The notes under the pieces were generated by a model. That model ran no database searches, was not told the origin of the DNA, and saw only the letters and a program-made list of their open reading frames with translations. A DNA stretch of 55,000 nt, from the NCBI RefSeq assembly GCF_000169155.1, contig NZ_AAWL01000009.1, forward strand, positions 1-55,000, read 5' to 3'. The position numbers and the translations under genes were made by a program. The first letter of the stretch is position 1. Each line of letters begins with the position of its first letter. This document shows positions 1 to 55,000 of this stretch, piece after piece. Source of the stretch: Thermosinus carboxydivorans Nor1 (GTDB lineage: Bacteria > Bacillota > Negativicutes > Sporomusales > Thermosinaceae).

Positions 1-31
1 TTTTTTTTATTGGTTAAAATAAATATTACTA

Positions 32-50
32 CCACCCCCCAGGGGGGTGG
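32..50. promoter_or_regulatory. Operator A of a CsoR/CstR-type repressor, upstream of the SBF permease
   Basis: The sequence CCACCCCCCAGGGGGGTGG is a perfect 19-nt palindrome centred on one A. It lies between an AT-rich stretch that could hold the -10 region and the ribosome binding site of the permease. The 14-nt core CCRCCCCCCAGGGG recurs on the minus strand near 13443-13462 and 23498-23513, the latter in front of a CsoR-family repressor gene. GC tracts flanking a short centre are the known operator type of the CsoR/RcnR/CstR family. The -35 region may lie outside the window. Confidence 0.7.
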
Positions 51-76
51 GGATATATTATAGGAAGGTGAAGTTT

Positions 77-1057
77 GTGTGGGTCTTGCTCAAAAAAGTT
101 AATCAAAACCTGATCATAGCTATACCCGTTGCTATGTTGCTGGGATTTCTGGCAGGTATAATTGCCGATACAGCCATGCTGAAGCCATGGATAACACCTT
201 TGACTATTGTTATGGTATATCCAATGATGGTTACGCTTAACTTCAAAAAAGTATTGGTAGGGAAAGATACGAAAGCACAAGTTCTGGCGTTATTAGTAAA
301 CTTCGGAATGATACCGCTATTGGCATATCTGACAGGACAAATCTTTTTCCCGGATGAGCCCTATCTTCAGCTTGGGTTATTAATAGCGGGTTTGGTGCCG
401 ACCAGCGGCATGACTGTATCGTGGACAGGTTTTGCTAAGGGGAATGTTGAAGCGGCGACCAAGATGACAATTATTGGCCTCCTCGCAGGGTCGTTAGCAA
501 CGCCGTTTTACCTTCAATTCTTGCTCGGAACGGTAGCTAACGTTGATTTTGGCGAAGTCTTAAGTCAAATTTTAACTATAATCATCGCCCCAATGATCGC
601 CGGGTTCTTTACCCGACAGCTATTGGTCAATAGATACGGGCAAGCGGCATTTCAAAAGGAAGTTGCTCCTAAGTTTCCACTTGTATCAACGGTGGGGGTT
701 CTAGGAATCGTCTTTATCGCCATTGCTTTAAAGGCGGGTACAATTATGCAAAGCCCGGAGCTGTTAATTCGTATCTTTATTCCGGTCATGGTTATTTATA
801 TAGCAAATTTTGCCGTGAGCACGCTTGTCGGTAAGAAGCTACTGCCGAGAGATGATGCCATTGCGCTGGTGTACGGAACGGTAATGCGTAATTTATCCAT
901 TGCTCTGGCGATCGCAATGAACACTTTCCGCGAAGCGGGGGCAGAGGCTTCCTTAGTTATAGCTGCGGCGTACATTATTCAAGTGCAATCGGCCGCCTGG
1001 TATGTCCGGTTTACGGATGCGCTATTTGGGCCTCAAACTGGCATCCGGGATAGATAG
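77..1057 (+). CDS. SBF/ACR3-fold (bile acid:sodium symporter superfamily) permease
   Basis: A polytopic inner-membrane protein of about 326 residues with roughly ten hydrophobic segments, resembling the SBF/ACR3 superfamily. The open frame begins with GTG at 47, but AGGAAGG at 62-68 fits the GTG at 77 best. In arsenite exporters of the ACR3 type the fourth segment carries an essential Cys in a G-L-A-P-C-T context; here the matching stretch reads GLVPTSGMTVSW without Cys, so arsenite export should not be assumed. A Glu/Arg-containing stretch near the C-terminus (NTFREAGAEASL) is retained. The substrate is unknown. The operator at 32-50 suggests control by the CstR-like repressor encoded at 23204-23476, hence a sulfur-stress or metal-stress role, which is inference. 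Confidence 0.75.
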   Translation: MWVLLKKVNQNLIIAIPVAMLLGFLAGIIADTAMLKPWITPLTIVMVYPMMVTLNFKKVLVGKDTKAQVLALLVNFGMIPLLAYLTGQIFFPDEPYLQLGLLIAGLVPTSGMTVSWTGFAKGNVEAATKMTIIGLLAGSLATPFYLQFLLGTVANVDFGEVLSQILTIIIAPMIAGFFTRQLLVNRYGQAAFQKEVAPKFPLVSTVGVLGIVFIAIALKAGTIMQSPELLIRIFIPVMVIYIANFAVSTLVGKKLLPRDDAIALVYGTVMRNLSIALAIAMNTFREAGAEASLVIAAAYIIQVQSAAWYVRFTDALFGPQTGIRDR

Positions 1058-1718
1058 TCAAACCTGACTCTCAATCTTTCGATATATGTCGGAAGTTGTT
1101 TCTTTTTGCGCATTGTATTCTGCCTACGGTTGTATATCATGAAATTATCAGTGGTTCTATTTTCTGTTAGCCCTGCTTGTTTTATCCAAAAATAAGCCGG
1201 AAGAGGCGCCGCGGGTGCAGCCACCTCTACCGGACAATAGAAGTGACTATCCTGTGTATTAACCGGCAAAGGCCGGTTATCGATTATTCCGATAAAAATT
1301 AAGGGCGGAGGAGTAAAAACTCCTCCGCCCAAACGCCCCATCCCTACAGATAACGTTGGCCGAAAAGGAAGCAAACCAGGGTTAAGTCAATCCGGCAACT
1401 CTGGGGAATGGTATCACGCGGCATAAGTGGGGTTAAATATAGAGAAAACACTATCCCACGAACTGGTCAACACATTGCAATCCACCGAGAAACACTCAAA
1501 TAAACTTGCACGGGTTTAAACCAGAGAATGTAGGGATGGTGCTTACTTAAAGCATAGCACGAACTGACAAAAAGTGCAATACTTATCTGAAAATTTCCGC
1601 TAATTTTTTGCGGCCTTGCCCAGAATTTTCGCGGCAGGTAGTACACCAGCCGTTGACTCACCTGTCCATCTATTGTAAATTAAGGAAAAGTATGTAGAAA
1701 GGAAGGCAGGTATTAAGC
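1058..1718. other. Gene-poor interval of about 660 bp
   Basis: No convincing gene is seen. Open frames on the minus strand (1033-1374 and 1467-1661) have no ribosome binding site and no recognisable domain. The only strong structure is the hairpin at 1303-1330. The interval borders two decayed genes, so it may be degraded coding sequence, but nothing in it could be identified. Confidence 0.5.
1303..1330. repeat. Perfect 12-bp inverted repeat with AAAA loop
   Basis: GGGCGGAGGAGT and ACTCCTCCGCCC pair perfectly around a four-base loop. Neither side has a clear run of T, so it is not a canonical terminator, although on the minus strand it is followed by an AT-rich TTAATTTTTAT. It lies about 250 bp after the SBF permease stop. 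It may be an mRNA 3'-end structure or a remnant of a mobile element. Confidence 0.6.
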
Positions 1719-2075
1719 ATGAACAAGATCAATTGGGGGATTATTGCAACAGGCACGATTGCGAAAAAGTTTGCCGCCACGATTGCCCAGCTCGCTGACT
1801 GCGTGGAGATGAACGATAAGGCCTGCCAAGTGTTTGAAAAATACGGCGGTAGCCAGCTTATCGGTCAAAACGTGTTTACCTGCCATTCCGAGCCTTCCCG
1901 CAAGAAATTAGCGTATTTAATCACTAATCAGGAAACCAATTGCTATACCATTGAAAAAAACGGCATAAAAAAGCTCATCTATCAGACGCCGTGGTATAAA
2001 GACGGCCAATTCGGCGGTTTGGTCGAATTATCACTGGAAATTCCCTTCGAGATGCCGCACTTTGTACGGACATAA
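1719..2075 (+). pseudogene. Chimeric remnant: Gfo/Idh/MocA N-terminus joined to a small PAS-type protein
   Basis: The 118-residue frame starts well (AAAGGAAGG before the ATG) and ends at a good terminator, but its two halves look like different proteins. Residues 1 to about 27 (NWGIIATGTIAKKF) match the Rossmann nucleotide-binding start of Gfo/Idh/MocA oxidoreductases, which normally exceed 300 residues. From about residue 29 (EMNDKACQVFEKYGG) to the end (SLEIPFEMPHFVR) it resembles a small stand-alone PAS-like protein lacking its first 25-30 residues. The simplest reading is a deletion that fused the start of one gene to the rest of another. It may still be expressed, but neither parent activity is expected. 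The neighbour at 2103-2477 is also a deletion remnant. Confidence 0.6.
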
Positions 2076-2099
2076 CCCTTCCTTGCGGAAGGGTTTTTA
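2074..2099 (+). terminator. Rho-independent terminator after the chimeric frame
   Basis: AACCCTTCC and GGAAGGGTT form a 9-bp stem with a TTGC loop followed by a T run. It directly follows the stop codon of the chimeric frame. Confidence 0.85.
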
Positions 2100-2102
2100 T
2101 AT

Positions 2103-2477
2103 TTATCCTGCCTGGCCGCTAGCCGTCTGCGTTATTTGGTCACGCAAGAGGCGTTTTAAGATCTTGCCTGTCTGGTTTTTCGGCAGAGCATCAACGAGAA
2201 TGAAATCACGGGGGATCTTGTAACCGGCCAGGTTGGCTTGGAGGTATTCCCGAATTGCCCGTTTATCAAAGGTATAGCCTTCTGCCATGACAAGGTAAGC
2301 ACGTACGTTATCTTCAGCACAAACTGGCAGCACATCCCGGAAAGCTCCGGCGTTGCTGACAAGGTTCTTATGGGTCAGGACTGCCCCTTTAGGATTGCCT
2401 GTTGTTCCTGAAGTATAGATGATTGCACAGGGATGGTCGGCGAGTAAAGCCGGTGGTCGGCGGTGTAAGACTGTCAA
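2103..2477 (-). pseudogene. Internally deleted long-chain acyl-CoA synthetase (AMP-binding) remnant
   Basis: The 124-residue frame contains the AMP-binding P-loop motif ([21 protein letters not shown], residues about 19-39) and, only some 20 residues later, the C-terminal subdomain with GYKIPRDF and the lysine-containing [15 protein letters not shown]. In intact FadD-type enzymes these motifs are roughly 300 residues apart, so most of the large domain is missing, with the join close to [10 protein letters not shown]. The first 150 or more residues are also absent. Upstream on the same strand (about 2465-2560) another frame continues with coding-like sequence, which suggests an additional frameshift. 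No activity is expected. Confidence 0.8.
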
Positions 2478-2718
2478 TAGTTTCTTGAGTTAGGGCTTGT
2501 TTGAAATCGGGGATAACGGGGTGAGTTAATTCTTGCGCATAGCCGTAATTTTTTTGAATATGAGAAAATATACTATGCTTTACGCAATTTTTTTGTTTAC
2601 AGGTAAAATCCTCGAGTAGTTGCAGCCTATGAATTCTAGTTTATGGCCTACATACTTTACGCCTGGCGATGACATACTAAAACTAAAAAGCTTGTTTAGC
2701 TTGGGCGGAGGTAGTTCA

Positions 2719-2976
2719 ATGGAAAAGATTCGTTACTTTATTACCAAAAACTGCAAGAAGTGTGACGCTTGTTTGGAACATTGCCCGGAAGGCGCCGTGA
2801 GTGCCGGTAAAGACGGGAATATTGTCAATGACAATTGCACTGGCTGCGGTGAGTGTGAAGCGGTATGCCCTAATGGCGCCATTGTCAGGGAAACCGACCC
2901 CTACCGCACGATTAACCGGGAGATGGATTCTTTCTTTGGCGGCGGGGCATGGCCGCTGGGTGACCGAAAATGGTGA
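2719..2976 (+). CDS. Small 2[4Fe-4S] ferredoxin
   Basis: An 85-residue ferredoxin with two [4Fe-4S] motifs: CKKCDACLEHCP and CTGCGECEAVCP. The open frame extends to 2620, but the ATG at 2719 has a GGAGG at the right distance and begins a normal ferredoxin N-terminus (MEKIRYFITKNC). The protein ends with a short tail after the second cluster motif. It lies 36 bp upstream of the cstA-like transporter on the same strand and is probably cotranscribed with it. Its electron-transfer partner cannot be read from the window. Confidence 0.88.
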   Translation: MEKIRYFITKNCKKCDACLEHCPEGAVSAGKDGNIVNDNCTGCGECEAVCPNGAIVRETDPYRTINREMDSFFGGGAWPLGDRKW

Positions 2977-3012
2977 AGTAGGCGAAACTGTTGACGAAAG
3001 GGTGGTTTTAGT

Positions 3013-4773
3013 ATGAATGCGATATACCTTGTCTTAATTTCGGCTCTTGTTTTAACGCTGGCCTACCGTTACTACGGCTATTTCCTTGTTACCAAAGTCC
3101 TTGTCATCGATTCGCAAAAAACAACGCCAGCCCACCGGTTAAATGACGGGCGTGATTACATCCCAACCAACAAGTGGGTGGTTTTTGGCCACCATTTTGC
3201 CGCTATAGCCGGGGCAGGTCCGCTGGTAGGACCGGTGTTGGCCGCTCAGTTCGGCTATGTGCCGGGTATGCTATGGCTGCTTATCGGCGCTGTGCTGGCC
3301 GGCGCTGTCCACGATACTGTCGTCCTGTTCGCTTCGGTGCGTCACAATGGCCGGTCACTAGCCGAAATTGCCAAAGATGAGGTCAGTAAAGTGACAGGCG
3401 TAGCAACAAACTTTGCGGTTCTCCTAATTGTATTGCTGGCCATGGCCGGTCTGGCGATCGTCGTTGTTCATGCTCTGCATGACAATCCTTGGGGCACTTT
3501 TACCGTGGCATCGACTATCCCCAGTGCTATGCTTATCGGCATTTATATGCATATGCTGCGTCCCGGGAACATCCGCGAAGCTTCGATTATGGGCGTGATA
3601 TTGGTGCTGCTGGGAGTCATCGCCGGACCGTATATAAAAGCTTCTGCCATTGCCAATTGGTTTTTGTATGACGAAAAACAGCTTAAAATCTTGCTGCCAA
3701 CCTATGGTTTTCTTGCCGCCGTTTTACCGGTTTGGCTGCTGCTTGCCCCCCGTGACTATCTTAGTTCGTATATGAAAATAGGTACCATTGCCGCTTTGGC
3801 CCTGGGAATTATCATTGTGCGGCCCGAAATTCACGCCGAACCTTTTACCCGGTTTATAAACGGCGGTGGGCCCATTATCCCCGGTCCCGTATGGCCGTTT
3901 CTAATGATTACCATTGCCTGTGGCGCCATTTCGGGTTTCCATGCCCTCATTGGATCGGGGACAACGCCGAAACTGATTGACAACGAACGCGACATCCAGC
4001 TGGTAGGCTTTGGCGCCATGCTGACCGAGTCTTTCGTTGGGGTCATGGCCCTTATTGCTGCCACGGTACTGCTGCCTGGCGACTATTTTGCTATCAATAC
4101 GCCCAAAGCCGTTTTTGACAAATTGGCTCCTCTTGGTTATACCATGCAAAACCTGCCCGAACTTTCCGCGCTGGTCGGAGAAAACGTGGCTCATCGCCCC
4201 GGCGGCGCCGTTTCGCTGGCCGTTGGCATGGCCTATATCTTTTCCAGCATTCCCGGCCTGAAAGGGATAATGGCTTATTGGTACCAGTTTGCCATCATGT
4301 TTGAGGCCTTGTTCATCCTGACCACCATTGATGCTGGCACGCGTGTCGCCCGCTATATCGTTCAGGATATCCTCGGGCGGGTATATGAACCTTTTCGGAA
4401 AGTGAATTGGTGGCCGGGCGTGCTTATCACTAGCTTCCTTGTCTCTTTCGGATGGGGTTACTTGCTCTACGGCGGCAGTGTATCAACCATCTGGCCGATT
4501 TTCGGCGTGTCTAACCAACTTTTGGCTACCCTGGCGCTGGCCATTGGTACTACTATTATTCTCAAGCACCACAAGCGCTGGGATTATGCCATGATTACCC
4601 TCATTCCCACCATTGTGCTGTTTGTCACCACGGTAACAGCGGGGGTGCAGTCAGTTATTACCAATTATTGGCCTAATGGCATGATCCTTAATACCGTACT
4701 TATGGTGCTGATGATCATTGCTGTAATTGTGATTATTGTTGACTCCGCTTACCGGTGGACAAAAATTAAATAG
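3013..4773 (+). CDS. cstA: CstA family carbon starvation / pyruvate-peptide transporter
   Basis: A 586-residue polytopic membrane protein with the CstA family signature throughout, for example the N-terminal HRLNDGRDYIPTNKWVVFGHHFAAIAGAGPL region (quoted in parts: NDGRDY, GHHFAAIAGAGPLVGPV) and GSGTTPKLI near residue 315. CstA and BtsT proteins import pyruvate or peptides. AAAGGGTGG precedes the ATG at 3013. The upstream ferredoxin is probably in the same transcript. It ends at an intrinsic terminator that overlaps the stop codon. Substrate preference between pyruvate and peptides cannot be decided from sequence. Confidence 0.9.
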   Translation: MNAIYLVLISALVLTLAYRYYGYFLVTKVLVIDSQKTTPAHRLNDGRDYIPTNKWVVFGHHFAAIAGAGPLVGPVLAAQFGYVPGMLWLLIGAVLAGAVHDTVVLFASVRHNGRSLAEIAKDEVSKVTGVATNFAVLLIVLLAMAGLAIVVVHALHDNPWGTFTVASTIPSAMLIGIYMHMLRPGNIREASIMGVILVLLGVIAGPYIKASAIANWFLYDEKQLKILLPTYGFLAAVLPVWLLLAPRDYLSSYMKIGTIAALALGIIIVRPEIHAEPFTRFINGGGPIIPGPVWPFLMITIACGAISGFHALIGSGTTPKLIDNERDIQLVGFGAMLTESFVGVMALIAATVLLPGDYFAINTPKAVFDKLAPLGYTMQNLPELSALVGENVAHRPGGAVSLAVGMAYIFSSIPGLKGIMAYWYQFAIMFEALFILTTIDAGTRVARYIVQDILGRVYEPFRKVNWWPGVLITSFLVSFGWGYLLYGGSVSTIWPIFGVSNQLLATLALAIGTTIILKHHKRWDYAMITLIPTIVLFVTTVTAGVQSVITNYWPNGMILNTVLMVLMIIAVIVIIVDSAYRWTKIK

Positions 4774-4792
4774 CCCGGCAGGGCTTTTTTTT
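4772..4792 (+). terminator. Terminator of the ferredoxin-cstA unit
   Basis: AGCCC and GGGCT form a short GC-rich stem with loop GGCA, followed by at least seven T residues. The hairpin begins inside the stop codon of cstA. Confidence 0.85.
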
Positions 4793-4862
4793 GAGCGGCA
4801 GGTACCGGTCGGTTTTTTGCCGAATGATTGAGCATCTCTTATGAGGATGAGGAGGGGTTTAG

Positions 4863-5861
4863 TTGGAACAAGTCTTGCCCAATCTTTACCGGGTGGAAGT
4901 TCCTTTGCCGAACAATCCTTTGCGGGCGCTCAATTCTTATCTGGTCGTTGGACCGCGGCGCAGTCTGCTGATTGATACCGGGCTTAACCGGGCAGAGTGT
5001 CGGGAAGCTCTGCTTGGTGCACTGACCAATTTGGGAATCGATTTGGCGAGTCTTGACTTTTTCATTACCCATTTACACGCCGATCATTCCGGACTGATTG
5101 GTGAGCTTGCCGGCCAGGAGGCGACAATATATGCTTCGGCTGCCGATGCGGCGGTCATTAACTCCATGGGCATTTCGACCGAGCATTGGGATCGCATGGC
5201 TGCTTATGCGCGTCGCAGCGGTTTTCCTGACGAAATCCTGGCGGAGGCAATTCGCAAGCATCCAGGCGTGCGGTTTTCTACCCGCCGGCCGGTGCCGTTC
5301 ATAGCGGTACGCGAAGGTTATCGCCTGGTTATTGGCGACTATGAGTTTACGTGTATTACTACCCCCGGACATACACCTGGGCATGTATGTCTTTATGAAC
5401 CTAACCGGAAAATTCTTTTTTCCGGCGACCATATTCTCGACCATATTACGCCGAATATTTCGCTTTGGTCAGATGAAGAAAATGTATTGGCCGTATATCT
5501 TACCAGTCTGGAAAAAGTCCGCCGACTGCGGGTTGAGCTTGTACTGCCCGGTCATCGCCGTATATTTTCCGATTGCCGGCGGCGGATTGACGAGCTGGCG
5601 GAACACCACCGGCAGCGCCTTGTGGAAATCATAGGCATCCTGGAAGACAACGGTGCCCTCAGTGCTTACGAAGTGGCGGCACGGATGCGATGGGACTTGT
5701 CCTATTCTACATGGGAAGATTTCCCGCCGCCCCAGAAATGGTTTGCCGTTGGCGAGGCGATTGCTCACCTGCGGTACTTGGAGGAGCGGGGACAAATCCG
5801 CCGCGCTGGCTGCGATCCGGTGATAACCTTTGCTCATAGCGAGAACATCTGCCCAGGTTAA
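4863..5861 (+). CDS. Metallo-beta-lactamase-fold hydrolase with C-terminal winged helix
   Basis: A 332-residue protein with the metal-binding motif THLHADHSG (near residue 68), a second histidine in TTPGHTPGHVCLY, an aspartate in FSGDHILDH and a late histidine in VLPGHRR. This is the glyoxalase-II/LACTB2-like branch. Residues from about 250 form a helical winged-helix-like tail (AYEVAARMRWDLSYSTW, IAHLRYLEERGQI). The start is TTG, six bases after GGAGGGG. It stands alone between two terminators. The substrate is unknown; thioester or phosphodiester hydrolysis are both possible for this family. Confidence 0.85.
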   Translation: MEQVLPNLYRVEVPLPNNPLRALNSYLVVGPRRSLLIDTGLNRAECREALLGALTNLGIDLASLDFFITHLHADHSGLIGELAGQEATIYASAADAAVINSMGISTEHWDRMAAYARRSGFPDEILAEAIRKHPGVRFSTRRPVPFIAVREGYRLVIGDYEFTCITTPGHTPGHVCLYEPNRKILFSGDHILDHITPNISLWSDEENVLAVYLTSLEKVRRLRVELVLPGHRRIFSDCRRRIDELAEHHRQRLVEIIGILEDNGALSAYEVAARMRWDLSYSTWEDFPPPQKWFAVGEAIAHLRYLEERGQIRRAGCDPVITFAHSENICPG

Positions 5862-5868
5862 AACAAAC

Positions 5869-5898
5869 GAGCTGCCAGAGGTTGGCAGCTCTTAAATT
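5869..5898 (+). terminator. Hairpin after the MBL-fold gene
   Basis: GAGCTGCCA and TGGCAGCTC form a 9-bp stem followed by TTAAATTA. The T run is weak, but the position just after the stop codon and before a converging small gene supports a terminator. Confidence 0.65.
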
Positions 5899-5925
5899 AT
5901 ATCTGGAGACACCGGCCTACGCCAT

Positions 5926-6105
5926 TTACATCAAATCAAAGTGTTGGTTTTTCGTTCTTTTGGCGTTCAGATAGCTTTCAATCTGCTGCGTCAATAGTTT
6001 GTTATTCGCTTCGATCATCTCAGCGACGGCGGCGGTAATATCCTGCGATGCCTGCATTTTTTGCCCCGCAACCTGGAGGAGCTGTTCTTTGTTCATACCC
6101 AGCAT
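5926..6105 (-). CDS. Small helical protein of 59 residues, function unknown
   Basis: The minus strand encodes a 59-residue frame from an ATG at 6105 to a TAA at 5926, preceded by a very strong AAGGAGGTGA six bases upstream of the ATG. The product is rich in Gln, Ala, Met and Lys and looks like one or two amphipathic helices (residues about 5-45, with LLQVAGQKMQ and AEMIEANNKLLTQQ). I do not recognise the family. It is divergent from the TerC gene at 6264, with a Fur-like sequence between them. The strong ribosome binding site is the main argument that it is a gene. Confidence 0.65.
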   Translation of the reverse strand: MLGMNKEQLLQVAGQKMQASQDITAAVAEMIEANNKLLTQQIESYLNAKRTKNQHFDLM

Positions 6106-6192
6106 GGTTTCACCTCCTTGCTCCTGTTAGTATGTGCGCTTACCTGGCTGTTCCATCAGAATACCGTTTAACATTATTTAGCAGGTAAAGCA

Positions 6193-6210
6193 AATTATCA
6201 TTATCATTAC
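6193..6210. promoter_or_regulatory. Fur/MntR-like operator
   Basis: AATTATCATTATCATTAC contains overlapping TTATCA hexamers and, on the other strand, GTAATGATAATGATAATT. This resembles the hexamer array bound by Fur-family regulators. It lies between the divergent small gene and the TerC gene, about 55 bp before the latter. The metal specificity cannot be read. It is a match by eye only. Confidence 0.45.
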
Positions 6211-6263
6211 CTGGGGAAAACTAAAAACGTCGGTTTTGGTCTGGTGGACAGGAGGTTGAGGCG

Positions 6264-6941
6264 ATGATGGACGCGAGTTTCTGGGTTGGCGTGTTCAGCA
6301 TTACTACAATCAATTTATTGCTAAGCGGCGACAATGCTTTGGTGATTGCTCTGGCCAGTCGCAATCTGCCCGCCCGGCAGCAGCGCTCGGCCGTTTTTTG
6401 GGGAGGCGTCGGCGCAATTATTTTGCGGATTATCCTGACCTTAATTGCTATTTTTTTATTGCAAATACCATATTTGCAACTATTGGGCGGACTATTACTG
6501 CTGTGGGTAGCTATTAAGCTTATTAGCGACAAGAAAGAACCCTATGAAGAAATCGAGGCAGCAAACAGCTTATGGGCGGCGGTCAAGACCATCCTGGTTG
6601 CCGACTTAGTTATGAGTCTTGATAATGTATTGGCCATAGCCGGTATTGCCAAAGGCAACGTTCCACTGCTGGTTATTGGTCTTGGTATTAGTATTCCCAT
6701 CATTATCTGGGGCAGTAAAGCTATTATGTTATTGATGGAGCGCTGGTCGGTTATAATTTTACTTGGTGCGGCGTTTCTTGGCTGGACAGCCGGGGAAATG
6801 GTGTTGGCCGACAAGCAAGTTGAAATTTGGCTGGCGGCCTATTCTTGGGCTTACTGGGCGGTCCCAGCGCTGTTCGCCGCCGTCGTGGTTGTCATAGATC
6901 TAATCCAAAAACAACGGGACAAGGAAAGAGGTTCTGCTTAA
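6264..6941 (+). CDS. TerC family membrane protein (YjbE type), putative metal exporter
   Basis: A 225-residue inner-membrane protein with about seven hydrophobic segments and the two acidic TerC signatures: LLLSGDNALVIALASRNLP near the N-terminus and DLVMSLDNVLAIAGIAKGN in the middle. TerC-type proteins of this group are linked to manganese export and to metalation of secreted enzymes. GACAGGAGG precedes the start; either of two adjacent ATG codons could be used. It is a paralogue of the TerC at 15155-15850 but lacks the manganese riboswitch found there and instead has a Fur-like box upstream. It ends before a strong shared hairpin. Confidence 0.85.
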   Translation: MMDASFWVGVFSITTINLLLSGDNALVIALASRNLPARQQRSAVFWGGVGAIILRIILTLIAIFLLQIPYLQLLGGLLLLWVAIKLISDKKEPYEEIEAANSLWAAVKTILVADLVMSLDNVLAIAGIAKGNVPLLVIGLGISIPIIIWGSKAIMLLMERWSVIILLGAAFLGWTAGEMVLADKQVEIWLAAYSWAYWAVPALFAAVVVVIDLIQKQRDKERGSA

Positions 6942-6945
6942 AGCT

Positions 6946-6988
6946 ACACAAGGCCTAGCCTCCCGCTGACGGAGGTTAGGCCTTGTGT
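6946..6988. terminator. Hairpin between convergent terC and cysK
   Basis: Two 17-nt arms beginning ACACAAGGCC and ending GGCCTTGTGT pair with a single mismatch around a nine-base loop. It sits exactly between convergent genes and probably ends both transcripts, although T runs are short. Confidence 0.7.
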
Positions 6989-7956
6989 CACGATTTCACA
7001 AATAAATCGCTGCTCAAGTATTTCATGCCGCTATCGCAGAGGATAGTGACAATCGTTGTTCCGGGTGCACACTCTTTAGCCAGTTTGAGGGCAGCGGCCA
7101 CGTTACCGCCGGCCGTATACCCGACCAGTAATCCCTCTTCTGCTGCCAGGCGGCGGGCAGTTGCCACCGCTTCCTCGTCGGTGACGGTCAGGTAACCATC
7201 ACATAGATCTTGCCGCCATAATCCCGGAATCATGGCATAGCTCGAACCTTGCAGCTTGTGCTGGGGGCTAGTGACAGGCTTGCCGGCCAGTACCGGCGCC
7301 GACGCCGGCTCTACAGCGAGGCAGCGGATGGCCGGATTTTTTGCTTTCAGGGTGCTCGCCACGCCGACAAAAGTACCGGCCGTACCCACGACGTCTAAAA
7401 AAATGTCTATTTTTCCTTCAAGCTGATCCCAGATCTCTTGACCGGTGGTTGCGGCATGGGCGGCTACGTTGCTGGGGTTATGGAACTGATCCACAAAAAA
7501 GGCTTGTAATTCTTGGGCAATTTGGCGTCCGCGTTCTTCAACGAGTTTCAGGTCTTGTCCTGTTACCTGGCCGGGTTTTCCACCTGGCCCTTGCGGGACA
7601 AGTTCAACTTTGGCGCCCAGAGCCTGCAGGATCATCCGCCGTTCGGGACTGTTGCCTTCCGACATAACGGCAATGAAGCGATAGCCTTTGATGGCGCAGA
7701 CAATGGCAAGGCCAATGCCGGTATTACCGCTAGTTACTTCGACAACGGTGTCACCCGGTTTGAGTTTTCCCGCACGTTCGGCATCCTCAATCATTTGGCG
7801 GGCGATACGGTCTTTCATGCTTCCGCCTGGACTAAGGAATTCGGCCTTGGCGTAAATTTGCCCTGGTAAGTCGGCGTCCAGCCGGGCTAGGCGAATTAGG
7901 GGCGTGTTGCCGATGGCCTCGAGGGCAGACGAGCAAACTTTGGACCGGTTATTCAT
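6988..7956 (-). CDS. cysK: Cysteine synthase family PLP enzyme
   Basis: A 322-residue fold-type II PLP enzyme. The Schiff-base lysine lies in GGSMKDR (Lys48), the substrate loop in TSGNTGIGLA, and a glycine-rich phosphate loop in GTAGTF. The last, together with the C-terminal CDSGMKYLS, deviates from the usual GTGGT and PDTGERYLS, so it may be a cysteine synthase-like enzyme with altered acyl substrate. The frame is open to a GTG at 7974, but AGGAGG points to the ATG at 7956. O-acetylserine sulfhydrylase activity is the best guess; cystathionine beta-synthase-like use is the alternative. It stands alone and could link to the sulfur theme of the CstR-like repressor, but no operator of that type was seen at it. 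Confidence 0.82.
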   Translation of the reverse strand: MNNRSKVCSSALEAIGNTPLIRLARLDADLPGQIYAKAEFLSPGGSMKDRIARQMIEDAERAGKLKPGDTVVEVTSGNTGIGLAIVCAIKGYRFIAVMSEGNSPERRMILQALGAKVELVPQGPGGKPGQVTGQDLKLVEERGRQIAQELQAFFVDQFHNPSNVAAHAATTGQEIWDQLEGKIDIFLDVVGTAGTFVGVASTLKAKNPAIRCLAVEPASAPVLAGKPVTSPQHKLQGSSYAMIPGLWRQDLCDGYLTVTDEEAVATARRLAAEEGLLVGYTAGGNVAAALKLAKECAPGTTIVTILCDSGMKYLSSDLFVKS

Positions 7957-8094
7957 CTCCTGGCCTCCTCGCACTTGTACTCTATAAAAAATTCTCTATT
8001 TGTAAATCCTCCCGGAATTTAATTGGTGACTTTAGCGGAATGTATTGCATAGGATGTAAAAATAGCTACGCTAAGACTGAAGGAGGGTAAAGCA

Positions 8095-8625
8095 GTGCGT
8101 CGGATTGAACTCGTTGATGTCTGCCGTCTGGCCAGCGAAGCGCGCGGCGAGATTGACCGCATTTTTCTCCACTGGTCCGCCGGCCATTATGGACAGCCAT
8201 ATCCGGATTACCACATTAATATCGACAAAGAGGGAGAAATCTATACCCCTGTCGAAAGCTTGACCGAAGTGCTCCCCCATACCTGGCGGCAAAACACTGG
8301 CTCCGTAGGGGTAGCTTTACTGTGCTGCGCCTATGCTACCTCAAATGACCTGGGGCCAGAGCCGCCAACCGAACTGCAGATTGAGTGCATGGCCCAAATC
8401 ATCGCCATCTTATGCCGCGAGCTGGGGCTTCCTATCGATTATGACCATGTGCGTACCCACGCTGAACAGGCGAATATTGATAGCTATGGGCCGGATACTA
8501 CCTGGGAACGCTGGGACCTCTGGTTTTTGCATAATGGCGACGAACCAGGGAGCGGCGGCGATATTCTACGGGGCAAAGCCATTTTCTATCTTGAAAGAGA
8601 ACTCCAGGATTTTAATTGCGAATAA
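8095..8625 (+). CDS. N-acetylmuramoyl-L-alanine amidase-like (PGRP fold) protein
   Basis: A 176-residue soluble protein without a signal peptide. It resembles amidase_2/PGRP domains: IFLHWSAGHYGQPYPDYHINID carries the first zinc-type histidine (LHWSAG), and VRTHAEQA plus WERWDLW match the later histidine region of the family. Start is GTG at 8095 after AAGGAGGG. Such domains cleave the amide between muramic acid and the peptide stem, and cytoplasmic forms without signal sequence occur in phage and spore-former genomes. It stands alone between cysK and pcp. Active zinc binding should be checked, because the second ligand is not in a canonical setting. Confidence 0.7.
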   Translation: MRRIELVDVCRLASEARGEIDRIFLHWSAGHYGQPYPDYHINIDKEGEIYTPVESLTEVLPHTWRQNTGSVGVALLCCAYATSNDLGPEPPTELQIECMAQIIAILCRELGLPIDYDHVRTHAEQANIDSYGPDTTWERWDLWFLHNGDEPGSGGDILRGKAIFYLERELQDFNCE

Positions 8626-8664
8626 AAAAGTGATGAAAGTCCACGTATGAAAGATTTGCAAAAA

Positions 8665-8719
8665 ATCCGTTCCTTTGCCACATGAATTAAAATTTCATTA
8701 TAGCAAACTTGGAACGGAT
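8665..8719. repeat. 55-nt interrupted palindrome
   Basis: ATCCGTTCC and GGAACGGAT form the outer arms, TTTGC and GCAAA an inner pair, and ATGAA with TTCAT a third pair. The element lies between the convergent amidase and pcp genes. It has no T run typical of a terminator. It could be a bidirectional 3' structure or a small mobile-element remnant. Confidence 0.5.
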
Positions 8720-8819
8720 GTAAGATCGCTAGATGTTTGGTCTGATTTGCAAGATTATACCCTGTTTGGGTTACTTTTTTTGCTGGCTGACATACGATGA
8801 CGGCGAAAGTCTAAGTTTT

Positions 8820-9467
8820 TCAGCATATCTGGCCGGCTGTATAGCGGGCGTCGGTCTGGGTAGTCAGCGCCGCTTGGATGGCCAGCTCCAGCCCTTTGAC
8901 AATAGTCTCAATGCTCATGGAAGGCTGACCGGGGTTGCGTACGGCCTGTTCCGGCAGGTACGGGATATGGACGAACCCGCCGCGGCGGATGTTGCCCTCC
9001 TGGGCCAGGTGGTGCATCAGGCCGTAGAACAGGTGGTTGCAGATAAAGGTGCCGGCGGTATTGGAGACGGTGGCCGGAATGCCGCCGTCTTTCATTTTTT
9101 GCACCATGGCCTTGATCGGCAGGGTGGAAAAGTAGGCAGCAGGACCGCCGGGCACTACCGGTTCGTCGATGACTTGGTTGCCGGCGTTGTCTTTGATGCG
9201 AAAATCGTCGACGTTGATGGCCACCCGCTCGGGCGTGATATCTAGCCGCCCGCCGGCCTGGCCGACAGCCAGCACGATGACCGGATCAATTTCGGCGATG
9301 TAGCGGATAATGGCATCAATGCACTCCTGCCGCACTACCGGCAGCTCGCGGGTGACAATGCAGGCGCCGGCGAGCTCACGGCCATTCAGCAGTTTGATGG
9401 CCTCAAGGGCCGGGTTGACCGGTTCGCCGCCAAAGGGGCCGAATCCGGTGACAAGAACTTTTTTCAT
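8820..9467 (-). CDS. pcp: Pyroglutamyl-peptidase I
   Basis: A 215-residue cysteine peptidase of the C15 family. It begins [19 protein letters not shown] and has the catalytic cysteine in [17 protein letters not shown], with a glutamate in the central region and the late histidine in [13 protein letters not shown]. The enzyme removes N-terminal pyroglutamate from peptides in the cytoplasm. GGAGGTGA overlaps the stop codon of the upstream DUF979 gene, so the three genes DUF969, DUF979 and pcp form one tightly packed operon. This association suggests that the two membrane proteins move a pyroglutamate-related compound or peptide. Confidence 0.95.
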
Positions 9468-9473
9468 ATCATT

Positions 9474-10394
9474 TCACCTCCGAAAAGCTAGGAAATACAT
9501 CAGGCAGATATTGATAATAAGGAGCGGTATGGCGGTGAGCACCTGGGCCTTAATAACCCCGTTTTTGTCCTTTATTTCCAGCAGGGCGGCCGGCACAATG
9601 TTGAAATTGGCGGCCATGGGCGTCATAAGTGTGCCGCAATAGCCGGAGACCATGGCAATGACGCCGGCGATGGCTGGGTCGGCGCCGTGGACTTTGATGA
9701 CCAGCGGGATACCGATGCCGGTGGTTATTACCGCGAAGGCGGCGAATGCATTGCCCATGATCATTGTAAACAGCGCCATGCCGACGCAGTAGGCGACCAC
9801 TGTTGCTAGCAGGCTGTCCGCTGGCACGACCGAGCTTACCAGATCAGCCACTACCTTGCCTACGCCGGCTTTGTCAAAGAGAAAGCCGAGCGCGGCCAGG
9901 AATTGGGACAAGATAACCGCCCAGCCGATGGCGTCCAGTAGACGGCGGCCTTCATTGAACGTCTGGCCGACCTTTTCCCGGGTAAGAGCCAGGGCTAGTG
10001 CCAGGCCGACTACTGAGCCGATGCCAAAGCCCACCAGGGCGCCCAGTTTGGTGTACTTGGCGATAAGGAAGGTGATGATGGGCACCGCCAGCGCCGGCAC
10101 AAACAGCCACTCTTTAAATTTGTGGGCCATGGCCAGGCGAGTCTCGCGGCTGGCTTCGTTGTAAGATCCGAGTCCCATCCATTTGGCGCCGGCGATGACA
10201 GCCATAAGTACGACCACGCCGCCGACAACACCTGGTGGCAGCTGCGTCCCCCAGATGAACGTAATGCCGTATAGGCCCCAGAACAAGGCTGTGCCCCACT
10301 TGGCTTTATGGGCGTTGTCAACTAGGGTATACGCGGTGAACACTAGCAAAAAAGCGCCGGTCAGGTAGTAGACATGGTCAAGCGTGATGTTCAT
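9474..10394 (-). CDS. DUF979 family membrane protein
   Basis: A 306-residue protein with about nine or ten hydrophobic segments, starting MNITLDHVYYLTGAFLL. It matches the DUF979 family, which is nearly always paired with DUF969 and often with pcp. Segments such as GNAFAAFAVITTGIGIPLV and GYCGTLMTPMAANFNIVPAA resemble the re-entrant regions of ion-transporter superfamily permeases. Its ATG overlaps the stop codon of the DUF969 gene (TAATG), which implies translational coupling. It is predicted to be half of a two-component permease. The substrate is not established; pyroglutamate or its peptides are suggested only by the gene neighbourhood. Confidence 0.85.
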   Translation of the reverse strand: MNITLDHVYYLTGAFLLVFTAYTLVDNAHKAKWGTALFWGLYGITFIWGTQLPPGVVGGVVVLMAVIAGAKWMGLGSYNEASRETRLAMAHKFKEWLFVPALAVPIITFLIAKYTKLGALVGFGIGSVVGLALALALTREKVGQTFNEGRRLLDAIGWAVILSQFLAALGFLFDKAGVGKVVADLVSSVVPADSLLATVVAYCVGMALFTMIMGNAFAAFAVITTGIGIPLVIKVHGADPAIAGVIAMVSGYCGTLMTPMAANFNIVPAALLEIKDKNGVIKAQVLTAIPLLIINICLMYFLAFRR

Positions 10395-11101
10395 TAGCGG
10401 GCCACCTCCTTGCCGGCGTTGCCGGGCGGGGTATTGGCGGCGTCATTCAGTTCCCTGGCTAGCTGGCGGTCGAACAGGGTAAAACGTATGGCAGCGATGA
10501 GCAGCGCGGCGATACCGGTAGGAATGGCGTATTTGGCCATGACTAACAGGTCGGCTTTGTAACCGGCCTGCTCCAGCACGCCTTTGATGAGGAGGAGACC
10601 GCCGGCAGCGATAAAGATGAGTTGGCCGAAGAAATTGCCGTAGTTTTCCGCTGAGGCAGCCATCGCCCGCACCCGGTCAAGCAGCGCTGGCGGCAGAGGT
10701 TTTCCCCGACCGGCGGCGGCTTCGGCCATCGGGGCGATAAGCGGCCGGATGAAGGTGGGGTGGCCGCCCAAGGCCAAGCCCAGGGCTACTGTGACTTGGC
10801 GGAATACCATGTAGGTAAGCATGATTCGCCCGGCCGTAACGCCTTTCATTCTGGCAATCAGCATTTCTGCCCGCTCGCGCAGGCCGTAGCGCTCAAGGAT
10901 ACCGATGACCGGCAGGATGAGGATGAGAAGACTCATGTAGCGGTTAGTGACAAAGGCATTGCCGATGGCTTCCAGGATTTCCAGCGGGGTCATGCCGGCT
11001 ACCAAACCGGTAGCAAAACCGGCGACGATGACTACTAGTAGCGGGTTGAACCGGAACATCAGCCCCAGCACAACGATAATGACACCGATGAGTTTGAGCA
11101 A
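10394..11101 (-). CDS. DUF969 family membrane protein
   Basis: A 235-residue membrane protein with about six or seven hydrophobic segments, matching DUF969. The open frame runs back to 11308, but AAAGGAGGTC at 11105-11114 fits a TTG start at 11101, which gives the usual family N-terminus (LKLIGVIIVVLGLMFRFNPLLVV). It is the first gene of the operon with DUF979 and pcp. It likely pairs with the DUF979 protein as one permease. The 170-bp leader upstream is AT-rich and has only a weak hairpin (GCCG/CGGC near 11185). Confidence 0.82.
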   Translation of the reverse strand: MLKLIGVIIVVLGLMFRFNPLLVVIVAGFATGLVAGMTPLEILEAIGNAFVTNRYMSLLILILPVIGILERYGLRERAEMLIARMKGVTAGRIMLTYMVFRQVTVALGLALGGHPTFIRPLIAPMAEAAAGRGKPLPPALLDRVRAMAASAENYGNFFGQLIFIAAGGLLLIKGVLEQAGYKADLLVMAKYAIPTGIAALLIAAIRFTLFDRQLARELNDAANTPPGNAGKEVAR

Positions 11102-11474
11102 AAATAAGACCTCCTTTACCAACGAAAGGATAATAGGTATCATAGTGTTGGGAATACTTGTTGGGAAAGAAAAATCCTGCCGGAAAAATGACGGCAAAAA
11201 AAATAAATTTATAGTGAAAAGTGGATTGATCGCTGGCAATTTATGGTAAGGTGTACAATGGGAATTGTTGTGGTCAGCAACCCGCTTTTTAAGTGGGTTG
11301 TTTTGCATTTTAGTGCGCCCGGCGTGGGCGCAAGATTACTTTTAGTAAGCATGGACGAGCTGTTGCGTAATTATTTATTTTAAAACCGAGCAGGATAAAA
11401 ATTGGTACGCACGAATAATTTAGCGGACTTGTAGTAGGTAACTGACGTTTCAGGCAAAAGGAGGAAAAAGCAGC
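11102..11474. other. Divergent intergenic region between DUF969 and rtcB
   Basis: This 373-bp stretch carries the leader of the DUF969 operon on the minus strand and, on the plus strand, a terminator-like hairpin at 11278-11304 that ends no annotated gene. TACAAT at 11254-11259 is a possible -10 element for a short plus-strand transcript. AAAAGGAGGAAAAAG near the right end is the ribosome binding site of rtcB. No coding frame is convincing. Confidence 0.45.
11278..11304 (+). terminator. Orphan intrinsic terminator
   Basis: CAACCCGC and GTGGGTTG form an 8-bp stem including one G-T pair, with a loop TTTTTAA and TTTT following. No plus-strand gene ends here, so it may belong to a short noncoding RNA or act as an attenuator before rtcB. 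Confidence 0.6.
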
Positions 11475-12623
11475 TTGAAAACTTGGCATAACAATAATCG
11501 GATCCCGATAAAATGTTGGACTGATGACATTGAGGATGAATGTTTAAAACAGGCCAATAACCTTGCTAATTTACCATTTGCTTTTCACCACATCGCGTTA
11601 ATGCCTGATTGTCATAGCGGTTACGGCATGCCAATAGGTGGCGTGTTGGCAGCTCACAATGTAGTCGTACCAAACGCTGTGGGCGTTGATATCGGGTGCG
11701 GCATGGTTGCGGTTAAAACTTCAGCTAAGGAAATTACTACCGAACAGATTAAGAAAATACTTGGCAAAGCCAGGGAAGTTATTCCTGTCGGCTTTAATCA
11801 CCATAAAGAGCCGCAAGCGAGTGATGTGTTTAAAGAGGCGCCTAGCCATATTCCTATAATTAGGCAAGAATTGCAGTCTGCTAAGTACCAGTTGGGAACT
11901 TTAGGCGGTGGCAATCATGTTATCGAAATTCAAAAAGGCGACGATGGTTTTATCTGGTTAATGCTTCATTCGGGTAGCCGAAATTTAGGTAAAAAAGTGG
12001 CTGACTACTTCAACAAAAAAGCTGTTGAGTTGAATAAAAAATGGCGTGCGGAAGTACCTAAAGAGTGGGACTTAGCTTTTCTGCCCGCAAATACAGAAGA
12101 AGGGCAAAATTACATTGAGGCTATGAACTTCTGCCTGGCTTTTGCTTACGCCAACAGAAGTAAAATGATGGATCGCTTTATTGAGATTTTTTACGATATT
12201 ACAGGTCACACACCAGTGGAGCAGATTGACGTTCATCACAACTATGCTGCTTTGGAAAAACATTATGGCGAGAAGGTATGGGTTCACCGTAAAGGTGCAA
12301 TCCGGATGCGTAAAGGCGAAATAGGGATAATTCCTGGAAGTATGGGAACACCTTCGTATATAGTTGAAGGCCTTGGAAATCCAGAGTCATTCCATAGCGC
12401 TTCGCATGGCGCTGGCCGCAAGATGTCGCGCCGAAAAGCTAATGAGGTAATTACTGAGGAAATGGCGCAAGAAGCAATGAAGGGGATTGTCTTCGGCAGG
12501 TTTAATGGTAAATACGACGAGTGTCCGCAAGCATACAAAGATATCGACGAGGTAATAGCTAATGAGTTGGATTTAATTAAACCGCTGGTAAAACTAGTGC
12601 CTTTAGGCGTGATGAAGGGGTAG
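11475..12623 (+). CDS. rtcB: RNA-splicing ligase RtcB
   Basis: A 382-residue RtcB protein. Metal and nucleotide-binding motifs are visible: MPDCHSGYGMPIGGV, VGVDIGCGM with the metal cysteine, LGGGNHVIEI, MLHSGSRNLG and, near the C-terminus, SHGAGRKMSR whose histidine is the site of GMP attachment in characterised RtcB. It joins 2',3'-cyclic phosphate or 3'-phosphate RNA ends to 5'-OH ends with GTP and manganese. Start is TTG after AAGGAGG. No archease gene is adjacent. The gene is more AT-rich than its neighbours, so recent acquisition is possible. A role in RNA repair under stress is the usual assumption in bacteria. Confidence 0.95.
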   Translation: MKTWHNNNRIPIKCWTDDIEDECLKQANNLANLPFAFHHIALMPDCHSGYGMPIGGVLAAHNVVVPNAVGVDIGCGMVAVKTSAKEITTEQIKKILGKAREVIPVGFNHHKEPQASDVFKEAPSHIPIIRQELQSAKYQLGTLGGGNHVIEIQKGDDGFIWLMLHSGSRNLGKKVADYFNKKAVELNKKWRAEVPKEWDLAFLPANTEEGQNYIEAMNFCLAFAYANRSKMMDRFIEIFYDITGHTPVEQIDVHHNYAALEKHYGEKVWVHRKGAIRMRKGEIGIIPGSMGTPSYIVEGLGNPESFHSASHGAGRKMSRRKANEVITEEMAQEAMKGIVFGRFNGKYDECPQAYKDIDEVIANELDLIKPLVKLVPLGVMKG

Positions 12624-12726
12624 CAGGTAAAAATATTTGCTTTTTATTAAAACAAATAAGTCGCATATTCGTGGAAAAAGCGCCGCTCCCTATTTGTAGG
12701 ATTCTAGTAAAATTTACTAAAATAAA

Positions 12727-12751
12727 GCCCGTTACCGGGTTGGTAACGGGC
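12727..12751 (-). terminator. Terminator of the polyferredoxin gene
   Basis: GCCCGTTACC and GGTAACGGGC form a perfect 10-bp stem with a five-base loop. On the minus strand it is followed by TTTATTTTA. It lies just downstream of the polyferredoxin stop codon. Confidence 0.85.
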
Positions 12752-12756
12752 GGATA

Positions 12757-13383
12757 TTAAAAGTGCAGCGCCTTTTTAGGACAGGCTACTACGCAGCGGC
12801 TGCACTTAAGGCAATCAGGATGCAGGTAGCCGCTATCAGTGCTTTTGGCTTCATACGGCGTTAGTCCGAACGGGCAGACTCTGCTGCACAGCTTACAGTT
12901 TACGCAAGTAGCGTCTACCTGGAGTGGCTTAGCTTTGGCGCTAAACCAGCTGGCCATCGTCCCCATGGGGCAGAATGAACACCACGTCCGGTGATGAAAA
13001 AGAAAGCCAAGAATAATGCCAACCAGCGTGGTGATAAAGATTAACCGGAGGAACACCATGCCCATGGCTGGCCAGTCACCCCAGGCATAATACATTTGCA
13101 CGGTGAAAACCGTCATAATAAAGAAAATCATAAACAGGCGAAAACCCTTACTGCGGAAAAAGGCAGGTATTGGCTTTTTGGGTGAAAACTTAGCCAGAAC
13201 GGTGTCGTAAAAACTGCCGCGCGGGCAGAAATTGCCGCACCAGTAGCGGCCTTTGAACGGAGCCAGCAATACCGGCGCCAACATGCACACAATGGCAATG
13301 ACCCCGATTGCGGGATAGAAATAACCAATAGCCAGAAAGGCCAGCAAGATCCAAAATAGGTATGGTTGAATTTTATTTGGCAT
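12757..13383 (-). CDS. NapH-like membrane polyferredoxin
   Basis: A 208-residue membrane iron-sulfur protein with about four hydrophobic segments. Two CX3CP-type motifs sit at membrane boundaries (WCGNFCPRG near residue 49 and WCSFCPMG near residue 136), followed by two [4Fe-4S] motifs (CVNCKLCSRVCP and CLKCSRCVVACP). This is the NapH/MauN/CcoG-like architecture, usually an electron conduit between membrane quinone and a redox enzyme. Start ATG follows TAAGGAGG. It is transcribed alone from a TTGCAC-17-TATAAT promoter that carries the CCGCCCCCCAGGGG operator, so it is probably under the CstR-like repressor. The partner enzyme is unknown. Confidence 0.85.
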   Translation of the reverse strand: MPNKIQPYLFWILLAFLAIGYFYPAIGVIAIVCMLAPVLLAPFKGRYWCGNFCPRGSFYDTVLAKFSPKKPIPAFFRSKGFRLFMIFFIMTVFTVQMYYAWGDWPAMGMVFLRLIFITTLVGIILGFLFHHRTWCSFCPMGTMASWFSAKAKPLQVDATCVNCKLCSRVCPFGLTPYEAKSTDSGYLHPDCLKCSRCVVACPKKALHF

Positions 13384-13442
13384 GATTGATAACCTCCTTA
13401 ATTTATATTGGCTTTACTAGGGGAATTTATGCTAAGTCCAAA

Positions 13443-13494
13443 CCCCTCCCCTGGGGGGCGGTATTATTATACTAAAAAAAAACCTCCTGTGCAA
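13443..13494 (-). promoter_or_regulatory. Promoter and operator B of the polyferredoxin gene
   Basis: Read on the minus strand: TTGCAC (13494-13489), 17 bp, TATAAT (13471-13466), then CCGCCCCCCAGGGGAGGGG (13461-13443) covering the expected transcription start. The core matches the sites at 32-50 and 23498-23513. The -35 hexamer lies inside the loop side of the upstream gene's terminator hairpin, so terminator and promoter overlap. A repressor bound here would block RNA polymerase directly. Confidence 0.75.
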
Positions 13495-13510
13495 GTAGTT
13501 GCGACAGGAG
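13474..13510 (-). terminator. Terminator of the frameshifted YdjM-like gene
   Basis: On the minus strand CTCCTGT pairs with ACAGGAG, extended by GCAA/TTGC around a four-base loop, and nine T follow. It lies 37 bp after the stop codon of the restored reading frame at 13547, which supports that frame as the true gene end. Confidence 0.88.
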
Positions 13511-13546
13511 ATAGTATCTGCTTTTGAGCTTGCTTTTTTACGGGCG

Positions 13547-14487
13547 TTAACACGGAACGCGAAATTTACGGCCATACGAGTGAATATAGGCAGCGCGAGG
13601 AATGTTCGCATCATCAAAGTATATGGTGGCGCGATGGCGGAATTCCTCACCGCAAAAGTAACGCAAGTCATAAATATGAACGGCTTTACCGTTTTCGTTC
13701 TGTTCTTCCTCCACATGCCTGAATGGAGTAAAGGTCTGAAAAAACTGACCGAGAAAGGTATTTTGCGCCGTAGCGGCTGTTTCGGAAATCTTTGTTTGGA
13801 TAATTCGGCCCGCACGGCAAGTACCGGATAGAGGGCGCCAACTTGACCCACAAAATAACGATCAGTTGTTTCAATTACAAAGTCCCAAAACAAGATTCGC
13901 CGTAGGGATGGCATAATGGTAATCCGTATAACCATATGACCGGCAAAATAGGCGGTTAGCCATTTTGCTGCCCGGTAGCGCAAGGCCAGACGCAGACCCA
14001 GATAAGAAAATAAAAGGGTAAACGTCGCCAGTGCCACATGGCGCATCGGTACGGGATAAGCATACAGGCTAAGCATTAGCAGGATAAGAATTGGATCAAA
14101 GACGTTAAGCAGGTGGCAGCTTTTGCGCTCCTTGCGCACCGGCCAAAGAACGGCGGCGCCGTGGGTATTAAAATAGTCGACCAGAATATGGGAAAGGCCG
14201 CCGGCAAATGCCCAACCGCAGACAGTGGTAAAAGATACGCCGGGCATAAAAAAATAAAGGCCGGCGGCAATTAGCGCCGACCAAACGGTCACGCCCGGTA
14301 CGGAGTGCGACATGGCGCGATGTTGTCGGAGATAAGCCATGCCGCCGCGGAGGCCGGCGATAATATCCAAGTCTGGTGCTTGTGCGCCAAGGACTGCGGC
14401 AATATAAACAGGGTCACTGGGCGATAGAGGGTGACCAGACAGGCCCGCGACCGCCATGCCAATAAGTGCGTGTGACAAAGTGTCCAT
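13547..14487 (-). pseudogene. Membrane-bound metal-dependent hydrolase (YdjM/YfhP, DUF457), frameshifted
   Basis: The first about 225 residues match the DUF457 family: MDTLSHALIGMAVAG with the metal histidine, ApDLDII, HRAMSHSVPG and GGLSHILVDYFNTHGA, with four to five membrane segments. The frame as it stands then runs into unrelated sequence and through a terminator to 13432. Reading one frame over from about 13805 gives the proper soluble tail (TAATAQNTFLGQFFQTF, HIYDLRYFCGEEFRHRA, PRAAYIHSYGRKFRVP) and a stop at 13547. A single missing base near 13800-13812 explains this and would restore 313 residues. It is either a real inactivating mutation or a sequencing error. Confidence 0.85.
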
Positions 14488-14649
14488 AGTACCACCTTTC
14501 CAAGAAAGTCCGCATAAGTTTACATAACATTATAACATAGATTACGGGAAGGTGGTCTATGGTAAGTTTTGGCGTGTCGGTTTTTAGATTGTTTCACTGT
14601 AGGGCGGGCAAAATAAAACTAAACTAAACTAAACGGAGGTGAAAGAAAG

Positions 14650-14796
14650 GTGCGACCAAAAGCAAAAGGCGATACCCGTCCGCTCCTTATGAACAAAGAA
14701 GGCGAGTTTACTCATGTGGGCGGCATTGCCGACGATTTAGGCGGCGTCGATCCGGCGGCGGACGCCAACCTTGTCCGCTTATCCGGGGGGCCATGA
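14650..14796 (+). CDS. Small protein of 48 residues, function unknown
   Basis: A short frame starting at GTG, with GGAGGTGA seven bases upstream, and ending at TGA 14794-14796. The product starts with a basic RPKAKGDTRP stretch followed by an acidic, glycine-rich part (GGIADDLGGVDPAADAN). No membrane segment or known motif was recognised. It lies between the YdjM-like gene and the manganese riboswitch, with an ACTAA repeat just upstream of its ribosome binding site. The good ribosome binding site is the main support. Confidence 0.5.
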   Translation: MRPKAKGDTRPLLMNKEGEFTHVGGIADDLGGVDPAADANLVRLSGGP

Positions 14797-14887
14797 AAAA
14801 AGAGCAATTGTATACAACATCCGCTTATCCGGACGTCTTGACCGGGCAAGGGATTTATATTATTATTGGAATATAACTGAATAGTCC

Positions 14888-15061
14888 CTAAAGGGGAGTA
14901 GCTGTAAGATAAGGTCAACAACTCTGCACTTGCTGCATGGCCTTATCATTGGTTAGCCAATAGTGAGACCTTTAGTATATTTCCGGAATATACTAGCTGT
15001 AAAGGTCTGCCCCCTGGGGAAGAGTTCAAAAGACCTTACGCGGTAAGGTCTTTAATTTTTT
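14888..15061 (+). ncRNA. yybP-ykoY manganese riboswitch with terminator platform
   Basis: The aptamer (14888-14975) opens with CTAAAGGGGAGTAGC, contains GTCAACAACTCTGC and closes with GAGACCTTTAG, which pairs with the opening CTAAAGG as helix P1. This is the yybP-ykoY consensus. Downstream, TAAAGGTCT at 15000-15008 can pair either with the P1 3' strand (14966-14974) or with AGACCTTA of the terminator (15029-15053, stem AAAGACCTTAC/GTAAGGTCTTT plus T run). Manganese binding should hold P1, free 15000-15008 to break the terminator, and so switch the TerC gene on. Confidence 0.85.
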
Positions 15062-15154
15062 GATACGGAGGTGCACCATCAAGTGCAAGACGGCCTTTTA
15101 AACTGATCAGATTAATGCAATTGGCACAAAAAAATATAGAAAGGGGTTATTTCG

Positions 15155-15850
15155 ATGGAACTATTGGCAGCGTTAGGTAGTATTACGTTTATCAACCTGA
15201 TACTAAGCGGTGATAACGCGGTCATCATAGCTCTGGCTAGTAGAAACTTACCCCCAGCACAACGCAAAAAGGCCGTTATTTGGGGTAGCGCCGGAGCAGT
15301 TATCTTGAGAATTGTCCTGACCTTGGTTGCAGCTTTGCTGCTCAAAATACCTTATGTGCAGTTTGCAGGCGGTTTGGCATTATTATATATTGCGATTAAC
15401 CTGCTGGCCGAAGATAAAAAGGAGGTTTCCTGTCAGGAAGCTTCCAGTTTTATGGAAGCAGTGAAAATCATTTTGTTTGCCGACTTAATTATGAGCCTGG
15501 ACAATGTGTTGGCTATCGCCGGCATTGCCGACGGCAATATGATGCTGCTGATCTTCGGCCTGGCCATGAGCATTCCGCTCGTGGTATTCGGCAGTCAAAT
15601 GTTAATGACTCTTATGGACCGGTTTCCGATTATTATCTATGTCGGCGCCGGTATTTTAGGCTGGACGGCGGCGAAAATGATTGTAGCCGACCAAGCGCTG
15701 GGAGCGATGCTTCAGCCCTATGCTTTGATGGTCGAAATCGGCCTGACGGCACTGGTTATCGCTGTTGGCCATTGGCGTAAGACCCGTGGTCACAAGGAAG
15801 CTATTACGGGCTCGGAGACGACCTCTTTCCCCGGAGATACGGAAAAATAA
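15155..15850 (+). CDS. TerC family membrane protein, putative manganese exporter
   Basis: A 231-residue membrane protein of the TerC family with about seven hydrophobic segments and both acidic motifs: LILSGDNAVIIALASRNLPP and DLIMSLDNVLAIAGIADGN. The manganese riboswitch directly upstream makes export of excess manganese (or metal supply to secreted enzymes) the most likely role. GAAAGGGG precedes the ATG. It is a clear paralogue of the TerC at 6264-6941. The C-terminal tail after residue 205 is hydrophilic and poorly conserved. It ends at a bidirectional terminator shared with the convergent glcF-like gene. Confidence 0.9.
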   Translation: MELLAALGSITFINLILSGDNAVIIALASRNLPPAQRKKAVIWGSAGAVILRIVLTLVAALLLKIPYVQFAGGLALLYIAINLLAEDKKEVSCQEASSFMEAVKIILFADLIMSLDNVLAIAGIADGNMMLLIFGLAMSIPLVVFGSQMLMTLMDRFPIIIYVGAGILGWTAAKMIVADQALGAMLQPYALMVEIGLTALVIAVGHWRKTRGHKEAITGSETTSFPGDTEK

Positions 15851-15855
15851 TAAAA

Positions 15856-15888
15856 GGGCGCCTAACCGTAATGTTAGGCGCCCTTTTT
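15856..15888. terminator. Bidirectional terminator between terC and glcF
   Basis: GGGCGCCTAAC and GTTAGGCGCCC form a perfect 11-bp stem with a six-base loop. TTTTT follows on the plus strand and AAAA precedes it, so it can act in both directions for the convergent genes. Confidence 0.9.
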
Positions 15889-15895
15889 CCGGGCA

Positions 15896-17191
15896 TTAGC
15901 CCTTTTGGCCGGCCTGGTAAGCCTTATCGAGGAGTTGGACGGTATGAACGGCGTCTTGCCGCAGGTTATTCTGGACCAGGCCGTCAATGATATGCATACG
16001 GCACAGGCCGCAGCTTGTTGCAACCAAATCAGCGTCAGTGGCGGCAATGTCGGCGACTTTGCGGTCATTGATTTTCCGGGACAATTCATAGTGCGCCAGG
16101 CTGAATGAGCCGCCGGCGCCGCAGCAGCGGGCCGGTTCTTTCATTTCGACGAATGTCAGGCCAGGAATGGCTTTGAGGACTTCCCGCGGCTGGCTGGTCA
16201 CTTTAATGCCGCGCGCCATATGGCACGGGTCATGCATAGTGACGGTAGCTTTGACTTCACCCAAATTGTCACGGCGGAATTTCACTACATCTACGAGAAA
16301 CTCGCTGATTTCGTAGGTCTTTTTCGCCAATTTTTCGGCTTTGGTTTTCATGTCCGGGTCAGCGGGGAACAATTCGGGATACTCCAGTTTCCAGGCTTCC
16401 GTACAGGTGGCGCAAGGGGTAACAATATAGTCGAGATTGTAGCCTTCGAAAGTTTCAATGTTGTGTTTGGCGAAAACCCGCGCCAAGTCCGGTTCGCCGT
16501 TCATGTATACTGGGATGCCGCAGCAATGCTGGAGTCTTGGCAATACCACTTCCACATCGTTGGCTTTCAGGACATTAATGACCGACTGGCCAATGTCGGT
16601 ATAAATATAGTTGACTACACAACCGGTGAAAAAGCCAACTCGCAGCTTGGGTTTGGCGACTTTTACGGTCTCGGGATACTGGCTGCGCAGCGGAGTGGCA
16701 GCGATAGGGGCGGTAATGCGCTTGCGGTCGAGGCCGGGCATGGGGAAGCGAGCGATAGTCGCCAGCCGTCCGGGCAGTTTTTTGAAGGCCAGGGGTCCGA
16801 AGATGCCGGCCATTCGCATACCCAAATCAAAGAGGGCGCGATTTTGGAGGAAAGTAAAAACCGCTTTTTTCACAGGGTGCTGGCCGCGGGCCTTGACAGC
16901 GGCTTCCCGGCCCCGCACAATGAGTTCGTCGGCTTTTACGCCGCAGGGACATTTCATGGCGCAGGACTTGCACGAGGTGCAGACCGTCATCAGCTTGGCG
17001 AACCGGTCGGTAAAGCCAAGCTGGCCGTTATTTACCGCTTCCAGCAGCGCCAGTTTACCGCGGGCGACGCCGGTCTCGGTTTTGAGTTCTTTATAAACCG
17101 GGCATACTTCCATGCAGTTGCCGCATTTCATGCAATTGGCCAGGGCATCGCTGATTTGAGCCAATACTTGTTTGGCGTCCGTTTCGGCCAT
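15896..17191 (-). CDS. glcF: Iron-sulfur subunit of a glycolate/D-lactate dehydrogenase (GlcF-like)
   Basis: A 431-residue protein with two N-terminal [4Fe-4S] motifs (CMKCGNCMEVCP and CTSCKSCAMKCPCG) and two C-terminal CCG domains (LQHCCGIPVY, and HDPCHMARG with ARCCGAGGSF). This is the layout of GlcF and of heterodisulfide-reductase-like subunits. It passes electrons from a flavin subunit to the quinone pool or to an electron-transfer flavoprotein. Its ATG lies three bases after the stop codon of the upstream FAD subunit, and GGGGAGGGG inside that gene's end is its ribosome binding site. The two genes form one operon. Substrate, glycolate or lactate, cannot be separated by sequence. Confidence 0.9.
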   Translation of the reverse strand: MAETDAKQVLAQISDALANCMKCGNCMEVCPVYKELKTETGVARGKLALLEAVNNGQLGFTDRFAKLMTVCTSCKSCAMKCPCGVKADELIVRGREAAVKARGQHPVKKAVFTFLQNRALFDLGMRMAGIFGPLAFKKLPGRLATIARFPMPGLDRKRITAPIAATPLRSQYPETVKVAKPKLRVGFFTGCVVNYIYTDIGQSVINVLKANDVEVVLPRLQHCCGIPVYMNGEPDLARVFAKHNIETFEGYNLDYIVTPCATCTEAWKLEYPELFPADPDMKTKAEKLAKKTYEISEFLVDVVKFRRDNLGEVKATVTMHDPCHMARGIKVTSQPREVLKAIPGLTFVEMKEPARCCGAGGSFSLAHYELSRKINDRKVADIAATDADLVATSCGLCRMHIIDGLVQNNLRQDAVHTVQLLDKAYQAGQKG

Positions 17192-17194
17192 GTT

Positions 17195-18577
17195 TTACCC
17201 CTCCCCAACAAGTTTTCCGGGATTGAGAATGCCGTTGGGATCAAGGGCCTGTTTGATAGCCCGCATAGCCGCCATTCCTACCGGACCAAACTGTTTTTCC
17301 ATATATTTAAGTTTGCCAAGGCCAATACCGTGCTCGCCGCTCAGGGTGCCGCCAAGATTTAAGGCGGTAGTGAAGATTTCATCCATGGCTTGGTATACCC
17401 GTTCCATTTCCTCCTGATTGCGAATATCGCAGACAATGGTCGGATGAAGGTTGCCGTCGCCGGCGTGACCAAAAGTGCCGATGGTTACGCCATACTTGAT
17501 GGCGATTTGGCTGACGGCGCGGATCATGTCGGGAACCTTGCTGCGCGGCACCGTAGCGTCCTCGACAAAGGTGGTCGGGCGCAGTTTGGCCAACGCCGGC
17601 AGTGCGGCGCGGCGGGCCGCCCAAATTTTGTCCCGTTCGGCAACATCTTTGGCCACGATGATTTCAGTTGCCTTGTTGGCTTTTAGTTCTTCGATGACCT
17701 TTGTCCCATCCTTTTCCACTACTTCCGGAATGCCGTCTACTTCAATGAGCAGTACGGCTTCGGCGTCGGTAGGCAGGCCTATATGGGCATAATCTTCCAC
17801 GGTGCGGATGGTGGTGTTGTCCATGATTTCGAGCGTCGCCGGGATAATCCTATTGGCGATGATGCTGGCGACGGCCTTGCCGGCGTTGTCCAGGTCGTCA
17901 AAGATGGCGAGAATGCTTTTTTTCGCTTCCGGAGCAGGGACGAGTTTCACCATGATTTTGGTTATGACCCCTAGTGTTCCTTCTGAGCCGGTCATGAGTT
18001 TGGTCAGATCGTAGCCGGCGACGTCTTTAACATTTTTACCGCCGGTATTGAGGATACGGCCATCGGCCAGCACTACCTCGAGTCCCATGACATAGTGCTT
18101 GGAAACGCCGTATTTCAGGCCGCGCAGGCCGCCGGAGTTTTCGGCCACCGTTCCGCCTAAGGTTGCGGTGGCTACCGTGCCCGGATCGGGAGGATAAATG
18201 AGACCCAGTTTTTCTACTTCCCGGTTCAAATCGGCCACCACAATCCCCGGTTCGGCTACGGCAACCAGGTTGGCGGCATCGATCTCAATAATTTTGTTCA
18301 TCCGTGTCATAAGCAGCACGATGCCGCCCTTCATGGGTACAGCGCCGGCGCTGAGATTGGTGCCCGAGCCGCGGGGGTAGACAGGGATTTTTTCGCCGTT
18401 GGCCAGGGCAAGCACTTGCGAAACTTCGGCCGTACTGCCGGGCATAACTATCGCATCGGGCAGTTGGCTGAAGCCGGGTGTGGCGTCATAGGAATAGCAT
18501 ATTAGCTCTTCCTTTTGCGTCAGAACATTTTCCGCCCCGACGATTTGTACCAACCGGTTGATTATTTCCCTCTCCAT
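17195..18577 (-). CDS. glcD: FAD-linked glycolate/D-lactate dehydrogenase subunit (GlcD-like)
   Basis: A 460-residue flavoprotein of the vanillyl-alcohol oxidase family. The FAD-binding part shows YPRGSGTNLSAGAVP and GTVAENSGGLRGLKYGVSKHYV; the C-terminal cap shows FGHAGDGNLHP with metal-type histidines and LSGEHGIGLGK. It oxidises a 2-hydroxy acid such as glycolate or D-lactate. ATG at 18577 is preceded by AAAGGAG. It is the first gene of the glcD-glcF pair and is divergent from an SSF symporter, which may import the substrate. Confidence 0.92.
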   Translation of the reverse strand: MEREIINRLVQIVGAENVLTQKEELICYSYDATPGFSQLPDAIVMPGSTAEVSQVLALANGEKIPVYPRGSGTNLSAGAVPMKGGIVLLMTRMNKIIEIDAANLVAVAEPGIVVADLNREVEKLGLIYPPDPGTVATATLGGTVAENSGGLRGLKYGVSKHYVMGLEVVLADGRILNTGGKNVKDVAGYDLTKLMTGSEGTLGVITKIMVKLVPAPEAKKSILAIFDDLDNAGKAVASIIANRIIPATLEIMDNTTIRTVEDYAHIGLPTDAEAVLLIEVDGIPEVVEKDGTKVIEELKANKATEIIVAKDVAERDKIWAARRAALPALAKLRPTTFVEDATVPRSKVPDMIRAVSQIAIKYGVTIGTFGHAGDGNLHPTIVCDIRNQEEMERVYQAMDEIFTTALNLGGTLSGEHGIGLGKLKYMEKQFGPVGMAAMRAIKQALDPNGILNPGKLVGEG

Positions 18578-18943
18578 ACATTACTCCTTTATAAAAATAA
18601 TGATATCAGGTGTAGCAATTCGCGAGCCATACTGTTTTTTCCTGCGTGCCGCGGTTTATCGGTCATCCGACTTTTGAATTTTTCGATAATGATAAATAAT
18701 GATGATAAAATTAATGCCGCTGCTAGCGCATTGACATAGCTGGCGGCATCTGATACGCTAATGATGTAGTATTGTAGAAAGGGCCCCCAAGACCGGCAGA
18801 ATGGTAGGATGGTAGGAGAAAGAGCAGCTTCTTGCACTCCTAGCCGGAGTGTTTTTTCTTTTTCTCGCTACCGGGAAGAGGGGTGATATGGCGCTTGGCG
18901 GGGGACCTGGCCTGCAGTACGCCAGTTTAGGTAGAAAGGTAGG
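18578..18943. promoter_or_regulatory. Divergent control region of glcDF and the SSF symporter
   Basis: No gene is convincing in these 366 bp. An AT-rich block at 18684-18710 (GATAATGATAAATAATGATG) resembles a degenerate Fur-type array but may be simple promoter sequence. GGTAGGATGGTAGG at 18803-18816 returns almost unchanged as GGTAGGATGGTTAG at 18938-18951, and four TAG triplets (18928, 18932, 18940, 18949) cover the symporter start. Because a HutP-family RNA-binding protein is encoded just downstream, these could be its RNA target. Confidence 0.4.
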
Positions 18944-20395
18944 ATGGTTAGTATGTCTATCCAGTTGTCTATTGTCATCGGCTATATTGTTCTATTATTT
19001 GCCATTAGCGTTTATGCCAAAAAGAAGGCTTCCTCCGGCAGCACTGATTTTCTGTTTGCCAGCCGAAAATTGAACACGGCCTTAGTGGCGGTAAATATTG
19101 CCGGCCTGGCTGTAGGCGCGGCTTCGACCATTGGCGTGGCGGAAAATGCTTTTCAGGTTGGTATTGCCGCCGGGTGGTACAATGCCGCTTGGGCAGCCGG
19201 TGCGGCGGTTATGGGGCTGGTAGCTGCCAGCAAATACCGCGACCTGAATTGTACTACGGTACCTGAATTATTCGAACGGTATTATGATGAAAAAGGTAGA
19301 ATTATCAGTGTCATTGGCCTGATTACCATTCAAGTTGTAATTACATCGCTGCAGTATTTGGCGGGGGGCGCCATTCTTTCCTCGCTGCTTCCCGAAGTAT
19401 TTACCTTTAAGAGCGGGATGATAACCAGTGCCGTGGTGTTTATCGGCATCACCTTAATTGGGGGTCTTTGGTCGTCTGGTCTGTCTAATATCGTTAGTGT
19501 TGCTTTGATTTATTTGGGCGTGCTGGTAGGCACTGCCATGACGATTACGCAACAAGGCGGGCTGGCCGCCATTGCTGCCAAACTGCCGGCAGGGACGGAT
19601 TGGTTCGGCCCGGTTGGCGGTCTTGGGCTGGCAACCATTGCCGGCTGGTTTGTCGTTATGATTACGCAAACGATTACGGCGCAGGGGCCGGTGCAGATTG
19701 CTTGTGGCGCGGAATCGGCGGTGGCAGCCCGGCGAGGGTTTTTATGGGGGGCTTTACTGATTTTCCCGATTGGATTTTTGTGCGCCTTGATGGGCCTGGC
19801 GGCAAAAGTTGCCTATCCTTCCGTGCAGGCGACCATGGCTTTGCCCAAGATTATCATGAGCCTTGGTCCTGTTATCGCCGGTACGACATTAGCCGCATTA
19901 TGGGCCGCCGACGTGTCGACGGCATGTACGCTTTTGCTTGGCGCCGGCACTTTATTTGCGCAGGATATATATAAGCGCTTTATCAACCCTTCCGTCGATG
20001 ACAGGACATACCTTTTAATTAACCGCCTTACAATTTTGGGGCTTGGGGTCGTTACGCTGTGGATGGCTTTTAACGCCGTCGGCATCCTTAAGACGCTGTT
20101 AATTGGGCTAAGTCTAACGACGGCTTTTACCCTGGTATTTTTATGCACGATTTTTATGCCGTGGTTATGCCGGCGCAATTCGGCCTTTTATACTACGCTG
20201 GCGGGAATGGCCGCTCTGCTGGCGTGGCAATTTATACCCGCGATCCGGATTTTTGCCCATCCCATTTATTTGGAGTGGCTGGTCTGCGTTATTACCTTCC
20301 TAACTGTGGCGGTTATCGATAAGCAAAAAATCGCCCATGGTGGCGAAGAACCAGCCGTGGGTGCCGAGATAAGGGTGAATGACATTCATGGATAA
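18944..20395 (+). CDS. Sodium:solute symporter (SSF) family transporter
   Basis: A 483-residue membrane protein with about 13 hydrophobic segments and SSF features, including AGLAVGAASTIGVAENAFQVG in the first unwound helix region and MITQTITAQGPVQIACGAES in the middle. The family imports organic acids, amino acids or sugars with sodium. Two ATG codons, 18944 and 18953, are possible starts; the overlapping AGGTAGG does not decide. It is divergent from glcDF, so glycolate, lactate or another hydroxy acid is a reasonable substrate guess. Its stop codon overlaps the start region of the HutP-family gene, which implies coupled expression. Confidence 0.85.
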   Translation: MVSMSIQLSIVIGYIVLLFAISVYAKKKASSGSTDFLFASRKLNTALVAVNIAGLAVGAASTIGVAENAFQVGIAAGWYNAAWAAGAAVMGLVAASKYRDLNCTTVPELFERYYDEKGRIISVIGLITIQVVITSLQYLAGGAILSSLLPEVFTFKSGMITSAVVFIGITLIGGLWSSGLSNIVSVALIYLGVLVGTAMTITQQGGLAAIAAKLPAGTDWFGPVGGLGLATIAGWFVVMITQTITAQGPVQIACGAESAVAARRGFLWGALLIFPIGFLCALMGLAAKVAYPSVQATMALPKIIMSLGPVIAGTTLAALWAADVSTACTLLLGAGTLFAQDIYKRFINPSVDDRTYLLINRLTILGLGVVTLWMAFNAVGILKTLLIGLSLTTAFTLVFLCTIFMPWLCRRNSAFYTTLAGMAALLAWQFIPAIRIFAHPIYLEWLVCVITFLTVAVIDKQKIAHGGEEPAVGAEIRVNDIHG

Positions 20396-20813
20396 TGGTC
20401 TTACCAGCATTGACGTTGGCCGCGCCGCCCTGCGCATGGCCCTCAGCGAGACGCGTCAGGACGAGCAGGAAGTGAGACTAGCTCTGTCGCGCCGCGGTAT
20501 TCAAGCCGTCGCGGTTGATTTTGGCGGCGAATTTATTTCGTCGGTGAAAAAAATTATTGAGCGGGCGGTGGTGGCTGCTCAACGCCAGGGCGTTGTTGCT
20601 GCTAACCATGTCGGCGAAGGAGCCGTCGCAGGGGCGGCCCGGGCGGCGCTTGAGCAAATTAGCGGCAAGGCCATCGGGCTCAATGTAGGGGGGAAAATCG
20701 GCATTGCCCGTCATGGCGAACATCTTTGCGTGGCCATTTACGCAGGGGTCGGCGTACTTAATCTGAATGAAGTCGCCGTCGGCCTTGCGCACCGGTCACT
20801 GCCGCTGGAATAA
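20388..20813 (+). CDS. HutP-family RNA-binding antiterminator-like protein
   Basis: A 141-residue protein resembling HutP, the hexameric RNA-binding regulator of histidine utilisation in Bacillus. Recognisable are a helix-rich N-terminus, VAVDFGGEFISSVKKIIERAVVAA, GEGAVAGAARAAL and the C-terminal AIGLNVGGKIG...VAIYAGVGVLNLNEVAVGLAHR. In my alignment the two metal-binding histidines of Bacillus HutP (positions 73 and 77) correspond to glycines in GEGAVAG, so ligand binding may differ. Start ATG 20388 fits AAGGGTGA; 20379 is also in frame. It overlaps the SSF symporter by 8 bp. No histidine-degradation gene is present in the window, so the target is more likely the symporter or glcDF (inference). 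Confidence 0.78.
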   Translation: MDNGLTSIDVGRAALRMALSETRQDEQEVRLALSRRGIQAVAVDFGGEFISSVKKIIERAVVAAQRQGVVAANHVGEGAVAGAARAALEQISGKAIGLNVGGKIGIARHGEHLCVAIYAGVGVLNLNEVAVGLAHRSLPLE

Positions 20814-20923
20814 GGCCTCAATGGTGACAGACGTAAGAATGTTAATTGCAAATAATGTAGTAATGCCGGATCAAGATATATTTCCAGGGAAATTATGGCA
20901 ATGATAAAATGATAATAGGAAGA

Positions 20924-20954
20924 AAAAAGCGGCTGGTGACGCCAACCGCTTTTT
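20924..20954. terminator. Bidirectional terminator between hutP-like gene and lgt
   Basis: AAAAAGCGG and CCGCTTTTT form the outer stem, extended by TGG/CCA with one mismatch. The A and T runs on both flanks allow use on either strand for the convergent genes. Confidence 0.8.
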
Positions 20955-20982
20955 CTCATCTGAATTTCTTAACTGAATAATA

Positions 20983-21786
20983 TTACTTTTGTTTTCCGTG
21001 CTTTTTGGGTTCATTGATGCGTTCGCCGTATAGACCGCACCAGATGAATAAGGCGATGCCGATGATGATAACGGTTAGGCTAGTCAACTGGGCCGATTTC
21101 AGGCCAAAGAGCAGCGTGCCATAGTCACCGCGGAGAAATTCGAGGAAAAAGCGGGCAGTGGAGTAGAGAACGGCATATAGGATAAACACCTGGCCTTTGG
21201 CATGATTGGTGGTACGGAAAAGGAGCAGAAGGACAAAAATAATGACGTCAATTTGTCCCTCCCATACTTCGGCCGGCCATAACGGCTGGTCGCCATAAAC
21301 CTGATAAGCCAAGGTCGTCGGGGGATAGATAATACCAAAGTTACCGCCGGTAGGGCGGCCAAAGGCGTCGCCGTTGAGCAGGTTAGCCATCCGGCCGATG
21401 GCTTGTCCCATGATAACCGCCGGCGCGGCTACGATGTCGGCAAAAGCCCAGGTGTCGATATTATGCCGTTTGGTGTAAATATAACCGACGATGGCGCCCA
21501 GGATAACACCGCCCTGAATGGCCATCCCGCCTTGCCAAACAAAGGGGATTTCCCAAAGATGGTATTTATAATAGTCCCAATCAAAGAAGAAGACATCCCA
21601 CAGCCGAGCACCCACAAGACCGGCTAAACCGCAGTAAATCCCCATATCAAGGATGTGATGGTGCCAGCGGCCGTCCTGTTTAGCTAAAAAATAAGCCGTC
21701 GCGGTGGCGAGCAGAATACTGAGACTGAGGATAAGACCGTAAGCGCGGATTGGGAAATCGCCGATGAAAAAGAGGTATTGATGCAT
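20983..21786 (-). CDS. lgt: Prolipoprotein diacylglyceryl transferase
   Basis: A 267-residue inner-membrane enzyme with about seven hydrophobic segments. The Lgt signature IGRMANLLNGDAFGRPT is present (residues about 140-156), together with the N-terminal RAYGLILSLSI and the C-terminal RFFLEFLRGD with its arginines. It transfers diacylglycerol from phosphatidylglycerol to the lipobox cysteine of prolipoproteins. The frame is open to 21840, but GCAGGAGG points to the ATG at 21786, which gives the usual MHQYLFFIGDFPIRAYG start. It is divergent from tlpA, with tandem repeats and a palindrome between them. Confidence 0.95.
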   Translation of the reverse strand: MHQYLFFIGDFPIRAYGLILSLSILLATATAYFLAKQDGRWHHHILDMGIYCGLAGLVGARLWDVFFFDWDYYKYHLWEIPFVWQGGMAIQGGVILGAIVGYIYTKRHNIDTWAFADIVAAPAVIMGQAIGRMANLLNGDAFGRPTGGNFGIIYPPTTLAYQVYGDQPLWPAEVWEGQIDVIIFVLLLLFRTTNHAKGQVFILYAVLYSTARFFLEFLRGDYGTLLFGLKSAQLTSLTVIIIGIALFIWCGLYGERINEPKKHGKQK

Positions 21787-21845
21787 TTGGGAACCTCCTG
21801 CCGTGCTAAATATTTTATAGCAAGATATTTTAATCAACAAATTGT

Positions 21846-21902
21846 CAAAAGGAATTAATTGCCAAAAGGAATTAATTGACCGTACCGGGAATAGTATTCC
21901 CG
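21846..21902. repeat. Tandem direct repeat plus 17-nt palindrome upstream of tlpA
   Basis: CAAAAGGAATTAATTG occurs twice, at 21846-21861 and 21863-21878, one base apart. Eight bases later CGGGAATAGTATTCCCG (21886-21902) is a perfect palindrome. The block lies in the 143-bp divergent gap between lgt and tlpA. TTGACC at 21876-21881 could be a -35 element of the tlpA promoter, which would place the palindrome over the promoter. Regulator unknown. Confidence 0.6.
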
Positions 21903-21929
21903 TAGATGATGCAGTTTTGGAGGTAATAT

Positions 21930-22451
21930 ATGCACAAGCGCTTTCTGATTATTGCCCTGGCCGTTATTCTGGCGGCGGTCGGACTGTGGCATCTGGCGGC
22001 AGTAAACAATTCAAAACAAGACGCTGTTGCCGAAACAGGGGTTACGGTAGGGACAAAGCTAACGCCGTTTACCCTTCCTGATCTGGAAGGCAAAAGTATT
22101 GCCCTCGGTAAACCCGGTAAGGTGACCGTAATTAATTTTTGGGCAACCTGGTGTCCGCCATGTCGGGCCGAAATGCCCGAACTGGACCGGTTTTATCAAA
22201 AATACCGGCAAACAGTGGATTTTTATGCGGTAAATGTGCAAGAGCCGCCTGGGCAAGTGGCGGAGTTTCTCGCCAAGAACCAATACAGTTTACCGGTAAT
22301 CACCGATAAAGACGGCGCGGTAGCGAGAATGTATCGCATAAACGCCATCCCCACGACAATTGTCGTCGATGCCCATGGCGTTATCCGCTACCGTAAGTCG
22401 GGCGGTGTTACAATGGCCGAACTGGAAGGGGTCATGAAAGGATTATTATAA
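21930..22451 (+). CDS. TlpA/ResA-like membrane-anchored thioredoxin
   Basis: A 173-residue protein with an N-terminal signal anchor (FLIIALAVILAAVGLWHLAAV) and a thioredoxin fold exposed outside the inner membrane. The active site is WATWCPPCRAEMPEL near residue 75 and the cis-proline lies in NAIPTTIVVD. Proteins of this kind reduce disulfides in exported proteins, for example apocytochrome c. GGAGG precedes the ATG. The ccdA gene follows after 14 bp and most likely supplies its reducing power, so the two form a thiol-redox operon. Confidence 0.92.
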   Translation: MHKRFLIIALAVILAAVGLWHLAAVNNSKQDAVAETGVTVGTKLTPFTLPDLEGKSIALGKPGKVTVINFWATWCPPCRAEMPELDRFYQKYRQTVDFYAVNVQEPPGQVAEFLAKNQYSLPVITDKDGAVARMYRINAIPTTIVVDAHGVIRYRKSGGVTMAELEGVMKGLL

Positions 22452-22465
22452 GGGGGGGGAAGGGT

Positions 22466-23167
22466 TTGGCCGAAAATAGCCTTACTTTGCTTACGGCGTT
22501 TGCCGCAGGCGTCGTATCTTTTTTGTCACCCTGTGTGCTGCCCCTTTTGCCCACATATACGGCAGTCCTGGCCGGCACGGGCACACAGACCGGTCGCATT
22601 AGCCAATGGCGATTTTTAATGAACGCGGCGTGCTTTTTCAGCGGGTTTATTATTATTTTTGTCGCCATGGGGGCAACGGCATCCTATTTTGGGCAAGTGT
22701 TTTTCAAGTACCAGGATATAATCCGCAAGGTGGGCGCCGTGTTTATGATCCTGATGGGAATTCATTTGGCTGGATTTATCCGTCTGCCGGCCTTGTACCG
22801 CGAGTACCGACCGCTGCTTAGTGGCGCTTTTGAGGGGCCGTTGGGCGCGTTTATTTTAGGAATCGCCTTTACAGCCGGCTGGACACCCTGCACCGGCCCT
22901 ATTCTCGCCTCTATTTTAATTTATGCAGGCGCTTCCGCCACGGTAGCTCAGGGCGCCTTCCTCCTTTTTATATACGCCATCGGTTTTTGCCTGCCGTTCA
23001 TCGTCCTCGCGCTGCTATTCAACCGCTATTTACATAAAGTGCGTCGTTTGTACCAGTGGCTTCCGGCCATTCAGCGCGCAGCAGGCGTAATCCTTATTAT
23101 TGTCGGCTGTTTTATCTATTTTGATTGGCTGCAAAAGGGCCTTGGTTTTATCTGGAATTTGCTTTAA
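22466..23167 (+). CDS. ccdA: CcdA/DsbD-type membrane thiol-reductant transporter
   Basis: A 233-residue membrane protein with six hydrophobic segments and the two conserved cysteines of CcdA in SFLSPCVLPLLPTY and AGWTPCTGPILASIL. It carries reducing equivalents from cytoplasmic thioredoxin across the membrane to the TlpA-like partner encoded just upstream. Start is TTG at 22466 after a G-rich AAGGGGGGGGAAGG. It ends at a hairpin shared with the convergent CsoR-family gene. Confidence 0.93.
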   Translation: MAENSLTLLTAFAAGVVSFLSPCVLPLLPTYTAVLAGTGTQTGRISQWRFLMNAACFFSGFIIIFVAMGATASYFGQVFFKYQDIIRKVGAVFMILMGIHLAGFIRLPALYREYRPLLSGAFEGPLGAFILGIAFTAGWTPCTGPILASILIYAGASATVAQGAFLLFIYAIGFCLPFIVLALLFNRYLHKVRRLYQWLPAIQRAAGVILIIVGCFIYFDWLQKGLGFIWNLL

Positions 23168-23175
23168 CCCAAATA

Positions 23176-23210
23176 GAAACCACCCCCGGACGGGTGGTTT
23201 CTACTACTTT
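23176..23210. terminator. Terminator between ccdA and the CsoR-family gene
   Basis: GAAACCACCC and GGGTGGTTTC form a perfect 10-bp stem with a six-base loop, followed by TACTACTTT. It lies between convergent genes and overlaps the end of the repressor gene. Confidence 0.75.
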
Positions 23211-23476
23211 AAGAAGGTAATTATTTGTTTGACAATTTGGTCAATTTTCTGCCGGTCTTCCGGAGTGGCGTCAGGGTTGTTGAGCAAACACTCGACAGCA
23301 TTGTTTTCGAGGATAAAGATGCCGATTTTTTCGATGGAAGAACGGATTGCAGAAAGCTGAATCAAAATATTGCTGCACGACTGCTCTTCCTCGACCATGC
23401 GTTCAATACCGGCGATATGGCCTTTGACGTTGCGCAGCCGGTTTAAGACCTCAGTGCGGATGGATGCATTCACCAT
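23204..23476 (-). CDS. CsoR/RcnR-family repressor with CstR-like cysteine pattern
   Basis: A 90-residue all-helical DNA-binding repressor (DUF156 family). The usual helix pattern is clear: LNRLRNVKGHIAGIERMVEE, then SCSNILIQLSAIRSSIEKI, then ENNAVECLL. Copper sensors (CsoR) carry Cys-His-Cys; here the residues are Cys34, Asn59 and Cys63. The missing histidine and the ENxxxEC context match CstR, which senses persulfides through a Cys-Cys bridge. The promoter upstream contains the C6-A-G4 operator, so it probably represses itself, and sites of the same core lie at 32-50 and 13443-13462. It is convergent with tlpA-ccdA and divergent from an OsmC-like gene. Confidence 0.88.
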   Translation of the reverse strand: MVNASIRTEVLNRLRNVKGHIAGIERMVEEEQSCSNILIQLSAIRSSIEKIGIFILENNAVECLLNNPDATPEDRQKIDQIVKQIITFLK

Positions 23477-23497
23477 AGGCGGACACCTCTTCCTTGT

Positions 23498-23550
23498 CCC
23501 CCTGGGGGGTGGGTTAGTTACATTATAAAAGATTTGGTTTAAATATGCAA
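23498..23550 (-). promoter_or_regulatory. Promoter and operator C of the CstR-like repressor
   Basis: On the minus strand: TTGCAT (23550-23545), 17 bp, TATAAT (23527-23522), then CCCACCCCCCAGGGGG (23513-23498), about where transcription should start. Spacing and hexamers are near consensus. The operator shares 14 of 14 core positions (CCRCCCCCCAGGGG) with operators A and B. The OsmC-like gene starts 122 bp away in the other direction. Confidence 0.8.
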
Positions 23551-23671
23551 ACAGTTACCCGGCACAACTACCGGGGCGAGAGAAATTTCTGCGGGAGGGC
23601 CTGGAAAGGAAAAATCATATACAAGGGAGAAAATGTTAAAAATAAAACTTAGCCGCCAAGGAGGGAACCAT

Positions 23672-24106
23672 GTGAAGGTCAATGTTGTTTGGAAAGGTCA
23701 ACGAAAGTTTGCGGCCACTGGTGAGTCGGGCCATAGTGTTCTCATGGATGCCAGTATCGAGGCCGGCGGTGAAGGCAAAGGCGTTAAACCGACGGAAATG
23801 GTGCTAATGGGTGTAGCCGGTTGCAGCGGCATTGATATTGTCATGATTTTAGAAAAGATGCGGGAAAAAGTCAGTCGTTTCGCGATTGAGGTGGACGGAG
23901 AGCGGGCAGACACTGAACCTAAGCGTTTTACCACGATCAAAGTGACTTATAAGCTGGAAGGCGAGATGCGGCCGGCCAATGTCGAAAAGGCGATTCGCCT
24001 CAGTCTTGATAAGTATTGTTCTGTTTCCAACAGTATGAATGCCCGCTTTGCGTTTGCCTACGAAGTAAACGGTATACGCTATCCCGAAACAGGCTTTATG
24101 GCTTAA
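23672..24106 (+). CDS. OsmC-family thiol peroxidase-like protein
   Basis: A 144-residue OsmC/Ohr-fold protein. Both family cysteines are present, in MGVAGCSGIDIVMIL and DKYCSVSNSM. Such proteins reduce hydroperoxides, and some OsmC-like proteins act in persulfide or thiol stress. The open frame begins at 23633, but AAGGAGGG is six bases before the GTG at 23672, which starts MKVNVVWKGQRKF. It is divergent from the CstR-like repressor and follows the tlpA-ccdA pair, so the four genes look like a thiol-stress neighbourhood (inference from context). Confidence 0.88.
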   Translation: MKVNVVWKGQRKFAATGESGHSVLMDASIEAGGEGKGVKPTEMVLMGVAGCSGIDIVMILEKMREKVSRFAIEVDGERADTEPKRFTTIKVTYKLEGEMRPANVEKAIRLSLDKYCSVSNSMNARFAFAYEVNGIRYPETGFMA

Positions 24107-24234
24107 TCCTAACCCGGCCACTGGTAAGGCGCCGTTTTTTACCCGTTTTTTCACCGCCTGCTCTAATTAGGACATGCGCCGCAGCCATATAAGCTACATA
24201 AAATGTAGTAAATATATTATTAGGGGGTGCCCTA

Positions 24235-25356
24235 ATGCTAATGCGGCTGCATCGTCCCCTCCTAATTTTTGTCGTTATCTTCGCGGTGGCCCAAGTTCTC
24301 CATGTTATCATGGCTGTTACCGCCGGCGATACTATTAGTTCCACCAGTTATCTCTTACACACCGGCGCTTTGTTAATTATTACTCTTTATGTCGTGCATA
24401 CGCAGAGCGAACTGGGGCTGACAAAGGAAAAAGTCGCAGTCTACCGGGAGCTGTGGGCGCGGTTGCCGTTTGCTGCTCTGATCACTAAACAAGGACAACC
24501 CGAATTGGTGAACGACAGCTTTACTAAGCTTATTTCGCCTGACGGCGATGATGCGGTGAAGTGCCACAATTCGAACTTGTTGTGTCCATTTACGGAATGT
24601 CTTGTCGAGAAAGCTTTGGCTATGAGAGAAACGCAGGTAAAGGAAGAGCGGCTTGATGATGCCAAAGGTGGCAGCAAGTTTGTCCGGCGCTACGCCATTC
24701 CTGCCGTTTTGGGCAAACAGTGTCACTATGCCGCGGAGATTATTCTTAATTTGACGCCGCAAAGCCTGATGGCTGCCAACCGGGAGCAAGACTATCGCCA
24801 GATGCTTACAATCTTAGTGAATATGTTTGAAATGAAGGATCCCTACGGCCAGGGACATTCGCAAACAGTCTGCAACCTGGCGCAGGAGCTGGGGACGGCT
24901 CTTAACTTATCGCCGGAAGAAATGGAAGTGCTGGCCACGGCGGCAATTCTCCACGATATCGGCAAGATCGTCATTCCCGCCAATATCCTTAGCAAAATGG
25001 AACCCCTGACCGAGGATGACTATGTGATCATCCGCCGTCATCCTATTGTCAGCGCCGATATTGTGGAGGGTATCGCCGCTTTTCAGGCAGCGGCGCCCAT
25101 TATTCGCCATCACCACGAGCGTTATGATGGCCAGGGCTATCCGGACGGTCTGTGCGGCGAGGAAATTCCGCTTGGCTCCCGTATCCTGGCGGTAGTAGAC
25201 GCTTTTGACGCCATGACGGTGGGACGGACTTACCGGGGAAAAGCAGATGTGAATACAGCCATCGATAATATTATCCGCGAAAAGGGCCGACAGTTTGATC
25301 CGGTTGTGGTGGATGCATTTACGGTCTTGGTCAAAACCGGGCGGGCCCAAAAATAA
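24235..25356 (+). CDS. HD-GYP domain phosphodiesterase with membrane anchor and PAS-like region
   Basis: A 373-residue protein. Two hydrophobic segments at about residues 8-26 and 38-56 anchor it. Residues about 75-185 form a PAS-like region with a cysteine pair (NLLCPFTECLVEK). Residues 190-370 are an HD-GYP domain with ILHDIGKI, RRHP, HHHERYDGQGYP (HHE and GYP motifs) and DAFDAMT. HD-GYP domains hydrolyse cyclic di-GMP. The cysteine-containing sensor may respond to redox or metal, which is a guess. It stands alone and ends at a short hairpin. Confidence 0.88.
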   Translation: MLMRLHRPLLIFVVIFAVAQVLHVIMAVTAGDTISSTSYLLHTGALLIITLYVVHTQSELGLTKEKVAVYRELWARLPFAALITKQGQPELVNDSFTKLISPDGDDAVKCHNSNLLCPFTECLVEKALAMRETQVKEERLDDAKGGSKFVRRYAIPAVLGKQCHYAAEIILNLTPQSLMAANREQDYRQMLTILVNMFEMKDPYGQGHSQTVCNLAQELGTALNLSPEEMEVLATAAILHDIGKIVIPANILSKMEPLTEDDYVIIRRHPIVSADIVEGIAAFQAAAPIIRHHHERYDGQGYPDGLCGEEIPLGSRILAVVDAFDAMTVGRTYRGKADVNTAIDNIIREKGRQFDPVVVDAFTVLVKTGRAQK

Positions 25357-25357
25357 A

Positions 25358-25373
25358 GCCCGCTAATGCGGGC
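25358..25373. terminator. Short hairpin after the HD-GYP gene
   Basis: GCCCGC and GCGGGC form a 6-bp stem with loop TAAT, followed by CTTCT. A weak terminator located between convergent genes. Confidence 0.55.
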
Positions 25374-25385
25374 CTTCTACATAAT

Positions 25386-25778
25386 TTATATCGTTTTTGA
25401 CCATTGGGCGAATTTGGCGAGGAGTTCGCTGCGAGCCGTTTCTACTTCGCTGCCGTGCCATTCCTGCCCGGTATCGCCGTCATACCACACGTCTTTCTGA
25501 GCAAAGGTCCCGGTTGGGTAGAGTTTTTCGCGGATTGCCGCGTGCATGCCGTCCAACATGCTCTGTTTTAGCGTCTTACGGGTTACTCTGGTGCCGGTTT
25601 TTTCCGTCGTCTTGATTTCAAGCCCACTATCTCCCAAGTCAATTTCGACATGGCTGAGCAGTTTGCCCTGTTGGTTGGCGGCGGCAATTGCCTTTTTGGC
25701 CGCGGTGATGGCGTCGCTGCGGCTGATATTATCATCGGCGACGGTAATCCGGACGGTGCCAATAATTAACTTATACAT
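25386..25778 (-). CDS. Hypothetical protein of 130 residues
   Basis: A soluble protein without recognised family. AAGGGGAGG precedes the ATG at 25778 (the frame is open a few codons further). The N-terminal half (residues 1-60) looks like a mixed alpha/beta domain (KLIIGTVRITVADDNIS, AAKKAIAAANQQGKLL, VEIDLGDSGLEIKTT), and the C-terminal part is charged with a Trp-rich end (DVWYDGDTGQEWHG, AKFAQWSKTI). It lies between the HD-GYP gene and the leuS T-box. Codon use looks normal for the window. Confidence 0.7.
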   Translation of the reverse strand: MYKLIIGTVRITVADDNISRSDAITAAKKAIAAANQQGKLLSHVEIDLGDSGLEIKTTEKTGTRVTRKTLKQSMLDGMHAAIREKLYPTGTFAQKDVWYDGDTGQEWHGSEVETARSELLAKFAQWSKTI

Positions 25779-25869
25779 AATCCACCTCCCCTTCAATCAT
25801 TTTATGAATGATTTTCCGCCTTAGAACTCCCTTAAAACTAGTGGTTTTGTTGACTTTTGTTTTACGCTG

Positions 25870-26123
25870 CTATATAATGGTAGACGATAATCCGAAGACG
25901 CAGGGTAGTAAGCACATAAAGATAGTCCAGAAAGTTGGCGGATGATGCGAGCCAACCTGTCGGTGTGCTGAACTCACTGCCGAGGAGCGGTCGTGAAGGA
26001 ACTTTAGCGACTGACGGCTGACCGGCGTTAACGGTCCTAGAGCGGGCAGCGATAGCTGCCAAGCAGGGTGGTACCGCGAAGTATTTTCGTCCCTGGCTGC
26101 ATCAGCCGTGGGGCGTTTTTTAA
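25870..26123 (+). ncRNA. T-box riboswitch for leuS (leucine specifier)
   Basis: The invariant T-box sequence AGGGTGGTACCGCG is at 26065-26078. Stem I includes AGTAAGCAC on the 5' side, GGATGATGCGAGCC in the distal loop, and GAACTCACT on the 3' side, where CTC at 25973-25975 is a leucine codon in the specifier position. The terminator is at 26088-26121 (CGTCCC...GGGGCG followed by T6). Uncharged leucine tRNA should bind CTC and the T-box bulge and let transcription pass into leuS, 28 bp downstream. Confidence 0.93.
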
Positions 26124-26150
26124 TATACAAAGTTTAGACAGGAGGTCAGC

Positions 26151-28631
26151 ATGAACGAACGCTATAACCCCCGTGAAATTGAAGCAAAATGGCAAAAGGT
26201 ATGGGCTGAGGAAAAAGCTTTTGCCTGTGAAATGAACCGGCAAAAACCGGAGTATTATGTACTTGAAATGTTTCCGTATCCTTCCGGCCACTTACATATG
26301 GGCCATGTGCGCAATTATTCCATTGGCGACGTGATTGCCCGCTTTAAAATGATGCAAGGTTATAATGTCCTGCATCCCATGGGGTGGGACGCTTTTGGCA
26401 TGCCGGCGGAAAACGCCGCGATCAAACATGGCATTCATCCCGCGAAATGGACATGGGACAATATCGCCAATATGCGGCGGCAGCAGCAGGAGCTCGGTCT
26501 TTCTTACGATTGGGACCGGGAAGTTGCGACCTGTCACCCCGATTATTATCGCTGGACGCAATGGTTGTTTTTGCTTTTTTATCACCGCGGTTTGGCTTAT
26601 AAAAAGAAGGCGGCAGTTAACTGGTGCAATGACTGTAACACAGTACTTGCCAATGAACAGGTGGTAGACGGACGGTGCTGGCGGTGCGATTCCGTAGTCG
26701 TCAAAAAAGAGCTTGAACAATGGTTCTTTAAGATTACCGCCTATGCTGACCGGCTGCTCGAAGACCTCAAAGAACTCAAGGGCTGGCCGGAGCGGGTAAA
26801 AGTTATGCAGGAAAACTGGATCGGCCGCAGCGAAGGGGTTGAATTCAGTTTCGACGTTCCTGAAGTGGGTGAGAAAATCACGGTTTATACTACGCGCCAT
26901 GATACCGCCTTTGGGGTGACGTATGTGGTCTTGGCCCCCGAGCATCCGCTGGTGAACAAGCTGATTGCCGGCAAGCCTCATGAGCGCGAAGTGCGTGCCT
27001 TTATCGAGCGCATCCGCAATATGAACGAAATAAACCGGACTTCCACCGAAACGGAAAAAGAGGGGATGTTTACTGGCGCTTATGCCGTTAATCCTTTCAA
27101 TGGCGAGCAGGTGCCTATTTGGATTGCCAACTATGTTCTTGTAGATTACGGCACGGGAGCCGTTATGGGTGTTCCGGCCCACGATGAACGGGACTGGCAG
27201 TTCGCGACCAAATATGATCTGCCCAAACGCATCGTTATCCAGCCCCAGGGTGCTGAATTGGATCTGGCAAGCATGACCGGCGCTTATGACGGTCCAGGGA
27301 TAATGATTAATTCCGGGCAGTTTACCGGCCTGGACAACGAGGCGGGCAAAGCGGCCGTCGCCGACTGGCTGGAGGAAAAAGGACTGGGTAAGCGGCGTAT
27401 CAACTACCGGTTGCGCGACTGGTTAGTATCCCGCCAGCGTTATTGGGGCGCGCCTATTCCGATTATTTACTGCCCTGTATGCGGCATAGTACCCGTTCCC
27501 GCAGAGGATTTGCCGGTACTGCTGCCCGAGAATGTCAGCTTTGATACCGGCGCCGTTTCCCCGCTGGCCCAAGTGGAAGAATTCGTCAACTGCACTTGCC
27601 CGCAGTGCGGCGGTAAGGCCCGGCGGGAGACAGATACTATGGATACTTTCATTTGTTCTTCTTGGTACTATTACCGCTATACCAGCCCGCACAGCGATAC
27701 GGAGGCCTTTAATTCGGCCAAGGCCAATTATTGGATGCCCGTGGATCAATATATTGGCGGCATTGAGCATGCCATATTACATCTATTGTATTCGCGCTTC
27801 TTTACCAAGGTGCTTAAGGATGCGGGCCTTATTAATGTAAACGAGCCCTTTAAGAATTTGCTGACCCAGGGCATGGTTATCAAGGACGGCGCCAAAATGT
27901 CGAAGTCCAAAGGCAATGTTGTGTCGCCGGAGGAAATCATCGGCAAATACGGGGCTGATACGGCTCGACTCTTCATTCTCTTTGCCGCCCCGCCGGAAAG
28001 AGACCTGGAGTGGAGTGACCAGGGTGTGGAAGGGGCCTTCCGGTTCCTAGGACGGCTGTGGCGGATTGTTCATCACTACGCGCCTGTCGCCGGCGCTGCT
28101 GACGAAAGTTATGACCCCGCGGTCCTCGGCCCAGAAGAACGTGAGTTACGGCGGGTGCTGCACAGTACGATTAAAAAAGTTACGGAGGATATTGGGGAGC
28201 GCTTCAATTTCAATACTGCCATCAGCGCCATTATGGAACTGGTAAACGCGTTATACGCCTTCCGGGAGCAGACAGCGGCGCCCAATCCCGGCCTGGTGCG
28301 CGAAGCCCTTTCTGCCCTTCTTCGGCTGCTAGCGCCGTTTGCCCCTCATATTACCGAAGAACTTTGGAATCAGACCATTGCCCAGGGCAGTGTTCATAAG
28401 CAGGCATGGCCCAGCTTTGATCCGGAAGCCATCAAGGTTGACGAGGTAGAAATCGTTTTGCAAATTAACGGCAAGGTACGGGAAAAAATTAAGGTTCCCG
28501 TCGGATTGGACGCGAAAGAACTGGAAGCAATTGCCCTGGCGCAGGAGCGGGTAAAAGCGCTGATAGCGGACAAACAAATTGTGAAGGTCATTTGCGTGCC
28601 GCAAAAACTGGTGAACATTGTTGTAAGATAA
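26151..28631 (+). CDS. leuS: Leucyl-tRNA synthetase
   Basis: An 826-residue class I synthetase of the usual bacterial length. The HIGH-type motif is in [14 protein letters not shown] near residue 47, the connective polypeptide editing domain contains the threonine-rich [11 protein letters not shown] and [15 protein letters not shown], and the KMSKS motif is in [13 protein letters not shown] near residue 585. Two CxxC pairs (CNDC/CWRC and CPVC/CPQC) are zinc-type knuckles. ACAGGAGG precedes the ATG. Expression is controlled by the T-box upstream. Confidence 0.98.
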
Positions 28632-28636
28632 AACAT

Positions 28637-28668
28637 TCGCCGGCCTGGTTTACCAAGCCGGCGATTTT
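28637..28668 (+). terminator. Terminator of leuS
   Basis: TCGCCGGC and GCCGGCGA form an 8-bp stem with a CTGGTTTACCAA interior that can extend it, followed by TTTTCC. Confidence 0.8.
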
Positions 28669-28732
28669 CCTTAAGGAGGAGAGATTTTAGCCGCCTGTAA
28701 CGAATAATGTATCTTACAACGCTTCAGGAGGT

Positions 28733-29665
28733 ATGGCTTTGAATGCACAGACACTCGGGGTTCTGCTGATAATTTTTTCGGCCTGTGGTTTTGCCACGCT
28801 GGCCATCTTTATTAAATTTGCGTATGCGGCCGGCGCCAATACCGTCACGGTTTTGGCCTATCGCTTTACTATTGCCGCTCTTCTTTTTGGGGCCGTTATC
28901 CGGCTATGCGGCCTTGACTTTCGGGTAACGGGCAAGCAGGCCGTGCAGCTTTGCTTACTGGGGGGTATCGGCTACGGCCTTATGTCAACGCTATTTGCTC
29001 TCACGGTACTTTACTTACCGGCCAGCCTTGCCGGAATAATTTTGTATACTTACCCTGCATTGGTTAGTGTCTTGTCTTTTCTGGTCGGAGACGAGTTGTT
29101 TGGATGGCGAAAGGGGGTGGCGTTGGTTATTTGTTTTACCGGTCTCGTGCTGGTGCTCGGCGTGTCCTTGACCGGTCTTAACACTACTGGCGCCGCATTT
29201 GGCCTTGGTTCAGCCCTGGTTTATTCCTGTTATATTGTTGCCGGCAATCGGCTGCTTAAAGGGATCGATCCACTGGTATCCACTTTCTACGTTTGCACGG
29301 CGGCGGCCGTCGTCTTTGTGGCTGGCGGCATGCTTAGCGGCACCCTTATATGGAGCCTTTCGCTGCAAGGATGGCTTGCCATTTTGGGTATTGCCGTTTT
29401 TGCTACTTGTATCGGTATTCTTGGTTTTTTTGCCGGCATGTACCGGATTGGCGCGACCAATGCTTCGATCATCAGTACTTTTGAACCGGTAATTACGGTG
29501 CTGTTGTCTGCTTTGTTGCTGGAAGAAAGAATTACGGCCATACAGGGCTTTGGCGGTCTGCTTATTCTTGCCGGGGTGCTTGTCCTTCAACTAACAGGGG
29601 GTTCGACTGCCGTTGCTAAAACGTGTGATGAAAGAGGAAATATGGATAAATTTGGAGAAATATAG
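28733..29665 (+). CDS. EamA/DMT-family exporter
   Basis: A 310-residue membrane protein with ten hydrophobic segments in two EamA repeats (residues about 8-140 and 155-290), typical of drug/metabolite transporters. Repeat features such as LTVLYLPASLAGIILYTYPALVSVLSF (seen in parts) and ASIISTFEPVITVLLSALLLEE are clear. AGGAGG is only one base before the ATG at 28733 but about right for the TTG at 28739, so the latter may be the true start. The substrate is unknown. It precedes comEA by 27 bp on the same strand and may be cotranscribed. Confidence 0.85.
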   Translation: MALNAQTLGVLLIIFSACGFATLAIFIKFAYAAGANTVTVLAYRFTIAALLFGAVIRLCGLDFRVTGKQAVQLCLLGGIGYGLMSTLFALTVLYLPASLAGIILYTYPALVSVLSFLVGDELFGWRKGVALVICFTGLVLVLGVSLTGLNTTGAAFGLGSALVYSCYIVAGNRLLKGIDPLVSTFYVCTAAAVVFVAGGMLSGTLIWSLSLQGWLAILGIAVFATCIGILGFFAGMYRIGATNASIISTFEPVITVLLSALLLEERITAIQGFGGLLILAGVLVLQLTGGSTAVAKTCDERGNMDKFGEI

Positions 29666-29692
29666 CTGCATTACCGTCAAGGAGGAGATCAA

Positions 29693-30256
29693 GTGGACGG
29701 GGTGCAGAAACGGCTGGTCATTATCTTGTTGATGGCAGCTCTGATTGTTGCCGGCAGTATTTATCATTATTGGCAAAAGACGACGGTGACGGAAACGGTC
29801 GCCAGCGGACCGGTTGTGACGGCTCAGTCACGGACTGACGAAATAGTTATTTACGTCAGTGGTGCGGTGAATAAACCCGGTGTTTTCAAAATGCCGGCCG
29901 GGGGACGGGTATTGGATGCGGTGAATTACGCGGGCGGGCTCGCCGCCGGCGCGGATAGTACCCGGGTAAACCTGGCCCAGCCATTAAAAGATGGAATGCA
30001 TGTTCATGTGCCGGTAGTAGTGCTGGCGGCCGGCCCCGGCGGATCTAACTCGGCCGGCGGTGCCGGCAAGGTGAACGTTAACACGGCCAGCGCAAATGAA
30101 CTTGACAAACTGCCAGGGATTGGGCCGGCGTTGGCCCAGCGCATTATTGACTATCGCCAAAGTATTGGCGGTTTTAAGGATCTGGAAGAAGTAAAGAAAG
30201 TTCCGGGAATTGGCGAAGCCAAATTTAATCAAATTAAAGATAAAATTTCTCTGTAA
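29693..30256 (+). CDS. comEA: Competence protein ComEA
   Basis: A 187-residue protein with an N-terminal membrane anchor (LVIILLMAALIVAGSIYHYW), an SLBB domain (residues about 55-110, YVSGAVNKPGVFKMPAGGRVLDAV seen in parts) and a C-terminal helix-hairpin-helix DNA-binding domain (VNVNTASANELDKLPGIGP). It binds incoming double-stranded DNA at the cell surface in natural transformation. Start is GTG after AAGGAGGAG. comEC follows after 8 bp, without comEB between them. Confidence 0.95.
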   Translation: MDGVQKRLVIILLMAALIVAGSIYHYWQKTTVTETVASGPVVTAQSRTDEIVIYVSGAVNKPGVFKMPAGGRVLDAVNYAGGLAAGADSTRVNLAQPLKDGMHVHVPVVVLAAGPGGSNSAGGAGKVNVNTASANELDKLPGIGPALAQRIIDYRQSIGGFKDLEEVKKVPGIGEAKFNQIKDKISL

Positions 30257-30264
30257 CGCGGGCG

Positions 30265-32655
30265 ATGAGGAATGTTACGCTTTTTATAACTGCCGCGTTT
30301 GCTGCCGGAATATGGGCAGCTGATTTAGCCAACTGGCCCTGGCCGGCACTGGTTATTTCCTTTGTCGCGCTCCTATTGGCTGCTGCTTGGCAGGTGGGCC
30401 GCTGCCCCGCCCGCGCGGCCTGGCTGCTGGCCGGACTGTTTTTTGTGGCCGGTATTATCCGCTTTCTTCATGCCGATATGCTGCCGGCGAACGACATCAG
30501 CCGCTATGCCGGAAACAGCGTTGTCTTATCCGGCACGGTCGCCGAGTCGCCGCGCGTAACGCCGGTCAGCGACGAGCAGGTGAAAGTGCGGTACCGCCTA
30601 ACGGCAGAGTTGGTCCAAACTGAGCGGGATTATAAAACGGTTAGGGGCGGCATTATCGTAACTGTCCGTCAGCCGGCTAACCAGACAGTGGCGGGATATG
30701 GCGACAAGATTACTGTTTCCGGGATAATAGCTGCGCCTCGCGGCTATCAAAATCCTGGCGCCGCTGATTGGGCCGCCGCGCTTAAACGGCAGGGCATTAC
30801 GGCAATACTCTTTTCCCCCGGCAAAGTGATAGTTACACCGGCGCCGGCTTCATCCTGGTACGGGCGGCTACAAGCCTGGCGGCAAGCGCTGAAAGGACAA
30901 ATCGCCGCCACACTGCCCCCCAGCGACGCGGCGATTCTGACTGGGCTTGTTTTTGGCGGCTATGAGGGAATTAAGAAAGAGGTCATTGCCGACTTCGCCA
31001 CAACAGGCATTATCCATATTTTATCGGTATCGGGAACGCATATCGCTTTGGCGGCCGGGGTAGCCCTCTGGCTGGGCAGGGTATTAAAGCTGCGCCCGCG
31101 TATTAGTGCGGCCCTGGCGGCGGTGACGGTTCTTTTTTATATGACGTTGGCGGGCTTGGTTCCGCCGGTGGTTCGTTCGGGCTTGATGGGACTGACGGCG
31201 TTAGCGGCGCTAGCCGCCGGCCGGGAGCCGGATGCGCCCACGGCATTGTCCTTATCGGCGCTAGCTATGCTAGCCGTTCAGCCTGCCCTGCTTTATGATA
31301 TCAGTTTCCAACTGTCGTTCGCCGCCACGGCCGGACTGGTTTTTCTTTACCGTAAGACTTTGGCGGTGTTAACCACTGTTTTACCGGAGTTGCTGGCCGG
31401 ACCGTTTGCGGTGACGTTGGCGGCCCAGCTGGGCGTGCTGCCTTTTCTGGCCTGGTATTTCAATACTTTGTCCTTAAGCGCTTTTCTCGCCAATCTTATC
31501 ATTGTACCCCTCGTAGAGGGTGTAGTAATTTTGGGTCTTGCGGCATGCCTGGCCAGCTTGTTTACCGGATGGGGGGCGAAAGTCCTCTTGGCCTTGTGCG
31601 GGCTGGCAATCGGCGCCGTGGTGCAGCTTGCCGCATTTTTGGCCGCTTTGCCTGGCGGTGTCGTCTATTTGCCGCCCTTTACAATTTGGGCTGGTCTCAT
31701 ATATTATTTTCTCATAGCTTGGGCCTACGGGTACCGGTTTGGCATTTTACCGTCCCTGCCGGTGGTGATGCGGCGGTGGCCGCAGGCTATCGCCATGGTT
31801 GGCCTGGCGGCTGCTGTCTGCTTGGCTGTGGCTCTGTGGTATCCCCGGCCCGTCAGTGTCCATTTTATTGATGTTGGGCAGGGTGACGCTACTTTGATAA
31901 CAACGCCGCATCGGCGGGCCATATTAGTTGATGCCGGCGGCACAAGCGGCGATGCCGACGGTTTTGACGTCGGCGAACAGGTGGTGCTACCTTATCTTCG
32001 CCATCACGGCGTCCAGGCGCTTGACTATCTGATTTTAACCCATGGCCACAGCGACCACGCCGGCGGTGCTGCCGCTATCGCTGCGTCCCTGCCGGTCAAA
32101 ACGGCCCTGGTGGCGCAAGAGGAGCAAATTTCGCCGGTGATGCAGGCTTTTCTGAGGGGCAAGAAATCCGCGGTCGCCGTTCCCGCCTTTACCGGGCAAA
32201 ATATTATTATCGACGGAGTTTCCCTAACAGTTGTCCATGCGCCGGTTGGCGGTGCCGCCAGGAATGAAGCTTCCGTTGTCGTCCGGGTGGATTACGGCCG
32301 TCATAGTTTTTTGCTTACCGGCGATTTGGAAAAAGCGCAGGAGACGGCCCTGGTAGCCGACGGTATCGAGCCCTGCAGCGTTTTAAAAGTCGGACACCAT
32401 GGTTCGAAAACGTCAACCTCATCGGAATTTCTCGCCGCCTTGTCGCCACAGTATGCCGTTATTTCCGTTGGTTATCAAAACCGTTTCGGGCATCCGCACC
32501 CGGAGACCCTTGCCCGCCTGGACAGGCAGGGCGTCAAAGTTTACCGGACGGATCGGGATGGCGCCATATTATTTACGACGGACGGCAAGACGCTCACGGT
32601 GAGTACTTTTGGCGACAGACATGCGGCCAGCCCAAATAGGGGAGGACAGCGATGA
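30265..32655 (+). CDS. comEC: Competence protein ComEC/Rec2
   Basis: A 796-residue membrane channel protein. An N-terminal hydrophobic part and OB-like domain (residues 1-190) are followed by the Competence domain with FATTGIIHILSVSGTHIALAAG (seen in parts) and several membrane segments to about 490, and a C-terminal metallo-beta-lactamase domain with VGQGDATLI, LTHGHSDHAGG and LKVGHHGSKTS. It moves single-stranded DNA across the membrane, and the MBL domain is a likely nuclease. It lies 8 bp after comEA, and its end overlaps holA by 4 bp, so the three are one operon. Confidence 0.96.
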   Translation: MRNVTLFITAAFAAGIWAADLANWPWPALVISFVALLLAAAWQVGRCPARAAWLLAGLFFVAGIIRFLHADMLPANDISRYAGNSVVLSGTVAESPRVTPVSDEQVKVRYRLTAELVQTERDYKTVRGGIIVTVRQPANQTVAGYGDKITVSGIIAAPRGYQNPGAADWAAALKRQGITAILFSPGKVIVTPAPASSWYGRLQAWRQALKGQIAATLPPSDAAILTGLVFGGYEGIKKEVIADFATTGIIHILSVSGTHIALAAGVALWLGRVLKLRPRISAALAAVTVLFYMTLAGLVPPVVRSGLMGLTALAALAAGREPDAPTALSLSALAMLAVQPALLYDISFQLSFAATAGLVFLYRKTLAVLTTVLPELLAGPFAVTLAAQLGVLPFLAWYFNTLSLSAFLANLIIVPLVEGVVILGLAACLASLFTGWGAKVLLALCGLAIGAVVQLAAFLAALPGGVVYLPPFTIWAGLIYYFLIAWAYGYRFGILPSLPVVMRRWPQAIAMVGLAAAVCLAVALWYPRPVSVHFIDVGQGDATLITTPHRRAILVDAGGTSGDADGFDVGEQVVLPYLRHHGVQALDYLILTHGHSDHAGGAAAIAASLPVKTALVAQEEQISPVMQAFLRGKKSAVAVPAFTGQNIIIDGVSLTVVHAPVGGAARNEASVVVRVDYGRHSFLLTGDLEKAQETALVADGIEPCSVLKVGHHGSKTSTSSEFLAALSPQYAVISVGYQNRFGHPHPETLARLDRQGVKVYRTDRDGAILFTTDGKTLTVSTFGDRHAASPNRGGQR

Positions 32656-33686
32656 ATTATCAAGAAGCAGTGCGGCAGATCCGGTCAGGCCGGGTGCTGC
32701 CGGTTTATCTTTTACACGGCGAGGAAGTCTATCTTGCCCGGGAATTTGAAGCGGCTATTATCAATGCCGTTCTCTCGCCGGAGGAGCGGGATACTAATCT
32801 TATTATATTTGATGGCGATCCGGCGCCGGCCGAACTGACGTCTGTGGTGGAAACGGCGCCATTTTTAGGCGACAAAAATGTCGTAGTTGTCAGGGAAACG
32901 GCCTTGTTTCGGGCCAGTCGCAAAAATACTGACGAAAGTGACGCTGGCGACCGCGATGCTGAGCGTATCCTTAAGTTGGTGCGCAACTTGCCGGAATATA
33001 CCCTGCTTATTTTTCAGACGGCAGAGGCGGCCGATAAACGGCGAAAACTGTTCAAAACCGTAGAAGAACGAGGGGCGGCGGTCGAACTAGCGCCGCTAAA
33101 GATAAAAGAGCTGCGCGGATGGGTGGTGGACAAGCTGGCGGCAGCGGGCAAGAAGATCGCACCTGATGCCCTGGAACACCTGTTAGCGGTGGTTAGTATG
33201 ATGCCGCAGGTGTCACTTGGCTTTTTAGCGGGGGAACTTGCCAAACTTGCCTTGTATACAGAGAACCGTGCGATAATTACACGCCGGGATTTGGCGGAAG
33301 TACTGTCAGCTGTACCTGAAGTTTCTGTTTTTGCGCTCGTTGACGCTATAACCCAGAAACAGGTCGGCAAGGCCCTTTCATTATTATCCGACCAATTGGC
33401 AATAGGCGAGCACCCGGTGCGGTTAGTGGCTCTTTTGGCCCGCCAGGTGAGGATGCTGTGGCAGGCCAAAGAATTAGCCGAAAAGGGGCTGGGGGCGCGC
33501 GAGATCGCAGAAAAACTGGGTGTTCATCCTTTTGTGGGCGAAAAACTTGCTCGTCAATGCCTGCAGTTTACCGCCGGGCGTCTGAAGGAAGCGGTCTTGG
33601 CATTAGCGGCCGCGGACCGGGATTTTAAGTCCGGCCGGGCCGGCGCTTTTAGCCTGGACAAGATTATAATCGATTTATGCCGATAA
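32652..33686 (+). CDS. holA: DNA polymerase III subunit delta
   Basis: A 344-residue protein of the HolA/YqeN family, with the N-terminal YQEAVRQIRSGRVLPVYLLHGEEVYLARE (seen in parts) and the C-terminal helical collar domain. It is the clamp-loader subunit that opens the sliding clamp. Its ATG overlaps the stop codon of comEC (ATGA), so translation is coupled. GGGGAGGAC is the ribosome binding site. The comEC-holA-rpsT neighbourhood is typical of Firmicutes. Confidence 0.95.
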   Translation: MNYQEAVRQIRSGRVLPVYLLHGEEVYLAREFEAAIINAVLSPEERDTNLIIFDGDPAPAELTSVVETAPFLGDKNVVVVRETALFRASRKNTDESDAGDRDAERILKLVRNLPEYTLLIFQTAEAADKRRKLFKTVEERGAAVELAPLKIKELRGWVVDKLAAAGKKIAPDALEHLLAVVSMMPQVSLGFLAGELAKLALYTENRAIITRRDLAEVLSAVPEVSVFALVDAITQKQVGKALSLLSDQLAIGEHPVRLVALLARQVRMLWQAKELAEKGLGAREIAEKLGVHPFVGEKLARQCLQFTAGRLKEAVLALAAADRDFKSGRAGAFSLDKIIIDLCR

Positions 33687-33693
33687 ATAATAA

Positions 33694-33723
33694 AAATCCC
33701 TGTTCTTCTGAGAACAGGGATTT
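33694..33723. terminator. Bidirectional terminator between holA and rpsT
   Basis: AAATCCCTGTTCT and AGAACAGGGATTT form a perfect 13-bp stem with loop TCTG. It ends both converging transcripts. Confidence 0.92.
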
Positions 33724-33727
33724 CATA

Positions 33728-33994
33728 TTATTGAGCCAGTGCGTTAACTTTTTGCGCCAGACGAGATTTCTTCCGGGCCGCGGCATTTTTATGAATAACG
33801 CCTTTCGCGGCGGCTTTGTCAATAATGCTGCTGGCTTTGGTCAGGAGGGTTTTAGCCTCTTCTACTTGGCCGGCTTGAACCGCTTCGGCAACTTTGCGGG
33901 AAATGGTGCGGATAGCGGTTTTCACCGGGAAGTTGCGGGCGCGGCGTTCCGCATCGGTTTTTACGCTGCGAATGGAAGACTTGATATTCGGCAA
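33728..33994 (-). CDS. rpsT: 30S ribosomal protein S20
   Basis: An 88-residue basic, helical protein with the S20 pattern (PNIKSSIRSVKTDAERRARN and GVIHKNAAARKKSRLAQKVNAL, seen in parts). It binds 16S rRNA. The frame is open to a GTG at 34003, but that GTG lies within AAAGGAGGTGA itself, so the TTG at 33994 (six bases after it) is the start and gives the usual MPNIKSS N-terminus. Rare start codons in rpsT are known from other bacteria and are tied to autoregulation. Confidence 0.95.
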   Translation of the reverse strand: MPNIKSSIRSVKTDAERRARNFPVKTAIRTISRKVAEAVQAGQVEEAKTLLTKASSIIDKAAAKGVIHKNAAARKKSRLAQKVNALAQ

Positions 33995-34201
33995 GTGTTT
34001 CACCTCCTTTGACCGTGTCGCTTAAAACATTTTAGCATGGACAAAACTAAAATGCAAGCAACAATTCCCAGACTGCACAAAATTCCCGCCAAGTTCATGG
34101 TGTTAGCATGACAGCTCCTGTATAGCCTTTTTTTGTTCCGGACACGCTAGTTTCATCATAAGAAAATGGATAGGTGCACTATTAAGCCGAGGAGGAAGGA
34201 T

Positions 34202-35173
34202 ATGCAGCAGGCAAATTTTACCCCGCGCACAGACTTGGCGTTGGAAGCAAGAGAGGTTTTAACCCGCCGCGTGCGGGAAGATATACCCGGCGTCATTGTC
34301 GAAACGTCTGAAGACGAAGATGTGCTTATTACCCGGGTTAACATCACCACGCCTGAGGCGGAACGGTTGATGGGCAAATTGCAGGGCACATATATTACTA
34401 TTGAAGCACCAGGCCTACGGTATAAAAATACGCCCCTCGAGAAAAAAGTCATGAATTTTTTGGCTCAGGAACTAGGCCAGCTCGTCCAACTGCCGCGTAA
34501 TGGCACCGCTTTGGTGGTGGGGCTGGGAAACTGGAATGTTACCCCTGATGCATTGGGACCCCGTGCAGTAGATAAAATTGTTGTTACCAGGCACCTCCAG
34601 GAAATGCTATCGCCTGAGCTAAAAGGCGGTGTCCGTTCCGTGTGTGCCATTGCCCCTGGCGTACTCGGCATAACCGGTATGGAGACCGCCGAGATTATCC
34701 AGGGTATCGTAAGCCGCGTTAAGCCTGATGTGGTCATAGCCATCGATGCCCTCGCGGCGGCATCCAGCCATCGCGTCATAACCACCGTGCAGATTGCCAA
34801 TACCGGGATTCATCCTGGTTCCGGTGTAGGCAATAAACGCTTCGGCCTTACGCAGCAATCCCTTGGGGTACCGGTTATTGCTATCGGTGTTCCTACCGTG
34901 GTCCACGCTTCCACCATCGCCATGGATACCATTGACACCCTGCAGGAGCATGCCGCCTTTGCCCGCTATTTCCGGAGCATGGCCAATCTAACCGACCAGG
35001 ACCGACAGGTTATTGTTCGGCAGGTGCTGCCTGACACGTTGGGCGATCTAATGGTGACACCGAAAGAAATCGACCGTCTTATTAACGACATCGCCAATGT
35101 GGTGGCTGGGGGTATCAACCAGGCAATGCACCCTCACATTGACTATGAAAATATTCATCTTTACCTCCATTAG
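34202..35173 (+). CDS. gpr: Germination protease GPR
   Basis: A 323-residue spore protease that degrades small acid-soluble proteins when the spore germinates. Family sequence is clear from FTPRTDLALEAREVL (the self-cleavage region near the N-terminus) through VGLGNWNVTPDALGP and IDALAAASSHRVITTVQIANTGIHPGSGVGN (seen in parts). The open frame starts at 34166, but GAGGAGGAAGG points to the ATG at 34202. It is followed by spoIIP, as in other spore formers. In family members it is made in the forespore; no clear forespore promoter was recognised here. Confidence 0.96.
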   Translation: MQQANFTPRTDLALEAREVLTRRVREDIPGVIVETSEDEDVLITRVNITTPEAERLMGKLQGTYITIEAPGLRYKNTPLEKKVMNFLAQELGQLVQLPRNGTALVVGLGNWNVTPDALGPRAVDKIVVTRHLQEMLSPELKGGVRSVCAIAPGVLGITGMETAEIIQGIVSRVKPDVVIAIDALAAASSHRVITTVQIANTGIHPGSGVGNKRFGLTQQSLGVPVIAIGVPTVVHASTIAMDTIDTLQEHAAFARYFRSMANLTDQDRQVIVRQVLPDTLGDLMVTPKEIDRLINDIANVVAGGINQAMHPHIDYENIHLYLH

Positions 35174-35250
35174 CGGGTAGGAAGGAAGTAATATCGCTTT
35201 GCCGTCAAGCATATACATTGTATGTAAACACAAGACAGGGGGCAGCAAGC

Positions 35251-36273
35251 TTGAGAAGACGGCGGCGGTACCATTCCCAAATAAAACCTCTTTATATTAC
35301 TTTGTGTGTTGCAATTTTCTTCTTGGTTATTGCGGCAGGATACTGGATGCTTCACGAGGCGGCGCTGCCGGTTAGCACCAGTGCCAGCACGGAAATCCCT
35401 AAATGGCGTGAAATATTTTTTGCCAGTATTCCGGGAATATCAGGGGCGTCGCAGCCCGTAAAGATTGCGGCAGAGCTGACGCCGCAAAAGTTTTTAGGGA
35501 GGATTGTTTTATTCCTTACCAATATTGATATCGGCGACAGCAAGTCCTTGCTGCGGATGGAAATTCCGCTGCTAGCTGCAGTTAAGTCAAGCATCCCCAT
35601 AGTGAGCGCGAAAAGTCTGCCCAATTTCCCCAAGTTTGATCCGCAGACTTTTTTATTGCCTGGTAAGCCGCTGATTGGTATCTATCATACTCATACTTCG
35701 GAATCGTTTGTTCCTAATTCCGGTGTTACCCATAAACGCGGTGGACAGCCAGGGGACATTGTCGATGTGGGCAAAGCCCTTGTGGCTCGCTTGGATAAGC
35801 ATGGCATCAAAGCGGTTCACAGCACGACCGTTCATGATTATCCAAGCTTTATGAAAGCATATGGTCCGTCGGAAAATACGGTAAAGAAAATGCTGGCTGA
35901 CTATCCTTCCATCCAAATGGTTTTTGATATTCACCGGGACGCCGATAAGCGAGAAAATTCAGTTGTTCAGATTAATGGCGCGACCGTGGCGCGAATTACT
36001 ATCGTGGTAGCTACCGGGCAACAAGATCTGGTACAGCCCCATTGGCAACAAAACCATGCCTTTGCCAAGTTAATTGATGCCAAGCTCGACCAGCATTTCC
36101 CCGGGTTGTCGCGGGGGATTCAGCTTGTTGATTGGCGCTACAATCAGCATCTGCACCCTCGTTCCCTGCTGATTGAGGTAGGGTGCCAAGATAACAGCAA
36201 GGAGGAAGCTGTGCGCAGTATTGAGATGTTTGGCGACGTGCTGGCGGAAATTATTGCGGAGAATAATAATTGA
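35251..36273 (+). CDS. spoIIP: Stage II sporulation protein P
   Basis: A 340-residue membrane-anchored amidase/endopeptidase of engulfment. An arginine-rich start (RRRRRYHSQIK) precedes one membrane segment (residues about 17-38). The catalytic domain has IYHTHTSESFVP, VFDIHRDA and LIEVGCQDN, the zinc-ligand pattern of the family. The first candidate codon at 35218 has no ribosome binding site; TTG at 35251, after GGGGGCAGCAAGC, is the more likely start. With SpoIID and SpoIIM it thins septal peptidoglycan. It lies 77 bp after gpr. Confidence 0.94.
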   Translation: MRRRRRYHSQIKPLYITLCVAIFFLVIAAGYWMLHEAALPVSTSASTEIPKWREIFFASIPGISGASQPVKIAAELTPQKFLGRIVLFLTNIDIGDSKSLLRMEIPLLAAVKSSIPIVSAKSLPNFPKFDPQTFLLPGKPLIGIYHTHTSESFVPNSGVTHKRGGQPGDIVDVGKALVARLDKHGIKAVHSTTVHDYPSFMKAYGPSENTVKKMLADYPSIQMVFDIHRDADKRENSVVQINGATVARITIVVATGQQDLVQPHWQQNHAFAKLIDAKLDQHFPGLSRGIQLVDWRYNQHLHPRSLLIEVGCQDNSKEEAVRSIEMFGDVLAEIIAENNN

Positions 36274-36384
36274 CCGGAAAGTCCCTCTAGAGGGTCGAAA
36301 GCGCCTTTTAGGGGGAGTTTTTATTGGGATGTATAAACTTGCCCTGCTCGTGACATGTTTATTTGATAGGGAGGAGGGCGACAG

Positions 36385-36891
36385 ATGTTGGTCCGGTTGA
36401 GTGTTGCCGATGCGAAGGTCATCCTTCGGGGGCTGCTCGTTATGCTGGCTGTTATCATTGCCGGCGTCTCCGCGGCGGAATATCAGATGAATAATATGAC
36501 CCAGCAACGCAATTTTGTGCAGGCCGTAAATATTCGCCGGGAACATGGTGGGTATGAGGTTTACTTATTTGGCCAGGTCACCAATTTTTCGGCGCTCTAT
36601 CCGCTCGGAAAGATAAAAACTGCCGGTGGAGACGTCATCTTTGAATACAATAGCACCCGCCTGGCCCTGCCAACGGTGGTTTATCTTGATCTTAACAAGG
36701 TTGTCTATTGGTTAAAGATATGGCGGAACCAATTTATTGATGAAGCCATCAAGACCAAACGTGACCTGGAATGGTATATTGCCATGTTACGCCCCTATTT
36801 AGTGCTAGCCGGTCAATTAATGCGTGAATGGTGTGAGTGGCTGGCTGGACTCTTTAAACCATTATCCGGCTTTTCCCTGCCGGGCGAATGA
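36385..36891 (+). CDS. Hypothetical membrane-anchored protein between spoIIP and lepA
   Basis: A 168-residue protein that I do not recognise. One hydrophobic segment (residues about 14-30, GLLVMLAVIIAGVSAAEY) anchors it; the remainder appears extracytoplasmic, with a beta-rich middle (GGYEVYLFGQVTNFSALYPLGK seen in parts) and an amphipathic helical end (WYIAMLRPYLVLAGQLMREWCEWLAGLF). GGGAGGAGG precedes the ATG. Position between spoIIP and lepA suggests it may be a sporulation or envelope gene, but nothing in the sequence proves it. Confidence 0.75.
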   Translation: MLVRLSVADAKVILRGLLVMLAVIIAGVSAAEYQMNNMTQQRNFVQAVNIRREHGGYEVYLFGQVTNFSALYPLGKIKTAGGDVIFEYNSTRLALPTVVYLDLNKVVYWLKIWRNQFIDEAIKTKRDLEWYIAMLRPYLVLAGQLMREWCEWLAGLFKPLSGFSLPGE

Positions 36892-36982
36892 TGGTAGTAT
36901 TCTCCTGATGCTTGCAGGCACTAAACAGCCAATGATATAATTATTGGAAGCAACCCATGTACGTTTGCGAGAGGAGCCTGCA

Positions 36983-38779
36983 ATGAATACGTCGCATATC
37001 CGTAATTTTTCCATTATCGCGCATATTGACCACGGTAAGTCGACCCTTGCTGACCGCATAATAGAATATACCGGTGCGCTGTCTGAACGGGAAATGGAGG
37101 ACCAGGTGCTGGACCAGCTGGAGCTGGAACGCGAACGCGGCATTACCATTAAGGCCCAAGCCGTCCGGCTTAATTATACCGCCCGGGACGGGCAAACTTA
37201 TATGCTTAACCTTATTGACACACCGGGGCACGTTGACTTTACCTATGAGGTTTCACGCAGCCTGGCGGCCTGTGAAGGAGCACTGCTGGTTGTCGACGCC
37301 TCCCAGGGGATTGAGGCCCAAACCTTGGCCAACGTCTATTTGGCCCTCGAGCACAACCTGGAGATTATCCCGGTTATAAACAAGATTGACCTTCCTAACG
37401 CCGACCCGGAAAAGGTCAAGCAGGAAATCGAGGATGTAATCGGCCTTGACGCGTCGGAGGCTGTGCTGGTCAGTGCCAAGGCGGGGATTGGTATCGAAGA
37501 TGTACTAGAAGCTATCATTAAAAAAATTCCGCCGCCGCGCACCGATGCCACGAAACCCCTTCGGGCGCTTATTTTCGATTCGCATTTTGATTCGTATAAA
37601 GGGGTCATTGCCTATGTGCGGGTGATGGATGGCAAAATCGTTCCCGGTATGAAGATTAAAATGATGGCGACCGATAAAAAGTTCGAAGTCACCGAAGTAG
37701 GGGTATTTCGTCCTTACTTGGCCAATGTAGACGAACTGGGGCCCGGTGAGGTGGGTTTTGTCGCCGCTAGCATAAAAAACGTCAAAGATACGCGCGTCGG
37801 GGATACCATTACCGATGCTGACAACCCGGCCACCGAGCCGCTACCTGGTTACCGCAAGATTACGCCCATGGTGTATTGCGGCTTGTATCCGGTCGACAGT
37901 TCCGATTACGACGCTTTGCGCGACGCGCTGGAAAAACTCAAACTGAATGATGCCTCGCTTGTCTTTGAACCCGAAACTTCCGTTGCGTTGGGATTTGGTT
38001 TCCGCTGCGGCTTTTTGGGTCTATTGCATATGGACGTCATTCAAGAGCGCCTCGAGCGCGAGTATAACTTGACGCTGATAACTACGGCGCCGAACGTAAT
38101 TTACAAAGTATACAAGACAAACGGGGAAATTTTGGATATCGACAATCCTGCACGGCTGCCTACGCCTCAGGAAATCGACCATATTGAAGAGCCGTATGTT
38201 CGTGCCAGTATCATCGTGCCTAATGACTATGTAGGGGCGGTTATGGAGCTGTCGCAGGAAAAACGCGGCGAGTTTAAAGATATGCGGTATCTTGATATGA
38301 CGCGCGTAATGTTGACTTATGAACTGCCGCTTAGCGAAATTATTTATGACTATTTTGATCGTCTCAAGTCAGCTACCCGGGGTTACGCATCGCTTGATTA
38401 CGAACTCATCGGCTATCGCGCGTCCAACCTTGTCAAGTTGGATATCCTGCTCAACGGCGATCCTGTGGACGCCCTGAGCGTAATTGTCCATCGCGACCGG
38501 GCCCAAGCACGCGGGCGGCAGCTGGTAGAAAAACTGAAAGAAATCATTCCGCGGCAAATGTTCGAAATTCCTATCCAGGCGGCGATTGGCAATAAAGTCA
38601 TTGCTCGCGAAACAGTCCGCGCTCTCCGCAAGGACGTGCTTGCCAAATGCTATGGTGGTGACATAACGCGTAAGCGGAAACTGCTGGAAAAACAAAAAGA
38701 AGGCAAAAAGCGCATGAAGCAGGTTGGTAGCGTAGAAGTGCCGCAGGAAGCCTTTATGGCGATTTTGAAAATGGATTGA
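36983..38779 (+). CDS. lepA: Elongation factor 4 (LepA)
   Basis: A 598-residue translational GTPase with the G-domain motifs [14 protein letters not shown] and NKID near residues 14, 78 and 132, EF-G-like domains, and the LepA-specific C-terminal domain ending [20 protein letters not shown]. The open frame extends to 36944, but GAGAGGAG fits the ATG at 36983, which yields the normal [20 protein letters not shown] start. It acts on ribosomes during stress and assembly. hemW follows after 3 bp. Confidence 0.97.
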
Positions 38780-38782
38780 CCC

Positions 38783-39925
38783 ATGAAACTCGGGCTTTAC
38801 ATTCATATTCCTTTCTGCCGGCAAAAGTGTTTGTATTGTGACTTCCCTTCTCATGACAACCTAGCTCACCTGTACCAGGACTATATTGACGCTTTGTGCC
38901 GGGAAATTGCCGAGCAGGGAAGGCGTTTTGCCGGTTGGGTTGTTGATACCGTCTATATTGGTGGCGGCACCCCTACTGTGCTGCCGAGTGAACTCTTAGG
39001 CCGGGTGTTTGCCAGCCTTGCTGCCGCGTTTTCGCTGGAACCGGCTGTTGAAATTACGGTAGAAGCTAATCCGGGCACGATAGATTTGCCGCTTTTAAAG
39101 GCCCTGCGGGCTTGGGGGGTAAATCGCCTGAGTTTCGGTGTTCAGACGTTTGTTCCGCATCTTTTGCCCCTGCTCGGGCGCGTTCATACGGCCGAACAGG
39201 GGATTGAGGCTGTTGAATTGGCGCGAGCGGCTGGTTTTGACAACATCAACCTTGATTTAATGTATGGCCTGCCCGAGCAGCGCCAGGCGGACGTGGCGGA
39301 CAGTCTAAGCAGGGCTACAGAACTTGGGGTGCCACACCTTTCGGTGTACGGCCTGAAAGTGGAGGAGGGCACCCCTTTCGCTGTTAGCCATGCTGCCGGT
39401 AAGCTTGCTCTGCCTGATGAAACAGAAGAAGAAGCAATGTACGACTTGGTAACTGCTTTTTTACGGCAAGCGGGCTACCGCCGGTATGAAATTTCCAACT
39501 ATTGTCTGAGCGGCTACGAATGCCGCCATAATCTCAAATATTGGCACTATCAGCCTTTCTTGGGGTTAGGCGCCGCTGCTTATTCTTTCGTAGACGGAGT
39601 GCGCTGGGCTAATACTCCCCAAGTGACAGAATATATCCAGGCGCAGCGACAGGGCGCTTTGGCCGTCCACGACCGCGAAGTATTGGACAGACAAACGCAG
39701 ATTACCGAATTTATTTTTCTGGCCCTGCGCACTGCCGCTGGGCTTGATAGCGGAATATTCCAAGAACGTTTTGGTATCTCTTTTTGGGACGCGTACCGCG
39801 CCACGATTGACACCCTCTCGCAGCGCGGGCTGGTAGAGCGGTGCGGCAACAGGCTGCGCCTCACCGACTTAGGGATGAAATTTGGCAATATTGTTTTTGC
39901 GTCCTTTTTGCCGGACAAGGCTTGA
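38783..39925 (+). CDS. hemW: Radical SAM heme chaperone HemW
   Basis: A 380-residue radical SAM protein with the cluster motif CRQKCLYCDF near residue 12, the glycine-rich YIGGGTPTVL and the family region LSFGVQTF. It was formerly called an oxygen-independent coproporphyrinogen oxidase, but HemW lacks that activity and carries heme to acceptor proteins. It begins 3 bp after lepA, with only a weak ribosome binding site (GGATTGA), which suggests translational coupling. The heat-shock promoter follows it. Confidence 0.93.
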   Translation: MKLGLYIHIPFCRQKCLYCDFPSHDNLAHLYQDYIDALCREIAEQGRRFAGWVVDTVYIGGGTPTVLPSELLGRVFASLAAAFSLEPAVEITVEANPGTIDLPLLKALRAWGVNRLSFGVQTFVPHLLPLLGRVHTAEQGIEAVELARAAGFDNINLDLMYGLPEQRQADVADSLSRATELGVPHLSVYGLKVEEGTPFAVSHAAGKLALPDETEEEAMYDLVTAFLRQAGYRRYEISNYCLSGYECRHNLKYWHYQPFLGLGAAAYSFVDGVRWANTPQVTEYIQAQRQGALAVHDREVLDRQTQITEFIFLALRTAAGLDSGIFQERFGISFWDAYRATIDTLSQRGLVERCGNRLRLTDLGMKFGNIVFASFLPDKA

Positions 39926-39940
39926 AATTACACGATTATC

Positions 39941-40007
39941 TTGACAGCGGCAGGTCACGGTGGTATGTTTTAATTAGGCATTAGCACTCTAATCGAACGA
40001 GTGCTAA
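39941..40007 (+). promoter_or_regulatory. Heat-shock promoter with perfect CIRCE operator
   Basis: TTGACA (39941-39946), 17 bp, TATGTT (39964-39969) form a vegetative sigma-factor promoter. The CIRCE element TTAGCACTC-N9-GAGTGCTAA is perfect at 39981-40007 and overlaps the expected start of transcription. HrcA, encoded by the first gene of the operon, binds CIRCE. The whole operon through dnaJ, including the chaperonin, should therefore be heat-inducible. Confidence 0.97.
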
Positions 40008-40025
40008 CAACAGGAGGTGTAAGGG

Positions 40026-41051
40026 GTGGACGAGAGAAAGCGGAAAATTCTTCAGGCCATTATTGATGATTATATTTCTACCGCGGAGCCAGTGGGGTCG
40101 CGCACAATTGCTCGCAAATACAACTTGGGGGTTAGTCCGGCTACTATTCGCAATGAAATGGCCGATTTAGAATTATTAGGTTATCTCGAACAACCCCACA
40201 CTTCTGCCGGCCGCATACCTTCGGCCAAAGGCTATCGCTTTTATGTTGATTGTTTGCTGGCGCCGCAACCTCTTTCTGAAAAAGAAATTGCCCTGATTGA
40301 ACGCTGGTATCAAACCAAGGTGCGACGGCTGGAAGAGGTCTTTCAGGAAACGGCAAAAATTCTGTCGCGCATCACCCGCAACATTTCCCTGGTACTTGCG
40401 CCGCAGCTTTCACAATGTGCTTTCAAATATATGCAGTTTTTACCACTGGATGAACGGCGCGCCATCCTTGTTGTTGTTTCCGATACCGGTTTTGTAGAAA
40501 ATAAAATTATTGAAATCCCTGAGGGTATCGGTTTTCAAGAGCTGCAGAAAATTGCCGGCGCCATCAACGAGCGCCTGGCCGGTCTGGCTTTTGACCGGAT
40601 AAAATCTTCCCTTTTGCGGGAAATTAAGCACGATATTATACCCAACCGCGCTCTTTTTGAAACAGCGTTAGAATTTATTAAGGATGCGCTGGCGGTAGAA
40701 AGAAAAGACCGGGTGTATACGGGCGGAACGACCCAGGTTTTGGACCAGCCGGAATTCCGCGATGTGGATAAGGTCAGAGGTTTGCTGGCCATGCTGGAAG
40801 AAGAGCAGCTCCTGGTCGATATCCTGCATATGCGGGAAAGCGACGGGGTGGTTGTCACTATCGGCGGGGAAAACAAATATACCGGCATTCATGACTGCAG
40901 CATGGTGCAAGCTACCTATCGCGTCGACGGGCAGGTAGTTGGCACAGTGGCTGTTTTGGGTCCTACCCGCATGGAATATGGCCGAATAATGTCGGTGCTG
41001 GAATTCATGCACCGGCATTTGGGGCAAATCTTGAAAAAATACGGAATTTAG
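40026..41051 (+). CDS. hrcA: Heat-inducible transcription repressor HrcA
   Basis: A 341-residue repressor. The N-terminal winged helix contains VGSRTIARKYNLGVSPATIRNEMADLE (seen in parts) and the signature HTSAGRIPSAKGYRFYVD; the C-terminal GAF-like domain contains GGENKYTGIHDCSMVQATY. HrcA binds CIRCE, and in many bacteria it needs GroEL to stay folded. Here the neighbouring chaperonin is of group III, so which chaperonin tunes HrcA is an open question. Start is GTG after AGGAGGTG. Confidence 0.97.
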   Translation: MDERKRKILQAIIDDYISTAEPVGSRTIARKYNLGVSPATIRNEMADLELLGYLEQPHTSAGRIPSAKGYRFYVDCLLAPQPLSEKEIALIERWYQTKVRRLEEVFQETAKILSRITRNISLVLAPQLSQCAFKYMQFLPLDERRAILVVVSDTGFVENKIIEIPEGIGFQELQKIAGAINERLAGLAFDRIKSSLLREIKHDIIPNRALFETALEFIKDALAVERKDRVYTGGTTQVLDQPEFRDVDKVRGLLAMLEEEQLLVDILHMRESDGVVVTIGGENKYTGIHDCSMVQATYRVDGQVVGTVAVLGPTRMEYGRIMSVLEFMHRHLGQILKKYGI

Positions 41052-41070
41052 GGCGGCATAAATGCCGCCC
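41051..41070 (+). other. mRNA hairpin between hrcA and the chaperonin gene
   Basis: GGGCGGCAT and ATGCCGCCC form a perfect 9-bp stem with a two-base loop, starting at the last base of the hrcA stop codon. There is no T run, so it is unlikely to end transcription. It may be a processing or stability element that lets the chaperonin mRNA accumulate above hrcA. Confidence 0.65.
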
Positions 41071-41094
41071 GTACCTATGGGAGGAATGGGCTAG

Positions 41095-42684
41095 ATGAAT
41101 CTTAAGCAAGCTGGCAGCGGCGCAGAAGTAGATGAACGTCTCGCGGCGCTGCTTACCAATGCCAACGCAGTACGCGCCATTACGGCGGCCGTTGAGGGAA
41201 CCATCGGCCCGAAAGGGCTCGATACCATGCTCGTGGACCGTTTTGGCGAAGTCATTATTACCAATGATGGAGTAACCATTTTAGATAAAATGGATGTAAA
41301 CCATCCTGCCGCCAAGATGCTGATTAATATTGCTAAAGCTCAGCAGGCCGAGGTGGGGGATGGGACAACGACGGCTACCATCATGGCCGGCGGGCTTGTT
41401 GCCGAAGGTGTCAACCAGGTATTGCGGGGTGTGCCGGTGGCCCGGGTCATTGAAGGGGTTCGTTATGGCGTCGCCCGAGCGATTGAGGAAATAAAGCGGC
41501 GAGGTCGCAAGGTAACCGATTTAAACGATCCTGTTTTACGGAATATCGCGATGATTGCCGGCCGGGAGCATGCGGATATTGCCGACCTGGTGGTAGCTGC
41601 GGCACGCCTTATTGGGGCGGAAAAATTATGCGAACCCAACTTTAAACTTTCGGATATTATCACGGCCGAAGAAGGCGCCGAAAATGAAGTATTCATGGGT
41701 GTCATTGTTGATAAAGAGCGCATGAACAAAGAAATGCCGGAAGAGCTTACGGATGTGAAGGTGCTGGTCATTGACGATGCGCTCGAGCCCGAGGAAATCG
41801 GCGATGAAGCTCTTAGCACCGAGTCAGGGTTTAAACGGTACATAGAGCTTCAAGATGAGTTCAAGCGCAATGTGCGTAAAATCGTTGAACTCGGGGTCAG
41901 GCTCGTCCTTGTTGACCGGGGCGTCCATGATGACGCCGACGAAATTCTGACCGATGCCGGCGTGATGGTAATCCAGCGCGTCCCAGCCAAAGATTTGCGG
42001 CGAGCGGCTGAGCACACCGGGGCGCGGATGATGAAACGCACCGGTCTGAAGAAAGACCTGGCTGATATTGAGAAATATCTTGGTTATGCTGAACGCGTCT
42101 ACGAAGACGAGAAGCTTGAACATGTCCGTATTCTTGGCGGCCAAGGCAAGCCGATGGCCACCATTTTAGTAGGGGCGGCCACGGAAGAAGTAGTTGGTGA
42201 GCGCGAGCGCATCGCGAAAGATGCCGCGTCCAGTGTTCAGGCGGCAATCAAGGGCGGCTACGTTCCCGGCGGCGGCGCCTGCGAAATCGCCATTGCTCGG
42301 GCGGTGGAAAAAGCGCGGGAGGAAATTAAAGGCATGGCTGCATATGGTGTGGACTGTGTAACCAACGCCTTGAAGCGGCCATTGGCCCAAATCGTCGAAA
42401 ATGCCGGGTTTAATCCGCTGGAAAAAGTCGAGGAGGTTATAGCAGCCCAGGCGGCAAAGGGCAGTGACTCGCTTGGCATTGATTGCGACACAGGCGAGGT
42501 AGCCGACATGCTAGAGCGGGGCGTCGTCGACCCAGTGCCTGTTAAGCTGCACGCTATTAAAGCGGCGGGCGAAGTGGCAGTGGCAATTTTGCGTATTGAT
42601 ACTATTATAAAAAAGAAAGAGGAAGGCGCTGCTGCCGGAAAAACCGCGGCCAGTAGCGATGCGGCCGGCATGCCGGACTTTTAA
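41095..42684 (+). CDS. Group III (archaeal/CCT-like) chaperonin in a bacterial dnaK operon
   Basis: A 529-residue chaperonin of the thermosome/TRiC type, not GroEL. Nucleotide-binding motifs are GPKGLDTMLVD (residues 38-48), TNDGVTIL (56-63), GDGTTT (88-93) and the late VPGGGACEIAIA. The sequence keeps the group II features IDDALEP-type apical region and LVDRGVHDDADEIL and lacks GroEL's C-terminal GGM repeats, ending AAGMPDF. No groES-like gene is adjacent, as expected for chaperonins with a built-in lid. It lies between hrcA and grpE. Such bacterial group III chaperonins have been described from Carboxydothermus hydrogenoformans, also next to dnaK genes. Conserved tract length and motifs look intact. 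Confidence 0.95.
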   Translation: MNLKQAGSGAEVDERLAALLTNANAVRAITAAVEGTIGPKGLDTMLVDRFGEVIITNDGVTILDKMDVNHPAAKMLINIAKAQQAEVGDGTTTATIMAGGLVAEGVNQVLRGVPVARVIEGVRYGVARAIEEIKRRGRKVTDLNDPVLRNIAMIAGREHADIADLVVAAARLIGAEKLCEPNFKLSDIITAEEGAENEVFMGVIVDKERMNKEMPEELTDVKVLVIDDALEPEEIGDEALSTESGFKRYIELQDEFKRNVRKIVELGVRLVLVDRGVHDDADEILTDAGVMVIQRVPAKDLRRAAEHTGARMMKRTGLKKDLADIEKYLGYAERVYEDEKLEHVRILGGQGKPMATILVGAATEEVVGERERIAKDAASSVQAAIKGGYVPGGGACEIAIARAVEKAREEIKGMAAYGVDCVTNALKRPLAQIVENAGFNPLEKVEEVIAAQAAKGSDSLGIDCDTGEVADMLERGVVDPVPVKLHAIKAAGEVAVAILRIDTIIKKKEEGAAAGKTAASSDAAGMPDF

Positions 42685-42701
42685 GCACGAGGTGAAATAT
42701 A

Positions 42702-43307
42702 GTGAGTATGGGCGAAAAGCTCGAGGAGACGATCAACCAGGCGGGGGCCGAACCCCAGGCGCAAATGGCGGCGGGGGCAGACGCAATAGAAGAGAAAGAC
42801 CAGGAAGAGATAAAAGACCAAGAGGTCTGCTTCCCACAAGAAGACGTGGAGCGGCTTCTGGCCTCTATCGCCGAGAAAAACCGCCTGCACGAAGAAATGA
42901 TGGAGCGGCTCAAGCGGCTGCAAGCCGACTTTGATAACTTCCGCCGCCGCACCCGTCAGGAAAAAGACGATTTATCCAAAGTGGTAACCGAAGGCATCGT
43001 ACTGCAACTCTTGCCTGTTCTGGATAACTTTGAGCGGGCGCTCAGCGCGGCGACGGAAGATGCGGCAGCCCTCCGTGCCGGAGTGGAAATGATTTACCGC
43101 CAGTTTACCCAAGCCTTGGAAAAAATGGGAGTACAGCCGATTGAAGCAGCGGGCGCCGTTTTTGATCCTCAGTACCATGAGGCGGTCATACGGGTCGAAG
43201 ACCCTGATCGGCCGGATAATACGGTGGTCGAGGTGCTGCAAAAAGGCTATATGGTTCATGGTAAAGTCATTCGTCCTAGCATGGTCAAAGTAGTTAGCAA
43301 TTCCTAA
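42702..43307 (+). CDS. grpE: Nucleotide exchange factor GrpE
   Basis: A 201-residue GrpE. A charged, low-complexity N-terminus (residues 1-50) leads into a long coiled coil (AEKNRLHEEMMERLKRLQADFDNFRRRTRQE seen in parts) and the C-terminal beta domain with AVFDPQYHEAV and VVEVLQKGYMVHGKVIRPSMVKV. It releases ADP from DnaK and acts as a temperature sensor. Start is GTG at 42702 after GAGGTGA; an ATG two codons later is also possible. It lies 17 bp after the chaperonin. Confidence 0.96.
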   Translation: MSMGEKLEETINQAGAEPQAQMAAGADAIEEKDQEEIKDQEVCFPQEDVERLLASIAEKNRLHEEMMERLKRLQADFDNFRRRTRQEKDDLSKVVTEGIVLQLLPVLDNFERALSAATEDAAALRAGVEMIYRQFTQALEKMGVQPIEAAGAVFDPQYHEAVIRVEDPDRPDNTVVEVLQKGYMVHGKVIRPSMVKVVSNS

Positions 43308-43327
43308 TAAATTAAGGAGGAATAGAA

Positions 43328-45181
43328 ATGGCAAAAGTAATCGGTATAGATTTAGGGACTACTAACTCCGTCGTAGCGGTTATGGAAGGCGGCGAGCCGG
43401 TTGTTATTCCTAATGCCGAAGGCAGCCGTTTGACTCCTTCTGTCGTCGGTTTTTCTAAAACAGGCGAGCGGCTGGTCGGTCAACTGGCCAAGCGTCAGGC
43501 TGTTTCCAATCCGGAGCGCACCGTTATTTCCATAAAGCGGCATATGGGTACGAACCACAAAGTGCGTATTGATGAAAAAGAATATACGCCTCAAGAAATT
43601 TCAGCCATGATTTTGCAAAAGCTCAAGCAAGACGCTGAGGCTTACCTCGGGGAAAAGGTAACCAAAGCGGTCATCACCGTACCGGCCTATTTTACTGATG
43701 CCCAGCGCCAAGCTACCAAGGATGCCGGCACTATCGCCGGACTGGAAGTGCTGCGCATTATCAACGAGCCTACGGCGGCCGCCTTGGCGTATGGTCTTGA
43801 CAAAGGTGAAGACCATACCATCCTGGTCTTCGACTTGGGCGGCGGTACTTTCGACGTGTCTATTCTGGAACTGGGTGACGGCGTTTTTGAAGTTAAGGCG
43901 ACCAGCGGCAATAACCGTCTGGGCGGCGACGACTTTGACGAGCGTATTATGCAGTGGCTGATTGCTGAATTTAAGAAAGAGCATGGCATTGATCTTTCGG
44001 CAGACCGCATGGCCATGCAGCGCCTCAAAGAAGCGGCGGAAAAAGCCAAGATTGAGTTGTCCGGCGTATTAACCACCAATATCAATTTGCCGTTTATCAC
44101 CGCCGATGCCAGTGGGCCGAAACACCTGGACGTCACTCTTACCAGAGCCAAGTTTGAAGAGCTGACGGCGGACCTGGTTGAAGCCACAATGGGTCCTACC
44201 CGCCAGGCTCTGAGCGACGCGGGATTGACGCCCAAAGATATCGACAAGGTTATTTTGGTCGGCGGTTCGACCCGGATTCCGGCCGTTCAGGAAGCGATTA
44301 AGAAGTTCCTGGGCAAAGAACCCTACCGCGGCGTGAATCCCGATGAGTGTGTGGCCATCGGCGCAGCCATTCAGGCCGGCGTCCTGGTCGGTGAAGTCAA
44401 GGATGTACTCCTTCTTGACGTAACGCCTCTATCCTTGGGCATTGAGACGCTAGGCGGCGTATTCACGAAGATTATTGAACGCAATACGACCATTCCTACT
44501 TCCAAGAGCCAGATTTTTTCCACGGCTGCCGATAATCAGTCCTCTGTTGAGATTCATGTCCTGCAGGGCGAACGGGAAATGGCAGCTTATAACAAGACGC
44601 TCGGCCGGTTTGAGCTCTCGGGAATTCCGCCGGCGCCGCGCGGTGTTCCTCGCATTGAAGTTACCTTTGACATTGATGCCAACGGTATTGTCCATGTGTC
44701 GGCCAAAGACCTTGGTACCGGCAAGGAGCAAAAGATTACCATCACTTCTTCCAGTGGCCTGAGCAAGGAAGAAATCGAGCGGATGGTCAAAGAAGCAGAA
44801 GCCCATGCCAGCGAAGACAAAAAGCGCCGCGAGGAGGCCGAAATACGCAATAACGCCGACTCGCTCGTGTACCAGGCCGAAAAGACCATCAAGGAGATGG
44901 GGGACAAGGCCGATAAAGCGCTGGTGGAAAAGGTGCAAAAAGGCATCGATAAATTAAAAGAATCTCTGAAGGGCAATGATATTGCGAAGATCAAGGCCGA
45001 TACCGAAGAACTTACCAAACCGCTGTATGAACTTACGGCCGCCGTGTATAACCAAGCGGGCGGTCAGGGCACGCCGGGCTCTCAAGGATTTGGTCCGGGC
45101 GCGGCTGGCGCGTCAGCACCAAATGACGATAAGGTAGTAGACGCTGAGTACAAGGTAGTAGACGAAGAGAACAAGAAGTAG
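43328..45181 (+). CDS. dnaK: Chaperone DnaK (Hsp70)
   Basis: A 617-residue Hsp70 with an actin-like ATPase domain ([32 protein letters not shown] and [11 protein letters not shown]), an interdomain linker ([15 protein letters not shown]), the peptide-binding domain to about residue 500 and a helical lid ending [13 protein letters not shown]. The long insert typical of Gram-negative DnaK is shortened, as in Firmicutes. TAAGGAGG precedes the ATG. Third chaperone gene of the CIRCE operon. Confidence 0.98.
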
Positions 45182-45207
45182 AGAGTCAAAGTTTGGGATG
45201 GTGAATT

Positions 45208-46347
45208 GTGAGCAAAAGAGATTATTATGAAGTGTTAGGCGTGCCCAGGACGGCGACCGAGGAAGAGATCAAGAAGGCCTTTCGCAAGCTGGCACGGAAA
45301 TACCATCCTGATGTCAACCGTGATAACCCTAAAGAGGCAGAGGAGAAATTCAAAGAAATAAACGAAGCCTATGAAGTTTTGTCCGACCCCGAGCGGCGGG
45401 CGCAGTATGACCAGTTCGGCCATGCGGCCTTTGACCCCGGCCAAGGCGCCGGGGCAGGCGGCTTTGGCGGTTTTGGCGGATTTGGCGCCGGCGGGTTTAG
45501 CGATATTTTCGATATGTTTTTCGGTCAGACCGGTTTCGGCGCCCGTCATGCCGGCCCGGAAAAAGGCGCCGATTTGCGTTACGACTTGGAGATTGCTTTC
45601 GAAGAAGCCGCTTTTGGCGTGGAGAAAGAAATTCAGGTGCCGCGTACCGAAGAATGTCCCGCTTGCCATGGCTCAGGCGCCGCCCCGGGAACCCATCCCG
45701 AGACATGCCCGCAGTGCCGCGGAACGGGACAGCAGCAGATCGTTCAAAACACGCCGTTTGGGCGCATGGTTAACGTGAAGACCTGTACCCGCTGTCGCGG
45801 CGAGGGCAAGATAGTGCGCACGCCCTGCAAAGAGTGTCAGGGACGTGGCAGAGTCCGCAACAAGCGTACTATAAAGATAAAAATCCCTGCCGGTGTTGAC
45901 AGTGGGTCCCGCCTCCGTGTTGCTTATGAAGGCGAGGCCGGTATACGCGGCGGGCCGCCTGGCGATTTGTATGTTTATATTTTTGTAAAACCGCACAAAC
46001 TGTTTACACGTGAAGGCAGCGATGTCATTTGCGAAGTGCCAATAAGTTTTGTGCAGGCTGCCTTAGGCGACGAAATCGAAGTGCCCACCCTGGACGGGAA
46101 AGTCAGTCTTAAGATTCCCGAAGGTACCCAGTCCGGTACGACTTTCCGTCTCAAGGACAAAGGCATTCCGCACCTTAGAGGCCATGGCCGCGGCGATCAG
46201 CATGTGCGGATCAAAGTGGTTACTCCCAAGAACCTGACCGAACGTCAGCGCGAGCTTTTGAAGGAGTTTGCCCGTGTGAGCGGTGAAAATATTAATCCGG
46301 AGCAAAAGAGTTTTTTTAAAAAGGTCAAAGATTTTTTGGGATCGTAA
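45208..46347 (+). CDS. dnaJ: Chaperone DnaJ (Hsp40)
   Basis: A 379-residue type I DnaJ. The J domain has the HPD motif (ARKYHPDVN, residues about 29-37), followed by a glycine/phenylalanine stretch (residues about 75-105) and four zinc-finger repeats [24 protein letters not shown] and CKECQGRG, then the substrate-binding beta domains. It delivers clients to DnaK and stimulates its ATPase. Start is GTG at 45208 with a weak GGGATGGTGA upstream. It lies 26 bp after dnaK. Confidence 0.98.
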
Positions 46348-46369
46348 CTGAAAAAAGGGGCGATTATGC

Positions 46370-47308
46370 TTGAAGTGGGCTGAAATTAGTATTCAGACGA
46401 CCCATGAGGCCACCGAAGCGGTGGCCAATATTTTTCACGAGTTAGGTGCCAGCGGGGTTGTCATCGAGGACCCGGAGGTTATCAATGCCTACCGGCGGTC
46501 CGGTGCGTGGGATTATTGCGCTCTACCGGAGGCGGAAAACCCGGAAATCGTTACTGTCAAAGCCTATTTGCCAATGGATGATGAGCTGGATGACAAACTT
46601 CGCCTCTTTGAGGCGCGGGTCAATGAACTCGCCCAGTATCAATTAAACAAAGGGCGCGGGCATATTTACTGGCAGGAAGTGCAGGAAGAAGATTGGGCCA
46701 GTTCGTGGAAAAACTATTTTCACCCGGTTAAAGTGGGAGAAAAAATTGTCATCAAACCATCGTGGGAAGAATATAACCAAGCCGAAGGCGAAATCATCGT
46801 TGAACTTGATCCCGGGATGGCGTTTGGGACAGGTACGCACCATACTACCGCTATGTGCATTCGTATCCTGGAAGATGTCATTAAACCCGGCGATGTTGTT
46901 TTTGACGTGGGAACCGGGTCGGGCATCCTGGCCGTTGTCGCCGCCAAACTGGGGGCTGGCGCCGTCTATGCCGTCGATTTGGATCCGGTTGCGGTAAACG
47001 TGGCGGTTGAAAATGCTTCTGTAAACGGCGTCTCACATGTCGTGAAGGTTGCGCAGGGCGATTTGCTGACAGGTTTTACCGGAACGGCTGACGTGGTTGT
47101 CGCTAATATCATCGCCGATGTGATTATTCGATTGGTTAAAGACGTTCCCCAGAAATTAAAGGAAGGCGGCGTGTTTATCGCCAGCGGCATCATTGCCGAG
47201 CGGCTGGGCGATGTAACGGCAGCCATACTGGCGCAGGGCTTAGTTATTGACCGCGTTGTCGAGGAAGGCGGTTGGGCGGCCATTGCCGTTCGCCGGGGAG
47301 GCGATTAG
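46370..47308 (+). CDS. prmA: Ribosomal protein L11 methyltransferase
   Basis: A 312-residue class I SAM methyltransferase. The N-terminal substrate-recognition domain (residues 1-115, with WAEISIQTTHEATEAVANI) is followed by PGMAFGTGTHHTTAMCI, the SAM-binding VFDVGTGSGILAV and the catalytic-loop VVANIIADVII. It trimethylates L11. Start is TTG at 46370 (an ATG at 46366 is out of frame and stops). It is 22 bp after dnaJ and read on the same transcript. rsmE follows after one base. Confidence 0.95.
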   Translation: MKWAEISIQTTHEATEAVANIFHELGASGVVIEDPEVINAYRRSGAWDYCALPEAENPEIVTVKAYLPMDDELDDKLRLFEARVNELAQYQLNKGRGHIYWQEVQEEDWASSWKNYFHPVKVGEKIVIKPSWEEYNQAEGEIIVELDPGMAFGTGTHHTTAMCIRILEDVIKPGDVVFDVGTGSGILAVVAAKLGAGAVYAVDLDPVAVNVAVENASVNGVSHVVKVAQGDLLTGFTGTADVVVANIIADVIIRLVKDVPQKLKEGGVFIASGIIAERLGDVTAAILAQGLVIDRVVEEGGWAAIAVRRGGD

Positions 47309-47309
47309 G

Positions 47310-48044
47310 GTGCGGCGGTTTTTCTTTCCTGGTCCGCTCGCCTCCGAGATGATAATTACCGGTGATGACGGGCATCACATTGCGCGGGTACTGCGGCTGA
47401 AGCCAGGTGATTATATTATCGTGGCAGGCCAGGATGGACAGGCTTGTAAGGCGGAGATTATTAGTGTGGACGGCAGCAGCGTGAAGGTAGCTTGCCGGCA
47501 AGCCCTTACCGAGAGCAATGAGCCGCCTGTTGAGGTCTGGCTGGCCCAGGGACTGCCGAAAGGCGATAAGATGGATTTTATTATTCAGAAAGCAGTGGAG
47601 CTTGGCGTAACCCGGATCTTGCCTATTGAGACTGCCTATACGGTGGTGCGGTACGATGCCGGGAAAAAAGCGGCCAGGCGGGAGCGGTGGCAAAAAATTG
47701 CTTATGAAGCTGCCAAGCAATGCGGCCGGGCGGCTGTGCCGGAAGTGGCTTCTGTCCAGACCTTTTCCTCGCTGCTAAAAATGACTTTGCCGGAAACAGT
47801 TATTATGCTGTATGAGGGACAACCGGCGTGCGGTCTTAAACAAGCGCTGAGGATGACACCGAGTGAGTCCTATCTTCTGCTAATCGGCCCTGAAGGCGGG
47901 TTTAGTCCCGACGAGGTTTTACTTTGCCGGCAGCGCGGTGCCCAAATCGTCACGATGGGGCCGCGCATTTTGCGTACCGAAACGGCAGCGCTTGCTGCCC
48001 TAACCGCGGTGCTGTATGAGCGGGGCGATTTAGGCGGAACCTAA
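47310..48044 (+). CDS. rsmE: 16S rRNA m3U1498 methyltransferase RsmE
   Basis: A 244-residue SPOUT methyltransferase with a PUA-like N-terminus and the knot signature LIGPEGGFSPDEVLL near residue 195 and MGPRILRTETAALAAL. The open frame begins at 47247 inside prmA, but GGGGAGG and the GTG at 47310 give the normal MRRFFFPGPL start, one base after the prmA stop. It methylates 16S rRNA in the small subunit. The arrangement dnaJ-prmA-rsmE-mtaB is typical of Firmicutes. Confidence 0.95.
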   Translation: MRRFFFPGPLASEMIITGDDGHHIARVLRLKPGDYIIVAGQDGQACKAEIISVDGSSVKVACRQALTESNEPPVEVWLAQGLPKGDKMDFIIQKAVELGVTRILPIETAYTVVRYDAGKKAARRERWQKIAYEAAKQCGRAAVPEVASVQTFSSLLKMTLPETVIMLYEGQPACGLKQALRMTPSESYLLLIGPEGGFSPDEVLLCRQRGAQIVTMGPRILRTETAALAALTAVLYERGDLGGT

Positions 48045-48060
48045 GGTAGGAGGGGTGATT

Positions 48061-49359
48061 ATGCCGCGGGCGGCTTTTACGACGCTAGGCTGTAAAGTAA
48101 ATCAGTTTGAAACCGAGGTTATCGAAGGATTATTCAAGCAGCGCGGGTATACAATTGTTTCCTTTGACGAACCGGCCGACGTTTATGTTATTAATACTTG
48201 TTCGGTTACGCACTTAGGCGAAAAAAAGTCGCGCCAGCTGATCAGGCGGGCAGCCAGAGTTAATCCTGAGGCTGTTATCGTCGCCACCGGCTGCTATGCT
48301 CAGGTCTCGCCGGATAAAGTAGCGGCTATTCCCGGGGTAGACGTGATTGTTGGTACACAGGACCGTGGCCGGATCGTTGATTTGGTGGAAGAGGCACGCA
48401 GAACCCGCGGCCAAGTTAATGCCGTAACTGATATTATGGAAGCGGAACAATTTGAGGACATTCCTATTTTTGACGCCCCCGGCCGAACGCGTGCTTTTTT
48501 GAAAATTCAAGAAGGGTGTACCAATTTTTGTACATACTGTATTATCCCCTATGCCCGCGGGCCGCTACGTTCCCGTTCCCTTGACAGCGTTAAACGGGAA
48601 GCGGAAAAATTGATCGCCACCGGCTTTAAAGAAATTGTTTTGACAGGCATTCATCTTGGCGCTTATGGCCGCGATATGGGCGATGGCCTGGAACTGGCCG
48701 ATGCCGTAGAGACGGTGCTTAGTGTTGCGGGGTTGGTGCGTCTGCGTCTAAGTTCGCTCGAATCAGTCGAAGTTTCCGATCGGCTTGTCGCGCTGATGCG
48801 CCGTGATGCTAAGTTGTGTCCGCATCTGCATCTGCCGCTGCAAGCAGGTGATGACCATGTACTAAGCCAAATGAACCGGCACTATACGACCGAAGAATAT
48901 AGCCGCTTGGTAGGCGACATTCGCCGCCGGGTGCCGGACCTTGCCGTTACCACCGATGTTATCGTCGGTTTTCCCGGGGAAACGCCGACAATGTTTGCTA
49001 ACTCGCTGGCCTTTGTCGAGCGTATGGCTTTTGCCAAAGTTCACATTTTTCCCTATTCGCGGCGTAGCGGCACGCCGGCTGCCACTTATCCCAACCAGGT
49101 ACCGGAAGAAGAAAAAAAGCGGCGCGTCCGGGAAATGCAGCGGGTGGCCGAAAAGGGGGCGGCTGCCTTTCTCGCCGCCTTTGTCGGCCGTGAGATGGAG
49201 GTGCTGTTCGAGACGGCTAATGACGGTGTTCTTGATGGGCTTACGGGAAACTACATACGGGTGTATACCCGCGGCGGCGTGGACTTGGTGGGTACGCTGG
49301 GCGTCGTTCGTTTAGAGAAACCGTACAAAGACGGATTATGGGGTACACTGCTGGCGTAA
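48061..49359 (+). CDS. mtaB: tRNA t6A methylthiotransferase MtaB
   Basis: A 432-residue methylthiotransferase. N-terminal UPF0004 cysteines are in TLGCKVNQFE, VINTCSVTH and VATGCYAQ; the radical SAM cluster motif is GCTNFCTYCIIPYARG near residue 150; a TRAM-like domain forms the C-terminus (from about 365). It converts t6A to ms2t6A at position 37 of ANN-decoding tRNAs. The GTG at 48055 is also in frame, but AGGAGGGG is best spaced for the ATG at 48061. Confidence 0.95.
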   Translation: MPRAAFTTLGCKVNQFETEVIEGLFKQRGYTIVSFDEPADVYVINTCSVTHLGEKKSRQLIRRAARVNPEAVIVATGCYAQVSPDKVAAIPGVDVIVGTQDRGRIVDLVEEARRTRGQVNAVTDIMEAEQFEDIPIFDAPGRTRAFLKIQEGCTNFCTYCIIPYARGPLRSRSLDSVKREAEKLIATGFKEIVLTGIHLGAYGRDMGDGLELADAVETVLSVAGLVRLRLSSLESVEVSDRLVALMRRDAKLCPHLHLPLQAGDDHVLSQMNRHYTTEEYSRLVGDIRRRVPDLAVTTDVIVGFPGETPTMFANSLAFVERMAFAKVHIFPYSRRSGTPAATYPNQVPEEEKKRRVREMQRVAEKGAAAFLAAFVGREMEVLFETANDGVLDGLTGNYIRVYTRGGVDLVGTLGVVRLEKPYKDGLWGTLLA

Positions 49360-49478
49360 AATTTTATTAGCGCTGACAGTTTTGGCAGGATAATGCAGGA
49401 ATAAGCAGAATATTTTTGAATACGGGTGTAAAATCTACTGTTGATTGCGACTCATTTTTCAGCGAGAGGAGGTGCATT

Positions 49479-49826
49479 ATGCAGCAGGACTGTATTTTTT
49501 GCAAAATTGCCCAAAAAGAGGTGCCGGTGCAGCCTGTTTACGAGGACGAGCAAATCATCGCTTTTCCCGATATTAATCCGGCTGCGCCGGTTCATGTGCT
49601 GGTTATTCCCAAGAAGCATATTGCCAACCTCCTGGAAATCACGCCCGATGACAGGGCGCTTGCCGGGCATATCATGGCTGTCATTCCGCAAGTTGCCGCT
49701 AGGCTCGGTCTGGCGGAAGACGGTTTTCGCGTTGTCATTAATACTAAAGACAACGGAGGGCAAACAGTCCACCACCTCCACTGCCATATCCTGGGAGGTA
49801 GGTTCATGACATGGCCTCCAGGCTAA
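49479..49826 (+). CDS. HIT family nucleotide hydrolase
   Basis: A 115-residue histidine-triad protein of the HINT/protein kinase C inhibitor branch. The N-terminal CIFCKIAQKEVP holds a zinc-type CxxC, and the active site is VHHLHCHILGG with the HxHxH triad. It hydrolyses adenosine phosphoramidates. The frame is open to 49416, but GAGAGGAGG fits the ATG at 49479. A full rpsU promoter starts 3 bp after its stop. Confidence 0.93.
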   Translation: MQQDCIFCKIAQKEVPVQPVYEDEQIIAFPDINPAAPVHVLVIPKKHIANLLEITPDDRALAGHIMAVIPQVAARLGLAEDGFRVVINTKDNGGQTVHHLHCHILGGRFMTWPPG

Positions 49827-49828
49827 CA

Positions 49829-49885
49829 TTGACAATGTTTGTCAGTTTGAGTATAATAGTTAGGTGTATGTTTGAGCAAACATAC
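49829..49885 (+). promoter_or_regulatory. rpsU promoter and leader hairpin
   Basis: TTGACA (49829-49834), exactly 17 bp, TATAAT (49852-49857) is a consensus promoter. A perfect 9-bp hairpin, GTATGTTTG-AG-CAAACATAC (49866-49885), begins close to the expected start of transcription. It could stabilise the 5' end of the mRNA or take part in translational feedback of S21. Confidence 0.88.
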
Positions 49886-49919
49886 TTCCCCGTAGGTTGG
49901 TGTGGAGGGAGGGAGATAG

Positions 49920-50099
49920 ATGTCAGAAATCAGAGTTGGCAAAAACGAAACATTGGACAGCGCACTCCGCAGATTTAAGCGCTCTTGCCAAAAAGCAGGC
50001 GTGTTATCCGAAGTCAGAAAACGCGAGCATTACGAAAAACCGAGTGTGAAACGCAAGAAAAAGTCCGAGGCGGCCAGGAAACGTAAGCATAAAAGTTAA
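49920..50099 (+). CDS. rpsU: 30S ribosomal protein S21
   Basis: A 59-residue, very basic protein with the S21 pattern: [40 protein letters not shown] and a lysine/arginine-rich tail ([15 protein letters not shown]). GGAGGGAGGGAG precedes the ATG. It is the first gene after a consensus promoter and is followed by yqeY after 20 bp, as in other Firmicutes. Confidence 0.96.
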
Positions 50100-50119
50100 C
50101 CTTCTTTCCGGAGGTATTT

Positions 50120-50572
50120 ATGTCGATCAAGGATAGGCTTACAGAGGACATGAAGCAGGCCATGAAAGACAAAGAGGCCGGTAAATTGCGGCTCTCTGTC
50201 ATTCGCATGGTACGCGCCAGCATCAAAAATGCGGAAATCGACCAAAAAAAGGAACTCAATGACGAAGAAGTCCTGGAAGTCATCGCCAGAGAAGTTAAGA
50301 TGCGACGGGATTCTATCGCAGAGTTCCAAAAAGGCAATCGCCCCGACTTGGTCGAAACCCTGGAACAAGAGATTGCCATTCTGATGCAATACCTTCCCCC
50401 ACAGTTAAGTGAAGCGGAGATTCGGGACTTGGTGATGGAAGCCATTGCCCAAACGCAGGCGGCTAGCGCCAAGGATATGGGCAAGGTAATGGCGGTACTG
50501 ATGCCGAAAGTAAAAGGTCGTGCTGATGGTAAGACAGTAAACGCTATCGTGCGGGAACTGTTGAATCAATAA
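50120..50572 (+). CDS. yqeY: GatB/YqeY domain protein
   Basis: A 150-residue helical protein of the YqeY family, which resembles the C-terminal tRNA-binding domain of GatB. Family stretches are KLRLSVIRMVRASIKNAEI, EILMQYLPPQLSEAEI-type (here IAILMQYLPPQLSEAEIRDLV, in parts) and GKVMAVLMPKVKGRADGK. Its exact role is not established; a link to tRNA amidation is assumed from the fold. TTTCCGGAGG precedes the ATG. It ends at a good terminator. Confidence 0.93.
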   Translation: MSIKDRLTEDMKQAMKDKEAGKLRLSVIRMVRASIKNAEIDQKKELNDEEVLEVIAREVKMRRDSIAEFQKGNRPDLVETLEQEIAILMQYLPPQLSEAEIRDLVMEAIAQTQAASAKDMGKVMAVLMPKVKGRADGKTVNAIVRELLNQ

Positions 50573-50577
50573 AAACC

Positions 50578-50610
50578 AATCCGGTACTTCAGATGGAGTA
50601 CCGGATTTTA
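50578..50610 (+). terminator. Terminator of rpsU-yqeY
   Basis: AATCCGGTACT and AGTACCGGATT form a perfect 11-bp stem with an eight-base loop, followed by TTATA. Confidence 0.88.
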
Positions 50611-50625
50611 TATTGTGTAAAAAAT

Positions 50626-50657
50626 AAACAGACAGGCAAACCTGTCTGTTTATTTTT
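50626..50657. terminator. Second, bidirectional terminator
   Basis: AAACAGACAGG and CCTGTCTGTTT form a perfect 11-bp stem with loop CAAA. ATTTTT follows on the plus strand and T runs also follow on the minus strand, although no minus-strand gene was recognised upstream of it. Confidence 0.82.
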
Positions 50658-50951
50658 GGTGAAGCGCCTATAGCAATGGACGTTGTTGCTGCAATCGATT
50701 TACCAGCTTTTTCTGTGTAGAACAAGTAGTTGATGGTGCGTATGCTGCTGTTTAAAACCAATAACGATTATGGTGTATAAACAGGCTTCACTGTCACAAA
50801 CAATATCATACAAGTTTCGACAAGTCAAGAACTTGATAGTATTAGATAAGTATTCGAAACTATCTTTATTTTGCGAAGAAGAGAAGATAGGAATGTATGC
50901 TCTCTTTAGCGAATAGAGTAAGGGGAGACAGGGTGAGGGCAGGTGTAAGGT
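50658..50951. other. Gene-free interval before nfeD
   Basis: No convincing gene is present. A minus-strand frame begins at 50761 but runs through both terminators into the antisense of yqeY, so only its first part could be real, and it matches nothing I know. The rest is AT-rich and presumably holds the nfeD promoter; no consensus pair was clear. Confidence 0.45.
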
Positions 50952-52262
50952 ATGCGGTATAAGCCGTTAGCAGTTGTTTTTTTGCTTATACTTGTATTTT
51001 CCTTTGTCGAGCCAACCGTTTTGGCAGCCGACGACCGCCAGCCCGTACTCCTCATACCCATCAAAGGGGAAATTAACGGCAGTCAGGCGGCATTGGTGCG
51101 GCGGGTGCTGACCGAGGCTTCAGCCCAAAAGGCGCAAGCCGTCCTGATTGAGATTGATACCTTTGGCGGTCTGGTCGACCCGGCGGTTGCGATTAGAGAT
51201 ATTATTATTGATTATCCTTTACCTACTATTTGCTACGTAAAAAACCGAGCTTGGTCAGCAGGAGCCTTGATTGCCTTAGCCCATAAACATATTGTCATTG
51301 CTCCTGGCGGCAGCCTGGGGGCGGCCGAGCCTATACCCGCAACGGAAAAAACCATTGCCGCATTAAAGGCTGAATTTGCCGCGACCGCCAATAAACGGGG
51401 CCGTGATCCCCGCATCGCCGAAGCAATGGTGGATAAGACCCTTGGCCTGCCCGGCTATGCGCAGCCCGGTCAGATTTTAGCGTTAACCGATTACCAAGCC
51501 CAGCAGGTCGGCTATGCCGATTTGGTGGCGCCTGATCGTGAGACTGTACTCAGGCGCTATGGCTTGGAAAACGCTCCCTTAATAGAGCATGCGCCGGGGT
51601 GGGCGGAACGGGCGGCGGGATGGTTATCTGATCCAATGGTCAAATCACTGCTGTTGTCGATAATTTTTCTGGCAGTATTGACCGAAATAAAGACTGCCGG
51701 CATGGGCGTGGCCGCCCTGCTCGGACTGGTCGCCGCGTTGCACTTCTTTGGCAGTCAGTGGTTGACGGGTTTTGCGGGCTGGCTGGAGATTTTGCTGTTT
51801 GTCGGCGGCCTGGTTTTGCTGGCAATTGAAATTTACGTCCCCGGGTTTGGTTTTTTCGGGATTATCGGTACCGTTTCCATTTTGGTCAGTTTTTTTCTTA
51901 CATTGGGTGGTGGCCTTTTCGCGCTCAATGTTTTAGCCGGTAGTCTTATCTTAGCTGTTATCATCTTTTTGGTAATTGTAAAACATCTTCCTACCAGTAA
52001 GCTGTGGACCAAGTTGGTGCTTAAGGAGAGTGAAACGACGCAAGCCGGTTTCGTTAGTGCCCGTGATTATAGCCAGTTTATTGGCAAAACGGGCACAGTT
52101 ATTTCTTTTTTACGCCCGGCAGGTGTGATAGAAATTGAAGGAACGCAGCTTGACGTCCTGTCCGAAGGACGGTATGTACCGCCAGGAACCAGGGTTATGG
52201 TAGTAAGTGTTAACGGCAGTCGTATTGTTGTGCGACCAATAAATGATAAGGAGGAACGGTAA
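50952..52262 (+). CDS. nfeD: NfeD family membrane serine protease (long form)
   Basis: A 436-residue protein with a signal peptide (residues 1-25, VVFLLILVFSFVEPTVLA), an extracytoplasmic ClpP-like protease domain (residues 28-220; catalytic serine in NRAWSAGALIALAH, lysine in the region TIAALKAEF), four membrane segments (about 230-360) and a C-terminal OB-fold NfeDC domain (IGKTGTVISFLRPAGVIEIEG, in parts). The long form pairs with flotillin-like proteins; its floA partner begins immediately after the stop codon. Confidence 0.94.
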   Translation: MRYKPLAVVFLLILVFSFVEPTVLAADDRQPVLLIPIKGEINGSQAALVRRVLTEASAQKAQAVLIEIDTFGGLVDPAVAIRDIIIDYPLPTICYVKNRAWSAGALIALAHKHIVIAPGGSLGAAEPIPATEKTIAALKAEFAATANKRGRDPRIAEAMVDKTLGLPGYAQPGQILALTDYQAQQVGYADLVAPDRETVLRRYGLENAPLIEHAPGWAERAAGWLSDPMVKSLLLSIIFLAVLTEIKTAGMGVAALLGLVAALHFFGSQWLTGFAGWLEILLFVGGLVLLAIEIYVPGFGFFGIIGTVSILVSFFLTLGGGLFALNVLAGSLILAVIIFLVIVKHLPTSKLWTKLVLKESETTQAGFVSARDYSQFIGKTGTVISFLRPAGVIEIEGTQLDVLSEGRYVPPGTRVMVVSVNGSRIVVRPINDKEER

Positions 52263-53273
52263 ATGGTTCAGTTAATCGGCCCTATTTTAGTTTTGTTTCT
52301 ATTCATTGTCGGTATCGCCGTATTTCTCCATTTTGTCCCGCTTGGACTGTGGATATCGGCTATGGCCGCCGGTGTTCACGTCGGCATTATGACCTTAATT
52401 GGCATGCGCCTGCGGCGCGTGCCGCCGGCCCAAATCGTCCTGCCGCTTATTAAGGCCAACAAAGCAGGTTTGGACGTAAACGTCAACCAGTTGGAGGCCC
52501 ATTATCTTGCCGGCGGTAATGTCGACCGGGTGGTCGATGCCCTCATTGCGGCTCACCGCGCGCAAATTCCGCTTACCTTTGAACGCGCTGCCGCCATTGA
52601 TCTTGCAGGGCGTAATGTTCTGGAAGCGGTGCAAATGAGCGTGAATCCGAAAGTGATTGAAACGCCCGTTGTTTCCGCCGTGGCGAAAAATGGCATTGAA
52701 CTCAAGGTAAAAGCACGGGTTACCGTGCGGGCAAATATTGACCGTTTAGTTGGCGGCGCCGGCGAAGCAACCATTCTGGCCAGGGTTGGCGAAGGAATTG
52801 TCACGACCGTCGGTTCGGCCGACGACCATAAGGAAGTGTTGGAAAATCCGGACCATATTTCGCGCACTGTTCTTGCCAAAGGACTTGATGCCGGTACGGC
52901 CTTTGAAATATTGTCGATTGATATTGCCGACGTCGATGTAGGACGCAACATTGGTGCTGAGTTATTAACCGACCAGGCCGAAGCGGAAAAACGCATTGCT
53001 CAGGCTAAGGCGGAAGAGCGACGGGCTATGGCGGTTGCCAAAGAGCAGGAGATGAAAGCTTTTACCCAGGAAATGCAGGCCAAAGTGGTGGAAGCCCAGG
53101 CCGAGGTGCCGCGTGCTTTAGCTATTGCGCTGCGCGAAGGACGGATGGGAGTAATGGATTATTATAATATGAATAATATTATGGCCGACACCGAAATGCG
53201 TGAAACCATTGCCAAAGCCGGCCCGGTGATGGCGCAAGCGCCGGCGAAGGCTGATGAATCGCCGAAAAAGTAG
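52263..53273 (+). CDS. floA: Flotillin-like protein FloA
   Basis: A 336-residue protein with two short N-terminal hydrophobic segments (residues about 5-50), an SPFH-like domain ([45 protein letters not shown], in parts) and a coiled-coil end rich in Ala, Glu and Lys ([24 protein letters not shown] in parts). It assembles lipid-raft-like membrane domains. The ATG directly follows the nfeD TAA, with GGAGG inside the nfeD end, so the pair is translationally coupled. Confidence 0.95.
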
Positions 53274-53283
53274 GTGAGATGGT

Positions 53284-53625
53284 TTGGATTTCGGATTATT
53301 AATCATTTTGATGCTGGTGCTATATGTCTTGCCGGAACTCTTAAAGCGCCGGCGGCCCCCAAAATATGAATATCCGCATATACCGCAGCCCGCGCCGCCC
53401 GAGCCGGAACCAACCGGCCAAGCTGGGGCCGGGATGCCGCCGGCGATGCCTATTAAACCGCCGCTGCCACCGGAAGTACATGTTCCGGCGCCGACGAAAG
53501 CCCCTGAAACCTCCCCATGGGAGGGCAAGCTGAACAACGCCCTGCTGGTCAATGGGGTAATTTTTGCCGAAATCCTGCTGCCGCCGCGCGCAAAAAGGCC
53601 GCTAGTTTTGCGCGGACGGCGATAA
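53284..53625 (+). CDS. Hypothetical proline-rich membrane-anchored protein
   Basis: A 113-residue protein with one N-terminal membrane segment (FGLLIILMLVLYVLPELL), a basic stop (KRRRPPKYEY), a long proline-rich linker (residues about 30-80) and a short C-terminal domain (WEGKLNNALLVNGVIFAEIL). Start is TTG at 53284 after GTGAGATGG. It follows floA by 10 bp and ends at a terminator, so it is the last gene of the nfeD-floA operon. I do not recognise a family. Similar small proline-rich proteins often act as membrane scaffolds, which is only a suggestion. Confidence 0.72.
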   Translation: MDFGLLIILMLVLYVLPELLKRRRPPKYEYPHIPQPAPPEPEPTGQAGAGMPPAMPIKPPLPPEVHVPAPTKAPETSPWEGKLNNALLVNGVIFAEILLPPRAKRPLVLRGRR

Positions 53626-53629
53626 AAAT

Positions 53630-53669
53630 AACCCCTGGAGTGGTTTGGCCAATCTCCAGGGGTTTTATT
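53630..53669. terminator. Terminator between the nfeD operon and the methyltransferase
   Basis: AACCCCTGGAG and CTCCAGGGGTT form a perfect 11-bp stem with a 13-base loop, followed by TTATT on the plus strand and by TTATTTTT on the minus strand. It serves both convergent units. Confidence 0.88.
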
Positions 53670-54261
53670 ACTTGTGCACTGTTGCCTTTATAAAGTAGTA
53701 GTCATTGTTATCGACGGCGGCAAGGACGGAAAAATCGGCCTGTTGTAACATTTGCGCCACTATATCGCTAGGCGGCAGGCGGTCGTCTTGTACGGTTGTA
53801 TTGCCGGCGTGAATAGCATTAACCGCCTGGCGCGATAAATCATGCATGATTACCAGTATGCCGCCGGTTTTTAACATAGATTTCATTTTCGCCAGAAAAG
53901 CGGTTTTGTCTTTAACATGCGGGAAAAAGTTAAAGCAAATAATTTTGTCGAAAGCTTGGGGTGGCTGATAGTCAAGTATATCGCCGGTGACATAGGTAAT
54001 GCCGCTGAGATGGCGATGTTTGGCGGCGGCGCGGGTGATCATATTCGCAGCAAAATCTATAGCGGTAATGTTTCCGGTTTCACCTAAAACTTTTTTGAGA
54101 AAGGGAAGCAAAATACCGGTACCGCAACCCACATCAAGGACGGTGTCGCCTGTATTGATGCCAATCATAGCGACCAAAGCTGCAATTTTGTTATCATCGG
54201 CACAGCGGAGGTCATCCCACTGCTGTGCGAGTTGGTTGAAGAAGGCTTGTTCGCTGTTCAT
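53668..54261 (-). CDS. Class I SAM-dependent methyltransferase
   Basis: A 197-residue methyltransferase with the SAM-binding motif VLDVGCGTGILLPFL near residue 40, acidic motif II (ITAIDFAANM), and a motif IV region KIICFNFFPHVKDK. It is of the Methyltransf_11/25 kind, whose substrates are small molecules or lipids. AAGGTGA precedes the ATG, 14 bp after the stop codon of the TonB receptor gene, so the two are probably cotranscribed. A role in metal-chelator or corrinoid handling is possible but not shown. Confidence 0.85.
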   Translation of the reverse strand: MNSEQAFFNQLAQQWDDLRCADDNKIAALVAMIGINTGDTVLDVGCGTGILLPFLKKVLGETGNITAIDFAANMITRAAAKHRHLSGITYVTGDILDYQPPQAFDKIICFNFFPHVKDKTAFLAKMKSMLKTGGILVIMHDLSRQAVNAIHAGNTTVQDDRLPPSDIVAQMLQQADFSVLAAVDNNDYYFIKATVHK

Positions 54262-54275
54262 AAGATTGTTTCACC

Positions 54276-55000
54276 TTACAGTTTATACCGGTATACGACA
54301 CTTACCAGTCGACCCGGCATGGGATAGTTGTTTTGTTCGGCGTAATGCTTGTCAAAGAGATTGTTTATCGACAAAGTAAGTGAACTATCTTCCGTGAGGT
54401 CGCGGGTTACAGCCAGGTCGTGGACAACATAGCCGCCAAGTCTAATGATGGCGGGTGTTCCGTAGGGGTAGTTGGCTGATTGCTCACCAGTATAGTCAAC
54501 GGTGTAGCGAATGTGCCATGGTTTGGCGTCGTACTGGTAGCCCAGCGTTGCCTTGTGCCGCGGACGATAGTCCAGTTCGTGGCGTAAACCTAGATTGTCG
54601 CTTGGGTCTACGCCCTCTTTTTTTGTATGTTGGTTGGTGTAATTTAAAAATACGCGTGCGGCCTGATTTAGCTGGTAGCTGTTTTCCCACTCAACGCCCC
54701 AGAGCTTGGCCTTGGGAATATTATAGCAAGAATACGGATATTGGTGAGTAAAATTTATGTAGTCATTTATATTTTGATAGTAAGCGGTGAGTTTGGTCGT
54801 AAGCTGGGGAGACACCTTGCGCTCTACGCCCAGTTCATATTCCCAGCCTTTTTCGGGATTGAGCATCAGGCCATCGCCAATAACCTTTGGATCTGTGCTG
54901 GTGTAATTTTTCGACCACCAGTAAAATTCCGCCATCGACGGCGAACGCCACAAACGGTTGACTGAGATGAAGGTGGTGGTTTGCTGGTCGTTACGGAAGG
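54276..55000 (-). CDS. TonB-dependent outer-membrane receptor, C-terminal part (cut by the window edge)
   Basis: The frame stays open to the window edge, so the gene begins outside. The visible 240 residues are the end of a 22-strand beta barrel: alternating hydrophobic strands, LRHELDYRPRHKATLGYQYD, LGGYVVHDLAVTRDLTEDSSLTLSINNLFDKHYAEQNNYPMPGRLVSVVYRYKL (seen in parts), with the typical NLFDKHYAE motif and a C-terminal strand. It imports siderophores, cobalamin or similar ligands across an outer membrane. This shows that the organism is diderm. Ligand unknown, because the plug domain is not in the window. Confidence 0.93.
   Translation of the reverse strand, partial: FRNDQQTTTFISVNRLWRSPSMAEFYWWSKNYTSTDPKVIGDGLMLNPEKGWEYELGVERKVSPQLTTKLTAYYQNINDYINFTHQYPYSCYNIPKAKLWGVEWENSYQLNQAARVFLNYTNQHTKKEGVDPSDNLGLRHELDYRPRHKATLGYQYDAKPWHIRYTVDYTGEQSANYPYGTPAIIRLGGYVVHDLAVTRDLTEDSSLTLSINNLFDKHYAEQNNYPMPGRLVSVVYRYKL

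Follow-up and report, generated by a model that had tools for sequence, protein, structure and literature searches.

Does a lid-bearing, thermosome-like chaperonin encoded between hrcA and grpE serve the Hsp70 system or the HrcA repressor, and how did its gene come to lie there in a bacterium? The question arises from an ORF of Thermosinus carboxydivorans, a Negativicute of the Sporomusaceae, in the 55,000 nt of genomic DNA that we analysed (hereafter the window). We consider it highly probable (roughly 0.88) that this ORF specifies a Group III chaperonin cage that is controlled by HrcA and CIRCE together with hrcA-grpE-dnaK-dnaJ, and that refolds heat-damaged proteins.

Identity and descent of the chaperonin

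Judged from its sequence and a predicted model, the ORF, which starts with ATG and keeps an intact frame, encodes a Group III chaperonin, a typical member of this known bacterial family. Its top match by sequence among solved structures was 9rwq, a resurrected ancestor (7.3e-215; 345 of 516 columns identical, 66.9%). Despite the title of that entry, ACII, we take it as the Group III ancestor because this identity fits the 67% in a 2025 table of PMC12696368, which lists T. carboxydivorans WP_007289467.1 as the present-day protein closest to the resurrected Group III ancestor; the window gene is probably the one for WP_007289467.1. The C. hydrogenoformans chaperonin (5x9u) matched at 9.2e-146, and the first natural archaeal thermosome only at 8.8e-73. 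Scores fell below the NCBIfam cut-offs for the thermosome (320.8 bits, cut-off 671.1), its beta subunit (318.3 bits, cut-off 400) and its alpha subunit (315 bits, cut-off 450), and the match to the GroEL model TIGR02348 was weak (156.8 bits, cut-off 582.1). The predicted model (mean pLDDT 86.4) first retrieved the closed and open Group III crystals, 5x9v and 5x9u (TM 0.88/0.94, 48% identity), with Group II next (3kfb; 0.81/0.84, 33% identity).

Diagnostic residues were compared in an alignment of 21 Group III, 7 Group II and 4 Group I rows, with numbering after the C. hydrogenoformans chaperonin (Ch) of PMC5635000. The catalytic Asp56 and Asp373 are kept in the window as D58 and D376, and Asp87, Thr89 and Thr91 of the P-loop correspond to D89, T91 and T93. 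The Group III arginine that contacts the gamma-phosphate, Ch Arg155, is R157 and occurs in 21/21 Group III, 0/7 Group II and 0/4 Group I rows. Group II proteins have a nucleotide-sensing loop of six residues, present in the seven thermosome rows; the window chaperonin has a gap there, as do the GroEL rows. The lid segment is present in the window chaperonin and is a gap in the GroEL rows; its hydrophobic residues, Ch L237, F243, Y246 and F253, appear as L240, F246, Y249 and F256. The available portion of PMC5635000 calls these four residues strictly conserved in Group III. In our alignment they are kept in 19, 18, 19 and 21 of the 21 Group III rows, respectively, and are therefore not strictly conserved. 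Structures, residues and fold agree with the Group III identity of the original prediction.

In a tree of the three groups, Group I and Group II each formed a clade (100/100), and GroEL was split from the rest at 100/100. Group III made up one side of a branch with support of 74/68, with C. hydrogenoformans and one divergent locus (L105) on long branches and a long-branch warning from the program. The window chaperonin is placed apart from GroEL, so that the placement named as refuting the original prediction was not seen; its separation from archaeal thermosomes, through the Group III branch, has only the 74/68 support. A diverged GroEL paralogue would belong to the same Cpn60 superfamily and might give a weak TIGR02348 match, but the lid segment, the order of best matches (Group III, then Group II), the tree split and the separate groEL in the genome leave this reading with next to no probability. 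Group III as a whole may stem from an ancient archaeal transfer or be a relic of LUCA.

Had this lineage recently acquired a thermosome gene from an archaeon, a chaperonin closer to thermosomes than to GroEL would be expected, but the pedigree of the window chaperonin points elsewhere. The chaperonin tree comprised 69 loci and five outside rows (quick search, SH-aLRT), omitting L063, L064, L066, L075 and L105 as partial, broken or too divergent. The window chaperonin lies on a short branch inside a clade of 30 Negativicutes rows (SH-aLRT 99), and its nearest named relatives are Sporomusaceae, in line with the Negativicute host that had been proposed. It is about 28–34% identical to thermosomes versus 60–84% to 17 other bacterial rows. 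Where all six genes were complete (43 loci), tree distances correlated with those of the chaperonin at 0.95 for DnaJ, 0.93 for DnaK, 0.89 for HemW, 0.86 for HrcA and 0.69 for LepA, and conflicts with supported splits of the chaperonin tree numbered 0, 0, 0, 1 and 4, respectively. Since the trees agree with those of DnaJ, DnaK and HemW, the chaperonin was inherited with the operon and was not recently imported; we regard a recent archaeal transfer as very improbable. Beside the operon of locus L014, LepA (1776-3548) has an identity of only 60% and falls among Thermosediminibacteraceae-type rows; it looks foreign, whether as a foreign copy or through misassembly.

The original prediction took such chaperonins to be known from a few bacteria, and their presence in a Negativicute to be out of the ordinary. 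Neither view was supported. The available text of PMC5635000 counts 195 Group III sequences by 2017, and our scan, of contigs from one genome per species, yielded 73 loci, 72 of them Group III; the other, L074, was rejected as a GroEL-like 26% match. The 72 scan loci, the window and L105 make up the 74-locus set used below. Within the Negativicutes, the chaperonin occurs in at least 52 of 250 genomes and 29 of 86 genera (completeness >=85, drawn from a larger group; 178 genomes without a match are outside the rows listed), and 52 is a lower bound because G095, scored negative, has the chaperonin at a contig end (L190). Among the rows listed for the order of T. carboxydivorans (its own genome, the same genus and the same order), 24 of 25 bear it. 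The one row without it, G157, was rejected as a loss, having no HrcA match either and pointing to a missing region. A second genome of the genus has a chaperonin 98% identical to that of the window.

Twelve of the 198 chaperonin-negative genomes were examined for hrcA and 11 were positive. Ten of these 11 loci run hrcA-grpE-dnaK with nothing between, and the eleventh is the G095 contig end with the chaperonin; one chaperonin-less hrcA-grpE-dnaK locus, L195, has no CIRCE within two mismatches. Class members in which grpE follows hrcA are ready controls for the window chaperonin.

Several sequences stood apart. The chaperonin of L105 (G078; 5809-7344, minus strand) has 46–47% identity and lies in an operon that is otherwise ordinary for Negativicutes, in a genome of 1.7 Mb, a divergence that might reflect either fast evolution or relaxed function. 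One in-frame stop (TAG or TAA) interrupts the chaperonin match in G094, G104, G124 and G134, perhaps giving a shorter tail. An apparent insertion in the chaperonin of L064 (ORF of 656 aa) proved to be a run of N, that is, a scaffold gap and no insert. Plasmid carriage was also rejected: 1346 plasmid records match, all below 60% identity, and the annotated rows among 70 of these 1346 matches are thermosome, TCP-1/cpn60 or GroEL, the others being unannotated.

The operon, its control and its gene partners

The predicted order was borne out by family models and an exact CIRCE: promoter, CIRCE, hrcA, the chaperonin gene (cpn), grpE, dnaK and dnaJ follow each other on one strand with short gaps (Table 1).

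Table 1. Features of the window operon and small ORFs at related loci
Feature	Position	Strand	Evidence or remark
Sigma-70-like promoter, TTGACA-17-TATGTT	39941..39969	+	10/12 consensus matches; 11 nt before CIRCE
CIRCE operator, predicted HrcA site	39981..40007	+	Exact, no mismatch
hrcA, heat-inducible repressor	40026..41051	+	TIGR00331, 346.6 bits (cut-off 197.2)
Stem-loop between hrcA and cpn	41051..41070	+	8 bp, G+C-rich, no T-run; z -3.0
Group III chaperonin (cpn)	41095..42684	+	529 aa; sequence, alignment, trees, predicted model
grpE	42702..43307	+	NF010738, 168.1 bits (cut-off 137)
dnaK	43328..45181	+	TIGR02350, 978.6 bits (cut-off 822.55)
dnaJ	45208..46347	+	TIGR02349, 493 bits (cut-off 377.2)
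IIB-like ORF	L037:7620-7955		
IIB-like ORF	L045:7589-7924		
IIB-like ORF	L058:7571-7849		
IIB-like ORF	L066:7592-7888		
IIB-like ORF	L028:1687-1947		

CIRCE occurs once in the window, against a mean of 0 in 100 shuffles of it. The promoter scan returned two promoter-like sites versus 4.9 expected from shuffles and, because this number is no higher than in shuffles, the promoter-like site counts by its position only. In Bacillus subtilis, a processing site has been described between the repressor and chaperone genes. Stems of at least 7 pairs occur in 27 of 61 hrcA/cpn gaps versus 1 of 16 cpn/grpE gaps (length-filtered), with z below -2 in just 13 of the 61, and the stem-loop of the window might conceivably act as an mRNA processing or stability element.

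The hrcA gene of this operon is the only HrcA match in the T. carboxydivorans genome, which has four exact CIRCE sites, that of the operon included. Another precedes groES-groEL on a different contig; GroEL, whose relation to the Group III chaperonin the original prediction had raised, is thus present and coexists with it. Of the remaining two sites, one (G000:C16:35460-35486, L079) precedes a gene resembling GH130 phosphorylases and the other (G000:C2:58693-58719, L077) a gene for an AraC-type response regulator, and the sister genome G074 keeps both (L137, L138). Instead of these positions, 12 relatives have an extra CIRCE before an ORF that we take to be htpG-like from its presumed start, and G117 has one before another dnaK-like gene (L131, L153).

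Coexistence with GroEL is general among the 72 bearer genomes searched: GroEL passes the cut-off in 67, and G001 has it in two pieces. Neither groEL nor groES was found in the other four (G014, G050, G066 and G073), all of them metagenome assemblies; G014 apparently equals the 87% complete G090, with equal contig positions. We rejected these four candidates for a GroEL-less bearer, as incomplete assemblies explain them well enough, and no bearer genome is convincingly without GroEL.

More than 1.1 kb of upstream sequence is available for 68 of the 74 loci, and hrcA adjoins the chaperonin in 68/68: it is the next gene, no more than 400 nt upstream, in 66 loci, as it is in L064 (N-run) and L066 (broken frame) after merging pieces. 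CIRCE lies at most 400 nt ahead of hrcA in these same 68/68 loci, being exact in 65. As for the six loci with shorter upstream sequence, the end of hrcA is visible in L026 and L041, there is too little in L028, L063 and L075, and L029, with no hrcA match in 572 nt, is a possible exception. Downstream, grpE-dnaK follows in 63 of the 74 loci (62 strictly, plus L075). The other 11 (L028, L035, L037, L040, L045, L053, L058, L063, L066, L067 and L071) lack grpE and dnaK and have dnaJ after the chaperonin, preceded in six of them by a small or unrelated ORF; in L066 only the start of dnaJ is readable, at the contig end. Nine of these 11 loci have hrcA upstream, and the other two have too little upstream sequence.

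In Bacillus, GroEL is proposed to tune HrcA activity. The Group III chaperonin could chiefly be a partner of HrcA, folding or tuning it, with occupancy of the cage by damaged proteins setting repressor activity; that hrcA is its most constant neighbour, including in nine of the 11 dnaK-less loci, fits this reading. However, HrcA copes without the chaperonin in the ten Negativicutes loci that run hrcA-grpE-dnaK, GroEL is over the cut-off in 67 of 72 bearers and split in one more, and L029 shows no hrcA in its upstream stretch. Adjacency may also only mirror CIRCE control. We therefore find a dedicated HrcA partner rather unlikely, and keep to a cage that refolds heat-damaged proteins under HrcA control.

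Gene order across the set suggests that the steadiest partner of the chaperonin is hrcA with its CIRCE, rather than the Hsp70 genes. The direct link to the Hsp70 system claimed in the original prediction looks weaker in this light: grpE-dnaK follows the chaperonin in 63 of the 74 loci, the window among them, and 11 keep dnaJ (with hrcA in nine) without dnaK. According to the available text of PMC5635000, all Group III chaperonins but one lie in an Hsp70 operon; this may survive if dnaJ alone counts, and otherwise 11 of 74 loci misfit. The rule that Group III belongs to the Hsp70 operon needs rewording, to give hrcA with CIRCE as the more constant partner.

Loci without dnaK and their small ORFs

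DnaK is encoded elsewhere in all 11 genomes of the dnaK-less loci (in two pieces in G007). No CIRCE was found within three mismatches in 12 stretches around the displaced dnaK; grpE is present in six of these, and a DnaJ-like gene in three. Three of the 12 stretches hold an HspR-like ORF beside dnaK (L094:5270-5773, L100:3240-3650 and L104:4121-4486), with HspR as the best family at 80–87 bits (cut-off 105). An exact HAIR motif, in the sequence that we presume to be the HspR site, occurs in 0/12 stretches. HspR control of the displaced dnaK is put forward as a suggestion only, and two repressor circuits would perhaps split the chaperone set in genomes with the HspR-like gene.

In the chaperonin tree, nine of the 11 dnaK-less loci form one clade (96) with L041, which has grpE-dnaK; two changes are needed. 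L053 has a nucleotidyltransferase-domain ORF (PF01909; L053:5099-5935) between the chaperonin and dnaJ.

Five of the 11 dnaK-less loci contain a small ORF between cpn and dnaJ, of 87–112 aa as cut (Table 1). In L066, its ATG overlaps the stop codon of the chaperonin, whose own frame is broken there. In Pfam, four of the five have HSP70 as their only or best match, at positions 225–304 of 599, those of L037 and L066 above the cut-off and those of L045 and L058 below it; the ORF of L028 has no Pfam match, aligns with the other four and finds DnaK by BLAST. Nine alignment columns are invariant among all five. Among the best 50 rows of a Foldseek search, the model of the L037 ORF (pLDDT 77) superposed some 80 residues on nucleotide-binding domains of Hsp70 at 1.2–2.2 Å, for example E. 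coli DnaK 229–310. In the accessible part of PMC2940730, DnaK subdomain IIB comprises residues 229–306, and each of the four exchange factors examined there, among them GrpE, contacts it. From the sequence and model matches to Hsp70 at about 229–310, the small ORF is therefore a free-standing subdomain IIB.

Five diverged loci have kept the ORF intact, which points to a gene in use more than to a decaying one; it may also be a relic. Its mean scores against operon-type and other DnaK (54.2 and 53.3) make the source type indistinguishable. An IIB profile scan matched 392 of 398 genomes, the rows listed being mostly long DnaK frames, and among them only G002 had a frame shorter than 200 aa. A literature search on stand-alone Hsp70 subdomain IIB found only structure work on human Hsp70.

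As a tentative scenario, possible rather than probable, the chaperonin of one Bacillota clade would have left the Hsp70 genes and stayed with CIRCE-hrcA and dnaJ, while a IIB mini-protein was kept at the old place of dnaK, where it might dock the chaperonin to Hsp70 as an adaptor or act as a GrpE decoy; in organisms like that of the window, the same face of full DnaK could dock the chaperonin. Such a mini-protein would bear the contact face of DnaK for GrpE and the other exchange factors. Encoded next to a chaperonin, a stand-alone subdomain of Hsp70 would offer a way into the cross-talk between Hsp70 and lid-bearing chaperonins.

Proposed function and comparison with known systems

By analogy with C. 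hydrogenoformans, the window chaperonin would assemble as a homo-oligomer, a double ring with 2 x 8 subunits and a built-in lid, independent of GroES. Transcription of its gene would start at the promoter upstream of hrcA, under the control of CIRCE. In cells at normal temperature, HrcA would be active, binding and repressing both the operon and groES-groEL. Upon heat, HrcA would lose activity, hrcA, cpn, grpE, dnaK and dnaJ would rise jointly, groES-groEL would respond through its own CIRCE, and the induced cage would refold heat-damaged proteins. Prefoldin PF01920, one of the two prefoldin families, had no match in the genome, the control being positive in four archaea. Because it was not found, clients would most probably reach the cage by themselves or through DnaK/DnaJ; the chaperonin loci without dnaK do not favour hand-over from DnaK.

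The family, its placement in the dnaK operon and joint control with GroEL by HrcA are in print in the available portions of PMC5635000, PMC5220055, PMC5904260 and PMC12696368, and the window chaperonin is an already known case; our literature search joining chaperonin, Negativicutes and thermosome found no paper. What is new is the hrcA-centred gene order and, in relatives, the putative IIB mini-protein, neither of which was found in the literature searched. The window offers a clean, intact, short-branch Group III case beside an operator of the kind that GroEL also has, in a group that regularly inherits the gene.

The C. hydrogenoformans Group III chaperonin (5x9u, 5x9v), as described in the available text of PMC5635000, resembles that of the window in its fold, in the arginine that replaces the sensing loop, in the lid and catalytic residues, and in its published placement in the dnaK operon; it differs in sequence (48% identity) and has a long branch, whereas that of the window is short. 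The archaeal Group II thermosome shares the built-in lid and overall fold, but is only about 28–34% identical, has the sensing loop and forms its own clade (100/100). The HrcA-CIRCE (class I) regulon of Bacillota likewise has CIRCE sites in front of both the hrcA operon and groESL; in T. carboxydivorans, it differs in having a chaperonin gene between hrcA and grpE, and two more CIRCE sites, before the GH130 and AraC-type regulator genes.
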